Origin: an uncultured Sphingomonadales bacterium
Lineage (GTDB): Bacteria > Pseudomonadota > Alphaproteobacteria > Sphingomonadales > Sphingomonadaceae
DNA length: 55,941 nucleotides
Reading direction: 5' to 3'
Assembly (NCBI GenBank): GCA_903868245.1
Contig: CAIPUN010000064.1
Location: 1-55,941, forward strand
A program made the translations under genes and the position numbers. Below, one piece after another: positions 1 through 55,941 of this stretch. Within the stretch, counting starts at the first letter, position 1; each line of letters opens with the position of its first letter. The notes beneath the pieces were generated by a model. It had not been told where the DNA came from. It was given only the letters and a program-made list of their open reading frames with translations, and made no database searches.

Positions 1-142
1 CGGCCGAGACCGTGCCGATGCCGCCGGCCGCAGCCCACGCGCCGGAACTTGCATGATTGGTGGCCGCGACGCCCTTGCCGCCTTCGACCAACGGCCATAC
101 TTCACGGCCACCATAGATGATGGGTTTCAGACCCTTGAACAC
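1..142 (-). CDS. NAD(P)H-dependent flavin oxidoreductase / nitronate monooxygenase-like, N-terminal fragment (gene runs off left edge)
   Basis: Minus strand from GTG at 142 reads VFKGLKPIIYGGREVWPLVEGGKGVAATNHASSGAWAAAGGIGTVSA, open to the window edge; resembles the N-terminus of this family. Confidence 0.7.
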   Translation of the reverse strand, partial: MFKGLKPIIYGGREVWPLVEGGKGVAATNHASSGAWAAAGGIGTVSA

Positions 143-216
143 AAATACTACCCCCAAAAAATCTTGCTTAAAGCACCGTGCAGCGCGCTTCTGACGGTCG
201 GCGCTATCGCAAATGT

Positions 217-1365
217 TCAGCTTTGTCGCGCAAAATCGGCACGTTTCATGGCAGAGCCATAAAGCTGTCGATAGCGTGCAAACATCGTGTCCTCATCATA
301 TTGAGAACACGCCAAAATACGGTTTGCAGTGCCTAATGTTGCACGAAGTGCCGCATCTTTTGCCAAGCTATTGATAGCAGAAGTAAATGCGTCCTCATCC
401 GTGCGTGCAACGATAAATGGCCGGTTCTCGCGCGCGACAACAGTACGGACATCACCGACATCCGTAGCCACAATGGGTAGCGCGCTGGTCATCGCTTCAA
501 CCAGTGAAACGGGATATTGTTCACTATCCGACGACAAAGCAAAAATGTCGAACAGCCGAATGTAACGGGCGGAATCACGCAAATATCCGGGCATCATCAA
601 TCGGTCGGTTATGCCAAGTCGCGTGGCCTCTGATATGATCACATCGCGGTCAGGCCCCTCGCCGACAATGGCAAGCCGGATATTTGGGCCTGCCGCCGCG
701 ACCGCTCGTAATAGCCGGGGTAAATTCTTCATCGGTCGCAGTCCGGCGATTGTACCAACAACAATCTCCCCTTCACGTTTCTGAAAACCGGGAAAAGAGC
801 CGCGTTGCGGGCGGCGGTTAAAATGTTTGGTATCAATCCCATTGGGAAAGCGCGCGATTTTCTCCAGCGGCTGATGCCAAACGCTACGCGCAATCTGCTC
901 GAGTGTTTTGGATGGCACGACAAGCGTGTCCGACCGTTGCAACGCGATGGTGCGGAACCAATTGCGGTTCCATTTTAACCGGTCAATTTCATCCTGCTCA
1001 AATCCGTCCTCATGATGGATCAATGGCGGCAATTTCATGCCGCGCGTGAACAAAGTATGCGCCATGACGCCATCCATCGCGCCGAAATTATAACTCAGCA
1101 CGAGGTGAAATTTTTTCATATAAGAGGCCAAACGACGATAGCGCCCCATGCTTGGCATTCCGGCAAGCGCAGGCGCTGCGTCTTTGGGAAAGCTGACCTT
1201 TACGCGCCGATCAATCATGTCCGCCGCGCCAAAGCCATCGCTAACAGCAGTTAAAACCGTATGTTCGGCTTGATCGCCGAAATGATTCATTAAACGAACC
1301 GTGCGCAATTGCGCGTCACCTAAATCAAAGCTGCTATGCAAATGGAGGATGCGGACCGCCGCCAT
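217..1365 (-). CDS. Glycosyltransferase (GT4-like, GT-B fold)
   Basis: ORF with C-terminal 'VGTIAGLRPMKNLPRLLRAVA...IVGEGPDRDVI...ALSSDSEQYPVSLVEAMTSALPIVATDVGDV' typical of GT4 family; start uncertain (ORF opens at 1386, MAAVRILHLHSS start at 1365 is likely). Confidence 0.9.
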   Translation of the reverse strand: MAAVRILHLHSSFDLGDAQLRTVRLMNHFGDQAEHTVLTAVSDGFGAADMIDRRVKVSFPKDAAPALAGMPSMGRYRRLASYMKKFHLVLSYNFGAMDGVMAHTLFTRGMKLPPLIHHEDGFEQDEIDRLKWNRNWFRTIALQRSDTLVVPSKTLEQIARSVWHQPLEKIARFPNGIDTKHFNRRPQRGSFPGFQKREGEIVVGTIAGLRPMKNLPRLLRAVAAAGPNIRLAIVGEGPDRDVIISEATRLGITDRLMMPGYLRDSARYIRLFDIFALSSDSEQYPVSLVEAMTSALPIVATDVGDVRTVVARENRPFIVARTDEDAFTSAINSLAKDAALRATLGTANRILACSQYDEDTMFARYRQLYGSAMKRADFARQS

Positions 1366-1402
1366 ACTTGCCTTTCCTTCTCGCACCGCCCAGATGCTTT
1401 GA

Positions 1403-2794
1403 ATGATTATCGAACCTATGCACTCTCCCTACCGTCCTGATCCACAAATCGCCAGTCTGGGTGAAAAAATTGGTGATCCTGTGCGCGCGGCCGACTTCCC
1501 CGAAACAAAACTGCGTTTTCGTAACGATCGTTGGGCGGCAACAGTCGGCCTCGCGGACTATGACGACGCAGCCTGGGTCCGCCACTTTGGTCGTTTTGAA
1601 CCGCTGCCTGACAACATGCCTGAACCGTTGGCGTTGCGTTATCATGGGCACCAATTTCGTGTATATAATCCCGACATTGGCGATGGTCGCGGCTTCCTGT
1701 TTGCGCAGATACGCGATGGCGACGGCCGCTTGCTTGACCTCGCAACCAAGGGGTCGGGCACCACGCCCTATAGCCGCCGTGGCGATGGCCGCTTGACGCT
1801 AAAAGGGGGCGTGCGCGAAATATTGGCAACGGAGATGCTAGAAGCTTTGGGCGTCAACACCTCCAAAACATTTTCGATCATTGAAACCGGCGAAGAATTG
1901 ATGCGCGGCGATGAACCGTCCCCCACACGATCGGCAGTGATGGTCCGATTAAGCCACAGCCATATCCGTATTGGTAGCTTCCAGCGTGTCGCCGCCGAGG
2001 GCGATGCCGCCTTCATGCAGCAGCTCATCACTTATTGCCTGACGCAGCTTTATGACGTTGCCCCGACGGAAAATCCTGCCGCACAATTGCTTGCGTTAGC
2101 GGTGGAACGGGTCGCTGATCTTGCCGCGTCCTACATGGTCGCGGGCTTTGTCCATGGCGTGCTCAATACCGACAATATCAATATCACCGGCGAAAGCTTC
2201 GATTATGGGCCATGGCGCTTCACCGAATATTGGGACCCGCAATTCACGGCAGCCTATTTCGACGAGTCCGGCCTATATGCCTTTGGGAGACAGGCAGAAG
2301 CCCTGCATTGGAATTTAGGGCAGTTGGCGGTTGCGCTGCGCTTATTGTCGGATGCGCCTCCGCTGATTGCGGCGTTGGAGAGTTTTCCCGGCCTCTATCA
2401 ACAAGCGGTCATCCGGCGTTTTCTCTGGCGGCTGGGCGTTGCATCGCGCGGAGAGGCGTTGGACAGGCAATTGGTCGAGGCCGCAGAACGCACAATGGCG
2501 CAGGAAAAAATCGCAATCGATCAATTCTTCTATCACTATCGCCATGGCAACGCGGACGCGTGCGAAGATGCCGGCGAGTATCAGGCGGCCTTTGCGGCGT
2601 TGCTACGAGACTACACGCCAGTCGAAGGGCAGCTCCACGATTATTGGACGAATGGCGCGATCTGTTCGATGTTGATCAACGAGGTGGAAGACATCTGGCA
2701 GGCCATATCCGAAAAGGATGACTGGGAACCATTACAACGCAAAATCCTTGTTATCCGGGAAATGGGGCACGCCCATATGGCGCCGAATTTATAA
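1403..2794 (+). CDS. selO: Protein adenylyltransferase SelO (YdiU/UPF0061 family)
   Basis: RYHGHQFRVYNPDIGDGRGFLFAQIRD...DLATKGSGTTPYSRRGDGRLTLKGGVREILATEML...HGVLNTDNINITGESFDYGPW motifs. Confidence 0.93.
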   Translation: MIIEPMHSPYRPDPQIASLGEKIGDPVRAADFPETKLRFRNDRWAATVGLADYDDAAWVRHFGRFEPLPDNMPEPLALRYHGHQFRVYNPDIGDGRGFLFAQIRDGDGRLLDLATKGSGTTPYSRRGDGRLTLKGGVREILATEMLEALGVNTSKTFSIIETGEELMRGDEPSPTRSAVMVRLSHSHIRIGSFQRVAAEGDAAFMQQLITYCLTQLYDVAPTENPAAQLLALAVERVADLAASYMVAGFVHGVLNTDNINITGESFDYGPWRFTEYWDPQFTAAYFDESGLYAFGRQAEALHWNLGQLAVALRLLSDAPPLIAALESFPGLYQQAVIRRFLWRLGVASRGEALDRQLVEAAERTMAQEKIAIDQFFYHYRHGNADACEDAGEYQAAFAALLRDYTPVEGQLHDYWTNGAICSMLINEVEDIWQAISEKDDWEPLQRKILVIREMGHAHMAPNL

Positions 2795-2881
2795 CGGCAA
2801 AATGATGTGCTAAAGTTCTTCTAAGCCTTGGCCAACTTATCCTGATTTGATGCTGGCGACACAATTGCCCATCATAACAAG

Positions 2882-3649
2882 ATGGAACAAGCACGCGTAT
2901 ATTTGGTGGGCGCTGGCCCCGGTGACCCCGAACTGCTGACGGTGAAGGCCGTCCGGTTGATTTCTACCGCGGACGTTGTGGTGCATGATGGCCTTGTCGA
3001 TGACGCGATTATGGCGCTCATCAACCCCGCCGCACGTCTAATTTCCGTTGCTAAAAGCCGCTCACGGCATTCGGTGCCGCAAGACGGCATCAACGACATT
3101 CTCGTCCGTGAGGCGCAGGCCGGCCATATGGTCGTGCGGTTGAAAGGCGGCGATCCCTTCATTTTCGGACGCGGCGGCGAAGAGGCGGAGGCCTGCCGCG
3201 ACGCTGGCATCGATGTGGAGGTCGTTCCCGGCATCTCTGCGGCGATGGGCGGGGCAGCCGCAACGATGTTACCATTGACCCACCGTGATGCCGCGAGCGC
3301 CGTGACCTTCGTCGCTGGCCAGTGCAAGGGCCTGACCGACCAGAATTGGGCGGGCCTAGCGGGTAAAGACCGCACTTTGGTTATTTACATGGGCATTGCG
3401 ACCGCAGCGGACATTACCGAAAAACTCATCAGCGACGGCCTGTCACCCGACACACCTGTCGCCGTGCTGGAGCGCGCCACACGGCCCAACGCCCGCGCGA
3501 TGCGCACCATATTAACCGACCTAGGCGATATGATCGCACGCGAAGGCATTGTTTCGCCAGCAATCATCATCGTCGGCGATGTCGTCCTGAAATCTGATGC
3601 CGAAGACCGGCTGTTCCATTTTGCCAAGCAGGCGGAGAAAATTGCGTGA
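2882..3649 (+). CDS. cobA: Uroporphyrinogen-III C-methyltransferase
   Basis: VYLVGAGPGDPELLTVKAVRLI..., VVRLKGGDPFIFGRGGEEAEA, VVPGISAA; siroheme synthesis, next to cysI. Confidence 0.95.
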   Translation: MEQARVYLVGAGPGDPELLTVKAVRLISTADVVVHDGLVDDAIMALINPAARLISVAKSRSRHSVPQDGINDILVREAQAGHMVVRLKGGDPFIFGRGGEEAEACRDAGIDVEVVPGISAAMGGAAATMLPLTHRDAASAVTFVAGQCKGLTDQNWAGLAGKDRTLVIYMGIATAADITEKLISDGLSPDTPVAVLERATRPNARAMRTILTDLGDMIAREGIVSPAIIIVGDVVLKSDAEDRLFHFAKQAEKIA

Positions 3650-3942
3650 AATTACTAACGGGAAATGATTTGGTGTCTGGCGCTGTCACATGGTGGACGG
3701 GCAATGGCTGGTCCATACATGTCGAAGATGCCACAGATGTCGGCGAACATGGTGAGGCGATACTTCACGCCGAGGAAGGCGCACGCCGCGTTAACGCGCC
3801 ATATATCATTGACGCGCTGCCAACCGAAGACGGCCCGCGTCCCGCGCATATCAAAGACCGCATTCGCGCGCTGGGACCAACCGTCCGTACCGATCTTACA
3901 CTCAAACCTGCCGATCCTACGGCTGGCGACTGGATAATCTGA
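3646..3942 (+). CDS. DUF2849 domain-containing protein
   Basis: 98-aa ORF with 4-bp ATGA overlap to cobA; placement between cobA and cysI matches DUF2849 proteins in alphaproteobacterial sulfate clusters. Confidence 0.75.
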   Translation: MKLLTGNDLVSGAVTWWTGNGWSIHVEDATDVGEHGEAILHAEEGARRVNAPYIIDALPTEDGPRPAHIKDRIRALGPTVRTDLTLKPADPTAGDWII

Positions 3943-3943
3943 C

Positions 3944-5572
3944 ATGTATAAATATGACAATTACGACCAAGCCATGGTTGACGCACGCGTCGCCGAATTT
4001 CGTGACCAAATAAACCGCCGCATTGCCGGTGAAATCACAGAAGACCAGTTCAAACCGCTGCGGTTGATGAACGGCCTCTATCTTCAATTGCACGCCTATA
4101 TGCTGCGTGTTGCCATTCCTTATGGCACGCTCGATTCACGGCAAATGCGGATGCTGGCGCATATCGCACGCAAATATGACCGCGATTACGGCCATTTCAC
4201 CACGCGCCAGAATATCCAGTATAACTGGATCAAGCTGGAGGACTGTGCTGACATATTAGAAGAGCTGGCCACCGTCGAAATGCATGCCATTCAGACCAGC
4301 GGCAATTGCATCCGCAACATTTCCTCCGACCAATATGCGGGCGCGGCGGCGGACGAAGTCACCGACCCGCGTCCTTGGGCCGAATTGCTGCGCCAATGGT
4401 CGACCTTCCATCCGGAATTCAGCTACCTACCCCGCAAGTTCAAAATTGCGGTGATTGCGTCGCCCGAAGACCGCGCAGCGATGCGCTTGCACGACATCGG
4501 GCTGGAACTTGTCCGCCAAGATGGCGAACTGGGCGCGCGGGTATTTGTCGGTGGCGGCATGGGCCGGACGCCTATGATCGCGCCCGAGATCAACCCATTC
4601 GTCAAGGCAGACGATCTGCTGAGCTATCTTGAGGCCTGCCTGCGTGTGTACAACCGCTACGGACGGCGCGACAATATGTACAAAGCACGGATCAAGATCC
4701 TGATCCATGAAATCGGCGCAGACGCATATCGTCGTCAGGTCGCCGAAGAATTTGCGCATGTGAAAACTTTGGGCATCGACCCGCCTTTGGCGGAGCTAGA
4801 ACGCATCAGCGCCTTTTTTGCGCCGCCTGCTTATGATGCCGCAAACATAGAGCCGGACCGCAATGATCCGGATTTTGCTGTTTGGCTTGACCAAAATGTG
4901 AAGCCGCACAAGCAAGCGGGTTACGCCATCGTCAATATCAGCTTGAAGCCTATTGGTGGTATTCCTGGCGATGCGACATCAAAGCAAATTGATATCATGG
5001 CGGATCTTGCCGAAAAATACAGCTTTGACGAATTGCGCGTCACGCATGCGCAGAATGTCGTCCTGCCTTATGTGGCAAAGCGCGACCTTTATGCCGTGTG
5101 GCAAACCTTGCGCGATGCTGAATTGGCCGACGCCAATCTTGACCTGATCAGCGATATCATCGCCTGCCCCGGCCTTGATTATTGCAGCCTTGCCAATGCC
5201 CGTTCGATCCCCGTCGCGCAGAAAATTGCGACGCGTTTTGCCGACATGGACCGGCAACGCGATTTGGGTGAGCTGAAGCTTAAAATTTCAGGCTGCATCA
5301 ACGCCTGCGGACATCATCATGCTGGGCATATCGGCATATTGGGCGTCGATAAAAAAGGCGTGGAAAATTACCAGCTGACCTTTGGTGGCTCTGGCGCGGA
5401 AGACGTCAGCATCGGCAAGATTATTGGCCCCGGCTTTGACGAAGACGGCGTGGTTGATGCGGTGGAAAAGGCAACGGAAGTCTACAAGGCACTGCGCGAG
5501 GGCGATGAACGTTTCGTCGATACCTATCGCCGTGTCGGCCTCGAACCTTTTAAGGAGGCGATTTATGGTTGA
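3944..5572 (+). CDS. cysI: Nitrite/sulfite reductase, hemoprotein subunit
   Basis: TTRQNIQYNWIKLED, CPGLDYCSLANARSIPVAQKI, KISGCINACGHHHAGHIGILGVDKKG (siroheme/4Fe4S cysteines). Confidence 0.95.
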   Translation: MYKYDNYDQAMVDARVAEFRDQINRRIAGEITEDQFKPLRLMNGLYLQLHAYMLRVAIPYGTLDSRQMRMLAHIARKYDRDYGHFTTRQNIQYNWIKLEDCADILEELATVEMHAIQTSGNCIRNISSDQYAGAAADEVTDPRPWAELLRQWSTFHPEFSYLPRKFKIAVIASPEDRAAMRLHDIGLELVRQDGELGARVFVGGGMGRTPMIAPEINPFVKADDLLSYLEACLRVYNRYGRRDNMYKARIKILIHEIGADAYRRQVAEEFAHVKTLGIDPPLAELERISAFFAPPAYDAANIEPDRNDPDFAVWLDQNVKPHKQAGYAIVNISLKPIGGIPGDATSKQIDIMADLAEKYSFDELRVTHAQNVVLPYVAKRDLYAVWQTLRDAELADANLDLISDIIACPGLDYCSLANARSIPVAQKIATRFADMDRQRDLGELKLKISGCINACGHHHAGHIGILGVDKKGVENYQLTFGGSGAEDVSIGKIIGPGFDEDGVVDAVEKATEVYKALREGDERFVDTYRRVGLEPFKEAIYG

Positions 5573-5987
5573 ATTTCGTTATCGTACCGATGAAGTCACG
5601 GAGCAGCCGTCAGTGACGCTGGATGCGTTTCTGGATCAGTCCAACGCGACCGCTGTCCGGTTGGAACCGGATGATGATGCACGGGCCTTAATCCCTTTTC
5701 TCGACCGGCTGACGTTGATCGAAGTGGCCTTCCCCAAATTTCGCGATGGCAGGGGGTATAGCGCCGCACGCATATTGCGTGAAGCAGGGTATCAAGGCGA
5801 ATTGCGCGCGCAAGGCGATGTTTTGGTTGACCAGATTGCTTATATGCGCCGCTGCGGCTTTGACAGCTTCGCCCCCGAAGCCTCGTTAAACCCCGATGCG
5901 GTCGCCCGTGCGCTCGCGCATTATGACCATGCGTATCAAGGGGCCGCCGATAGCGTCGTGCCTATTTGGAAGCTAAGGCATGGCTAG
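5565..5987 (+). CDS. DUF934 domain-containing protein
   Basis: ATG at 5565 overlaps cysI end; 'FPKFRDGRGYSAARILREAGYQGELRAQGDVLVDQIAYMRRCGFDSF' typical of DUF934. Confidence 0.85.
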   Translation: MVEFRYRTDEVTEQPSVTLDAFLDQSNATAVRLEPDDDARALIPFLDRLTLIEVAFPKFRDGRGYSAARILREAGYQGELRAQGDVLVDQIAYMRRCGFDSFAPEASLNPDAVARALAHYDHAYQGAADSVVPIWKLRHG

Positions 5988-6750
5988 CAAGGTCCGCATC
6001 GCCGATCGTATCAACACCGCCCCGCGTTATACAGACGGCGATGCTGTCCGCCTGAACAACATGTTCCGGGGCCGCGATACGATTGAGATGCTGACCATCT
6101 TGTTGCGCGAAAATATGTTGGGCGATGCGGCTGTGGTCTCTAGCTTCGGCGCCGAAAGCGCGGTCTTGCTGCACCTCATTGCCAACATCGATCCGACGGT
6201 GCCCGTCTTGTTCTTGGACACGGGCAAGCATTTCCCGGAGACAATTACCTATCGGGAAAATCTCCGGTCCGCGCTCGGCCTGTTGGATTTACGCATCCTG
6301 ACGCCGGATCCCATTTTGCTCCAGCAAAAGGACGAAACGGGCCTGCGTTGGTCATATGACCCTGATGGCTGCTGCGACATCCGCAAAGTGCTGCCGCTCA
6401 ATGCCGCTTTGTCCGGCTTTGATGCCCAATTTACCGGGCGCAAAGCATTCCAGTCATCTACCCGCCGCGCAATGCCCCGCTTTGAAATCGAAAATGGCCG
6501 TTTGAAGGTCAACCCGCTGGCCGATTGGGACCAGGCAAAAATCGATGCCTATATGGCCGCCCATGCTTTACCTGCGCATCCCTTGGTAAAGCTTGGCTAT
6601 CCTTCCATTGGTTGTTCGCCTTGCACCACCAAAGTTGCGCCCGGCGAAGACCCGCGCTCTGGCCGTTGGAAGGGCTGGGACAAGGTGGAATGCGGGATAC
6701 ATAATGCCGTGACGCCGATTGGCGATGGTTCGGACGACCCTATTTTCTGA
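5980..6750 (+). CDS. cysH: Phosphoadenylyl-sulfate / adenylyl-sulfate reductase
   Basis: SSFGAESAVLLHLIANIDPTVPVLFLDTGKHFPET, CCDIRKVLPL, GYPSIGCSPCTT...CGIH cysteine signatures. Confidence 0.95.
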   Translation: MASKVRIADRINTAPRYTDGDAVRLNNMFRGRDTIEMLTILLRENMLGDAAVVSSFGAESAVLLHLIANIDPTVPVLFLDTGKHFPETITYRENLRSALGLLDLRILTPDPILLQQKDETGLRWSYDPDGCCDIRKVLPLNAALSGFDAQFTGRKAFQSSTRRAMPRFEIENGRLKVNPLADWDQAKIDAYMAAHALPAHPLVKLGYPSIGCSPCTTKVAPGEDPRSGRWKGWDKVECGIHNAVTPIGDGSDDPIF

Positions 6751-6776
6751 GGGCACGTATCAGTTCATCGTCTACG

Positions 6777-6792
6777 ACCCTATGGATAGGGT
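6777..6792. terminator. Perfect 7-bp-stem hairpin ACCCTAT-GG-ATAGGGT downstream of cysH
   Basis: Inverted repeat read directly; 27 nt after the cysH stop, no U-tract, so terminator role is weak. Confidence 0.3.
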
Positions 6793-6826
6793 GCGCCGCA
6801 TATCATCCTCCTGAATGCACACCCAT

Positions 6827-6896
6827 CGTCATCCTGAACTTGTTTCAGGATAACGAGCATCCGTAGCGTGTATCCTGTAACAAGTTCAGCATCACA
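6827..6896. repeat. Dispersed repeat, family A (cgtCATCCTGAACTTGTTTCAGGATa) with imperfect inverted copy
   Basis: cgtcatcctgaacttgtttcaggata at 6827-6852 and inverted copy gtatcctgtaacaagttcagcatcac near 6869-6895; related copies at 11909-12021. Confidence 0.8.
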
Positions 6897-6945
6897 AGAC
6901 TTCGGCAAAACGCGTCAGCCTAAACGTCGCGCTGCCAATCGAGAA

Positions 6946-7347
6946 TCAATCCCGACTGAAAAAATACGCCTGCACATCGGCCGCAATGCGCGCAGGCCGC
7001 AGCGTTTTTGCATCAATGCAGCACCAGCTAGACTTTACCTCGGCAAGAACGTCCTCACCACGCTTGATGACCGTGTCGTAAAATGACCGGGCCCCTTGCA
7101 CTTTTTCAAGCACAACCGATGCGATCACCTCATCATTGAGGAATGCCGGCCGCCGGTATGTAATTTCATGTTTAAGCGCGACCCAAAGATATTTCGCCGC
7201 TGTCTCCGGCGGGGCAAGCTTGTTCCAATGCGCTAGCACGGCATCTTGCACCCAGTTCAAGTAGCGCGCGTTGTTCACATGCCCCATGAAATCAATGTCC
7301 GAAGGCAGCACGCCAATGCGGTGAAGATGAAGGAGAGTAGTTGTCAT
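6946..7347 (-). CDS. Acyl-CoA thioesterase (hotdog fold, 4HBT-like)
   Basis: HRIGVLPSDIDFMGHVNNARYLNWVQDAVLAHW; start MTTTLLHLHR at 7347 chosen inside the longer ORF. Confidence 0.88.
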   Translation of the reverse strand: MTTTLLHLHRIGVLPSDIDFMGHVNNARYLNWVQDAVLAHWNKLAPPETAAKYLWVALKHEITYRRPAFLNDEVIASVVLEKVQGARSFYDTVIKRGEDVLAEVKSSWCCIDAKTLRPARIAADVQAYFFSRD

Positions 7348-7506
7348 GAGGCTTTCATCATAAACGTTAAGAAACGGTGATACTGCCCTATTGCGGCAAA
7401 ACCATGAATAAATGCTGACGATAACGGGCAAAGGTAAAGATTTTACACTTCTGCGAACACTGTTTGGAACTGACATGAACTTGCAACGCTCGATCCTTTA
7501 TCCCAC

Positions 7507-7857
7507 ATGACGATTATGCACCCCTCGAAACGAAAAAACTGGATCGATACGCCCGCTTATCGCTGGTCGATGGTCATTTTGGGTTGGGCGCTAATCATTG
7601 CGGCACCGCTTGTCAGCTGGCTTCCAGGTCCAGGCGGACTAATGCTGTTTATCATCGGACTCGGCGTGATCCTCAAACATTCGCGTTGGGCAAAGAAACG
7701 ATATTCGCGACTTTCAAAGCAACATCCCGAATATGCCCGCTGGGCAAATTGGGCGCTGCGGCGCAACAAGGTCACAGGGCGCCCGCCCTTTCCCGATGTC
7801 AAACGCGACATCATGCACCTGTTACGGCGTGACGATGTTGACATGAAAATGCCGTAA
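7507..7857 (+). CDS. Small membrane protein (PGPGW-type, uncharacterised)
   Basis: ORF with hydrophobic segments around WLPGPGGLMLFIIGLGVILKHSRWAKKR. Confidence 0.7.
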   Translation: MTIMHPSKRKNWIDTPAYRWSMVILGWALIIAAPLVSWLPGPGGLMLFIIGLGVILKHSRWAKKRYSRLSKQHPEYARWANWALRRNKVTGRPPFPDVKRDIMHLLRRDDVDMKMP

Positions 7858-7863
7858 CCCGTG

Positions 7864-7892
7864 TTGACTTTTCGCCATCCTGACCCTATCGG
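7864..7892 (+). promoter_or_regulatory. Candidate sigma70-type promoter upstream of rpmH
   Basis: TTGACT (7864-7869), 17-nt spacer, TATCGG (7887-7892); weak -10. Confidence 0.35.
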
Positions 7893-7972
7893 CCACTGCA
7901 ACAGAAAAGGTCGCTGCACAGATTCGGCGACCATTTTCATTTCAAGACGCAAAAAATTTAAGGATTATAGTC

Positions 7973-8107
7973 ATGAAGCGCACTTTTCAGCCGAGCAATC
8001 TCGTGCGTGCCCGTCGCCACGGTTTTCGTCTCCGTATGTCAACCGCTGCTGGCCGCAACATCCTGAACGCACGTCGCGCACGCGGCCGCAAGAAGCTGTC
8101 GGCTTAA
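7973..8107 (+). CDS. rpmH: 50S ribosomal protein L34
   Basis: [44 protein letters not shown] read from sequence; 44 aa, below the ORF-track cut-off. Confidence 0.98.
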
Positions 8108-8130
8108 TAACTGAGCAGGCGGACCGCGAC

Positions 8131-8466
8131 ATGCGCGGTTACAGCGTTATCAAAAAAAGGTCAGATTTTCTGGCTGCCAACCGGGGGAAGCGATACGCAA
8201 CTCCCGGTTTTGTTTTGCTTGTGAAAGACAGGCAAGATGAAAGCACCGACATTCGCTTGGGCATTACCATTACCAAGAAGGTCGGCAACGCGGTGGTCCG
8301 CAACCGCATGCGCCGCCGCTTTCGCGCGCTCGCGCAGGAAATGCTAGGGCATAATGGCCAACCCGGCGCTGACCATATCCTGATTGGCCGCGACAGCGGG
8401 ATAGAACGGGACTTTGGCGCATTGCGCAGTGACATGAGCAAGGCGTTGGGAAAGCTATGCAGCTGA
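8131..8466 (+). CDS. rnpA: Ribonuclease P protein component
   Basis: VIKKRSDFLAANRGKRYATPGFVLLV...RLGITITKKVGNAVVRNRMRRRFR; directly after rpmH. Confidence 0.96.
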   Translation: MRGYSVIKKRSDFLAANRGKRYATPGFVLLVKDRQDESTDIRLGITITKKVGNAVVRNRMRRRFRALAQEMLGHNGQPGADHILIGRDSGIERDFGALRSDMSKALGKLCS

Positions 8467-8515
8467 CAAGCAATAACCCAATCCTCCTCAACGACTTGCG
8501 ATGGGGGGATAGCCT

Positions 8516-8728
8516 ATGATTGCAAAGCTTTTCATCCTGGTCGCACGGGCCTGGCAAATCGGCCCATCACGCATTTTGCCGCCGACGTGTAGATATAGCC
8601 CAAGCTGTTCGGCCTATGCGATTAATGCGCTACAAAAATATGGCGCAATTAAGGGTGGCTGGCTGGCCATCAAACGGCTATTGCGCTGCCAACCTTGGGG
8701 TGGGCACGGATATGATCCCGTGCCATGA
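8516..8728 (+). CDS. yidD: Membrane protein insertion efficiency factor YidD
   Basis: [44 protein letters not shown]. Confidence 0.96.
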
Positions 8729-8762
8729 AGCTCCATTTACGGATTAACGGGGAATTTTAGAC

Positions 8763-10532
8763 GTGGACGATAAACGCAACCTGATATTTGCAGTATTGCT
8801 GACGGGTCTCATCCTATTCGGTTGGCCCTATGTTGCCAGCTATTTCTTCCCCACGCCGGCGCCCGTGACCAGCACCGCAGCATCCACTGCCGGCCCCGCA
8901 GGCGCGGTGACGTCTGACGTGGCTGTCGAAGCCGCCCCCGCAAAGGTTCAGGCTGTTCCGCTCGGCACTGCCCTGCAATCTTCGGCTCGCATCATGGTCG
9001 AAACGCCAAAGCTGAAAGGCTCGATCAATCTTGAGGGCGCGAAAATTGACGACCTTGTGTTGCTGACCCACCGTACCGAGCTTGCCAAGGATTCGGCGCC
9101 CGTTCGCCTGTTTGCACCATCTGGCACCAAAAACGCTTATTTTGCCCGCTTTGGCTGGGCTGGCACGGGCATCACAGCCCCAGATGACAAGACTGTATGG
9201 ACACCTAGCGGTACTAAGCTGACGTCATCCACGCCCGTGACCTTAAGCTGGACCAATGCCCAAAGTCAGAAGTTTGAAATCGCACTGTCAATTGACGACA
9301 ATTTCATGATTACGGCAAAACAGCGCTTCACCAATAATGGCACAACACCTGTCGAAATCGCTAATTTCGCTTTGCTCAGCCGCACCGGAAAGCCCGCAGA
9401 CGCGACGTCCGGTGGCTCTATATTCACGCATATTCACATCGGTCCGATGGGCGTTTTTGATGACCAGCCCAATTATGACTGGGGCTATGTCGATGTGGAA
9501 GAAAATAAGGGTGAAGCATCATTCACCAGCACAGGCGGCTGGTTGGGCTTTACCGATAAATATTGGTTGGGCGCGCTGATCCCAGATCAGAAAACGCCAG
9601 TCTCGGCAAAGTTCCGCGCGAGCGGCGATGTCTATCAAGCGCAAGTCATCCCAACGCGTTATAACAGCGTTGCCGCTGGTGCTGCATATGACAGCAGCTC
9701 GCGTCTGTTTGCTGGCGCCAAAGAAATGGCCGTCCTCAACGCGTATTCCCAGGATTTGGGCATTCCGTATTTGGACTATGCCATTGACTGGGGTTGGTTC
9801 TGGTTCATCGCCATTCCGTTCTTCTGGATCCTCCATTGGCTATTTGGCGTATTCGGTAACTTTGGCGTCGCCATCATTGGCCTAACCATCATTGTCCGTT
9901 TGTTCATGTATCCGGTCGCGCAAAAGCAATTTGCGTCTATGGCGCAGATGCGTGCGGTGCAGCCCAAGCTCAAGGCGCTTCAAGACCGCTGGAAAGACGA
10001 TAAGCCGCGTCTGCAGCAAGAAATGATGCAGCTATATCAAGAACAAAAAGTGAACCCGCGCGCAGGCTGCCTTCCTATCCTGCTGCAAATTCCGATCTTC
10101 TTTGCGCTGTATAAAATTCTGCTGCTGTCGATTGAAATGCGTCACCAACCCTTCGTCTTATGGTTGAAGGATTTGTCCGCGCCCGACCCGTTGACACCCA
10201 TCAACCTGTTTGGATTGCTGCCGTTCGATCCGCCATCTTTCATCGCCATTGGCATATTGCCAATCTTGCTAGGTGTGACGATGTGGCTCATGCAGCGCCT
10301 GAACCCACAGCCCATGGACGAAATACAAAAGCAAGTCTTTGCCGTCATGCCCTGGTTCCTGATGTTCATTATGGCACCATTTGCCGCTGGCCTTCAGCTC
10401 TATTGGGTGATGTCCAACCTCGTTTCGATTGCCCAGCAAAAGTGGCTATATTCGCGGCACCCCATTTTGCGCGAGCAAATGGCCCGTGAAGCCCAAGAAA
10501 AGGCGCAGGCGAAAGCGAATGCCAAGGCGTGA
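8763..10532 (+). CDS. yidC: Membrane protein insertase YidC (GTG start)
   Basis: N-terminal [23 protein letters not shown] and C-terminal insertase core [28 protein letters not shown]...[17 protein letters not shown]. Confidence 0.98.
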
Positions 10533-11149
10533 CCGAAACGACGACTAAAATCTTTTCAGGGCCCATAAGCTTCCTGAAATCCGCGCCAAAGCTTGAATTT
10601 CTGCCCGAACCAACGGTGCCGGAAATCGCGTTTGCGGGTCGGTCGAATGTCGGCAAGTCGAGCCTGATCAATGCGCTCGTCAACCGCAACAATCTGGCGC
10701 GCGCGTCGAATACGCCGGGTCGCACACAAGAATTGAACTTCTTTGATGTGGGCGATCCTGCGGCATTTCGTATCGTTGACATGCCCGGCTATGGCTATGC
10801 CAAAGCACCAATCAAAACCGTGCAGCAATGGCGCTATCTGATTAATGATTATCTGCGGGGCCGCGTTGTGTTGAAGCGCGTGTTCGTCCTGATCGATAGC
10901 CGCCATGGCATTAAAGAGGTTGATCATGACATCATGTCGATGCTCGATAGCGCCGCAATCAGCTATCGCATCGTGCTGACCAAGACCGACAAGATTAAGG
11001 CCAGCGACTTGGCCGCGGTTGAAACCGACACTATGACAAAGCTGCGCAAGCATGTGGCGGCTTATCCGGATCTGTCAGTGACCTCCGCCGAAAAGCGCGG
11101 CGGGATTGAAGACCTGCGCGCGGCGGTATTGGAAGCTGTAGCCTCGTAA
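10529..11149 (+). CDS. yihA: Ribosome biogenesis GTP-binding protein YihA/YsxC
   Basis: [47 protein letters not shown]-type switch VLTKTDKI; overlaps yidC end. Confidence 0.96.
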
Positions 11150-11214
11150 AAACTGCAGTGCCTTTGCGCCTCTGCCTCTCGACAGAAAAGCAAACAGCGA
11201 CCATGTATGGTCGC

Positions 11215-11883
11215 ATGACCTTGAAACTCATCATTGGAAACAAAGCCTATTCAAGCTGGTCGCTGCGCGGTTGGCTCGCGGCGAAACAATCTGGCCTGCA
11301 TTTTGAAGAGATCATTGTCCCTTTATTTGCGCCGGACTGGGAACAACGCAAGCGTCAGGCAGACCTTGCGCCATCGTCGGGCAAGGTCCCGACCTTGTGG
11401 GATGGAGAGGCCGTTGTCTGGGACAGCCTTGCGATCATCGATTATCTCGCCGACAAGGTCGGGCGTGACCGTTATTGGCCCAAGGACGAAGTCGCACGCG
11501 GCATGGCGCGTTCGATGGTGGCCGAAATGCATGCGGGCTATTTGTCCTTGCGCCGCGAATGCCCAATGAACACGCGCAGGACCGTTACAGACGTAACCTT
11601 ATCGGAAGAAACGCAGGCGGACGCGATACGTATATTGCAAAACTGGGCAGAGGCACGTTCGCGCTTTGGCAAATATGGGCCATATCTGTTTGGTACATTC
11701 AGCGCGGCCGACATCATGTTCGCGCCCGTGGTTACGCGCTTTGTGACCTATGGCTTCACCCTACCGGGTTTTGCCCAGGCTTATGCCGAAGCCATCATGG
11801 TACATCCCTGGATGGAACAATGGTACGCCGCCGCTGCCGAAGAGCCATGGACAATAGAACGCATCGAGAGCGCTTTCACTTAA
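11215..11883 (+). CDS. Glutathione S-transferase family protein
   Basis: MTLKLIIGNKAYSSWSLRGWLAAKQSGLHFEEI...SGKVPTLWDGEAVVWDSLAIIDYLA. Confidence 0.9.
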   Translation: MTLKLIIGNKAYSSWSLRGWLAAKQSGLHFEEIIVPLFAPDWEQRKRQADLAPSSGKVPTLWDGEAVVWDSLAIIDYLADKVGRDRYWPKDEVARGMARSMVAEMHAGYLSLRRECPMNTRRTVTDVTLSEETQADAIRILQNWAEARSRFGKYGPYLFGTFSAADIMFAPVVTRFVTYGFTLPGFAQAYAEAIMVHPWMEQWYAAAAEEPWTIERIESAFT

Positions 11884-11908
11884 GGCAGGCTGCTTTAAAG
11901 CACGTGTT

Positions 11909-12021
11909 CGTCATCCTGAACTACTTTCGGGATAACAAACCGCAACCGAATCGTCATCCCGAACTTGTTTCGGGATAACAAACCGCGTCGCACGTTATCC
12001 TGAAACAAGTTCAGGATGACG
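11909..12021. repeat. Cluster of three family-A repeats: two direct copies and one inverted
   Basis: cgtcatcctgaactactttcgggataacaaaccgc (11909-11943), cgtcatcccgaacttgtttcgggataacaaaccgc (11952-11986), inverted ttatcctgaaacaagttcaggatgacg (11995-12021), in the GST/aroC convergent gap. Confidence 0.92.
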
Positions 12022-12061
12022 ATAGTTCATGCATTGTGCAGTACGTCCTAAAACGCCACGC

Positions 12062-13138
12062 CTAGCCGCATTGTGCGCGGTGCAGAAGCTTTTGATCCGC
12101 CAGAACCAGCGCCATCATTGCCGCAACCACGGGCGTGCCCCTGATGCCTACGCAAGGGTCATGGCGGCCCTTGGTGATGATGTCTGTTGCATCGCCATCA
12201 CGGGTGACGGTTTCAACCGGCGTAAGGATGGAGGAAGTCGGCTTAAATGCAACGCGCACCAGAACCGGTTGCCCTGTCGAAATACCGCCCGCAATGCCGC
12301 CTGCATTATTCGCCAGAAACTCGGGATGGTTTGACCCTTCGCTGGCGGGCCGCATCCGGTCGGCATTTTCTTCACCACGCAAACGCGCTGCGCCAAAGCC
12401 AGCGCCGATCTCCACGCCTTTGACGGCATTGATGCTCATCATGGCAGACGCGAGCTCGCTGTCCAGCTTGGCATAAAGCGGTGCGCCCCAACCGGGGGGA
12501 ACGCCTGTGGCAACGCATTCGATGACCGCGCCGAGCGAGGAGCCAGACTTGCGTGCTTCGTCGACCAATTTTTCCCAGCGCCCTGCTGCTGCCTCATCAG
12601 GGCAGAAAAACGGGTTTTTATCAATTTGTGATGCTTCAAAATTATCGCGATTAATCGCATCGCCACCGATTTCGGCGACATAGGCCATGATTTCGACATC
12701 CGGAATGACGGCGCGGGCGACTGCACCTGCCGCAACACGCGCGGCGGTTTCACGCGCGCTGGACCGGCCACCGCCGCGATAGTCGCGAAAGCCGTATTTG
12801 GCGTCATAGCTGTAATCGGCATGGCCCGGACGATAGGCCTTGGCGACGTCAGAATAATCCTTCGACCGTTGGTCGACATTTTCGATCATCAGCGAAATCG
12901 GCGTACCTGTTGTGCGGCCTTCAAATACACCGGACAATATCCGCACGGCATCGGGTTCCTGCCGCTGCGTGGTGAAGCGCGATGTGCCGGGACGGCGCTG
13001 ATCCAAAAATGGCTGAATATCCGCTTCAGACAAAGCAAGGCCCGGAGGGCAGCCATCGACTAATGCGCCAAGCGCCGGACCATGGGATTCGCCCCATGTC
13101 GAAAAACGGAACACGCGGCCAAAGGTATTAAAGCTCAT
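12062..13138 (-). CDS. aroC: Chorismate synthase
   Basis: [70 protein letters not shown]. Confidence 0.97.
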
Positions 13139-13463
13139 TTGCTGTTTCCGTTTTCTTCAATTGTCCCGACCGATAGCGGACTTGCTCCTTGCCGATCCAT
13201 GTCCGGATTGCACGAAAAATGATCAGCGCGATGGCGACACCTATCACACGGGCGGCGTGGGGATGGCCGTAGGTCGTCCCGATACGTCCTGCCCAAACAA
13301 AGGCACCAATGATGCCTATAAAGCCTGTCATTGAGACAAAGGCGTCCAACAACGGTGGCAACCCCTCCCAATAGCGACGCGCGTGCCAATATCCGTGCAC
13401 GCCAACGAGCACGGCACAGCCTGCCAGAAGAAGAACTAGCGCGTCGCTATGCCCCGCGAACAT
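13128..13463 (-). CDS. Hypothetical membrane protein
   Basis: 111-aa ORF with hydrophobic segments, overlapping aroC start, codirectional with fabI and aroC. Confidence 0.65.
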
Positions 13464-14290
13464 CAGAGCGTACTGATATCAGGAGCATCCTCCTGTTTCA
13501 TGCCGACGGTGTGATAGCCTGCGTCAACATGGTGGGTTTCGCCCGTTACCCCTGCGGCAAGGTCAGACAGGAAATACAGCGCGGAAGAACCGACATCATC
13601 AATCGTGACATTGCGGCGCAGCGGCGTGTTCACCTCATTCCATTTCAATATATAGCGGAAATCGCCAATGCCCGACGCCGCTAACGTCTTAATGGGGCCA
13701 GCCGAAATGGCGTTGACGCGAATGCCCTGCGGCCCCACGTCATTGGCCAGATATTTGACTGACGTTTCCAGCGCAGCCTTTGCCACGCCCATGACGTTAT
13801 AATGCGGCATAACCTTTTCTGCGCCATAATAGCTCAATGTCAGCATGGACCCGCCGCCTTCGCCGGTTTCGGGATCAAGCGGCTTCATCATCGCAGCAGC
13901 ACGCTTGGCAACGGCGGTAAAGCTGTAGACGCTGACATTCATGGTCAACAAAAAGTCTTCTAAGCCGACATCGTAATATTTGCCGCGCAACGCCTCTTTA
14001 TTGGTGAAACCAATGGCGTGCACGACGAAGTCGATGGTTGGCCATTTTTCCGCCAGCGTTTCAAACGCGCGGTCAAGATTGGCCATATCCGCGACATCGC
14101 AGTCGATCAGGAAATCACAATCCAGCTGCGCCGCCAATGGCCGGACGCGCTTTTCCATCACTTCACCCTGATAGCTGAAAGCCAATTCGGCACCTTCGGC
14201 ATGTAAGCGCTTTGCGATACCCCATGCGAGCGACTTGTCATTGGCAAGCCCCATAATCAGCCCGCGTTTACCAGCCATCAATCCGGTCAT
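13463..14290 (-). CDS. fabI: Enoyl-[acyl-carrier-protein] reductase (NADH)
   Basis: GLMAGKRGLIMGLANDKSLAWGIAKRLHAEGAELAFSYQGE; SYYGAEKVMPHYNVMGVAKAALE. Confidence 0.95.
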   Translation of the reverse strand: MTGLMAGKRGLIMGLANDKSLAWGIAKRLHAEGAELAFSYQGEVMEKRVRPLAAQLDCDFLIDCDVADMANLDRAFETLAEKWPTIDFVVHAIGFTNKEALRGKYYDVGLEDFLLTMNVSVYSFTAVAKRAAAMMKPLDPETGEGGGSMLTLSYYGAEKVMPHYNVMGVAKAALETSVKYLANDVGPQGIRVNAISAGPIKTLAASGIGDFRYILKWNEVNTPLRRNVTIDDVGSSALYFLSDLAAGVTGETHHVDAGYHTVGMKQEDAPDISTL

Positions 14291-14297
14291 AATATCC

Positions 14298-15260
14298 TCA
14301 TTCATCAGCTATATGTGCTTTGACGTACCTTAGTCCATTTTCATGGGTGTTGGCCAGCGCCGCGTTCAACTGCGCCCCTGTTACCAAGCCAAGGCCTATC
14401 AGGTAAAAGAAAATCAGCGCCAACATCACCCCTGCCAGGCTGCCATAAGCCAGATCATAATTGCTCACACTGGATAGGAACATGGGCAGTAACGCGGTTA
14501 ACCCAAGCCACCAAAGGCTTACAAAGGCGGCCCCCGGCCATTTTGGAAAATCCGAAGAACGATATTTGGCTGGCGTCAGCCCCGCGAAAATGACGTAAAT
14601 CGCGGCAAACAGGGTGACAAAGGGAATGATGCGCCCCCAAGCAAAATAGCGCGCCACTGTCTGCGCGGTGGGAATGAAGCGGTAGACAAAATCCTCCGCC
14701 GCCGTGACCAACACTTGCGCGGAAAAAGCAACCATAGCGAGAACCACCGAAGCGATGATTGCACCCAGCGAACCCAATCGATAATGCCAGAACGCGCGGC
14801 TGGGTGTTGCGCCATAAGCGCGATGCAAAACGTCGCGAAAGGTTTCAATGAGACTCGCTGCCGTCCAAAGGCTGACACCCGCACTCAACCACAATAACGG
14901 CCCGGAGCGGGCAGTCATGGCGGACTGAATGGGTCCTTGAAGGGCGCCGGCAACGCTTGGCGGTACCGTTTTAAAAAAGGCGTCGATTAACGCCAGGCCA
15001 GATTCGGTTTGGCCAAAAGCACCCGCGATTGCCGCCGCCACGACGCAAAAGGCGAATAAGGACACTAAAGACAGATAGGCGAAGTTGCCCGCGTGGATGA
15101 AACCATCGCTATAAACGCCAACGCCAACACGCTTTGCTACTTCAACGACCTGTCCAGAAAAGCCAAGCCGCGCAAACCATGTGGCTTCGCTTTCATCCGC
15201 ATGCGTTGTCGCCGGAAGATGTGCCCGCGCCTCCGGTGACAGAGGCGAAATTTCAGACAC
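14298..15260 (-). CDS. YihY/virulence factor BrkB family membrane protein (GTG start)
   Basis: Multi-TM ORF with RDVLHRAYGATPSRAFWHYRLGSLG and SLAGVMLALIFFYLIGLGLVTGAQLNAAL; GTG at 15260 overlaps the dnaJ-like stop. Confidence 0.88.
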   Translation of the reverse strand: MSEISPLSPEARAHLPATTHADESEATWFARLGFSGQVVEVAKRVGVGVYSDGFIHAGNFAYLSLVSLFAFCVVAAAIAGAFGQTESGLALIDAFFKTVPPSVAGALQGPIQSAMTARSGPLLWLSAGVSLWTAASLIETFRDVLHRAYGATPSRAFWHYRLGSLGAIIASVVLAMVAFSAQVLVTAAEDFVYRFIPTAQTVARYFAWGRIIPFVTLFAAIYVIFAGLTPAKYRSSDFPKWPGAAFVSLWWLGLTALLPMFLSSVSNYDLAYGSLAGVMLALIFFYLIGLGLVTGAQLNAALANTHENGLRYVKAHIADE

Positions 15261-16170
15261 TTATATTCTCCCGGACAGAATTGTCCGAGAGAATATCACT
15301 TATCCGCGCCAGTTCCGCCGGGTCGCTCGGCAGATGGATCATCAGCATCACAAGCTGATCCCCGCGCACGCCTGTCTTGGTAGTAAAGCCGCGCCCCTTG
15401 ATGCGCAGCACAGTGCCAGAATTGGTGCGTGGCGGGACGGTCAACATGACGGCGCCGTCCACCGTCGGCACTTTGACCTTGCCGCCTTCTACCGCCTCTT
15501 TCAGCGAAATCGGCAGGTCAATGCGGATATTGTCGCCGTCACGCACCAAATCGGGATGCTTGCCAATTTTCAATGTGACCATCGCGTCGCCATAGCCGCC
15601 GGGGCCGGGCTGACCCTTGCCGGGAATACGGATTTGCTGCCCCGCAACTATGCCAGCGGGCAATTTGAATTCTACCGTCTTGCCATCACCCAACATGATG
15701 CGTTGCGGCGCAAGCGTGGCGGCGTCGGTGAACGACACCAAATGCGTATAGGCAATATTCGCGCCCTTGGGCGGTGCTTGCTGCGGCCGTTGGCCGGGCC
15801 CGCCACCTGGGCGCCCACCGCCTCCGCCACCAAACAGCCCATCAAAAATATCGCCCAAGTCAATCCCGCCACTGCCGAAATTGCCACCCGCCGTGCCACC
15901 TTGCGAATAACCACTGCCGCCACCAAAAGGATTGCCCGCAAAGCGCGGTTGCCCGTTTTCGTCAATCTCGCCGCGATCATATTGACCGCGCTTTTTGGGG
16001 TCCGACAATAAGTCATAGGCTTGCGTGACTTCGCTAAACCGTTCCGAAGCCTTCGGATTGTCCTTGTTCTTGTCGGGGTGTAGTTCCTTGGCAAGCTTAC
16101 GATAGGCGAGCTTGATCGCCTTGTCGTCCGCGCCCTTGGACACACCTAATATGGAATAAGGATCTGCCAT
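15253..16170 (-). CDS. DnaJ/CbpA-type J-domain co-chaperone lacking the zinc-finger domain
   Basis: ADPYSILGVSKGADDKAIKLAYRKLAKELHPDKNKDN (HPD), G/F-rich linker, DnaJ C-terminal domain; no CxxCxGxG repeats. Confidence 0.92.
   Translation of the reverse strand: MADPYSILGVSKGADDKAIKLAYRKLAKELHPDKNKDNPKASERFSEVTQAYDLLSDPKKRGQYDRGEIDENGQPRFAGNPFGGGSGYSQGGTAGGNFGSGGIDLGDIFDGLFGGGGGGRPGGGPGQRPQQAPPKGANIAYTHLVSFTDAATLAPQRIMLGDGKTVEFKLPAGIVAGQQIRIPGKGQPGPGGYGDAMVTLKIGKHPDLVRDGDNIRIDLPISLKEAVEGGKVKVPTVDGAVMLTVPPRTNSGTVLRIKGRGFTTKTGVRGDQLVMLMIHLPSDPAELARISDILSDNSVRENISV
15263..15296 (-). promoter_or_regulatory. 15-bp hairpin at the dnaJ-like/yihY junction that would pair the yihY Shine-Dalgarno
   Basis: Minus-strand RNA: auauucucucggaca-auuc-uguccgggagaauau, all 15 positions pair (one G.U); GGGAGA lies in the 3' arm just before aaGUG. 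Confidence 0.75.
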
Positions 16171-16408
16171 TCTTGTCCCTGTTACTGTCTCGTCCGTCTT
16201 AGATTGGTATTACAGCGCCTGGAGTCAACTTGGGAGCACCGCATTTTCGGCTCTTTTGCCTATCAATGCACATAACAGAAGATAAGGCATTAGGCCAATT
16301 GGCTTAGCCAAGCAAAGCCCATGCATTCGCTAACCCAAATATCATGTCCCAGTTCATTTTATCGTCTTGCCCCTTTTAACCCGTATCAGTCTAGCCTATC
16401 GGTGGATT

Positions 16409-17005
16409 ATGGAAAGCCCCGATCCCTTTAGCCTGTTCGACACATGGTTTGCCGAAGCGCGGGCAAGCGAGATAAATGACTCTAACGCTATGGCCTTGGC
16501 CACGACGGGCGCTGATGGGCAACCTTCGGTGCGCATGGTGCTATTGAAAGGCCATGGCCGCGATCTGGGCACGCATGGCGGATTTGTGTTTTACACCAAT
16601 TTTGAAAGCCGCAAAGCCACGCAATTGTCGGCCAATAAGCAAGTCGCCTTGCTGTTTCACTGGAAATCGCTGCGCCGGCAAATCCGGATTGAGGGCGCGG
16701 CGAGCCCCGTCGACGATGCGACCGCTGATGCCTATTTCGAAACCCGCTCCCGCAATTCGCAGCTCGGCGCTTGGGCGTCCGACCAGTCCCGCCCGCTTGC
16801 CGACCGCGCGACTTTTGAAGCACGCTTCGCCGAGGTAGAAGCACGTTTTGAAGGGCAGGATGTCCCGCGCCCGCCGCATTGGTCGGGATGGATGGTTAGC
16901 CCTAAGCGTATCGAATTTTGGCAAGACCGTGAATTCCGCCTGCACGAACGCTGGCTGTATGAACGCGATGGCGACGGCTGGACCAGCGGGATGCTTTTCC
17001 CGTGA
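16409..17005 (+). CDS. pdxH: Pyridoxamine 5'-phosphate oxidase
   Basis: [44 protein letters not shown]...[25 protein letters not shown]. Confidence 0.95.
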
Positions 17006-17015
17006 CGCATAGACC

Positions 17016-17969
17016 ATGAGCCTTGCCCATAATCACCATCACCATGCGCATGGCGACCTAACCAACCGCGCGGCCATCGCCAGCGTGACCATGGCCTTGT
17101 TCCTGCTCGCGCTGAAGATTTTTGCCGCAGCTGAAACCGGCTCCGTCGCCTTATTGGCGTCTTTGGCGGATACGGGCTTTGACGTTTTGGCATCGGTGCT
17201 CACTTTATTCAGCGTCCGTTATGCCGCGATGCCCGCCGATGATGACCACCGTTTCGGCCATGGCAAGGCGGAGGCACTGTCTGCGCTGCTTCAAGTCGTA
17301 TTGATCACCGTTTCAGCCATATTGATCGCATGGCGCGCTATCGTGCGCTTGGGCGCACAGGAACAGACCGCGCACCCCGAATATGGCATTGGCGTTTCGG
17401 TCATTGCCATCGTCGCCACCTTAAGTTTGCTGGCCTATCAACGGCATGTGGTCCGCAAAACCGGATCAGTCGCGATCCAAGCCGACCATGTACATTATCA
17501 AAGCGACCTTTTGCTTAACATCGCGGTGATCTTCGCGATTGTGCTCGACACCATGTTGAATGTGCGCGGTGCCGACCCGTTATTCGGAATGGCGATTGCC
17601 GCATGGTTGTTATGGGGTGCATATCGCGCCGCGCGCTTGGCGCTGGACCAGTTGCTGGACCGTGAATGGCCGGAGGAAAAACGGCAACGGTTTATCGAAG
17701 TCGCGCTGCGCCATCCGGAATTGCGCGGCATCCATGACATGCGTACCCGTTCCAGCGGCGCGCATGATTTCTGCCAGTTCCATGTGTGGGTTGACCCCAA
17801 TATGACGGTCGCGGCGGCGCATGATATCATGGATGAGGTGGAACAAGCGTTGATGGACGCATTTCCCGGCGTCGAAGTCCTGATCCACCCTGACCCCGAA
17901 GGCCATAAGGATGAGGTGGGTTATATCCCGTCAAAAACGATTGAGCACGATAAGGATTCCCATGACTGA
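17016..17969 (+). CDS. Cation diffusion facilitator family transporter
   Basis: His-rich N-terminus; SLADTGFDVLASVLTLFSVRYAAMPADDDHRFGHGKAEALSAL; HYQSDLLLN. Confidence 0.93.
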   Translation: MSLAHNHHHHAHGDLTNRAAIASVTMALFLLALKIFAAAETGSVALLASLADTGFDVLASVLTLFSVRYAAMPADDDHRFGHGKAEALSALLQVVLITVSAILIAWRAIVRLGAQEQTAHPEYGIGVSVIAIVATLSLLAYQRHVVRKTGSVAIQADHVHYQSDLLLNIAVIFAIVLDTMLNVRGADPLFGMAIAAWLLWGAYRAARLALDQLLDREWPEEKRQRFIEVALRHPELRGIHDMRTRSSGAHDFCQFHVWVDPNMTVAAAHDIMDEVEQALMDAFPGVEVLIHPDPEGHKDEVGYIPSKTIEHDKDSHD

Positions 17970-18759
17970 CCTGCCTTATTATCATGTAGATGCCTTTGCG
18001 GAGCGCCCCTTCACCGGCAATCAGGCGGCCGTGATGCCGCTGACCGAATGGTTGGATGACGCTGTGCTGCAGGCGATTGCCGAGGAAAACAATTTCGCGG
18101 AAACTGCCTTCTACGTGCCCGACGCCACCGGCGAGGCCGACTATGAACTGCGCTGGTTCACGCCAGCCGTTGAAATTCGTTTATGCGGCCATGCCACATT
18201 GGCAAGCGGGCATATCATTTTGAGCCAAAATCCTATGCTAGACCGCGTGACATTACGCACGCGCAAAGCGGGCATATTGGAAGTGCGCCGCGAAGGTAAT
18301 GCTTATGCTGTCGCCCTGCCCGCCATTCCTACAGAGGAAGTCAACAATCCGGACATGATGGCCGCGATGGGCGGTAAGCCTTTGTCGATGCGCAGTAACC
18401 CGGACAGCTATAATATGTTCGTCTACGCGACCGCCGCTGAAATCCTTGCACTCAAGCCCGATATGAAGGCGTTGGCAACATTAGGCGATGACAGCTTCAC
18501 CGCCACCGCGCGCGGTGATGACACTGACATCGTCAGCCGAGTCTTCGTGCCAGGTGCAGGTGTAGATGAAGACAGCGTCACCGGCAGCGCCCATGCCGTT
18601 ATCGCGCCTTATTGGGCATCCGTCCTCGGTCGCGACAGCTTCACAGCTTACCAAGCATCGGCGCGCGGCGGGTATTTGGGCTGCAAATTAGAGGACGACA
18701 AAGTTTGGTTGTCAGGCCATTGTTTTACGGTAGTAAAGGGAATGTTCAGCTTGCGCTGA
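17962..18759 (+). CDS. PhzF family isomerase-like protein
   Basis: YYHVDAFAERPFTGNQAAVMPL...EENNFAETAFY...LRWFTPAVEIRLCGHATLASGH; DEDSVTGSAHA. Confidence 0.93.
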   Translation: MTDLPYYHVDAFAERPFTGNQAAVMPLTEWLDDAVLQAIAEENNFAETAFYVPDATGEADYELRWFTPAVEIRLCGHATLASGHIILSQNPMLDRVTLRTRKAGILEVRREGNAYAVALPAIPTEEVNNPDMMAAMGGKPLSMRSNPDSYNMFVYATAAEILALKPDMKALATLGDDSFTATARGDDTDIVSRVFVPGAGVDEDSVTGSAHAVIAPYWASVLGRDSFTAYQASARGGYLGCKLEDDKVWLSGHCFTVVKGMFSLR

Positions 18760-18794
18760 CCATCAACGACATTCCATTGTTCAAAGGATCATTC

Positions 18795-19070
18795 ATGCTG
18801 AAGTCATTCGCCGTCTTGTCGGCTCTCCTGCTTTCACCCGCCGTCATGGCGCAAGATGCCCCGCCGCCTCCGCCAAGTGGTGGCGTGCCACAGCCAGAGC
18901 AGATTTTTGCGTTTCTCGACGCCAATAAGGATGGCTTCATTGCCAAGGACGAAGCGCAAGGCCCGTTGGTTCAATATTTCGCGAATATTGATACGGATAA
19001 GGACGAAAAGATTTCAATGGCAGAGCTGAAAGCCGCGATGGAAGCGATGCGTCCGCCTGAGGCTGGATAA
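18795..19070 (+). CDS. Secreted EF-hand domain protein
   Basis: Signal-peptide-like N-terminus (MLKSFAVLSALLLSPAVMAQ) and two EF-hand loops DANKDGFIAKDE and DTDKDEKISMAE. Confidence 0.8.
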   Translation: MLKSFAVLSALLLSPAVMAQDAPPPPPSGGVPQPEQIFAFLDANKDGFIAKDEAQGPLVQYFANIDTDKDEKISMAELKAAMEAMRPPEAG

Positions 19071-19105
19071 GCCAGCAACGCGTAATCATTGCCCAATTTG
19101 CAAAT

Positions 19106-19145
19106 AAAAACGCGCGGGAAGCCATTTGGCCTCTCGCGCGTTTTT
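19106..19145. terminator. Bidirectional rho-independent terminator between EF-hand gene and peptidylprolyl isomerase
   Basis: AAAAACGCGCG...CGCGCGTTTTT inverted repeat with A/T tracts on both sides, in a convergent gap. Confidence 0.85.
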
Positions 19146-19162
19146 AATTGCGTTCTTGCTTA

Positions 19163-19612
19163 TTAAGCTACGGTCGCTTTGCGGATAACACCGGGGTTCG
19201 CAGGTGGCTCACCCTTAGGCAAAGCGTCGATATGCTCCATGCCGCTGATCACTTGGCCCCAGACGGTGTACTGACGGTCCAAGAAGGTGGCATCGTCAAA
19301 GCAGATAAAAAACTGGCTGTTGGCGGTGTTCGGATCATTGGTCCGCGCCATCGAGCAAACGCCGCGCACATGTGGCTCTGCGTTAAATTCCTGCTTCAGA
19401 TTTGGCTTGGACGAACCGCCCATGCCCGTGCCATTGGGGCAACCGCCCTGCGCCATGAAGCCCGGGATTACGCGGTGAAACTTCACGCCGTCGTAAAAAC
19501 CTTCACCAGCAAGTTCTGTGATACGGGCTACGTGATTGGGCGCCAGATCAGGACGCAGCTTGATTACAACGTCGCCGCTGTCGAGCGAAAAGGTAAGTGT
19601 TTGATCGGCCAT
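19163..19612 (-). CDS. Peptidylprolyl isomerase (cyclophilin)
   Basis: FYDGVKFHRVIPGFMAQGGCPNGTGMGGSSKPNLKQEFN...GVCSMARTNDPNTANSQFFICF. Confidence 0.95.
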   Translation of the reverse strand: MADQTLTFSLDSGDVVIKLRPDLAPNHVARITELAGEGFYDGVKFHRVIPGFMAQGGCPNGTGMGGSSKPNLKQEFNAEPHVRGVCSMARTNDPNTANSQFFICFDDATFLDRQYTVWGQVISGMEHIDALPKGEPPANPGVIRKATVA

Positions 19613-19768
19613 ATTGAGATTCCTTTAGGCGTGTAAATTCGATGTCGGCTGCCCTAGGGGAAGCATCGCAGAGGTGCAAAGCCAAAATCATTGCATTTTC
19701 ACGCCGCCTGCTTAGGAGGGGCGAAATCTTACTAAAACGTCTCAGATGAAAAAACGGGAGGCCGGCAA

Positions 19769-21178
19769 TTGACCAGCGACATCGCCAACCCGACCGACCT
19801 TGACCCCGAAATCGTTGAAACGCTGGACGAAGACAATCGCCTGACGCGGGACTATGTCGACCGCGTTCTCGACGCTGTCGACGAAGGCGATCTGGACGAA
19901 GTCTACCGGCTGGTTGAACCCCTACACGAAGCTGACATTGCAGATCTTCTCGAACTGACGCCATCCGAACGGCGCGGCCTACTCGCGATCAGCCTTGGCG
20001 ATCTTATGAGTGCCGAGGTGCTGGCGGAGGTCAATGATTATGTCCGCGAAGATATTATCGATGCCCTCCCCGCGTCCCAAGTGGCAGGACTTGCCGGACA
20101 GTTGGACACTGATGACGCCGTTGCGATTATCGAAGATATGGAGGAAGAGGACCAGCAAGCCGTTTTGGCCGAGCTGGCCCCCGAAGACCGCGCCGTCATT
20201 GAAAATGCGCTGTCTTATCCCGACGAATCCGCTGGCCGTATCATGCAGCGCGAGCTGGTCGCGGTGCCGGAACATATGACCGTCGGGCAGCTCATCGATT
20301 ATTTACGCGATCACCAAGACCTGACCACCGAATTTTGGGAAATTTTCGTCGTCGATCCGCAGCATAAGCCTGTGGGGACATGCAAATTGAGCTGGATCAT
20401 GCGCAGCCAGCGCAAGGTTCCGGTCAGCGAAATCATGAAGCATGAACAGACGCTCATCCCGGTTGATATGGATCAGGAGGAGGTCGCGTTACGTTTCCAG
20501 AAATATGCGCTGATTTCCGCCGCTGTTGTCGATGCTGCTGGCCGGTTGTTGGGTGTCATCACCGCCGATGATATCGTCCATATCATTCAGGAAGAAGCGG
20601 ACGAGGATATTTTGCGCCTGTCGGGTGCCGGCGAAGGCGACATTAACGAGCCTATTGCGGACAGCTACAAAGCGCGCGTGCGCTGGCTGATTGCCAATTT
20701 GGGCACGGCGATGGTCGCAAGTTTCATCATTGCGCAATTTGGCGCAGCGATTGAAACGATGGTTGCGCTCGCGGTGCTAATGCCCATCGTCGCCTCCATC
20801 GGCGGCAATGCAGGCACGCAGACGCTTGCGGTGACGGTGCGCGCGCTGGCTACCAATCAGTTAACCCAATCCAACACCATGCGCTCGATTTGGCGCGAGA
20901 TACGGGTCGCCTTGCTCATCGGCGCAACGATCGCGGTGATTGCCGGTCTCGGCGCGGGCATGATTTTCGATAATTGGCGACTCGCGAGTGTCATTGCGGT
21001 GGCGATATTGTGCAACATTTCACTAGCCGGATTGTCCGGCGTCGCCATTCCTGTGTTATTGGACCGGCTGGATCAAGACCCTGCGGTTTCAAGCTCGATC
21101 TTTGTGACGATGATAACCGATTCGATGGGCTTCCTCATCTTTCTTGGCCTTGCGGTTTTCAGCGGCCTTGCCGGTTAA
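19769..21178 (+). CDS. mgtE: Magnesium transporter MgtE (TTG start)
   Basis: MgtE N-domain, CBS domains and TM domain; 'VLMPIVASIGGNAGTQTLAVTVRALA'. Confidence 0.95.
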   Translation: MTSDIANPTDLDPEIVETLDEDNRLTRDYVDRVLDAVDEGDLDEVYRLVEPLHEADIADLLELTPSERRGLLAISLGDLMSAEVLAEVNDYVREDIIDALPASQVAGLAGQLDTDDAVAIIEDMEEEDQQAVLAELAPEDRAVIENALSYPDESAGRIMQRELVAVPEHMTVGQLIDYLRDHQDLTTEFWEIFVVDPQHKPVGTCKLSWIMRSQRKVPVSEIMKHEQTLIPVDMDQEEVALRFQKYALISAAVVDAAGRLLGVITADDIVHIIQEEADEDILRLSGAGEGDINEPIADSYKARVRWLIANLGTAMVASFIIAQFGAAIETMVALAVLMPIVASIGGNAGTQTLAVTVRALATNQLTQSNTMRSIWREIRVALLIGATIAVIAGLGAGMIFDNWRLASVIAVAILCNISLAGLSGVAIPVLLDRLDQDPAVSSSIFVTMITDSMGFLIFLGLAVFSGLAG

Positions 21179-21202
21179 CCGCATTATTCCCAAATAAATT
21201 CC

Positions 21203-21607
21203 ATGCCATTGAACATGACCAAAATCGCCTTTGGCGCAGAAAGCCCGCAGCATTTGCGTGAACGGCTTGTGGCTTATGCCCAAGACGGCGAAGTCCGCTT
21301 AACCACGCGCTATTTGCCCAAGCGCGTCGACGAAATGGCGGGTGGTTCACTTTATTGGATACACACGCATACGATCATCGGCAGAAGCCCCATCATCGGC
21401 TTCATGGAAAATGGCGCGGGTCGGCATTGGATCCGCATTGTACCCCAGCTTATCGCCGTCCGCTCCACGCCCAAGCGCGCGCATCAAGGCTGGCGCTATC
21501 TCGAAGACGCCAATGCGCCGCCTGATCTGGATTCGGTCGAAACAGATGGCCGCGACGAAATGTCGCCAAAGATGCTGAATGAACTGATGAAAATGGGGCT
21601 GGTTTAG
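21203..21607 (+). CDS. DUF1489 family protein
   Basis: 134-aa ORF, RYLPKRVDEMAGGSLYWIHTHTIIGRSPIIGF. Confidence 0.75.
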   Translation: MPLNMTKIAFGAESPQHLRERLVAYAQDGEVRLTTRYLPKRVDEMAGGSLYWIHTHTIIGRSPIIGFMENGAGRHWIRIVPQLIAVRSTPKRAHQGWRYLEDANAPPDLDSVETDGRDEMSPKMLNELMKMGLV

Positions 21608-21617
21608 GATCGGTGCC

Positions 21618-22292
21618 CTAAGCCGCCGCGCGCTTGGTCAACACCTTGTTAATCACATCGGCGAAGGTCTCGGCACTTTGCGCGCCGGGAACCATATATT
21701 TCTGATCGAAGATGATTGCGGGAACGCCTGTGATATTCTGGTCGGTCCAATGCGTCATTTCTGCGCGCACGCTGGCCGTGAGCGCGGCATCGTTGATCCA
21801 TGCCAAAGCCACGGCGCGCTCCATGCCTTGCGCCTCGGCAATGTCACACAGAACGTCAACATCGCTCACATCGCGGCGGTCCTGAAAATAGGCGGTGAAC
21901 AATGCCATTTTCAGTTTTGTCTGCGCGCGCCATCCGCGTTCGCTGCCAAATATGGTCAGCAATTTATGCGCATTGAAGGTGTTATATATGCGCATGCCCT
22001 CGCCATAGTTGAACGCGAAGCCGACATTATTGCCAATGTTGGACAGCCGGCTCCGATTGGCGCGGCTTTGTTCAGGCGTGCTGCCATATTTGCGCGCGAT
22101 ATGCGCGGCGGTATCTTCGCCTTCGGGCGGCATGTTCGGGTTCAGTTCGAACGGATGCCAATAGGTTTCGGCGGCAATGTCTTGACCAACAAGCGTCAAC
22201 GCTTTTTCCACCTGTTTCAGGCCAATGATGCACCAGGGGCATACCACATCCGACACGATGTCGATGCGCAACGGCACCGCATCGGCCGTCAT
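21618..22292 (-). CDS. DsbA family oxidoreductase (FrnE-like)
   Basis: RIDIVSDVVCPWCIIGLKQVEKAL (CPWC) ... WHPFELNPNMPPEGED. Confidence 0.92.
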   Translation of the reverse strand: MTADAVPLRIDIVSDVVCPWCIIGLKQVEKALTLVGQDIAAETYWHPFELNPNMPPEGEDTAAHIARKYGSTPEQSRANRSRLSNIGNNVGFAFNYGEGMRIYNTFNAHKLLTIFGSERGWRAQTKLKMALFTAYFQDRRDVSDVDVLCDIAEAQGMERAVALAWINDAALTASVRAEMTHWTDQNITGVPAIIFDQKYMVPGAQSAETFADVINKVLTKRAAA

Positions 22293-23158
22293 TGCGACAC
22301 CCAATGGCGCAGCAGGCTATGCGCAATTGCAAAGGGTGGCGGCGCATTGAAACGGCGGTCGGTCTCGCCCTTCAGAGCAGCCATCGCCTCGGCTTTCGTC
22401 ACCCACATCGCATCTTCAATCTCGTCAGTGTCGAGCGTGAGTGCATCGTCCAACGCATCAGCGGTGCAGGCAATCATCAATTGCGAACCGCCAAAGGGCC
22501 AAGGCTGGCTGGTGACATAGCGCACCGCGCCGCAGGTCACGCCTGCTTCTTCATGAATTTCGCGGCGAACGGCCTCTTCAATGCCCTCGCCAGGTTCCAA
22601 AAAGCCCGCCAGCGCGGAATAATTGCCCGGCGGAAAGCGGGATTGCCGCCCGACCAGCGCCTTGCCCTCAAATTCGGCGAGCATGATGACCACAGGATCC
22701 GTGCGCGGAAAATGTTCTTTCTGGCAATTGCCGCATTTGCGGCCCCAGCCTGCGCGGAACAGCACCGTCGCCGCGCCGCAGCGTCCGCAGAAACGATGGC
22801 CATTATGCCATTCAATCAAGCTGCGCGCGGTGCCGTATATCGCGGCGTCCTCGGCGGGTAGCATCGATAAGGCACGCCAGATAGCAGGCGAACGAAACGC
22901 GTCCCCCGCGGCATCCACTAACGCGACAAAATGCGGCTTTCCATCGGATAGGCCAAGCAGGATGAGCTCTTCTGAACCTTCAAGCTCGGCCAAAGAATGC
23001 CAGTGTAAGCCGCCTGCGTCGTTGACCCGCGGATCGAGTCCGTCAAGCCCCAACACCCGCGCGCGCCAGTCCCCCAGCAGCAGGCCATAAGCCTCTGCAT
23101 CATTGCGGACGCGGTCAGCGCGGTCGAGCGGTGAACCCGTAAAAGCTGGAGCCATCAT
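22289..23158 (-). CDS. nudC: NAD(+) diphosphatase (Nudix)
   Basis: Zinc cysteines FCGRCGAATVLFRAGWGRKCGNC, Nudix box GFLEPGEGIEEAVRREIHEEAGV, SQPWPFGGSQLM; start at MMAPAF preferred over TTG at 23191. Confidence 0.94.
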   Translation of the reverse strand: MMAPAFTGSPLDRADRVRNDAEAYGLLLGDWRARVLGLDGLDPRVNDAGGLHWHSLAELEGSEELILLGLSDGKPHFVALVDAAGDAFRSPAIWRALSMLPAEDAAIYGTARSLIEWHNGHRFCGRCGAATVLFRAGWGRKCGNCQKEHFPRTDPVVIMLAEFEGKALVGRQSRFPPGNYSALAGFLEPGEGIEEAVRREIHEEAGVTCGAVRYVTSQPWPFGGSQLMIACTADALDDALTLDTDEIEDAMWVTKAEAMAALKGETDRRFNAPPPFAIAHSLLRHWVSQ

Positions 23159-23174
23159 CGGATCAGACACCAGA

Positions 23175-23273
23175 TCAAGCTGGTAAACCAAGGTCCTTCA
23201 GGACCCAATTGGCGAAGTCTGCGTGGAAGGGATAGACATTGCTCGGCATATATTGCGCCATGCAGACGGCCCG
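23175..23273 (-). pseudogene. Detached C-terminal remnant of the serine hydrolase, in the same frame after the amber codon
   Basis: After TAG the frame reads RAVCMAQYMPSNVYPFHADFANWVLKDLGLPA then TGA (23175-23177), 16 nt before the nudC start. Confidence 0.7.
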
Positions 23274-24476
23274 CTATTTGCTTCTTGGATCGACAAACGC
23301 CACCGTGCCCGCGGCACCACCCCAGCCGAACACGCCCGCATTCACGCCCTTGCCGACCCGGCCACCCGCACCAAAGCCAGCGCCTTCGGCGAACGTGCCA
23401 TCAGTTGTAACAGCGGACGGTAGCAAATCAGACATGGCGAGTTTGGCAGCCGCCGTTGACATGATGCGGACGCCATCCAATTCACCATAATTAGCCAACA
23501 TGTTGAGGAATCGGTCATAATCGCGCGCGGACGCCACCATGCCAGCGCCGCCAAAGGCAAAGGCTGGTTTATCGAGGTAAATGCTGGTCGACGCGGGATC
23601 GATCGGGAACAACACGCCGTTAACGGGCGCGTAATTGGACACGAAGCGCTTGGTTTCCGACTTTGGCACTTGGAAATAGCTGCTGGTCATTTTCAGCGGC
23701 TCAAAAATGCGCGTCTTCAAAAAGACCTCAAAATCCATGCCGCTGGCAACTTCAATCACGCGACCCAGCAAATCGAGCGAGATAGAATAGCTCCATTTTG
23801 TCCCCGGCTCGGCCATCAATGGCAGCTTTGCCAGCCTTTCGGAAAATGTCTTGAGATCAGGGGTCGGCGCGCTTGCCGCCTGACCAGGAATGGGAAAGCG
23901 GCTGACGATGCCCGGCGTGATACCATTGTCGAGATAGGCCTGAAGCAATGGGCCTTTGGTAATGATGGAATATCCAAGCCCAGCGGTATGGGTCAGCAAA
24001 TGGCGAAGTGTAATCTGCGTCTTGGCGGGCACCGCATCCAGACTTTTGTCCGGGTCGGTCAGCACGGTCATATTGGCAAATTCTGGCAGGAAATCGGCAA
24101 TCGGTTGATCGAGCTTCATCTTGCCTTCGTCTACAAGGATCATCGCGGCGATGCCGGTGACAGGCTTTGTCATCGAATAAATGCGCCACAATGTGTCAAT
24201 ATTCACAGGCGTGGTTTCGCCCAGTCCTTGTGTACCAACAGCGACGACATCGGGCATGCCGGCTGCACGACCAATGGTGGCGAGAACACCGGGGAGCTTT
24301 CCTGAAGAGACATAGCTTTCAAACTGCGTCCGGATGGTCGGATATAATTCGGCCGCCTGCGCCCAAGCGCGCGCGGGCGCAAATGCGCTTATGGCGCCCA
24401 TAGCCGCTAATTGGCCGCCCCATGCCAAAAACCCGCGCCGACCAATCATTGCCTGTTCGCTATTCTGCATATTCAT
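23274..24476 (-). CDS. Serine hydrolase, class C beta-lactamase/esterase type, apparently truncated by an in-frame TAG
   Basis: Tat-like signal (RRGFLAWGG), SMTK (SxxK) and YSIS motifs; ATGA overlap with mutY stop; ends at TAG 23274-23276. Confidence 0.88.
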   Translation of the reverse strand: MNMQNSEQAMIGRRGFLAWGGQLAAMGAISAFAPARAWAQAAELYPTIRTQFESYVSSGKLPGVLATIGRAAGMPDVVAVGTQGLGETTPVNIDTLWRIYSMTKPVTGIAAMILVDEGKMKLDQPIADFLPEFANMTVLTDPDKSLDAVPAKTQITLRHLLTHTAGLGYSIITKGPLLQAYLDNGITPGIVSRFPIPGQAASAPTPDLKTFSERLAKLPLMAEPGTKWSYSISLDLLGRVIEVASGMDFEVFLKTRIFEPLKMTSSYFQVPKSETKRFVSNYAPVNGVLFPIDPASTSIYLDKPAFAFGGAGMVASARDYDRFLNMLANYGELDGVRIMSTAAAKLAMSDLLPSAVTTDGTFAEGAGFGAGGRVGKGVNAGVFGWGGAAGTVAFVDPRSK

Positions 24477-25549
24477 ACTTTTCCCCCTGCGCCTAATACC
24501 GCTTCTGCTGCTTTTCTGAATAGGGTCGGCAGACCAGCCTTGTCGAGCGATTTTAGTGGCCACCATTCGCCTGCATCGGGGTCATCTGCGTCCGCTGGCC
24601 ATGCCGTAACGGCAATATCGAGAAGCAGCGAAAAATGGGTAAAAACATGCGACACTTGGCCGGGCAATTTTCGCCATTTGGCAGGGATAGGCGGCGTCTT
24701 ATGGCCATCCAATCGGGCGGTCCATTGATCATCGGGCAAAGCGCGCATACCCGCCAAAAGGCCTTTGTCGTCGCGGCGCACCAACCAGACATGCGCATCC
24801 CGCTGTATCCAATAAACAGTACCCGTGCGCTGCGGCTTGGCGGCCTTGGGCGTTTTGGCGGGATAGATTTCGGGATTTCCAAGACGCTTGGCATCGCAGG
24901 CAAAGGCCAGCGGGCACAATTGGCAAGAGGGTGTGCGCACCGAACATATGCCCGCCCCTAAATCCATCATCGCCTGGGCAAAGTCGCCTGCGCGGCTGTC
25001 GGGTGTAATGCTGTCCATCGCGTCTCGAATGAGCGGCTTTGAATGCGGCAAGGGCGTCGCAATTGCAAATAGCCGGGACACAACGCGCTCGACATTGGCA
25101 TCAACGACAACCGCTCTTTGCCCGAATGCAATCGCGGCGATGGCAGCCGCGGTATAGGGGCCGATACCCGGCAATTTCAGCAACGCTGCCTCGGTCTCTG
25201 GCAAACGACCTGCATGCGCCGCCACCACAACCCGCGCGCATTTCAACAAATTGCGCGCGCGGGCATAATAGCCAAGGCCAGCCCATGCCGCCATGACATC
25301 GGCATCATCCGCCGCCGCCAATGCGGTAAAGTCCGGCCAAATCTGGGTAAACTTGCGAAAATAGCCTCCCACCGCCGCGACCGTCGTCTGCTGCAGCATG
25401 ATTTCCGACAGCCAGACATGATAGGGGTTGGCAAAGCCTTGCCCCGGCGCTGTGCGCCAAGGCAGTGTCCGAGCATGCTGGTCATAATGTGCAAGCAAGG
25501 CCTGCGCGATATCCCCAGATTTATCGATGGCTTGTTGGACGGATGGCAT
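24473..25549 (-). CDS. mutY: A/G-specific adenine glycosylase
   Basis: YHVWLSEIMLQQTTVAAV, LPGIGPYTAAAIAAIAFGQ, VVDANVERV, 4Fe4S cysteines CSVRTPSCQLCPLAFAC; start uncertain. Confidence 0.95.
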   Translation of the reverse strand: MPSVQQAIDKSGDIAQALLAHYDQHARTLPWRTAPGQGFANPYHVWLSEIMLQQTTVAAVGGYFRKFTQIWPDFTALAAADDADVMAAWAGLGYYARARNLLKCARVVVAAHAGRLPETEAALLKLPGIGPYTAAAIAAIAFGQRAVVVDANVERVVSRLFAIATPLPHSKPLIRDAMDSITPDSRAGDFAQAMMDLGAGICSVRTPSCQLCPLAFACDAKRLGNPEIYPAKTPKAAKPQRTGTVYWIQRDAHVWLVRRDDKGLLAGMRALPDDQWTARLDGHKTPPIPAKWRKLPGQVSHVFTHFSLLLDIAVTAWPADADDPDAGEWWPLKSLDKAGLPTLFRKAAEAVLGAGGKV

Positions 25550-25571
25550 GATAAATGGCATGTATCAGGGG

Positions 25572-26111
25572 ATGGATAAAGGCAAGTCACCACCACCGCC
25601 AAGAGGCACCAAAAAGGCGCTGACGCCCAAAACATTTCAGCGCCCACGCGGTGGTGAGGCAAAGTCTGTATCTTCTTTAATGCCCGATATCGGCCGTGCC
25701 GCTTTCCGGAAATTTGGTTTCGTACAAAGCTCTGTCGTCAGCCGCTGGGACGAGATCGTTGGTGCGCGCTATGCCGCTGTTTCCGCACCAGAAGCCATCC
25801 GCTTTCCAATTGGCAAGAAATCCGACGGCACGCTTGAGCTGACCGTGGAGGGCGCGCACGCCACGATGATTCAACATGTGCTTCCAGAAATCATGGAGCG
25901 GGTGAACCGATTTTTTGGCTATAGTGCCGTCGCGCGGGTCAAAGTCCGACAAGGCCCGGTTGCGAAGCCAAAGCTGCGTCCACCAACCGCCGCACCGATG
26001 TTAAAGCCAGTGCCGATGGAATTGGGGGAATCCTTGCGCGAAATCGGTGATCCAGAGCTTTTCGCCGTCCTTGAAAGCCTCGCAAAAAGCCTTGCCAAAG
26101 ACGGCAAGTAA
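25572..26111 (+). CDS. DUF721 (DciA-like) protein
   Basis: VVSRWDEIVGARYAAVSAPEAIRF...LELTVEGAHATMIQHVLPEIMERVNRFFGYSAVARVKV. Confidence 0.8.
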   Translation: MDKGKSPPPPRGTKKALTPKTFQRPRGGEAKSVSSLMPDIGRAAFRKFGFVQSSVVSRWDEIVGARYAAVSAPEAIRFPIGKKSDGTLELTVEGAHATMIQHVLPEIMERVNRFFGYSAVARVKVRQGPVAKPKLRPPTAAPMLKPVPMELGESLREIGDPELFAVLESLAKSLAKDGK

Positions 26112-26155
26112 TACCAGATGCGCAAGATAAATTTCGAAGGATAAGGTCCATCCCT

Positions 26156-26839
26156 ATGTCGCATATGAAAAAATATCTGGGCGCAGTTATGGTGGGCGTT
26201 GCGGCGTTCTCCGCTGGCTTATCTGCGACGCCTGCGCCAAACAAATGGCTGTCGACCGTGACGGTCACGGACAAAGGTGCGCATATTCTGGGCAACCCTG
26301 CTGCGCCTAACAAAGTGGTCGAATATCTCAGCTACACATGCGGACATTGCGCGGAATTTGAAATGAAGGAAGCGCCGGCGTTCAAAACGCAATTTGTCGC
26401 CACCGGCAAGGCCAGCCTCGAAATTCGTAACATGGTGCTCAATCCGGTTGATTTGACTGCTGCCATGCTGGCGCGCTGCGGCGGTAAGACAAAGTTCTTC
26501 GGGAATCAGAGGCATCTGCTCGCAACTCAAGCCACTTGGTCTGGTAAAACAAAAAATATTAGCGCCGCCACGCGGGACAAGTTGAAGGCGCAGGATTATA
26601 CTGGGTTTATGGTCGGCACCTTTGACGAAATCGGCCTGGGCCCCATCATGCAACAACGCGGAATCACGCCAGCACAGGCGAAAACCTGCTTGGCCGACAA
26701 GGCTGCATTTAATGCTATTATTGGTATGACGGAAGCAGGATCCGCGCTTGGTGTGCGCGGCACGCCAGCATTTTTGGTCAATGGCGTATTGCAGGACCAC
26801 ATCCATAATGTTGCCGAATTAAAGGCGGCAATGAAGTAA
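26156..26839 (+). CDS. DsbA-like thioredoxin-domain protein (CGHC motif), exported
   Basis: Signal-like N-terminus; VVEYLSYTCGHCAEFEMKEAPAF; GVRGTPAFLVNG. Confidence 0.9.
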   Translation: MSHMKKYLGAVMVGVAAFSAGLSATPAPNKWLSTVTVTDKGAHILGNPAAPNKVVEYLSYTCGHCAEFEMKEAPAFKTQFVATGKASLEIRNMVLNPVDLTAAMLARCGGKTKFFGNQRHLLATQATWSGKTKNISAATRDKLKAQDYTGFMVGTFDEIGLGPIMQQRGITPAQAKTCLADKAAFNAIIGMTEAGSALGVRGTPAFLVNGVLQDHIHNVAELKAAMK

Positions 26840-26879
26840 ATCGAAATCACAGACAGAAGGCCAGACAGAAGGATATCAC

Positions 26880-27617
26880 ATGCGTATCAAGACATTCATT
26901 TTGACAACTGCCGCGGCATTTGCACTTGCCGCATGTGGCGGTGCCGACACGGCTGGCGCACCAAAAGGTGAACCGCTGGCAAAGGTTGCTGCCCCTGCGG
27001 ATAAAACATGGGTCGATGTTGTCACCAAAACCGAATTTGGCGGCTATCAAATGGGTAACCCCAATGCAAAATTGAAGCTGGTCGAATATGGCGCAATTAC
27101 CTGCCCCGGCTGTGCGCAGTTTTCGATGCAGTCGACCGAGGAATTGCACAAGCTGGTCAATGACGGCACCGTTTCGATGGAATTTCGGCCATTTCTCGTC
27201 CACGGTATTCAAGACGTACCAGGTTTCCTTTTGGCCCAGTGCAGCGGACCGGAGGCGTTTTTCCCGCTCACCGATCAGCTTTATGCCGAACAGGCTTCAT
27301 GGCTCGGCAAAATCAGCAGCGTGACCGAGGCGGACCAGCAAGCGATGCAGAAAATGTCGCCGGAACAGATCGCAACGTTGCTCGGCACGAAAATGGGCTT
27401 GATCGAATTTGTAAAATCACGCGGCATTAGCGAAGACCAAGCCAAAGCTTGCTTGTCGGACAAGGCCGCGATTGATGCCCTGATCAAAACAACCGAGCGC
27501 GGGACGAAGGAAGATGAAGTCTCTGGCACGCCATTCTTCTTGCTCAACGGCGCCAAGCTGGACGCCAGCTCGTGGGTGCAAGTGAAGAGTAAGCTGGTCG
27601 AGGCCGGCGCACGCTAA
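26880..27617 (+). CDS. DsbA-like thioredoxin-domain lipoprotein (CPGC motif)
   Basis: Lipobox-like ALAACGG; LVEYGAITCPGCAQFSM; VSGTPFFLLNG; tandem paralog of the previous gene. Confidence 0.9.
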   Translation: MRIKTFILTTAAAFALAACGGADTAGAPKGEPLAKVAAPADKTWVDVVTKTEFGGYQMGNPNAKLKLVEYGAITCPGCAQFSMQSTEELHKLVNDGTVSMEFRPFLVHGIQDVPGFLLAQCSGPEAFFPLTDQLYAEQASWLGKISSVTEADQQAMQKMSPEQIATLLGTKMGLIEFVKSRGISEDQAKACLSDKAAIDALIKTTERGTKEDEVSGTPFFLLNGAKLDASSWVQVKSKLVEAGAR

Positions 27618-27660
27618 ATATGGCTCTGGCGGGCCATGACATCGCTGTAACCGCAATGGG

Positions 27661-30600
27661 GTGCGCGCCTTGCGGATAAAGAAGCTGAAACTTGTCGGCT
27701 TCAAAAGCTTTGTCGAGCCCGCTGAACTCCGGATCGAAAGCGGGCTGACCGGCATTGTCGGGCCAAATGGCTGCGGTAAATCCAACCTATTGGAAGCCAT
27801 ACGCTGGGTGATGGGGGAAAGCAGCGCCAAGTCGATGCGCAGCGCAGGCATGGAAGATGTGATTTTTGCCGGAACCGCGTCGCGCCCGCCCCGCGATTTC
27901 GCTGAAGTCACGATATTGGCCGAACGCAGCGATGATAATGCCGACGGTGACGCTGACGAAGAATTGGAAGTCACCCGCCGGATCGAACGGGGTGCTGGCT
28001 CCGCCTATCGGTCCAATGGCCGCGATGTGCGGGCGAAGGATGTGGCGCTTATCTTCGCCGACGCCGCGACGGGCGCGCATTCCCCTGCTTTGGTAAGCCA
28101 AGGCCGCATTGGCGCGATAATCTCGGCTAAGCCGCAAGAACGCCGTCAGATGCTGGAAGAAGCGGCTGGTATTTCGGGCCTGCATGTCCGGCGTAAGGAT
28201 GCCGAACAAAAGCTACGCGCCGCCGAAAGCAATTTGGCGCGGCTGGCGACCATTCTTGCCGATATGGACGCGCGCGCAAGCCAATTACGCCGCCAAGCCA
28301 AGCAAGCCGAACGCTATCGCACGCTGACCAAAGACATATTGCAAGCAGAAGCGCGGCTGATTTTTGTCCGCTGGCGTGAGGCCAAGCTAGCAGCAGATGT
28401 AGCGCGGGCCGACGCCAATATAGCAGCTAAGGCAGTTGAGGACGCCGCCGTGGCCCAGCGCGTCCTCACCGAAAAGCAGCAAGAGGCTGTGCGACAACTT
28501 GCCGATGCGCGGGCACTGGCGATGGCGGCGCGCGATGCGGCCAGTGATGTGTCGAACAAGATCGTGCAGCTAACGGGCGAATATGAACGGATCATCCAAC
28601 GCCAATCCGACCTCGCGGCGCAAGCCGCCCGCATGGCCGACGATGGCGCGCGTGAAGGCAAGCTGACGCATGATGCGGCAGATGCGCTCGCCCGTTTGCA
28701 GACGGAAAGCGGTAAATTGGCCGACCAGATTAAAGCGCAAGAGGAGGAGCGCCCTGCGTTGCTGCGCACCGCGGAAAATGCCGAACGGCAAGCGCGGGAG
28801 AGCGAAATTGCCTTGGCCAATGCATCCGCAGAGCAAGCGCGCGCAGACGCCGAATTGCGCGTGGCCGACGCGGCGCTGGCGGCGGCGGCAACACGTGTGC
28901 AACGGGCCGAACAGGTCTGCGCGCGGGTTAATGCCGAACGGGACGCTTTGGGGGATGAGGCGGCATATGCTGCATCCAAAAGCCAAGCCGATGCCGACGT
29001 CCAAAAATTGCAGACACAATTGCAAGCCGACAGCCATGCGCATGAAGCCGCCGAAGCGCAGCGCGCTGCGCTGATCTCCGCCCGCGATGTTGCCCAAGTC
29101 GCCAACGCCAGTGCCAAGGCCGAACTCGCCGCTTTACTGACCGAGCAAAGCGCACTGCAACGTTCCTTGACCAAGGGCCAAAGCAACAAGGCGATCGACC
29201 GTATTTCGGTCAAGCCAGGCTATGAACACGCTCTGGCCGCTGCGCTAGGTGACGATGCAGATGCGAGCATTGGCGGCGAAACGGGACGCCGCTGGCTTGG
29301 CGGTGCCGTTGCGCTTGGCCAAGTCGCCGACACCGCCCTGATCCATTTTGTCGATGCCCCGCCAGAACTTGCAGCGCGATTGTCTATGGTGCGCGTTGCT
29401 GAAACCGATGATGGCCAAAAATTGGCCCCTGGCGAACGTCTGGTGACATTGGCAGGCAGGCTACGCCGCTGGGACGGCTTTGCTACCGATGGTGATGGCG
29501 CGACGATTGCAGAACAACTCGTCCGCGCCAATCGTTTGGCCGAATTGGAAACGCTCATTGCGCCGGCGCAAGCCGCGCTCGATGCACAAGCGCAAAGCCT
29601 GTTGCAGATGAATGATAAGATTGAAGCTGCGCAGGATATGGTCCGCACCGCAGCAGCGGCGCGTGTCGCTACCGAAGGCCAGTTGCGGCAAGCCCTGCGC
29701 GCGGTCGATCAAGCCGAAGACGCATTGGCGCGACTAAAATCTGCAAAGGCCGCACTTGGCGACCGCATGGCCGCAGCAGAGCAAGATTTGGCCGAGGCGC
29801 AAGCGGAGCGCAAAGCGACGGAGAAGGCACGGCACGCCTTGCCCGACGGGTCACATCATGCGGACCTTGTCCAAAACCTCTCCGCCGCGCATGAGGCAAC
29901 GCGCGACCTGTTGGCGCGCAATCAGGCGGACCTGTCTGCGCTGGAACAACGCATAGCGCAAAGCCGTGAGCGCCGCGCCGTGGCGATGGCCGAAATTCGC
30001 AGTTGGCAGGACCGTGCAGGCGAAGCTGAACGCCGGATCGCCGAAATGAACAAACGCAGCGCCGACGTCGCTACTGAACAAGCAGAGATGTCGGGAAGGC
30101 CGGAAATACTGGCCCGCGATATTGCTACTCTACAGGCTGATAAAGAGCAGTTGGCCGAGAAGCTTACTGGCCTAGTAACCGCCGAAACGGCGCATGAAAC
30201 GACATTGCGCGCACTTGAAAGCGAATTGTCGGCTGCGGCAGAGCAGCTATCCGTCGCGCGCGAAGCCCGCGCCGGCGCCGAAGCCCGCGCCGAAAATCAG
30301 GAACTGCGCCGCGTCGAAATGGGCCGGATTTCAGGGGAACGGTTCGAATGTCCGCCTCCCGTCCTGCCCGAAAAACTGAACTTTGACGAAGATGCGATGG
30401 ACGATGCAGGCGTGGAGTCGAGCCGCCTCGACCGCTTGCAAAACGAACGCGAGCGCATCGGACCTGTAAACCTGATCGCCGCCGATGAGCTGGCCGAACT
30501 GGAATTGCAGCAAGGTACAGGCGTTGCCGAAAGCGAAGAGCTTACCCTTGCCATCAACCGCTTACGCGGTTCCATCGGCAGTCTGAACCGCGAAGGCCGC

Positions 30601-31083
30601 GCGCGGTTACTGACGGCTTTTGAGGCTGTAGACAGCCACTTTCGCCGCCTGTTTTCGACCTTGTTCAATGGCGGACAAGCGCATCTAGCGTTGATCGACA
30701 GCGATGATCCGTTGGAAGCTGGCCTCGAAATTTTCGCACAACCGCCGGGGAAGAAACTGCAGTCGCTCACCCTGCTGTCGGGCGGCGAACAGGCGCTGAC
30801 AGCGGTCGCGCTCATCTTCGGCTTGTTCCTCACGAACCCCGCGCCAATTTGCGTGCTCGACGAAGTCGACGCGCCTTTGGATGATGCCAATATCGAACGC
30901 TTCTGCGACTTGCTCGACGCGATGACGCAGGAGACCGCGACGCGTTACCTCATCGTCACCCACAATGCCGTAACGATGAGTCGGATGCACCGTTTGTTCG
31001 GCGTGACGATGGTGGAGCAGGGCATCAGCCGACTGGTATCGGTTGACCTTGGGGGCGCAGAGCAATTACTGGCCGCAGAATGA
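27661..31083 (+). CDS. smc: Chromosome segregation protein SMC (GTG start)
   Basis: KLVGFKSFVEPAELRIESGLTGIVGPNGCGKSNLLEAIRWVMGE (Walker A), coiled coil, LLSGGEQALTAVALIFGLFLTNPAPICVLDEVDAPLDDAN. Confidence 0.97.
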   Translation: MRALRIKKLKLVGFKSFVEPAELRIESGLTGIVGPNGCGKSNLLEAIRWVMGESSAKSMRSAGMEDVIFAGTASRPPRDFAEVTILAERSDDNADGDADEELEVTRRIERGAGSAYRSNGRDVRAKDVALIFADAATGAHSPALVSQGRIGAIISAKPQERRQMLEEAAGISGLHVRRKDAEQKLRAAESNLARLATILADMDARASQLRRQAKQAERYRTLTKDILQAEARLIFVRWREAKLAADVARADANIAAKAVEDAAVAQRVLTEKQQEAVRQLADARALAMAARDAASDVSNKIVQLTGEYERIIQRQSDLAAQAARMADDGAREGKLTHDAADALARLQTESGKLADQIKAQEEERPALLRTAENAERQARESEIALANASAEQARADAELRVADAALAAAATRVQRAEQVCARVNAERDALGDEAAYAASKSQADADVQKLQTQLQADSHAHEAAEAQRAALISARDVAQVANASAKAELAALLTEQSALQRSLTKGQSNKAIDRISVKPGYEHALAAALGDDADASIGGETGRRWLGGAVALGQVADTALIHFVDAPPELAARLSMVRVAETDDGQKLAPGERLVTLAGRLRRWDGFATDGDGATIAEQLVRANRLAELETLIAPAQAALDAQAQSLLQMNDKIEAAQDMVRTAAAARVATEGQLRQALRAVDQAEDALARLKSAKAALGDRMAAAEQDLAEAQAERKATEKARHALPDGSHHADLVQNLSAAHEATRDLLARNQADLSALEQRIAQSRERRAVAMAEIRSWQDRAGEAERRIAEMNKRSADVATEQAEMSGRPEILARDIATLQADKEQLAEKLTGLVTAETAHETTLRALESELSAAAEQLSVAREARAGAEARAENQELRRVEMGRISGERFECPPPVLPEKLNFDEDAMDDAGVESSRLDRLQNERERIGPVNLIAADELAELELQQGTGVAESEELTLAINRLRGSIGSLNREGRARLLTAFEAVDSHFRRLFSTLFNGGQAHLALIDSDDPLEAGLEIFAQPPGKKLQSLTLLSGGEQALTAVALIFGLFLTNPAPICVLDEVDAPLDDANIERFCDLLDAMTQETATRYLIVTHNAVTMSRMHRLFGVTMVEQGISRLVSVDLGGAEQLLAAE

Positions 31084-31949
31084 CTTTGCACGGCCCCATC
31101 ACCAACAGCTTTATCTCGCAACGCCTTCGGCTGAACTATGTCGACTGGGGTAATCCCGACGCGCCGCCCTTGCTTTTGGTCCATGGTGGCCGTGATCATG
31201 CGCGCAGCTGGGATTGGGTAGCCGAAGAATTGCGCCACGATTGGCATATCATCGCGCCCGATTTGCGGGGTCATGGCGACAGCGCCTGGTCGCCCGATGG
31301 CAGCTATGAAATGTCGACTTTTGTTTACGACCTTGCGCAGTTGATCCATCAACTCAACCTTTCCCCTGTCAGCATCATTGCCCATTCGATGGGCGGCAAT
31401 ATCGCGACCCGCTATGCTGGCCTGTTCCCCGAAAATGTCCGTAAGATGGTGAATATCGAAGGACTGGGCCTGTCCCCAAAAATGCAGGCCGAACGCGACG
31501 CCATCGGTATTCAAACCCGTTTCCGCCAGTGGATTGAGGACAAGCGCAACGCCGCTGGCCGCACGCCAAAGCGGTATCCCAATATCGAAGCCGCATATGA
31601 ACGGATGAAGACCGAAAATAGCTATTTGACGGACGAACAAGCGCGGCATTTGACCGTGCATGGTATCAGCCGCAACGAGGATGGCAGCTGGAGTTGGAAG
31701 TTCGATAACTACCTCAACATTTGGGCGATCTTCGATATGCCGCGTGAGGATTTGTTGGCCATTTGGGAATCCATCACCTGCCCGATGTTGTTGATGTATG
31801 GCGCCAATAGCTGGGCCTCCAACCCTGAAAAGGATGGCCGCATCGCGCATTTCCCGACGGCCAAGGTCATCGAATATGAAAATGCCGGCCATTGGTTACA
31901 CCATGACCAGTTCGACCGCTTCATGGCCGACGTGCGGGCGTTTCTATAG
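31080..31949 (+). CDS. Alpha/beta hydrolase
   Basis: LLLVHGGRDHARSWDWVAEEL...VSIIAHSMGGNIATRYAGLFP (GHSMGG-type nucleophile elbow). Confidence 0.93.
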   Translation: MTLHGPITNSFISQRLRLNYVDWGNPDAPPLLLVHGGRDHARSWDWVAEELRHDWHIIAPDLRGHGDSAWSPDGSYEMSTFVYDLAQLIHQLNLSPVSIIAHSMGGNIATRYAGLFPENVRKMVNIEGLGLSPKMQAERDAIGIQTRFRQWIEDKRNAAGRTPKRYPNIEAAYERMKTENSYLTDEQARHLTVHGISRNEDGSWSWKFDNYLNIWAIFDMPREDLLAIWESITCPMLLMYGANSWASNPEKDGRIAHFPTAKVIEYENAGHWLHHDQFDRFMADVRAFL

Positions 31950-31962
31950 GGTCCTGACCCTA
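31947..31962. repeat. 16-bp palindrome TAGGGTCCTGACCCTA (family B), copy 1
   Basis: First TAG is the hydrolase stop; final CTA is the complement of the ligase TAG stop; same 16-mer at 45299. Confidence 0.9.
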
Positions 31963-33528
31963 ACCAATCATCGCGCGTAAGGCGGCAATGCTGTCCGCCT
32001 CATCCGCTGGCTTGTCACGGCGCAGGCGGGAGATGCGCGGGAAACGCATCGCTATGCCCGATTTATGCCGCTTGGATTCGTGCACCGCATCAAACGCAAC
32101 CTCCAGCACCAAAGATTTTTCCACTTCCCGCACGGGGCCAAAACGCGCGACCGTGTTATCGCGGACAAAGCGGTCGAGCCATTTCAGTTCCGCATCGCTG
32201 AACCCGGAATAGGCCTTGCCCACGGGCAACAAGGTGCCCTCGGGCGTCCAGCAGCCAAAGGTATAATCCGAATAATAAGACGAACGTTTCCCGCTACCAC
32301 GCTGCGCATACATCATGACGCAATCGGCAACGAGCGGTTCGCGTTTCCATTTGTACCAAAGGCCGACCTTGCGGCCCGCCAGATAGGGCGCATCACGCCG
32401 CTTCAACATGACGCCCTCAATCGCCGCCGCACGCGCCGCTGCGCGTATTTCTGCCAGATGGTCAAAATCCCGCGCTTCGATGATCGTGGACAGGTCGAAG
32501 CGAGCCGTATCGAGCCTGGCGGCGAACAACTCCAGCCTTTGCCGCCGTGCGGTCCATGGCTGGCTGCGCATATCCTCTGCCCCGTCGAATAAAATGTCAT
32601 ACAGGCGCACAAATACGGGATATTCCGCCTGCATCGCGGCGGTTACATTCTTACGGCCCAAGCGTTGTTGCAGCGCATTGAAGCTCGCCGCCTCCCCGCC
32701 TTGCACATCGCCGCGTACCAATAATTCGCCATCGACCACGCCAATGCCGTTGAAGGCGGCGGCGATTTCCGGAAAGGCTGCCGTTACCTCATCACCACCC
32801 CGGCTGAACAACCGCGTTTCCCCGCCGGTTGAGGCAATCTGAATGCGGATGCCGTCCCATTTCCATTCGGCGGCGAAATCTTCCAGATCGACACTTCCAT
32901 CTTCCAAAGGGTGGGCCAGCATGAAGGGCCGGAAAAACGCGCTATCGGCAGGGTCGGGACGTTCGGACTTGCCCTCGCCCCAGGCAAATAATGCGGCATA
33001 AGGCGGGCGAAGTGCGTGCCAGACCTCCTCGACATCGTCTACCGAAACGCCAAAAGCCTGCCCAAAGGCGGTTTTGGCCAGCCGTGCCGATATGCCCACG
33101 CGCATGCCGCCTGTTGCCAGCTTCAGCAGCGCATAACGGCCATTGGCATCCAGCCTGTCCATCAGTTCCGCCAGAACATTTGGCGCGCGCGCACGGCTTG
33201 TGTTGTTGAGCAGGTCAATGACCTCCGACACTGTTGGTACCACGGCATCCGCGCTGACCTCTGGCCACATCAGCGCGACAGTCTCCGCCGTGTCGCCGAC
33301 ATAATCGCGGCTCATGCGGAACAGCATCGGGTCAAAGCGTTCCTCGGCCATCGCGCGGATCGCCGACGATTTAACTGTGGCAATGCTGAGTGTGCCCGCG
33401 AGCGCAGCTAACGCCCAGCCGCGATCCGGGTCAGGCGTATCGCGCAGATAATCGGCAATCAACCTGACCTTATGGTCGCGCGAGCGTGTGTAAATCAGCC
33501 CGTCGATAAGCGCGGCGAAAGCCTGCAT
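31960..33528 (-). CDS. ATP-dependent DNA ligase
   Basis: AEWKWDGIRIQI (KxDG motif), FSRGGDEVTAAFPEI, VDGELLV, GVMLKRRDAPY, LWYKWKRE. Confidence 0.94.
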   Translation of the reverse strand: MQAFAALIDGLIYTRSRDHKVRLIADYLRDTPDPDRGWALAALAGTLSIATVKSSAIRAMAEERFDPMLFRMSRDYVGDTAETVALMWPEVSADAVVPTVSEVIDLLNNTSRARAPNVLAELMDRLDANGRYALLKLATGGMRVGISARLAKTAFGQAFGVSVDDVEEVWHALRPPYAALFAWGEGKSERPDPADSAFFRPFMLAHPLEDGSVDLEDFAAEWKWDGIRIQIASTGGETRLFSRGGDEVTAAFPEIAAAFNGIGVVDGELLVRGDVQGGEAASFNALQQRLGRKNVTAAMQAEYPVFVRLYDILFDGAEDMRSQPWTARRQRLELFAARLDTARFDLSTIIEARDFDHLAEIRAAARAAAIEGVMLKRRDAPYLAGRKVGLWYKWKREPLVADCVMMYAQRGSGKRSSYYSDYTFGCWTPEGTLLPVGKAYSGFSDAELKWLDRFVRDNTVARFGPVREVEKSLVLEVAFDAVHESKRHKSGIAMRFPRISRLRRDKPADEADSIAALRAMIG

Positions 33529-34664
33529 CAGCTCTCATCCTCCTCTTCACGGCCAACCAGATCAAGCGCACGCGCTTTCAATTGGTGCAGCTCACACCAG
33601 CGACCAAGCGCATCGGTTCGGCCATGGGTGATCCATGTTTCGCTGGGCCGAAGTTCCAACAATGTGTCGGTCAACTCGTTCCAATCGGCATGGTCTGAAA
33701 TGACCAAAGGCAGTTCAACATTACGCTGCCGCGCACGTTGCCGCACCCGCATCCATCCCGATGCCATGGCGGTTATCGGGTCAGGTAGACGTTGCGTCCA
33801 ACGGTCATTCATCGCCGATGGCGGCGCAATGACAATCGCGCCTTTCATCTCGGCCTTGGCAAGTCCCGTCGCCAATATGAGCTCACCCAAAGTGACATTA
33901 TGCGCCGCATAGAGATCGCACATTTTCTGCATCGCGCCGTGGATATAAATGGGCGCATCATAGCCCGCACGCCGCAGTTCTGCGATGACGCGCTGCGCCT
34001 TGCCCAACGCATAGGCCCCTATCAATATGCACCCATCGACATTGGCTTCGCGTGCGGCGAGCAATTTGGCAATCTCATCCTCAATCGGCGGATGGGTAAA
34101 GACGGGCAAGCCAAAGGTCGCCTCGGTAATAAGCACATCGCAAGGCACGGATTCAAATGACGCGCAGGTTGGGTCGAAACGCCGTTTATAATCGCCGGTC
34201 ACGACCACCCGCTCGCCCGCATGTTCCAGCAGGATTTGTGCGGAGCCCAAAACATGTCCGGCAGGGTGAAAGCTGATCTTCACACCATTTGCTTCAAACC
34301 CGTCGCCATAGGGCATGGGCGTGCCTGTGTCGGTGCCATAACGCAGCGCCATGATCGCCAGCGTCTCTGGCGTCGCCCAAACGGCTTTATGACCACTGCG
34401 CGCATGGTCGGCATGACCGTGCGTCACCAACGCGCGTTCGACGGGACGGGACGGGTCAATCCACATGTCCGCTGGCTTGACATAAATGCCATGCGCATGT
34501 GGTTCTATCCAATGTTGGGCGGCAGTTCTGGAGATTATAACGGTCCTTTTCTGAGGCCCGATATGGGGTGCAGCGCCGACGATGTAAACCAATCGCAGGG
34601 CTGCTGATTTATAATGTTGATGCGCAGGCGGCGTGCATAATTTTCTATTGTACCGTCCAGACAC
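33528..34664 (-). CDS. DNA ligase-associated DNA exonuclease (metallo-beta-lactamase/beta-CASP type)
   Basis: ALVTHGHADHARSGHKAVWATPETLAIM, FHPAGHVLGSAQILLE, VVTGDYKR; 1-nt overlap with ligase; true start is downstream of the ORF start, before HWIEPHAHGIYVKPADMWIDP. Confidence 0.9.
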   Translation of the reverse strand: MSGRYNRKLCTPPAHQHYKSAALRLVYIVGAAPHIGPQKRTVIISRTAAQHWIEPHAHGIYVKPADMWIDPSRPVERALVTHGHADHARSGHKAVWATPETLAIMALRYGTDTGTPMPYGDGFEANGVKISFHPAGHVLGSAQILLEHAGERVVVTGDYKRRFDPTCASFESVPCDVLITEATFGLPVFTHPPIEDEIAKLLAAREANVDGCILIGAYALGKAQRVIAELRRAGYDAPIYIHGAMQKMCDLYAAHNVTLGELILATGLAKAEMKGAIVIAPPSAMNDRWTQRLPDPITAMASGWMRVRQRARQRNVELPLVISDHADWNELTDTLLELRPSETWITHGRTDALGRWCELHQLKARALDLVGREEEDES

Positions 34665-34851
34665 GCTATATGCGGGCGAAACATTTTTTCAGCATTTTGA
34701 CCTGTCATGGCTGCATTATATTGACGTGATGGTCTTTCTGCTGGTTAGTTCGATGCTGATGGCGCTGGCGGTCAACCGTCTGGTTTTCGGCAACCGCGCG
34801 ATATTGATAATTTCAAGGGAGGAGCGCGCATTCCGCGCGGCAGAAGCATGA
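34633..34851 (+). CDS. Small putative membrane protein, coupled to glpK
   Basis: 72-aa ORF (GTG), one TM helix around YIDVMVFLLVSSMLMALAV; ATGA overlap with glpK. Confidence 0.55.
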   Translation: MHNFLLYRPDTLYAGETFFQHFDLSWLHYIDVMVFLLVSSMLMALAVNRLVFGNRAILIISREERAFRAAEA

Positions 34852-36314
34852 GCGAATATATACTGGTCATTGACGAAGGCACGACATCAACGCGCGCCGT
34901 TTTATTTGCAGCAGACGGGACCGCCGTCGACAGTTGCCAACGCCCGCTTACGCAGCATTATCCGCAACCTGGCCTTGTCGAACATGATGCCGAGGAAATT
35001 TGGAACTTAACGCTTGCCTGCGCGCAAGAAATGGTCGCCAAAGCTGGCGGTGCGGACCGGATCGCAAGCATTGGCATTACCAATCAGCGCGAGACCGTGG
35101 TGTTCTGGGACAAGCGCACCGGCAAGCCGCTTGCCCCAGCTATTGTATGGCAGGACCGCCGGACGGCGGACATGTGTGCCGCGATGAAGGCGCAAGGCGA
35201 AGAGCCAGTGGTTCAAGCGAAAACCGGATTGTTGCTTGACCCATATTTCTCAGGCTCAAAAATCGGTTGGGCGCTCGAAAATTGGCCGCAGTTGAAGGAC
35301 GCAGGCGCACATCTGGCGGTAGGCACGATCGAAAGCTACCTTGTCTATCGGTTGACCGGCGGAAGCCATATCAGCGACGCCAGCAACGCCGCGCGCACCG
35401 CGCTCATGGCGATTGGTAGCGGCGGATGGGATGACGGGTTGATGGACCTGTTTGGCGTTCCAAGAGACATCTTACCGGAGATCACCGATTGCGTAGGCGA
35501 TCTTGGCACGACCTTGCCGGAGCATTTCGGCGGCGCAATCCGCATATCGGGTATGGCGGGGGATCAGCAAGCCGCCACCATTGGGCAAGGTTGCTTTGCC
35601 GTGGGGCAAACCAAGGCAACCTTTGGCACGGGCGCGTTTGTCCTGACGCAAACCGGCACGACATTGCGCCAATCGCGTCACCGCTTGCTGTCGACGATTT
35701 TGTACCAGTTAAATGGCGAACGTCATTATGCGCTGGAAGGTTCGGTGTTTGTCGCGGGCAGCCTTGTTCAATGGCTACGCGATGATCTGGGCCTGATATC
35801 GCATGCCGCCGAAACGGAACCATTGGCGCGCAGCGTGCCAGACAATAACGGCGTTTATCTGGTGCCTGCGCTTTCGGGCCTTGGCGCACCGCATTGGCGG
35901 TCGGATGCCCGCGCCACGATCAGCGGTCTAAGCTTTGCCGCGACAAAGGCGCATGTTGCCCGCGCCGCGCTGGAGGCGATGGCGCACCAAACCTATGACC
36001 TCAAAACCGCCTTTGCCGCCGATGGTGCAGATTGGGCCGAATTGCGCATTGATGGCGGCATGGTCGCCAATGACTGGATGGCGCAAGACCTCGCCGATAT
36101 GCTGACGATTGACGTGGAAAGACCCGCTTTTGTCGAAACAACGGCGCTGGGCGCCGCGATGCTGGCGGCGGTCGGGTGCGGACTATTCCGCACCTTGGAG
36201 GATGCGGCCAGCATGCGGGGTGGGGTCACGCGTTTTGCGCCGATGCTTGACGCCGCCGCCCGTGAGGCCCGCTTGGCTGGCTGGGCGAATGCGCTTGCCC
36301 GCGTTCTACAATGA
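34848..36314 (+). CDS. glpK: Glycerol kinase
   Basis: ILVIDEGTTSTRAVLF, GITNQRETVVFWDKRTGKPLAPAIVWQDRRT, GMAGDQQAATIGQGCF, RIDGGMVANDWMAQ. Confidence 0.96.
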   Translation: MSEYILVIDEGTTSTRAVLFAADGTAVDSCQRPLTQHYPQPGLVEHDAEEIWNLTLACAQEMVAKAGGADRIASIGITNQRETVVFWDKRTGKPLAPAIVWQDRRTADMCAAMKAQGEEPVVQAKTGLLLDPYFSGSKIGWALENWPQLKDAGAHLAVGTIESYLVYRLTGGSHISDASNAARTALMAIGSGGWDDGLMDLFGVPRDILPEITDCVGDLGTTLPEHFGGAIRISGMAGDQQAATIGQGCFAVGQTKATFGTGAFVLTQTGTTLRQSRHRLLSTILYQLNGERHYALEGSVFVAGSLVQWLRDDLGLISHAAETEPLARSVPDNNGVYLVPALSGLGAPHWRSDARATISGLSFAATKAHVARAALEAMAHQTYDLKTAFAADGADWAELRIDGGMVANDWMAQDLADMLTIDVERPAFVETTALGAAMLAAVGCGLFRTLEDAASMRGGVTRFAPMLDAAAREARLAGWANALARVLQ

Positions 36315-36393
36315 TACGCTGAAAAAGGGGCTTATGGTAAAGGCGGACGTCTGACTTGTCTTAGCGACCATTAATACCTAACGCCTTTGGCCT

Positions 36394-37533
36394 ATGACTG
36401 ACGTCCTTGCCTTATCCTACGCCCAACGACTGATCGCTTGCGAAAGCGTCACACCCGCCAGTGGCACGGTGTTTGACGCGCTTGAAGATATGCTGGCCCC
36501 ATTGGGCTTTACCGTCGAACGTTTTATGTCGGGCGAAGAGGACGACAACCCTGCCCATGGCGCGCCTGTCGAAAATCTGTTTGCCATTCGTGCGGCAAGC
36601 GGCAGGCACTTCGCCTTTGCCGGTCATGTCGACGTGGTTCCACCCGGAAATGGCTGGGCGAGCGATCCGTTTGTACCAGAGATCAAAGGCGATTTGTTAC
36701 ACGGACGCGGGGCCGTAGATATGAAGGGCAGCATCGCCGCCTTTGTCGCCGCATTGCATGATATTCCCGAGGATGCTGGCACGATCAGCCTGATTATCAC
36801 GGGCGACGAGGAAGGGCCCGCCATCCACGGCACACGCGCACTCATCACCCATATGCAAAAACGGGGTAGCATCCCGGATTATTGCCTTGTCGGTGAACCC
36901 ACGAGCGTCAACCGCTTGGGCGACATGATGAAAATCGGCCGTCGCGGTTCGGTTAACATGTGGATCTCGGTCGAGGGAACCCAAGGCCATGTCGCGTATC
37001 CGCATCTGGCGGACAACCCAATTCCAAAGCTCATCGCAATTCTGGCGGAGATCGAAGCGATCACGCTCGACAAAGGCACCGACTGGTTTCAGGCGAGTAA
37101 TATCGAGATTACCGACCTGCATGTAGGCAACACGGCAACCAATGTCATTCCTGCCAAAGCCGAAGCGCGATTATCGATCCGGTTCAATGATTTGCAAAAT
37201 GGTGATGCACTTGTTGCAAGGATCCGTACGCTGGTAGAGAGCCATGGGGGCACCCTGAACGCCATGATATCCGGAGAGGCCTTCCTGACCCCTCCTGGCG
37301 CGTTCTCAGCGGCTATATCAGAGGCGGTAGAGCAAGTCGTCGGCATTGCACCCGAAGCATCGACAACGGGCGGCACATCTGATGCACGATTCTTGACGAA
37401 AATATGCCCTGTGGTCGAATTTGGCCTTTGCAATGCAACTATGCATAAATTGGATGAGGCAGTCGCAATAGCGGACCTGTCGGCGCTGACCGAAATTTAC
37501 CGGCGGGTTGCCCTTAAAATGCTGGCCGCTTAG
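36394..37533 (+). CDS. dapE: Succinyl-diaminopimelate desuccinylase
   Basis: HFAFAGHVDVVPPGNGWASDPFVPEIKGDLLHGRGAVDMKGSIAAFVAA; ITGDEEGPA; TTGGTSDARF. Confidence 0.96.
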   Translation: MTDVLALSYAQRLIACESVTPASGTVFDALEDMLAPLGFTVERFMSGEEDDNPAHGAPVENLFAIRAASGRHFAFAGHVDVVPPGNGWASDPFVPEIKGDLLHGRGAVDMKGSIAAFVAALHDIPEDAGTISLIITGDEEGPAIHGTRALITHMQKRGSIPDYCLVGEPTSVNRLGDMMKIGRRGSVNMWISVEGTQGHVAYPHLADNPIPKLIAILAEIEAITLDKGTDWFQASNIEITDLHVGNTATNVIPAKAEARLSIRFNDLQNGDALVARIRTLVESHGGTLNAMISGEAFLTPPGAFSAAISEAVEQVVGIAPEASTTGGTSDARFLTKICPVVEFGLCNATMHKLDEAVAIADLSALTEIYRRVALKMLAA

Positions 37534-38084
37534 CCCTTTAGCATGATGTAAAGCGCGCCTGCACCGCCATGGCGTGGATGGGCGTTACGCACGGCCGAAA
37601 TATGCCGCTTATGCCGCGATGCTGCCAGCCAATCGCGGACAACGGCGGCAATAGCCCCCCGGCCCTCACCACTGGCCCGATCATGCGCGCGGGGTTTGCC
37701 AGTCACGAGCAATAACACTTTCATCCGCTGCGCAATCGCCTGCTCCAACGCGCCGTCGAGGCGGTTATATGCCAGTGATAAGGACGCGTCGTGTAAATCG
37801 ATGCTAACATCCGGAATGATGCTGCCCCGCATGATCCTTTTATCCCAATGTCCGTCCAGATTGTGCGGCAACGGCGCAACCTTGCTTTGCACGGACGTGT
37901 GTTTTGGTTTTACATCGGCAGATATAGGTTTCGGCTTGGCGCTGAGAAACTTAGCCAGCACCGCCTTATCCGCTGCCGGGCTCGCAACGGGCACCGGCTT
38001 TGGCTTGCCGCCATGCATTGGTTTTACGGTCGCAATGACCCTGCCCCAAAGCGACTTTTCCGTACTGTCGAGAGGCCGCGCCAT
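37530..38084 (-). CDS. Smr/MutS2-C-terminal domain protein
   Basis: SIDLHDASLSLAYNRLDGALEQAI...VLLLVTGKPRAH...VRDWLAASRHKRHISAVRNAHPRHGGAGALYIMLK. Confidence 0.9.
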   Translation of the reverse strand: MARPLDSTEKSLWGRVIATVKPMHGGKPKPVPVASPAADKAVLAKFLSAKPKPISADVKPKHTSVQSKVAPLPHNLDGHWDKRIMRGSIIPDVSIDLHDASLSLAYNRLDGALEQAIAQRMKVLLLVTGKPRAHDRASGEGRGAIAAVVRDWLAASRHKRHISAVRNAHPRHGGAGALYIMLKG

Positions 38085-38091
38085 GGCCGTT

Positions 38092-39300
38092 TTACAGACC
38101 TAACCGCGCAACCGCAGATTTGGGCAGGAAAACAAGCGCTGCACCGCGCGCCGCCATGCCGCCAGCAATCTCACGTGCGCGGTCGCCCGCGCCCCAAAAG
38201 GTATCGATGCGGTTTGGCCCCTTGATGGCGCCGCCTGTATCCTGCGCAATCCAAATGCCATTGGGTTCCGCACGGTCCATCGACAGCCATACAGGCGCGC
38301 CCAGCGGGATGAATTTCACGTCCACCGCAATGCTTGCTTCACCCACAACAGGATAGCCCATCGCGCCCAAGGGACCCGCGCCAGTCAATTCGCGGAAGAA
38401 AATATAGCTTTTATTTTCCTGCATGATCTTGCGGCCCTCTTCGGGGTTGGCCCGCAAAAAGGCGACGATGCCTTGCATGGAGGCGTCGGTAATCAGCCCG
38501 CGATCCCGCATCAACCGGCCGATGCCGGTATAGCCACGCCCATTTTGGCTGTCATAGCCAATGCGCATCACATTGCCGTCTGGCAGCTTCAGCCGACCTG
38601 ACCCTTGGATTTGCAGGAAGAAAAATTCCACAGCATCGGCGGCATAAGCGATTTCAAGGCCGCGCCCTGATAATGACCCATTTTCAATCGCGGCCCGATC
38701 ATCATATTGTACAAATTTCGTGCCGTTGACCTTGCCGCGGATGGTTCGCCCCTTCAATTCATCGGAAAACTGCCCAAGATCGACATCAATCAGATCCGGC
38801 GGTCGCTTATAGACAGGTACATCGCATCCCGCTTGCGGCGCACGGCAACCAGCGATTTCGGGTTCAAAATAGCCCGTGGCAAAAGCCTTGCCAGTGCCGA
38901 CCTGCACCGCATCCATATGCGTGGCGAAAAACGTTAGGGCATCACCGCTCCATGTTTTGACAGCGTCGCAGGCTGCTATCCAATCGCTGCCTTGAGTGAG
39001 GCCGCTATTGTCGGTGCGCCGCACCAGGCCGGGACAACTTGTCCGAAAACTTTCCATCGCAAGTGCTGTCTTGCCCGCATCAACTTGCAAAGTAGCTATT
39101 TGCGGACCGCGTAAAACGCCTAGACCTGCCGCTGTTGTAACATCGCGCGTCGGTACAGGCGCCGCCGCATTGTCCGCGACGGAGGATGCAGCGACCATTG
39201 CCCCCGACAAAGTTGTGGGGTTAGCAGGAGGAGCCACCCCGCTTGCACAAGCGGACAAGGTAAGGGCGGATATACCGAGAGCGAAAAGGGCGCGTTTCAT
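38092..39300 (-). CDS. mltA: Murein transglycosylase A (lipoprotein)
   Basis: ATGYFEPEIAGCRA, FFLQIQGSGRLKLPDG, GYDSQNGRGYTGIGR, 3D domain QDTGGAIKGPNRIDTFWGAGDRA. Confidence 0.94.
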   Translation of the reverse strand: MKRALFALGISALTLSACASGVAPPANPTTLSGAMVAASSVADNAAAPVPTRDVTTAAGLGVLRGPQIATLQVDAGKTALAMESFRTSCPGLVRRTDNSGLTQGSDWIAACDAVKTWSGDALTFFATHMDAVQVGTGKAFATGYFEPEIAGCRAPQAGCDVPVYKRPPDLIDVDLGQFSDELKGRTIRGKVNGTKFVQYDDRAAIENGSLSGRGLEIAYAADAVEFFFLQIQGSGRLKLPDGNVMRIGYDSQNGRGYTGIGRLMRDRGLITDASMQGIVAFLRANPEEGRKIMQENKSYIFFRELTGAGPLGAMGYPVVGEASIAVDVKFIPLGAPVWLSMDRAEPNGIWIAQDTGGAIKGPNRIDTFWGAGDRAREIAGGMAARGAALVFLPKSAVARLGL

Positions 39301-39312
39301 CGCCCAGGTGAA

Positions 39313-39972
39313 TCAGACCGAGTCGGTTTCGTCAAGCTTCCAGTTACGACTGTCTGATTTCACGTCGCGCATGAAGGTCCAGATATCGTGCGTTTCAACC
39401 GCATCGGTCATCGATCCGCCAATGATATTTCCATCGGCATCCTTGACCATCGCGGCGATGTCGGCATCAAAACGGACCGAGATACGCGCCATGGGATGAT
39501 CGTAGTTTGCATCGACAATACGAATTTCATCAATGCGGACCAAACGGTTCTCGAGGGTCTCACCACGCTCTGCCCGACCATCAATGGCCTCGGCGAAGCT
39601 TGCATAGACGTCATCATCGCACAGGAAACGAAGCGCTTCCTTGTCGCCTTTCCAATAAGCCTCAAGCACCATTTTATAAGCGGTTTTTGAGCCTTCTACA
39701 AATGAAGCCGGGTCAAAATTGCGGTCGGCGTTAGAAATCGCCTTAATCCCGCTTTGCGCGGCGGTTTCGACGTTTGATAGGTCAGCTCCAGGCGCCGCAG
39801 AGGCCGCGTCGCCGCTGGCAGACGGCTGCCGCAACAATGGCGATGCGTTCGCTTCAACAGGTCGGCGCGCAACGGGCTCTTGTTCATGTCCGGTACGTTT
39901 GCCCAGCACTGCGTAAAGGCGAAGGCCCAAGAAAGCGGCAACAAGCGCAAGCAATACAATAGTAAACGTCAC
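39313..39972 (-). CDS. Tim44/TimA-like domain protein (GTG start with GGAGG)
   Basis: N-terminal TM then SAFVEGSKTAYKMVLEAYWKGDKEALRFLCDDDVYASFAEAI; GTG at 39972 has GGAGG upstream. Confidence 0.88.
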   Translation of the reverse strand: MTFTIVLLALVAAFLGLRLYAVLGKRTGHEQEPVARRPVEANASPLLRQPSASGDAASAAPGADLSNVETAAQSGIKAISNADRNFDPASFVEGSKTAYKMVLEAYWKGDKEALRFLCDDDVYASFAEAIDGRAERGETLENRLVRIDEIRIVDANYDHPMARISVRFDADIAAMVKDADGNIIGGSMTDAVETHDIWTFMRDVKSDSRNWKLDETDSV

Positions 39973-40210
39973 AACGCCTCCATCCGGCAAAAGCTCAATG
40001 TGGTTTCTAAGCGAAATCTGATCGCGAAGGTCCCTCATAAAAGCATATAGGAATGAATGATACGGGTTTCAAAGGGCTTTGCCCAAAGAAAATTGCGCTT
40101 TACCGCAAACGCAAGTATCATTGCCCTATGACGCCACGCCTGCTAGGCGCGACGGCCATCAACGGTCGTTTATTGCGGCTGCGACAACCAACAAGAAAGC
40201 ACGACATATC

Positions 40211-40720
40211 ATGGCCGACGAAACAGGCACCATCGTTTCCGACAAAGTAAAAGCTAATGGCGAAGACACTGCGCCCGCCGTCGGCATGTTGAACCAGTAT
40301 ATCAAGGATTTGTCGGTTGAAAATCCCAACGCCCCGCACAGCTTCAACTGGGATGGCGCGCCGCAAATTGATGTGCAGGTCAACATTCAAGCCAACGCCA
40401 TTACCGACGAAGTGCATGAAGTCGCTTTACGGCTTGCTGTCAAAGCAGAGACAGACAATGGCGTCCAATTCTCCGTTGAGCTGGATTATGGAACCTTGTT
40501 TGGCCTGCGTAATGTCAGCGAAGAGCAAGCCCATCCGTTCTTATTCGGTGAAGCACCGCGCTTGATGTTCCCGTTCGCGCGCCGAGTCGTTGCCGACGCT
40601 GTGCGTGATGCCGGCTATCCGCCACTGGTGCTTGAACCTATTGATTTCAATGCGCTTTACATCCAACAGCTTGCGCAAGCACAGCAAATGGCAGAGACGC
40701 AGCCTGCCGGCGAAGCCTGA
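40211..40720 (+). CDS. secB: Protein-export chaperone SecB
   Basis: NQYIKDLSVENPNAPHSFNWDGAPQIDVQVNIQAN...LFGEAPRLMFPFARRVVADAVRDAGYPPLVLEPIDFNALY. Confidence 0.97.
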   Translation: MADETGTIVSDKVKANGEDTAPAVGMLNQYIKDLSVENPNAPHSFNWDGAPQIDVQVNIQANAITDEVHEVALRLAVKAETDNGVQFSVELDYGTLFGLRNVSEEQAHPFLFGEAPRLMFPFARRVVADAVRDAGYPPLVLEPIDFNALYIQQLAQAQQMAETQPAGEA

Positions 40721-40743
40721 AGCCGACGGCACCAGGTGAACAG

Positions 40744-42348
40744 ATGAGCCTGGTTCGTAACAGCATCACCATCGGCGGGCTGACTTTGGTCAGCCGCGTC
40801 TTGGGCCTTGTGCGTGATATGTTGATGGCGCGCTTTGTCGGCGCTGGCCTTGCGTCCGACGCTTTTCTGATCGCGTGGCGTTTACCCAATCTGTTCCGGG
40901 CACTTTTTGCCGAAGGCGCATTTGCTGCGGTATTCGTACCGTTATTTAACAAGAAGATGACCGAAGCCGAACGCGAAAAGGCGAACCAAGGCCTGATCGC
41001 GGCGCGCAATTTTGCCAGCCAAGTGCTGTCAGTGCTGTTCCCGTTTCTGGTGCTCTTCACGGCCCTCATGATGCTGGCCTCCGGCCCTATTGTCTGGGCC
41101 ATGACGGGCGGCTTTCCGGATGGCGGTGCGGAGAAATTCTCACTTGCGCGGCATTTAACCATCATCACCTTTCCCTATCTGGCCTTGATATCATTGGTAT
41201 CATTACTCGGCGGGATATTGAACTCGCTCAACCGATTCTGGGTCAATGCCGCTGCACCGATATTGCTGAACATCTGCATGATTATCGCGCTGATATTCTT
41301 CCGCGGCGATACCGAGGTGGAAACGGCGGTCACGCAAGCGGTCGCGGTAACGGTATCGGGCGTGCTGCAATTGCTGTGGCTCATCTGGGCCTGTCACCGC
41401 GCCGGTGTTAACCTGAAACTTAGTTTGCCGCGCCTCACGCCGGACGTAAAATTGATGCTGGCTTTGATTGCCCCCGCCGCGATTGGCCAAGGCGCAATCC
41501 AGTTCAATCTCTTGATCTCCACCTCGCTTGCGGCACGGTTCCTGCCCGAAGGCTCGGTGTCCTGGCTCTATTATGCCGACCGTCTGAACCAGTTACCATT
41601 AGGCTTGATTGGCATAGCAATTGGTACCGCTATTTTGCCCGCCCTATCACGGCAGATTGCCGGAGCAGATAGCAAAGCCGCATCCGACACACAAAACCGC
41701 GCCGTCGAACTGGCCTTATTCTTCGCGATGCCCGCAACGGTCGCGTTGATTGTGTCGGCGATCCCGATTGTCCATGGCATATTCGAACATGGCGCCTTCA
41801 CCGCGGCTGACACGCGCGGAACTGCAGCGGTGCTAATGGCATTTTCGGCGGGCGTTCCCGCTTATGTGCTCATCAAAGTACTTACCCCTGGATTTTACGC
41901 CCGTAGCGACACCAAAACCCCGTTGCGGCTGGCCTTATGGTCCATGCTGGTCAACCTTGTCGGCAACCTCATCCTGATCTGGCCCTTGGCGCATATTGGC
42001 GTCGGCGTGGCGACGGCCATTGCCGCTTGGGTCAATGTCGCGTTGCTGTGGTTCACTTTACGCAAACGGGGCCATATCGCTGTTGATGCGCGCTTAAAGC
42101 AAAAAGCATGGCGCATAATTTTGGCGGCTGCCATTATGGGTGTCGCGCTCTATTTCGGAAATGAACTGATCGAAGGCCAACTGGGCACTGGCCTATGGCG
42201 GCGGATTGCTGTTTTGTCCCTGTTGGTAAGCGCTGGCGGTGCGGTCTATGCGCTGGCTATAATGTTGTTCGGGGCGTACCGGATCAGCGAACTTAAATCC
42301 CTTTTCCGTAGGCGTGCAAACGCGCCCGCGGATTCTGCAAGCGAGTAA
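40744..42348 (+). CDS. murJ: Lipid II flippase MurJ/MviN
   Basis: [58 protein letters not shown]. Confidence 0.97.
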
Positions 42349-42353
42349 TATCT

Positions 42354-43352
42354 ATGCGCGTCGTTTCCGGTATTCAGCCAACGGGCAACCTTCATCTCGG
42401 TAATTATCTGGGCGCGATCCGCAACTGGGTAAAGATGCAGGATGAAATGGAATGCCTGTATTTTCTTGCGGATTTGCATGCCATTTCGATGCCGCATGTG
42501 CCCGAGGAGCTGACCGCAAACACCCGCGAAATGGCCGCCGCATTGCTTGCCTGCGGGCTCGATACCAATAAGGCGATCCTGTTTAATCAAGCGCAGGTTC
42601 CGGCCCATGCGGAGCTGCAATGGCTGCTGACGGGCACGGCTCGCATGGGGTGGCTCAACCGGATGACCCAGTTCAAGGATAAGTCGGGCAAGAATCGCGA
42701 AGGCGCGAGCATTGCATTATTTACTTACCCTGTTTTGCAAGCCGCCGACGTGCTGCTGTACCAGGCGACGCATGTCCCTGTGGGCGAAGACCAAAAGCAA
42801 CATTTGGAACTTGCCCGCGACATCGCGCAAAAATTCAACACCGACTTTGGTAAGGGCGCGGAGATTTTCACCTTGCCAGACCCTATCATTCCCAAGGCCA
42901 CCGCGCGTATCATGAGCTTGCGCGACGGTAGCGCCAAAATGTCCAAATCAGACCCAAGTGATATGAGCCGCATCAATTTGATCGATGATGCTGACACAAT
43001 CCTGAGCAAAATTAAGAAGGCGAAAACGGACCCAGAGCCGCTGCCATCGGAGGCAGAGGGTCTGGAAGGCCGGCCCGAAGCCAAAAATCTGGTAGGCATC
43101 TACGCTGCCTTTGCGAACGAGACTGTAGATGACACGCTCGCACGCTTTGGCGGTCAGGGCTTTGGGTCATTCAAGCCTGCGCTGGCAGAGATTGTGGTCG
43201 AACATCTGCGTCCCATTTCAGCACGCTTTAGTGCGCTGAAGGACGACCATGAACAGATTGATGCGGCATTGGCCAAGGGCGCAGCGAAAGCCCGCGAATT
43301 GAGCGCACCGACGTTAAAGGCAGCTTATGCTGCACTTGGCTTACTGCGTTGA
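42354..43352 (+). CDS. trpS: Tryptophanyl-tRNA synthetase
   Basis: [48 protein letters not shown] (KMSKS). Confidence 0.97.
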
Positions 43353-43453
43353 TTAAAGTTATTCGTTGTTCAACCGCAGTTCAGCGAAACCATCCTAATT
43401 TTTGCGGGTTAATTACAAGTCGGCGCCTGGCCGCTTTTGAAGGGAATGCATGG

Positions 43454-44107
43454 ATGAAAAAGGTCGCAACTTTTCTCGCTCCGTTGGCGCTGCTAGCTTT
43501 GGGAGCATGCGCAACGCCTTTTAACGCCGATGTTTCGCGCTTTCAGGAACTGCCCGCGCCGCAGGGTCAGACCTTTGCGATCCGCGCGGCCAATCCCGCC
43601 AACGCAGGTGGCATCGAATTCGGCCAATATGCCGGATTGGTCGCCAATGAACTTCAGGAAATTGGGTATGTGCCGGCATCCGGCGAAACTGCCGATATGA
43701 CTGTATCGCTCGATTATGCCGTGGACACAGGTAAGGAACGCAACATCGTGCGCCAGGACCCGTTTTACGACCCTTATTGGGGCTTTGGCGGATTCTACCG
43801 CCCCTATGTTGTGCGTACACGTCGCGGGGCGCGCTATGTCATGGGTTTTTATGACCCGTTCCTCTACAGCGGTTTCAACCGACCATATGATGTTGACAGC
43901 TTCACGGTATATACTGCCAATCTGGATCTAAAAATTGACCGCAGTAGCGACGGGAAACGTCTGTTCGAGGGCAAGGCAGAAGCCAAGTCGCGTTCGAACA
44001 AACTTCCCTATCTGGTGCCAAATCTGGTTGAAGCCATGTTCACGGGTTTCCCCGGAAATGGCGGTGAGACCGTCAGGATTTCCGTTGCGCCGGAGGAAAA
44101 GCGCTAA
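43454..44107 (+). CDS. DUF4136-type lipoprotein
   Basis: Lipobox LLALGACAT; FAIRAANPANAGGIEFGQYAGLVANELQEIGYVPAS...; start at MKKVATFL. Confidence 0.8.
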   Translation: MKKVATFLAPLALLALGACATPFNADVSRFQELPAPQGQTFAIRAANPANAGGIEFGQYAGLVANELQEIGYVPASGETADMTVSLDYAVDTGKERNIVRQDPFYDPYWGFGGFYRPYVVRTRRGARYVMGFYDPFLYSGFNRPYDVDSFTVYTANLDLKIDRSSDGKRLFEGKAEAKSRSNKLPYLVPNLVEAMFTGFPGNGGETVRISVAPEEKR

Positions 44108-44117
44108 ACCCACTTCA

Positions 44118-44143
44118 GGCTGTGGCGTTTATACGCCGCAGCC
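44118..44143. terminator. Hairpin GGCTGTGGCG-TTTATA-CGCCGCAGCC at the convergent end of DUF4136 and SH3/zinc-ribbon genes
   Basis: 10-bp stem with one wobble, spans the minus-strand gene stop; no clear U-tract. Confidence 0.35.
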
Positions 44144-45235
44144 CAGTTCGGTTTTCCCATAAGCGGCACCTTCACCCCGCGTGGCGGCAATGCCCGCATA
44201 AAGATCCGTCCCCGTGAACAATCCATCACGTCCGATGGCAAAGCCTTGCGCGCGAAATACTTCAATCACCTTCGCTGGCGCGTCATCGAAATATAAAGAT
44301 TGCGATTCATAATGCTGCGCGATGCCAGTCAACGACAATCCTTCGAATGATCGGCGTAGGCGGATATATTTGCTTTTGCCTTCCACCGCCGCATAGGCCC
44401 GTTGACGGGCCACTTCACTGGCAAATTCCTTTGCCTCCAATGCCTGCCACTGCGCCCGTAACTGCCCACCAATCTTGGCAAATTCGGCACCTATTTCGCC
44501 GGAAAAAGCACAGGTCTGAGGATTGAAACCAATGGAAATCGGTTTACCTCCAATGCGCGCCAAGATTGACGGTGCGTCTGCAAGATAGCCATAGCGGCCA
44601 TCCGCAAGCTTCACCTCAATGAAATTATCTGCCGTGGTTCCCAATAGTGTGACCTGTGCGCCCTCACGCAGGCGATCAAGCAAATTGCTATCTGGCAAGG
44701 TTGTGGCCCAGACATCGATAAATCCATCTGCAACCCACGGTTGATCATTGAGCGACTTTACCAGCACCGGCGGCTGAATTTGCGACAAATTGACCAAGGC
44801 GACGAAGCCATTGCCATCACTTAGCTCAAGCCACCCGCCATCGACACCTGAACCTGGCTGAATTGTACCCGTCACTTGCGAGCCACGGGGCAATTTGCCC
44901 AATATGATACTGCCGCTTATCGTCGGCTTATTGCGCAAGTTCGCGTCGGTCATTGCGAAAAAAATCTGCGCTTCGGGGTTGGAAGCCTCTCCCGCTTCGG
45001 TGGCGGACATATCTGAGTCACGCTTCAAATCGTCCGCAATGAAGAGCCAGAAATATAATGCGGCCACCGCCAACAAGATCGCAACCGCAGAAAATGGAAA
45101 AGACCATCGGCGACTCGCAGCCGCCTTGACGGATTTTTGAGCCATTTTTGGTTTCAACGTATGTCCACAGCTGGCGCAAAAAGCGGCTTCATTGGCCGAA
45201 GTCGCTCCGCACGAAGCGCACGTCTTACTCATCAT
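44129..45235 (-). CDS. Zinc-ribbon membrane protein with SH3-like repeats
   Basis: CASCGATSANEAAFCASCGHTLKP, one TM, NLRNKPTISGSIILGKLPRGSQV (SH3b-like). Confidence 0.8.
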   Translation of the reverse strand: MMSKTCASCGATSANEAAFCASCGHTLKPKMAQKSVKAAASRRWSFPFSAVAILLAVAALYFWLFIADDLKRDSDMSATEAGEASNPEAQIFFAMTDANLRNKPTISGSIILGKLPRGSQVTGTIQPGSGVDGGWLELSDGNGFVALVNLSQIQPPVLVKSLNDQPWVADGFIDVWATTLPDSNLLDRLREGAQVTLLGTTADNFIEVKLADGRYGYLADAPSILARIGGKPISIGFNPQTCAFSGEIGAEFAKIGGQLRAQWQALEAKEFASEVARQRAYAAVEGKSKYIRLRRSFEGLSLTGIAQHYESQSLYFDDAPAKVIEVFRAQGFAIGRDGLFTGTDLYAGIAATRGEGAAYGKTELGCGV

Positions 45236-45298
45236 AATCCCTCCGACTCACATCATGGGGATAATCATTGGAGAGGCTATTGAAAAGGGGTGGAAATT

Positions 45299-45314
45299 TA
45301 GGGTCCTGACCCTA
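45299..45314. repeat. 16-bp palindrome TAGGGTCCTGACCCTA (family B), copy 2
   Basis: Identical to 31947-31962; final CTA (45312-45314) is the dnaA TAG stop. Confidence 0.9.
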
Positions 45315-46769
45315 AGCTTCGAGTTGGCGGAGCAACGCGCGGACATCATTATCCATGTCGCTGTCCTGCTGCCGCAGGCCTTCAACCAAGCGTACGGCGT
45401 GGATTACGGTGCTGTGGTCACGTCCACCGAACTTGCGTCCGATTTCCGGGTAGCTGCGTGGTGTCATCACCTTGGCAAGGTACATGGCAACTTGGCGTGG
45501 GCGCACAACCGCACGCGCACGGCGCTTTGAGGACATTTCGCTGCGGTCGATGCGATAATATTCGCACACTGCGCGCTGAATTTCATCGATGGTGATGCGG
45601 CGACGGCACGCACTCAGTATATCCTTGAGCTGCTCTTCAGCCAATGTCCGCGTCACAGGCTTGCCTGTTAATTGGGCATAAGCGAGTAGCTTGTTCAAGC
45701 CACCTTCCAGTTCGCGGACATTGCGACTGATCGTGCGGGCCAAAAACTCGACCACATCTTCACCAACTTGCGCCTCTGGCATATTGGCGAGGCGCTGTTC
45801 CAGGATCAAACGGCGCAATTCCAAATCGGCGGGCTGAATGTCGGCAACAAGGCCCATCGACAGACGCGACAAGATACGCTGGTCAACGCCGTCCAGCGCT
45901 TGCGGTGCACGGTCAGCGGAAACCACTAAGCGTTTGCCTGCGCCAATGATGGCATCGATGGTGTGCAGAAACTCTTCCTGCGTCGAAACCTTGCCAATGA
46001 TGAATTGGATATCGTCGATCAGCAGCACATCAACAGCGCGCAAACGTGCCTTAAACTCCATAACTTCCTTGCGCCGCATCGCGGTCACAAATTCCATCAT
46101 GAATTTTTCGGCGGACATATACAAAATCTGCGCGTCTGGATTTACCTCGGCATAAGCATGGCCGATGGCATGCATCAGGTGGGTTTTGCCTTGGCCCGTC
46201 GCGGCTTGCAGATAGAGTGGGTTGAACAACGGCTTGTCTTTCGACGCCACGCGCTCTGCGGCGCTGAGCGCCAGCACGTTTGTTTGGCCCTTAACGAAAT
46301 TCGCAAAGGTCATGCGCGGGTCAAGCGCCGACCGCGTGGCTTGTGCCTCATTGGTTTCTTGGGCGACGGCGCGTTCTGCATTGGTGGACGCGCGAAGCAA
46401 TTCCACACGTGGGGCACCGGGGCGTGTGCGGATTTTCAACTGCTTGACGCTGCTATTGGTGCTTGACCATGCCAAGCGCAGCCGGTCGGCATAATGATCG
46501 GAAACCCAGCTTGCCGAAAAGTCCGAGGGCAACAAAAGCTCAAGCGTGCCAGTCAGGTCACAATAGTCACCAAGGCTGATGGAACGAATCCATTGGCCAT
46601 ACACCTGCGCACCCAAATCGCGACGCAAGCCGGAAGATATGTTATGCCAATCGGCGTCAAAACGGGCATGCGATGTAGACGCATCATGTCCACTGGCAGA
46701 TAGACCGTTTTTGCTGTGCGATACTGAATTGACTTCGGCCAACGTGCCTGCCCCCATTTTCCACCCCAA
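45312..46769 (-). CDS. dnaA: Chromosomal replication initiator protein DnaA
   Basis: NPLYLQAATGQGKTHLMHAIGHAY, VDVLLIDDIQFIIGK, GRDHSTVIHAVRLVEGL. Confidence 0.98.
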   Translation of the reverse strand: MGWKMGAGTLAEVNSVSHSKNGLSASGHDASTSHARFDADWHNISSGLRRDLGAQVYGQWIRSISLGDYCDLTGTLELLLPSDFSASWVSDHYADRLRLAWSSTNSSVKQLKIRTRPGAPRVELLRASTNAERAVAQETNEAQATRSALDPRMTFANFVKGQTNVLALSAAERVASKDKPLFNPLYLQAATGQGKTHLMHAIGHAYAEVNPDAQILYMSAEKFMMEFVTAMRRKEVMEFKARLRAVDVLLIDDIQFIIGKVSTQEEFLHTIDAIIGAGKRLVVSADRAPQALDGVDQRILSRLSMGLVADIQPADLELRRLILEQRLANMPEAQVGEDVVEFLARTISRNVRELEGGLNKLLAYAQLTGKPVTRTLAEEQLKDILSACRRRITIDEIQRAVCEYYRIDRSEMSSKRRARAVVRPRQVAMYLAKVMTPRSYPEIGRKFGGRDHSTVIHAVRLVEGLRQQDSDMDNDVRALLRQLEA

Positions 46770-47118
46770 CCAGTACTACAAAACCGCGCGCTATCTACCG
46801 AACACGGGACGAACAGGGACTGGCCAAGCATTTGTTGCCAAATGCAGCCACGCTACGTGTTCATTCTCCATGTGAGGCATTGCCCGACTGTCGTCATGCG
46901 TTGCTGGAATGTGTTTCTTAGACAGCAAAAAACGAGTCTATCAAGAGCCGCTTGGTAAAAAAAATGAAATAAATGGCATTGACTCGGCAGGACCCAAGCA
47001 AATGCGTTATCTATTTAATAAGCATATGATATTATGTGTTTTTTATCAAGCATTGGATTGTAGACGCCCCGAATCGCGGGAAATCCTTACAGTTCACATT
47101 TGTGACAATTGGCAAAGA

Positions 47119-47147
47119 AAAACCCGCCGTGTTCGCGGCGGGTTTTG
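47119..47147 (-). terminator. Rho-independent terminator of rpsT
   Basis: Minus strand AAAACCCGCCGCGAACACGGCGGGTTTTTC hairpin plus U-tract, 40 nt after the rpsT stop. Confidence 0.88.
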
Positions 47148-47186
47148 AATGTCTAAAACCGGAAGGTCCGGCATTATCAGTATCGC

Positions 47187-47450
47187 TTAAGCGAGACCGC
47201 CAACCGCCTTTGTGAGGCGACCAAATTTGCGCGAAGCTGTGTTCTTATGAAGGACGCCCTTGGATACGCCGCGCGCCAGTTCAGGCTGCGCTGCGGCCAA
47301 TGCAGCAGCTGCCGCAGACTTGTCACCAAGCTCAATCGCTGATTCGACCTTCTTGATGAAAGTACGGATGCGGCTGACGCGTGCGCCATTCACTTCAGTG
47401 CGACGCGCGTTGCGACGGATACGCTTTTTTGCTTGCGGCGTATTGGCCAT
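47187..47450 (-). CDS. rpsT: 30S ribosomal protein S20
   Basis: [36 protein letters not shown]...[23 protein letters not shown]. Confidence 0.98.
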
Positions 47451-47558
47451 TTTTGTCCTCGAATTTCAATATCTGAAAAGGCGCGCCCATGCGGTACGCC
47501 TGTTGAAGGAGCGGCCCTTAACCCTGCCCAACAGATTCGTCAACCGCATAATGCCGCC

Positions 47559-48371
47559 TCATCGCTGGCATTTCGGACAGTGGAAGGTTGATCGTCCCGA
47601 ATCAACACGCCGCAATATATTGCTGCCGCAGATGCAAGCTTCGCCCTCACGGCCATAGACGCGCCAGTCCTTTGCAAAATAGCCAAGCTCCCCATCGGGT
47701 GCGGCAAAATCGCGCAAGGTAGATCCGCCCGCGGCTATCGCGGCAGTGAGTACCTCTTTGATTGCGATGACCAATCGGGTCAGCCGTGCTTTGCTGATGC
47801 TTGCGGCGACAGCCACGGGATCAATGCCCGCCATGTGCAGCGCTTCGCACACATAGATATTCCCCAGACCTGCCACAATATTTTGGTTAAGCAGCATGGC
47901 CTTTATCGGGGCTTTACGACCCTGCAGAGCCTTTTGCAGAACAGACGCATCGAACGCATCCGACAGCGGCTCAGGCCCCATTTGGGCAAAGAAGCGATAA
48001 TCGCCGATCTGTTGCGAATCGATGATATCCAGCGACCCGAAACGACGGTGGTCGTTCAGTGCGACCACGCGTCCACTTGCGGTTTCCAGAATGAAATGGT
48101 CGTGCTTTTCAATTTCTGCTGGGTCTACGCGCCAGCGACCCGACATCCCTAAATGAAATATCATCACGTCCTGCCGGTCGGTGTAGATCAATCCATATTT
48201 CGCGCGCCGTCCAAGCGTTTCGATACGCGCGCCCGTCAGCCGTTGGCGCAAATCGGGCGGAATTGGCCAGCGCAGATCTGCACGGCGCGGTTCAGCGCGC
48301 ACAATAAGTTCGCCTTCCAAGACCGACCGCAGGCCGGAGACAGTGGTTTCGACTTCGGGTAATTCGGGCAT
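47559..48371 (-). CDS. mutM: Formamidopyrimidine-DNA glycosylase
   Basis: MPELPEVETTVSGLR; FHLGMSGRW; QNIVAGLGNIYVCEALHMAGIDP; zinc finger CICGSNILRRVDSGRSTFHCPKCQR. Confidence 0.97.
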   Translation of the reverse strand: MPELPEVETTVSGLRSVLEGELIVRAEPRRADLRWPIPPDLRQRLTGARIETLGRRAKYGLIYTDRQDVMIFHLGMSGRWRVDPAEIEKHDHFILETASGRVVALNDHRRFGSLDIIDSQQIGDYRFFAQMGPEPLSDAFDASVLQKALQGRKAPIKAMLLNQNIVAGLGNIYVCEALHMAGIDPVAVAASISKARLTRLVIAIKEVLTAAIAAGGSTLRDFAAPDGELGYFAKDWRVYGREGEACICGSNILRRVDSGRSTFHCPKCQR

Positions 48372-48386
48372 AGAATTTTGCACTTA

Positions 48387-48468
48387 AGGGTCAGGACCAC
48401 TTAAATCCACCTTCACGGCGTTAAAATGGCCTCAAACCGCGAAGGTGAATTTAAGTGGTCCTGACCCT
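48387..48468. repeat. Inverted repeat with 28-bp arms and 26-bp spacer, related to family B palindrome
   Basis: Left agggtcaggaccacttaaatccaccttc (48387-48414), right gaaggtgaatttaagtggtcctgaccct (48441-48468); one mismatch; right arm shares GGTCCTGACCCTAA with family B. Confidence 0.93.
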
Positions 48469-48509
48469 AACAGTCTTTGCGGCTGGCGCAACAATCGGCT
48501 AGAGGCAGC

Positions 48510-49244
48510 ATGATGAACGACACCGTATCCTTTGGCTATGAGGAAGTTAGCCCCGAAGAAAAGACGCAGCGCGTTGGCGCCGTCTTTTCCAATGTTGCAC
48601 GCAAATATGACATCATGAACGATGCGATGTCGGGCGGCATGCATCGTTTGTGGAAAGATAGCTTCGTGCGCCGCGTTAAGCCGCGCGCGGGTGAGGATAT
48701 TCTCGACATGGCCGGCGGCACGGGCGACATCGCCTTCCGCATGGAAAAATCAGGCGCGCAGGTCACCGTATCCGACATTAACGAAGATATGTTGGATGTC
48801 GGCATGGAACGCGCCATGGAGCGCGGCATCGACAGCCTCATCTGGTCTCCACAAAATGCCGAGACTTTGACATTCCCCGATGCGCATTTTGATGCCTACA
48901 CAATTGCTTTTGGCATCCGCAATGTCACCGACATTCCCAAGGCCTTGCGTGAGGCACATCGCGTTCTGCGTTATGGCGGCCGTTTTTTCTGCCTGGAATT
49001 TTCAACCGTCGAATGGCCTGGCCTTGCACAATTATATGATGTTTACTCGGACAAATTGGTGCCTAAGCTGGGTAAGGCTATCGCAGGCGATGAAGACAGC
49101 TATCGCTATCTGGTCGAATCCATCCGCCGGTTCCCCGATATGCAGAATTTCAAACGCATGATTGGTGAGGCTGGCTTTGTCCAAACAAAGGTCGAACCCA
49201 TATTGGGCGGTCTGGTCGCGATCCACAGCGGCTGGAAGGTTTAA
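48510..49244 (+). CDS. ubiE: Demethylmenaquinone/ubiquinone methyltransferase UbiE
   Basis: FSNVARKYDIMNDAMSGGMHRLWKDSFV; DMAGGTGDIAFRM; FGIRNVTDIPKALREAHRVLRYGGRFFCLEFS. Confidence 0.97.
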   Translation: MMNDTVSFGYEEVSPEEKTQRVGAVFSNVARKYDIMNDAMSGGMHRLWKDSFVRRVKPRAGEDILDMAGGTGDIAFRMEKSGAQVTVSDINEDMLDVGMERAMERGIDSLIWSPQNAETLTFPDAHFDAYTIAFGIRNVTDIPKALREAHRVLRYGGRFFCLEFSTVEWPGLAQLYDVYSDKLVPKLGKAIAGDEDSYRYLVESIRRFPDMQNFKRMIGEAGFVQTKVEPILGGLVAIHSGWKV

Positions 49245-49255
49245 ACCCGCACCTA

Positions 49256-50800
49256 ATGACTCGTCCCGTCACCCACATCATTCGTTTGCTCAAATGGGGC
49301 CGCGTATTGGCGCGCCATGGGGCGCTGCGCGCCATTGAGGCGGATCGCAACACCCCTGCGCAAGTCAAGCGCCTTTGCCGCATCGCGCGTTTTGGGACGA
49401 TCCAGCCAAAGGTACCGGATTATGCCGGCGCATTTCGCGCCATTGGTCCAGCCGCGATCAAACTCGGCCAAACGCTGGCCACCCGGCCCGACATCATTGG
49501 CGAAGAGGCTGTGCATAATCTGTTGATGCTGCAGGACCAGTTACCGCCAGCGTCCTTTGACCAAGTCTATGCGCAGATTGACAACAGCCTGAATAAGCCC
49601 GCGTCTGCTCTATTTGAATATATCGACCCTGTGCCGGTGGGCGCGGCCTCCATCGCGCAAGTACACCGTGCCCGCACGAACGAGGGCAAGGATGTCGCAA
49701 TCAAGGTGCTGCGTCCCGGCATTCGTGAGCAATTCGCCCGCGACATCGAAACCTATGAGTGGGCCGCCGCGCATTTAGAGGCGCTTGGTGGCGAAGCGGC
49801 GCGGTTGCGGCCGCAACTGGTTATCGCAAATCTGAAACGCTGGACCTTGCGCGAACTCGATTTGCGGCGCGAGGCGGCAAGCGCATCCGAATTGAAAGAT
49901 GCGATGGTCGCCGTCGAAGGCTATAATATTCCGACCATCGATTGGGACCGCACGTCTGGCCGTGTGCTGACGCTCGAATGGATCGACGGCGTCAAAATAT
50001 CCGATATCGATGCGCTGAAGGCGGCGGGCCATGACCTCAATAAATTAGCCGAAAAGCTTGTCCTCACATTTTTGCGGCAAGCGATTTCGGAGGGCTTTTT
50101 CCATGCCGATATGCATCAGGGCAATTTATTCGTCCGCGCAGACGGCACGATTGTCGCCATTGATTTTGGCATCATGGGCAGGATCAACCGCCAAGCACGC
50201 TTCTGGCTGGCGGAAATTCTCTATGGCCTGACTACCGGTAATTATAAGCGCGTCGCCGAAATCCATTTCGAGGCGCAATATGTGCCAAGCTATCACAATG
50301 TAGACGAATTCGCGACCGCCCTGCGCGCCGTTGGCGAGCCAACACGCGGCAAGCCGGTGAGCGAATTGTCTGTCGGGCAAATGCTCGATAGCCTTTTCGC
50401 GATTACGCGCGATTTCGACATGCAGACGCAGCCGCATCTGTTGTTGCTGCAAAAAACGATGGTGATGGTTGAGGGCATTGCGACCTCATTAAACCCAAGC
50501 ATCAACATGTGGGATGTCGCCGCGCCTTACGTGCGCGACTGGATACGCGGCGAATTGGGACCAGAAGCCATGCTGGCCGATGGCCTGCGCAAACAAGCCG
50601 ATACGCTGAAGATGATCCCCGATATCATCCGCCGCTTGGATGAACAGCTTCCCCGCAAAGGCGGCGCGCCCGAACCGCCACCTTTGCCAATTGTGCCATT
50701 GATTTGGGAACGTAAGGGTCAAAGCAACACTGCGCGTTATGCATGGGTAGCGGCATTGGCCGGGGCCTTGGGTGCGGCTGGTATGTGGCTTTGGGGTTGA
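49256..50800 (+). CDS. ubiB: Ubiquinone biosynthesis protein UbiB (ABC1/ADCK family)
   Basis: GPAAIKLGQTLATRPDIIGEEAVHNLLMLQDQLPP, VGAASIAQVHRA, GFFHADMHQGNLFVRADGTIVAIDFGIMGR. Confidence 0.96.
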   Translation: MTRPVTHIIRLLKWGRVLARHGALRAIEADRNTPAQVKRLCRIARFGTIQPKVPDYAGAFRAIGPAAIKLGQTLATRPDIIGEEAVHNLLMLQDQLPPASFDQVYAQIDNSLNKPASALFEYIDPVPVGAASIAQVHRARTNEGKDVAIKVLRPGIREQFARDIETYEWAAAHLEALGGEAARLRPQLVIANLKRWTLRELDLRREAASASELKDAMVAVEGYNIPTIDWDRTSGRVLTLEWIDGVKISDIDALKAAGHDLNKLAEKLVLTFLRQAISEGFFHADMHQGNLFVRADGTIVAIDFGIMGRINRQARFWLAEILYGLTTGNYKRVAEIHFEAQYVPSYHNVDEFATALRAVGEPTRGKPVSELSVGQMLDSLFAITRDFDMQTQPHLLLLQKTMVMVEGIATSLNPSINMWDVAAPYVRDWIRGELGPEAMLADGLRKQADTLKMIPDIIRRLDEQLPRKGGAPEPPPLPIVPLIWERKGQSNTARYAWVAALAGALGAAGMWLWG

Positions 50801-50830
50801 GGCAAGCTTTCCTCTCGACGTCGCGCCAGC

Positions 50831-50858
50831 TTGACCTTTGCATTTATGCGCATAAGAT
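50831..50858 (+). promoter_or_regulatory. Candidate promoter/operator of ccdAB with perfect 12-bp palindrome TTATGCGCATAA
   Basis: TTGACC (50831-50836), 16-nt spacer, TAAGAT (50853-50858); palindrome at 50844-50855. Confidence 0.5.
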
Positions 50859-50864
50859 GTGCGC

Positions 50865-51110
50865 ATGAATAAACCTTCCCAGTTTACCGCGCCCCGGCGT
50901 CCTACCAATGTAAGCTTGCCCAGCGATATGGTTGACGAGGCCAAGCGCCTTGGCATCAACGTGTCGCAAGCCTGCGAAACCGGACTGCAGGAACAGGTGC
51001 GCAAAGCATTGGGCGAGGAGTGGAAACGCGAAAACCGTCAGGCTATAGAGAGCTGGAACAAATGGGTGACCGAAAACGGTATGCCATATGATGAATATCG
51101 CCAGTTTTAA
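50865..51110 (+). CDS. ccdA: CcdA family type II antitoxin
   Basis: RHH-like N-terminus PTNVSLPSDMVDEAKRLGINVSQACETGLQEQVRK and CcdA tail EEWKRENRQAIESWNKWVTENGMPYDEYRQF. Confidence 0.93.
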   Translation: MNKPSQFTAPRRPTNVSLPSDMVDEAKRLGINVSQACETGLQEQVRKALGEEWKRENRQAIESWNKWVTENGMPYDEYRQF

Positions 51111-51406
51111 TGGCGCGTTTTGACATTTACAAAGGCGCAAACACACGCGGTCTGTTGCTGGATATCCAGTCCGATTTGCTGGATGAATTTGGCAGTCGGG
51201 TGGTTGTGCCGTTATTGCCAGCTGAAGACATGCAATCCGTGTCGCGATTGCATCCCATCTTTGTTATTAATGATGAAACTTACATTATGTCGACCCATCT
51301 CATCTTCGCCATTCCGCTTGATAGGCTTGGCCCCAAAATAGGTTCTTTGGCGCAGGAAGATTTGGTCATCACCTCGGCAGTCGATAAATTATTCAGCGGA
51401 TATTGA
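51110..51406 (+). CDS. ccdB: CcdB family gyrase-poison-type toxin
   Basis: MARFDIYKGANTRGLLLDIQSDLLDEFGSRVVVPLLPA...LHPIFVINDETYIMSTHLIFAIPLDRLGPKIGSL; 1-nt overlap with ccdA. Confidence 0.92.
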   Translation: MARFDIYKGANTRGLLLDIQSDLLDEFGSRVVVPLLPAEDMQSVSRLHPIFVINDETYIMSTHLIFAIPLDRLGPKIGSLAQEDLVITSAVDKLFSGY

Positions 51407-51411
51407 AGCGC

Positions 51412-52677
51412 ATGGTCGAAAAACGCATCCTCCTCATCGTCACGGGCGGCATTGCCGCGTATAAGTCGCTTGAGCTTGTCCGCTTACTGAAGCGTCAAGG
51501 CCTATCTGTGCGCGCGGTCATGACGCAAAGTGCGACGGAGTTTGTAACGCCTTTGTCCATGTCCGTGATGACCGAAGACCAAGTTTATGGCGATATGTTC
51601 GACCTGAAGGAAGAACGTGAGATTGGCCATATACAGTTGAGCCGACAGGCCGACTTGGTCGTCATCTGCCCCGCCACTGCCAACATCTTGGCGAAAATGG
51701 CGGCGGGCATATCCGACGATCTTGCAACCACCATTTTGTTGGCGACCGATAAGCCTGTGCTTGCCGTTCCCGCGATGAATGTCCGCATGTGGAACCATCC
51801 GGCAACACAGCGTAATTTGGCGCAATTGCGCGCCGATGGCATCCACATTATGGCCCCTGATGAAGGCGCAATGGCGTGCGGCGAATTTGGCCCCGGACGA
51901 TTGCCGGAACCACCAGCTATTGCCGAGCAAATTTGCATAATGTTAGGGCATCCCTTTGATGTAATGCTGGCATCGGGTCGTTCGCCTACGACGGTGCCAA
52001 GCGGCGTTCCGATTGCAACGCAGCAGAATCTTCCATTGTCCGGCCAACGCATCTTGGTAACCGCAGGCCCAACGCATGAGGCGATTGACCCTGTGCGCTA
52101 TATTGCCAATCGTTCTTCGGGGCGTCAGGGCTTTGCCATCGCCGCCGCCGCCGCAGACCTCGGCGCGGAGGTCACGCTCATTGCCGGCCCCGTCCATTTG
52201 GCGACCCCGCGCGGCGTCGTACGAATTGACATCGAAACTGCGCTTGAAATGCAGACGGAAGTTGAAAAAGCCTTGCCCGTCGATGCCGCCATCCTAGTGG
52301 CTGCCGTCGCCGATTGGCGCGCTGCGCAGGCGCCTGAACAAAAAATCAAGAAAGACGGCGGTGGTATTCCCGCGCTGAACTTAACCGAAAATCCCGATAT
52401 CCTCGCTAGCCTTGCCACGCATGCCAATCGTCCAAAGCTGCTTATCGGTTTTGCGGCGGAGACCGAGAAGATTGTCGAGCATGCGCAGGCAAAGCTCGCC
52501 AAAAAGGGGTGCGACTGGATTGTCGCCAATGACGTGTCGGGTGATGTAATGGGCGGCGCTAACAACGCGTTTCATATCGTCACCAAGGACGGCGTAGATA
52601 GCTGGCCCGAAAGTACCAAGGACGTGATTGCCCGTAAATTGATGGAGAAGGTTGCCGATGCACTCGCAAAAGGTTGA
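51412..52677 (+). CDS. coaBC: Bifunctional phosphopantothenoylcysteine decarboxylase/phosphopantothenate--cysteine ligase
   Basis: [73 protein letters not shown]. Confidence 0.97.
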
Positions 52678-53107
52678 TATCCGCGTCAAGCGCCTGGACC
52701 ATGGCGCTGACCTACCAATGCCCGCATATGCGACAGCCGGCGCGGCAGGCATGGATATTTGCGCAGCCGAAAGCCTGACCCTGTGCGCCGGCAAACGCCA
52801 CGCCGTTGCAACCGGTTTCGCCTTTGCCATTCCTGATGGCTATGAAGTTCAAGTGCGTCCGCGCTCCGGCCTGGCCCTAAAACATGGCATCACCTGCCTC
52901 AACACCCCCGGCACTATCGACAGCGATTATCGCGGCGAAGTGAAGGTCATCCTTGCCAATTTGGGCGAAGAAGATTTCGTCATAAACACAGGCGACCGGA
53001 TCGCGCAAATTGTTGTCGCACCAGTCACGCAAGGGATAATGGTCGAAGTTGACGCCTTGGATGATACGGATCGGGGCACCGGAGGCTTTGGTTCCACCGG
53101 CGTATGA
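52658..53107 (+). CDS. dut: dUTP diphosphatase
   Basis: [73 protein letters not shown]. Confidence 0.97.
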
Positions 53108-53868
53108 CGCTGCGCGACCAACAACTTGACCGTTACGCCCGGCATATTGTGCTGCGCGATATTGGCGGCGCGGGTCAGTCCAAATTGCTGTCGAGCCATG
53201 TGCTGCTGATCGGGGCGGGTGGCATTGGTTGCCCCGCCCTGCAATATCTGGCGGCGGCGGGCGTTGGGACGATCAGCGTCGTTGATGATGACATTGTGTC
53301 CCTGTCCAACCTTCAACGGCAAATTCTGTACACCGAAGCCGACATTGGTACGGCAAAGGTCGATGCCGCTGGCGCCGCCGTCGCGCGCTTAAATCCTGAT
53401 GTGACATTCCGCGGCCTTAAGCAGCGCATTGACCGCTCCACTGCGGCAGATATCCTCAAGGGCGTCGATGTCGTCATCGACGGCTGCGATAATTTCGCGA
53501 CGCGTCTGATCGTCAACGATCTGTGCCTTGCCGCCAAAGTGCCGTTGGTCAGCGCCGCGATTGGCCAGTTTCATGGCCAAATTGGTACCTTCACTGGTTG
53601 GGCAGAAGACGCCCCCTGCTATCGTTGTTTCGTCGGCGACGCGCATGACCCCGATGATTGCGACGACTGCGCCACGCAAGGCGTGCTGGGCGCGATGTGC
53701 GGGCTCATGGGATCCTTTGCCGCGATGGAGGCCATTCGTGCGCTGACCGGCTTTGGAGAAGCCCAGATAGGCAAGCTGCATTTGTTCGACGGCATGGCTC
53801 CTGCGATGCGGACTATCCGCCTGCCAAAAGACCCCGCTTGCAAGAGCTGTGGTGGGTTAACTGCCTAA
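53104..53868 (+). CDS. moeB: HesA/MoeB/ThiF family adenylyltransferase
   Basis: [67 protein letters not shown]; CxxC pairs. Confidence 0.88.
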
Positions 53869-54564
53869 TATCTCTTCCACCCACGCCGGCACCACTTCCG
53901 TTGCTGGGCCGTGCCGCGATTTTGTGAACCATGATGAGCCATGCGATGGTTCAAGGTTCAGTTCCAATGTTTGTATGCCTTTTTCTCGTGCTTCACGCAC
54001 AAGGCCAGCGGCAGGATAGACCGCGCCGGATGTGCCAATGCTGACGAACAAATCCGCTTGGTCCAAGGCATCGTAAATATCGTCCATGCGATACGGCATT
54101 TCCCCGAACCAGACGATATCGGGACGCAACCGCCCCGCCACGCCACATGCCGGGCAGGCTGGCCGATCTATCAACGTTCCATGCCAGCGGTGGCGTGCAT
54201 CACAGGCGTTGCACCAAGCGTTCAAATGTTCCCCATGCATATGCAATAGGCGCTGTGTCCCTGCCCGTTCGTGCAAATCATCCACATTTTGTGTCACCAG
54301 AAGCAGATTGCCCGACCATGCCGCATCCAGCTTTGCGAGCGCATAATGCGCGGCATTTGGCTGCACCTGTTGAATATGTTCGCGGCGCATATCGTAAAAG
54401 CGCAGCACTAAATCGGGATCGCGGGCAAAGGCTTCAGGCGTGGCCACATCTTCTACCTTATGCTGTTCCCACAAGCCGCCTGCGCTGCGGAAGGTATCAA
54501 TGCCGCTTTCGGCGCTAACCCCGGCGCCCGTCAGGATCACGATGTTTTTGATGCCTTGCTTCAC
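53857..54564 (-). CDS. cobB: NAD-dependent protein deacylase (sirtuin)
   Basis: NIVILTGAGVSAESGIDTFRSAGGLWEQ; VTQNVDDLHERAGTQRLLHMHGEH; zinc cysteines; GTG start at 54564 chosen over the long ORF extension. Confidence 0.93.
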   Translation of the reverse strand: MKQGIKNIVILTGAGVSAESGIDTFRSAGGLWEQHKVEDVATPEAFARDPDLVLRFYDMRREHIQQVQPNAAHYALAKLDAAWSGNLLLVTQNVDDLHERAGTQRLLHMHGEHLNAWCNACDARHRWHGTLIDRPACPACGVAGRLRPDIVWFGEMPYRMDDIYDALDQADLFVSIGTSGAVYPAAGLVREAREKGIQTLELNLEPSHGSSWFTKSRHGPATEVVPAWVEEILGS

Positions 54565-54578
54565 TTTGTTTCCTTCAT

Positions 54579-54644
54579 CGTCACCCTGAACTTGTCTCCT
54601 GTCCTTAATATAGTAAGACCAAGACACAAGGTCAGGGCAAGTGA
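54579..54644. repeat. Possible degenerate family-A repeat
   Basis: cgtcaccctgaacttgt at 54579 and weak inverted copy acacaaggtcagggcaagtga near 54624. Confidence 0.4.
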
Positions 54645-54645
54645 T

Positions 54646-55371
54646 ATGAAAATTGGAATTATTGGCAGCGATGGCCGCATGGGTCAGGCTTTGGTCGATG
54701 CAATTATCGCAGACGGCCAGGAGCATGCAGGTGGCGTCGATAAGGACGGCGACCTTGGCGCATTGATTGCTGCATCCGACGTTCTCGTCGATTTTTCGAG
54801 CCCGCACGGCCTTGAGGCCAGTCTCGACGCGTGCGTGGCTGCGGGCAAACCTATCGTCATTGGCACGACCGGGCTGGAAGAGCGCCACCATTTCCTGATT
54901 GATGATGCCGCGCAAGATATTGCCATTTTGCAGACGGGCAACACGTCCTTGGGCGTCAATATGCTTGCCGCCTTGGTAGAGCAAGCCGCGCGCCAGTTGG
55001 GCGAAGACTGGGACATTGAATTATTGGAAATGCACCACCGGCATAAGGTTGACGCCCCGTCGGGCACATCCCTGCTGCTGGGTGAAGCCGCTGCAAAGGG
55101 CCGTGCGGTCGACCTGAAGGATTATAGCGACCGGGGCCGCGACGGGATTACCGGCGCACGCAAGGCCGGCAATATCGGTTTTGCATCCTTACGCGGAGGC
55201 AGCGTGGCGGGCGATCATATGGTTGTTTTTGCCTCTGACAATGAACGCATCGAGCTTGTCCATCGTGCTGAAAACCGCAGTATATTCGCGCGCGGCGCGG
55301 TGAAAGCCGCCGTCTGGCTGACGCGGCAGACCCCCGGCCGATACAATATGCAAGAGGTCCTTGGCCTTTGA
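54646..55371 (+). CDS. dapB: 4-hydroxy-tetrahydrodipicolinate reductase
   Basis: MKIGIIGSDGRMGQALVDAI; VDFSSPHGLEASLDACVAAGKPIVIGTTGL; ELLEMHHRHKVDAPSGTSLLLGEAAAKGR. Confidence 0.97.
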   Translation: MKIGIIGSDGRMGQALVDAIIADGQEHAGGVDKDGDLGALIAASDVLVDFSSPHGLEASLDACVAAGKPIVIGTTGLEERHHFLIDDAAQDIAILQTGNTSLGVNMLAALVEQAARQLGEDWDIELLEMHHRHKVDAPSGTSLLLGEAAAKGRAVDLKDYSDRGRDGITGARKAGNIGFASLRGGSVAGDHMVVFASDNERIELVHRAENRSIFARGAVKAAVWLTRQTPGRYNMQEVLGL

Positions 55372-55941
55372 AGAAAGCCGACATCTTCGAATTTTATCGG
55401 CGCTTGGCGGAGGCCAATCCCGATCCAGAAACCGAATTGGCCTATGGCAATCCTTACCAATTACTCGTGGCCGTCACCTGCTCGGCACAATCGACCGATG
55501 TGGGGGTGAACAAGGCGACAAAGGCTTTGTTCGAGGATGTGAAGACGCCCGCACAAATGGTCGCGCTTGGGCTGGAGGGCTTGAAAGACCATATCAAGAC
55601 CATTGGTCTGTACAATAACAAGGCGAAGAACGTCATCGCTTTGTCGGAAATCCTCGTGCGTGATCATGACGGCGAAGTGCCCGCCAACCGTGATGCATTG
55701 GAAGCTTTGCCCGGCGTCGGCCGCAAAACTGCCAATGTGGTGATGAACACCGCCTTTGGCGCAGAGACCTTCGCCGTCGACACGCATATTTTCCGCGTCG
55801 GCAATCGCACGGGCATTGCGCCCGGAAAAACCGTGGTCGCAGTCGAAAAAGCGCTGGAGAAAGGCACGCCAAAACCGTTTCGTATTGGCGCGCATCATTG
55901 GCTGATCTTGCATGGCCGCTATATCTGTAAGGCACGCACGC
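55368..55941 (+). CDS. nth: Endonuclease III (TTG start; runs off right edge)
   Basis: Frame read from 55368: YQLLVAVTCSAQSTDVGVNKATKALF...LEALPGVGRKTANVVMNTAFGAETFAVDTHIFRVGNRTG; open to window end. Confidence 0.95.
   Translation, partial: MKKADIFEFYRRLAEANPDPETELAYGNPYQLLVAVTCSAQSTDVGVNKATKALFEDVKTPAQMVALGLEGLKDHIKTIGLYNNKAKNVIALSEILVRDHDGEVPANRDALEALPGVGRKTANVVMNTAFGAETFAVDTHIFRVGNRTGIAPGKTVVAVEKALEKGTPKPFRIGAHHWLILHGRYICKART

Follow-up and report, generated by a model that had tools for sequence, protein, structure and literature searches.

In the window, a stretch of 55,941 nt from an environmental Sphingorhabdus-type draft genome, a gene encoding a family VIII esterase carries an in-frame TAG. 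The gene order at this locus is an intact mutY-type A/G DNA glycosylase gene (24473..25558, minus strand), which lies upstream and overlaps the start of the esterase ORF, the esterase gene itself, an intact nudC encoding an NADH pyrophosphatase (22292..23158, minus strand) and then a DsbA-family gene. The truncated esterase ORF (23277..24476, minus strand) encodes 400 aa when counted from a conserved Met, the longest ATG frame starting at 24566. The TAG occupies codon 401 (23274..23276, minus strand) and is followed by a conserved continuation of 32 sense codons (23178..23273, minus strand) and by a TGA (23175..23177, minus strand) at the ancestral stop position common to relatives; the minus-strand frame reads ...GTVAFVDPRSK-TAG(23276-23274)-RAVCMAQYMPSNVYPFHADFANWVLKDLGLPA-TGA(23177-23175). 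The coordinates and peptides that an earlier reading of the letters alone (the sequence-only reading) had given around the two stops match the sequence and its translation. Its count of 32 removed codons is right for the sense codons that follow the TAG, but the ancestral protein of 433 aa loses 33 residues, that is codon 401 plus these 32. Owing to the TAG, the untranslated gap in front of the nudC ATG at 23158 grows from the 16 nt that separate it from the ancestral TGA to 115 nt.

The esterase matches Pfam Beta-lactamase (PF00144, 1.8e-56), and the match in the truncated ORF reaches residue 398. All four motifs listed for subfamily VIII.1 esterases (S-X-X-K, Y-X-X, W-X-G and G-G-X-G; PMC9795927) are present, namely the nucleophile motif S101-M-T-K104, which is conserved in the orthologs, Y230-S-I (in the context WSYS), whose catalytic Tyr is invariant, GGAG at 309-312, and W385-G-G replacing K-T-G. 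Searches with the intact ortholog gave family VIII esterases as the nearest solved structures (7pp3, 5.8e-55), and a fold search with its model also placed 7pp3 on top (Foldseek 2.9e-30, 30% identity); motifs and a fold extending over 400+ columns are shared with the VIII.1 carboxylesterases EH7 (PDB 7pp3), 4ivi, EstG (7u1b) and Est-Y29 (4p6b). Class C beta-lactamases (AmpC) resemble the window protein in fold, in S-X-X-K and through weak NCBIfam matches, but have Y-A-N and K-T-G in place of the VIII.1 motifs (PMC9795927), where the window has Y-S-I and WGG. Assignment to this class was rejected on these two motifs and on a bla_class_C score of 56.6 against a cut-off of 415, the NCBIfam class C and methyl acetate hydrolase models both scoring far under their cut-offs. 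The sequence-only reading had described a class-C-type serine hydrolase: an in-frame amber codon in such a fold is indeed present, but the protein is a family VIII carboxylesterase with VIII.1-like motifs and not a class C beta-lactamase. Its leader contains RRGFL, a twin-arginine-like stretch, and is predicted to resemble a Tat signal. A literature search found no publication on this esterase gene.

The gene was matched in all 45 genomes of the genus, and codon 401 was compared in two overlapping sets, one of 22 close relatives taken from public genomes and one of 29 same-genus orthologs. In every one of the 29 orthologs examined it is a sense codon, encoding Leu in 21 and Val in 8 (TTG in 16, GTG in 6, TTA in 3, GTC in 2, and CTA and CTG in one each), and the 22 close relatives likewise have a sense codon; the alignment called for by the sequence-only reading thus gives Leu or Val, mostly as TTG, as the expected residue. 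The codon reads TTG and TTA in the two nearest relatives, and since the nearest (96% protein identity) combines TTG with flanking codons identical to those of the window, a single T>A change (TTG to TAG) suffices. Almost all relatives end at the place of the window's ancestral TGA, mostly with ...LGLPA or a close variant, and the 32-residue tail is identical at 31 of 32 positions in the nearest relative, with 4 synonymous and 1 nonsynonymous differences. Because relatives encode the same tail, with mostly synonymous differences and a common end, the continuation is not a product of chance. Comparison of these sequences indicates that the TAG is a derived state and not the end of a natural short form, given the sense codon and continued frame in all 29 orthologs; the pattern is that of a lineage-specific nonsense codon, a derived stop with sense codons in all 29. 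A natural end shared with relatives and followed by no conserved frame, which would have spoken against this, is not what is found, as the 29 orthologs all read on.

Over the 400 codons that precede the stop, the window and its nearest relative are separated by 71.5 synonymous and 17.5 nonsynonymous differences (dN/dS 0.067), and the values for all pairs involving the window (0.046-0.089) are similar to those between relatives. These ratios indicate that this part of the gene is under strong purifying selection, from which it follows that any real loss would be very recent. No decay is seen over these 400 codons, neither a frameshift nor a second disabling lesion. Past the stop, K423N is the window's sole change at columns invariant in 21 relatives; the probability of its falling in the tail by chance is ca. 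6% (19 invariant columns in the tail and 275 in the body), which fits weakly with relaxed constraint.

Modelling of the nearest ortholog, which is intact (mean pLDDT 81.7), shows the missing part to consist of a strand (401-407) and a helix (417-429), in agreement with the last beta-strand and C-terminal helix named by the sequence-only reading. They are equivalent to beta11 and alpha11, the last elements of EH7, which there are part of the seven-stranded central sheet and of the helices that flank it (PMC9795927). The alpha/beta domain is complete in the orthologs, while the window product differs from them and from the VIII.1 esterases in lacking this segment. The model of the truncated protein has a lower overall confidence (75.7), with residues 51-80, an N-terminal helix and strands, falling from ca. 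89-95 in the intact form to ca. 70-72, a comparison that is indicative only as the two alignments differ in depth (32 vs 25 sequences). From these models, the core of the truncated esterase is predicted to be destabilised, and folding and activity would presumably be lost.

The genome bin amounts to 1.97 Mb, is split into 202 contigs and has a contamination of 4%. Contigs C44 and C198 (L170 and L177) overlap over 7 kb at 89% identity, the ends of C148 and C158 overlap at 94% with identical and divergent blocks alternating, and contig-end overlaps in general lie at 91-95%, further near-duplicate or overlapping pairs being L118/L176 and L166/L180. Contig pairs overlapping at 89-95% identity indicate a bin in which haplotypes or closely related genomes are mixed. 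Interior stops were surveyed in 664 kb of the bin against S. wooponensis (363 ORF matches, 121,008 codons), over-extended starts and wrong-frame ORFs being set aside by inspection; most other candidates were judged to be artefacts of these two kinds. Three genuine interior stops were left, and no frameshift was found among the 363 matches. Besides the esterase TAG, these are a TAG (L178:8517-8519) in an aldo-keto reductase gene at the end of contig C148, for which an intact second copy at the start of C158 (L203) has TAC within an otherwise identical block, and a TAA at codon 206 (L104:11472-11474; contig position ca. 31472) of a patatin-like/DUF3376 gene of ca. 780 codons on contig C9, intact in seven other related genomes. 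The esterase TAG lies mid-contig, and a search of the bin for a second copy of its locus found none. By inspection, no other interior stop or frameshift occurs in genuine genes among the conserved genes compared in the window. A generally high error rate of the contig is not supported, since base singletons in four adjacent genes (14 in the window) are about as many as in the nearest sister genomes (13, 12 and 15). At coarse resolution, local identity to relatives has no sharp chimera breakpoint at the TAG site.

Amber suppression, readthrough or recoding would allow the full-length protein to be made in spite of the TAG, an option raised by the sequence-only reading together with a search for a suppressor tRNA. 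The intact and conserved downstream frame and the presence of TAG in two of the three genuine interior stops are in its favour; any very recent mutation would, however, also leave the downstream frame intact, the third interrupted gene carries TAA, the residues replaced by TAG are not the same (Leu and Tyr) and no relative has TAG at codon 401. No tRNA with a CTA anticodon (CUA, reading UAG) was found among 34 tRNA genes, an incomplete inventory that also lacks the standard Phe, His, Glu and Ile tRNAs; for Leu, tRNAs with the anticodons UAA and CAA were both found. Far from being unused or depleted as a terminator, TAG ends 43 full-length genes, 22 of which also end with TAG in S. wooponensis, and serves this genome as an ordinary terminator, conserved in position. 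Recoding is disfavoured by this usage and by the failure to find a CUA tRNA, and production of a full-length protein by any of these routes is considered very improbable. Slightly less credible still is a genuine functional short form, another option of the same reading: every catalytic motif (SMTK, Tyr, WGG) precedes the stop and is so retained, and the Pfam match extends almost to it, but the last strand and helix are kept in every ortholog examined and in solved homologs, the 29 genus orthologs continue past Leu or Val, and the truncated form is modelled with lower confidence in its core. The least probable proposal is a natural amber-suppressing strain, in which the intragenic TAG codons of the esterase and aldo-keto reductase genes would be partly read through by a suppressor tRNA encoded in a part of the genome that was not assembled.

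A weightier alternative takes the TAG for an artefact of base calling or of the consensus, or for the base of a minority strain in a composite bin, the true gene being intact with its end at 23175. Spurious internal-stop pseudogenes are reported to arise from low coverage and low read quality (PMC11017572), and three nonsense codons with zero frameshifts in 363 ORF matches is what reads of low quality favour (PMC11017572). The fragmented and contaminated bin with its divergent overlapping contigs, the TAC facing the aldo-keto reductase TAG in the second copy, and an esterase gene otherwise free of decay all argue in the same direction. Against such an error stand the mid-contig position, the lack of excess singletons in the four adjacent genes, a locus with no second copy in the bin, and just two other true interior stops in ca. 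120,000 codons compared. This alternative is given a substantial probability, short of an even chance. Sequencing error and recent nonsense mutation had both been named as options by the sequence-only reading. Our preference, held with modest confidence, is that the nonsense allele is real and arose very recently by a single base change, in a family VIII esterase gene that is otherwise intact and constrained. The TAG codon itself is observed directly; that the base is real is what we infer, although there is a single observation of it, from a draft bin of mixed haplotypes in which a second copy contradicts the other interior TAG, and neither a frameshift nor a second disabling lesion backs decay of the gene.

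With a real nonsense allele, the ancestral Leu codon TTG would have been converted very recently to TAG by a single base change, and translation would stop at residue 400. The product would keep its catalytic residues but, having lost the central sheet's last strand as well as the C-terminal helix, would probably misfold or be degraded. If the enzyme is Tat-exported, as its leader suggests, the truncated product would probably not be exported, and the esterase gene would be functionally lost in this strain. Such a loss, if real, would have been caught very early, in a gene that each of the 45 genomes surveyed in the genus has kept. For annotation, the locus is best described as a possibly disrupted esterase gene, neither as a natural short esterase nor as a case of stop-codon readthrough. 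The feature is an ordinary one, a derived nonsense codon in the esterase gene of one draft genome; like the internal-stop pseudogenes, real or spurious, of bacterial assemblies (PMC11017572), it consists of one internal stop in a conserved draft-genome gene that is intact in all other respects, and nothing distinguishes it from them. Haplotype mixing in the bin bears on any other single-base claim made from this genome.

Finally, elsewhere in the window, the region 34467-34847 has no counterpart to a 750-aa ORF and smaller ORFs located there in S. wooponensis, where they sit between the genes corresponding to window positions 33531-34466 and 34848-36311; relative to S. wooponensis, this region is the site of a lineage-specific insertion or deletion.
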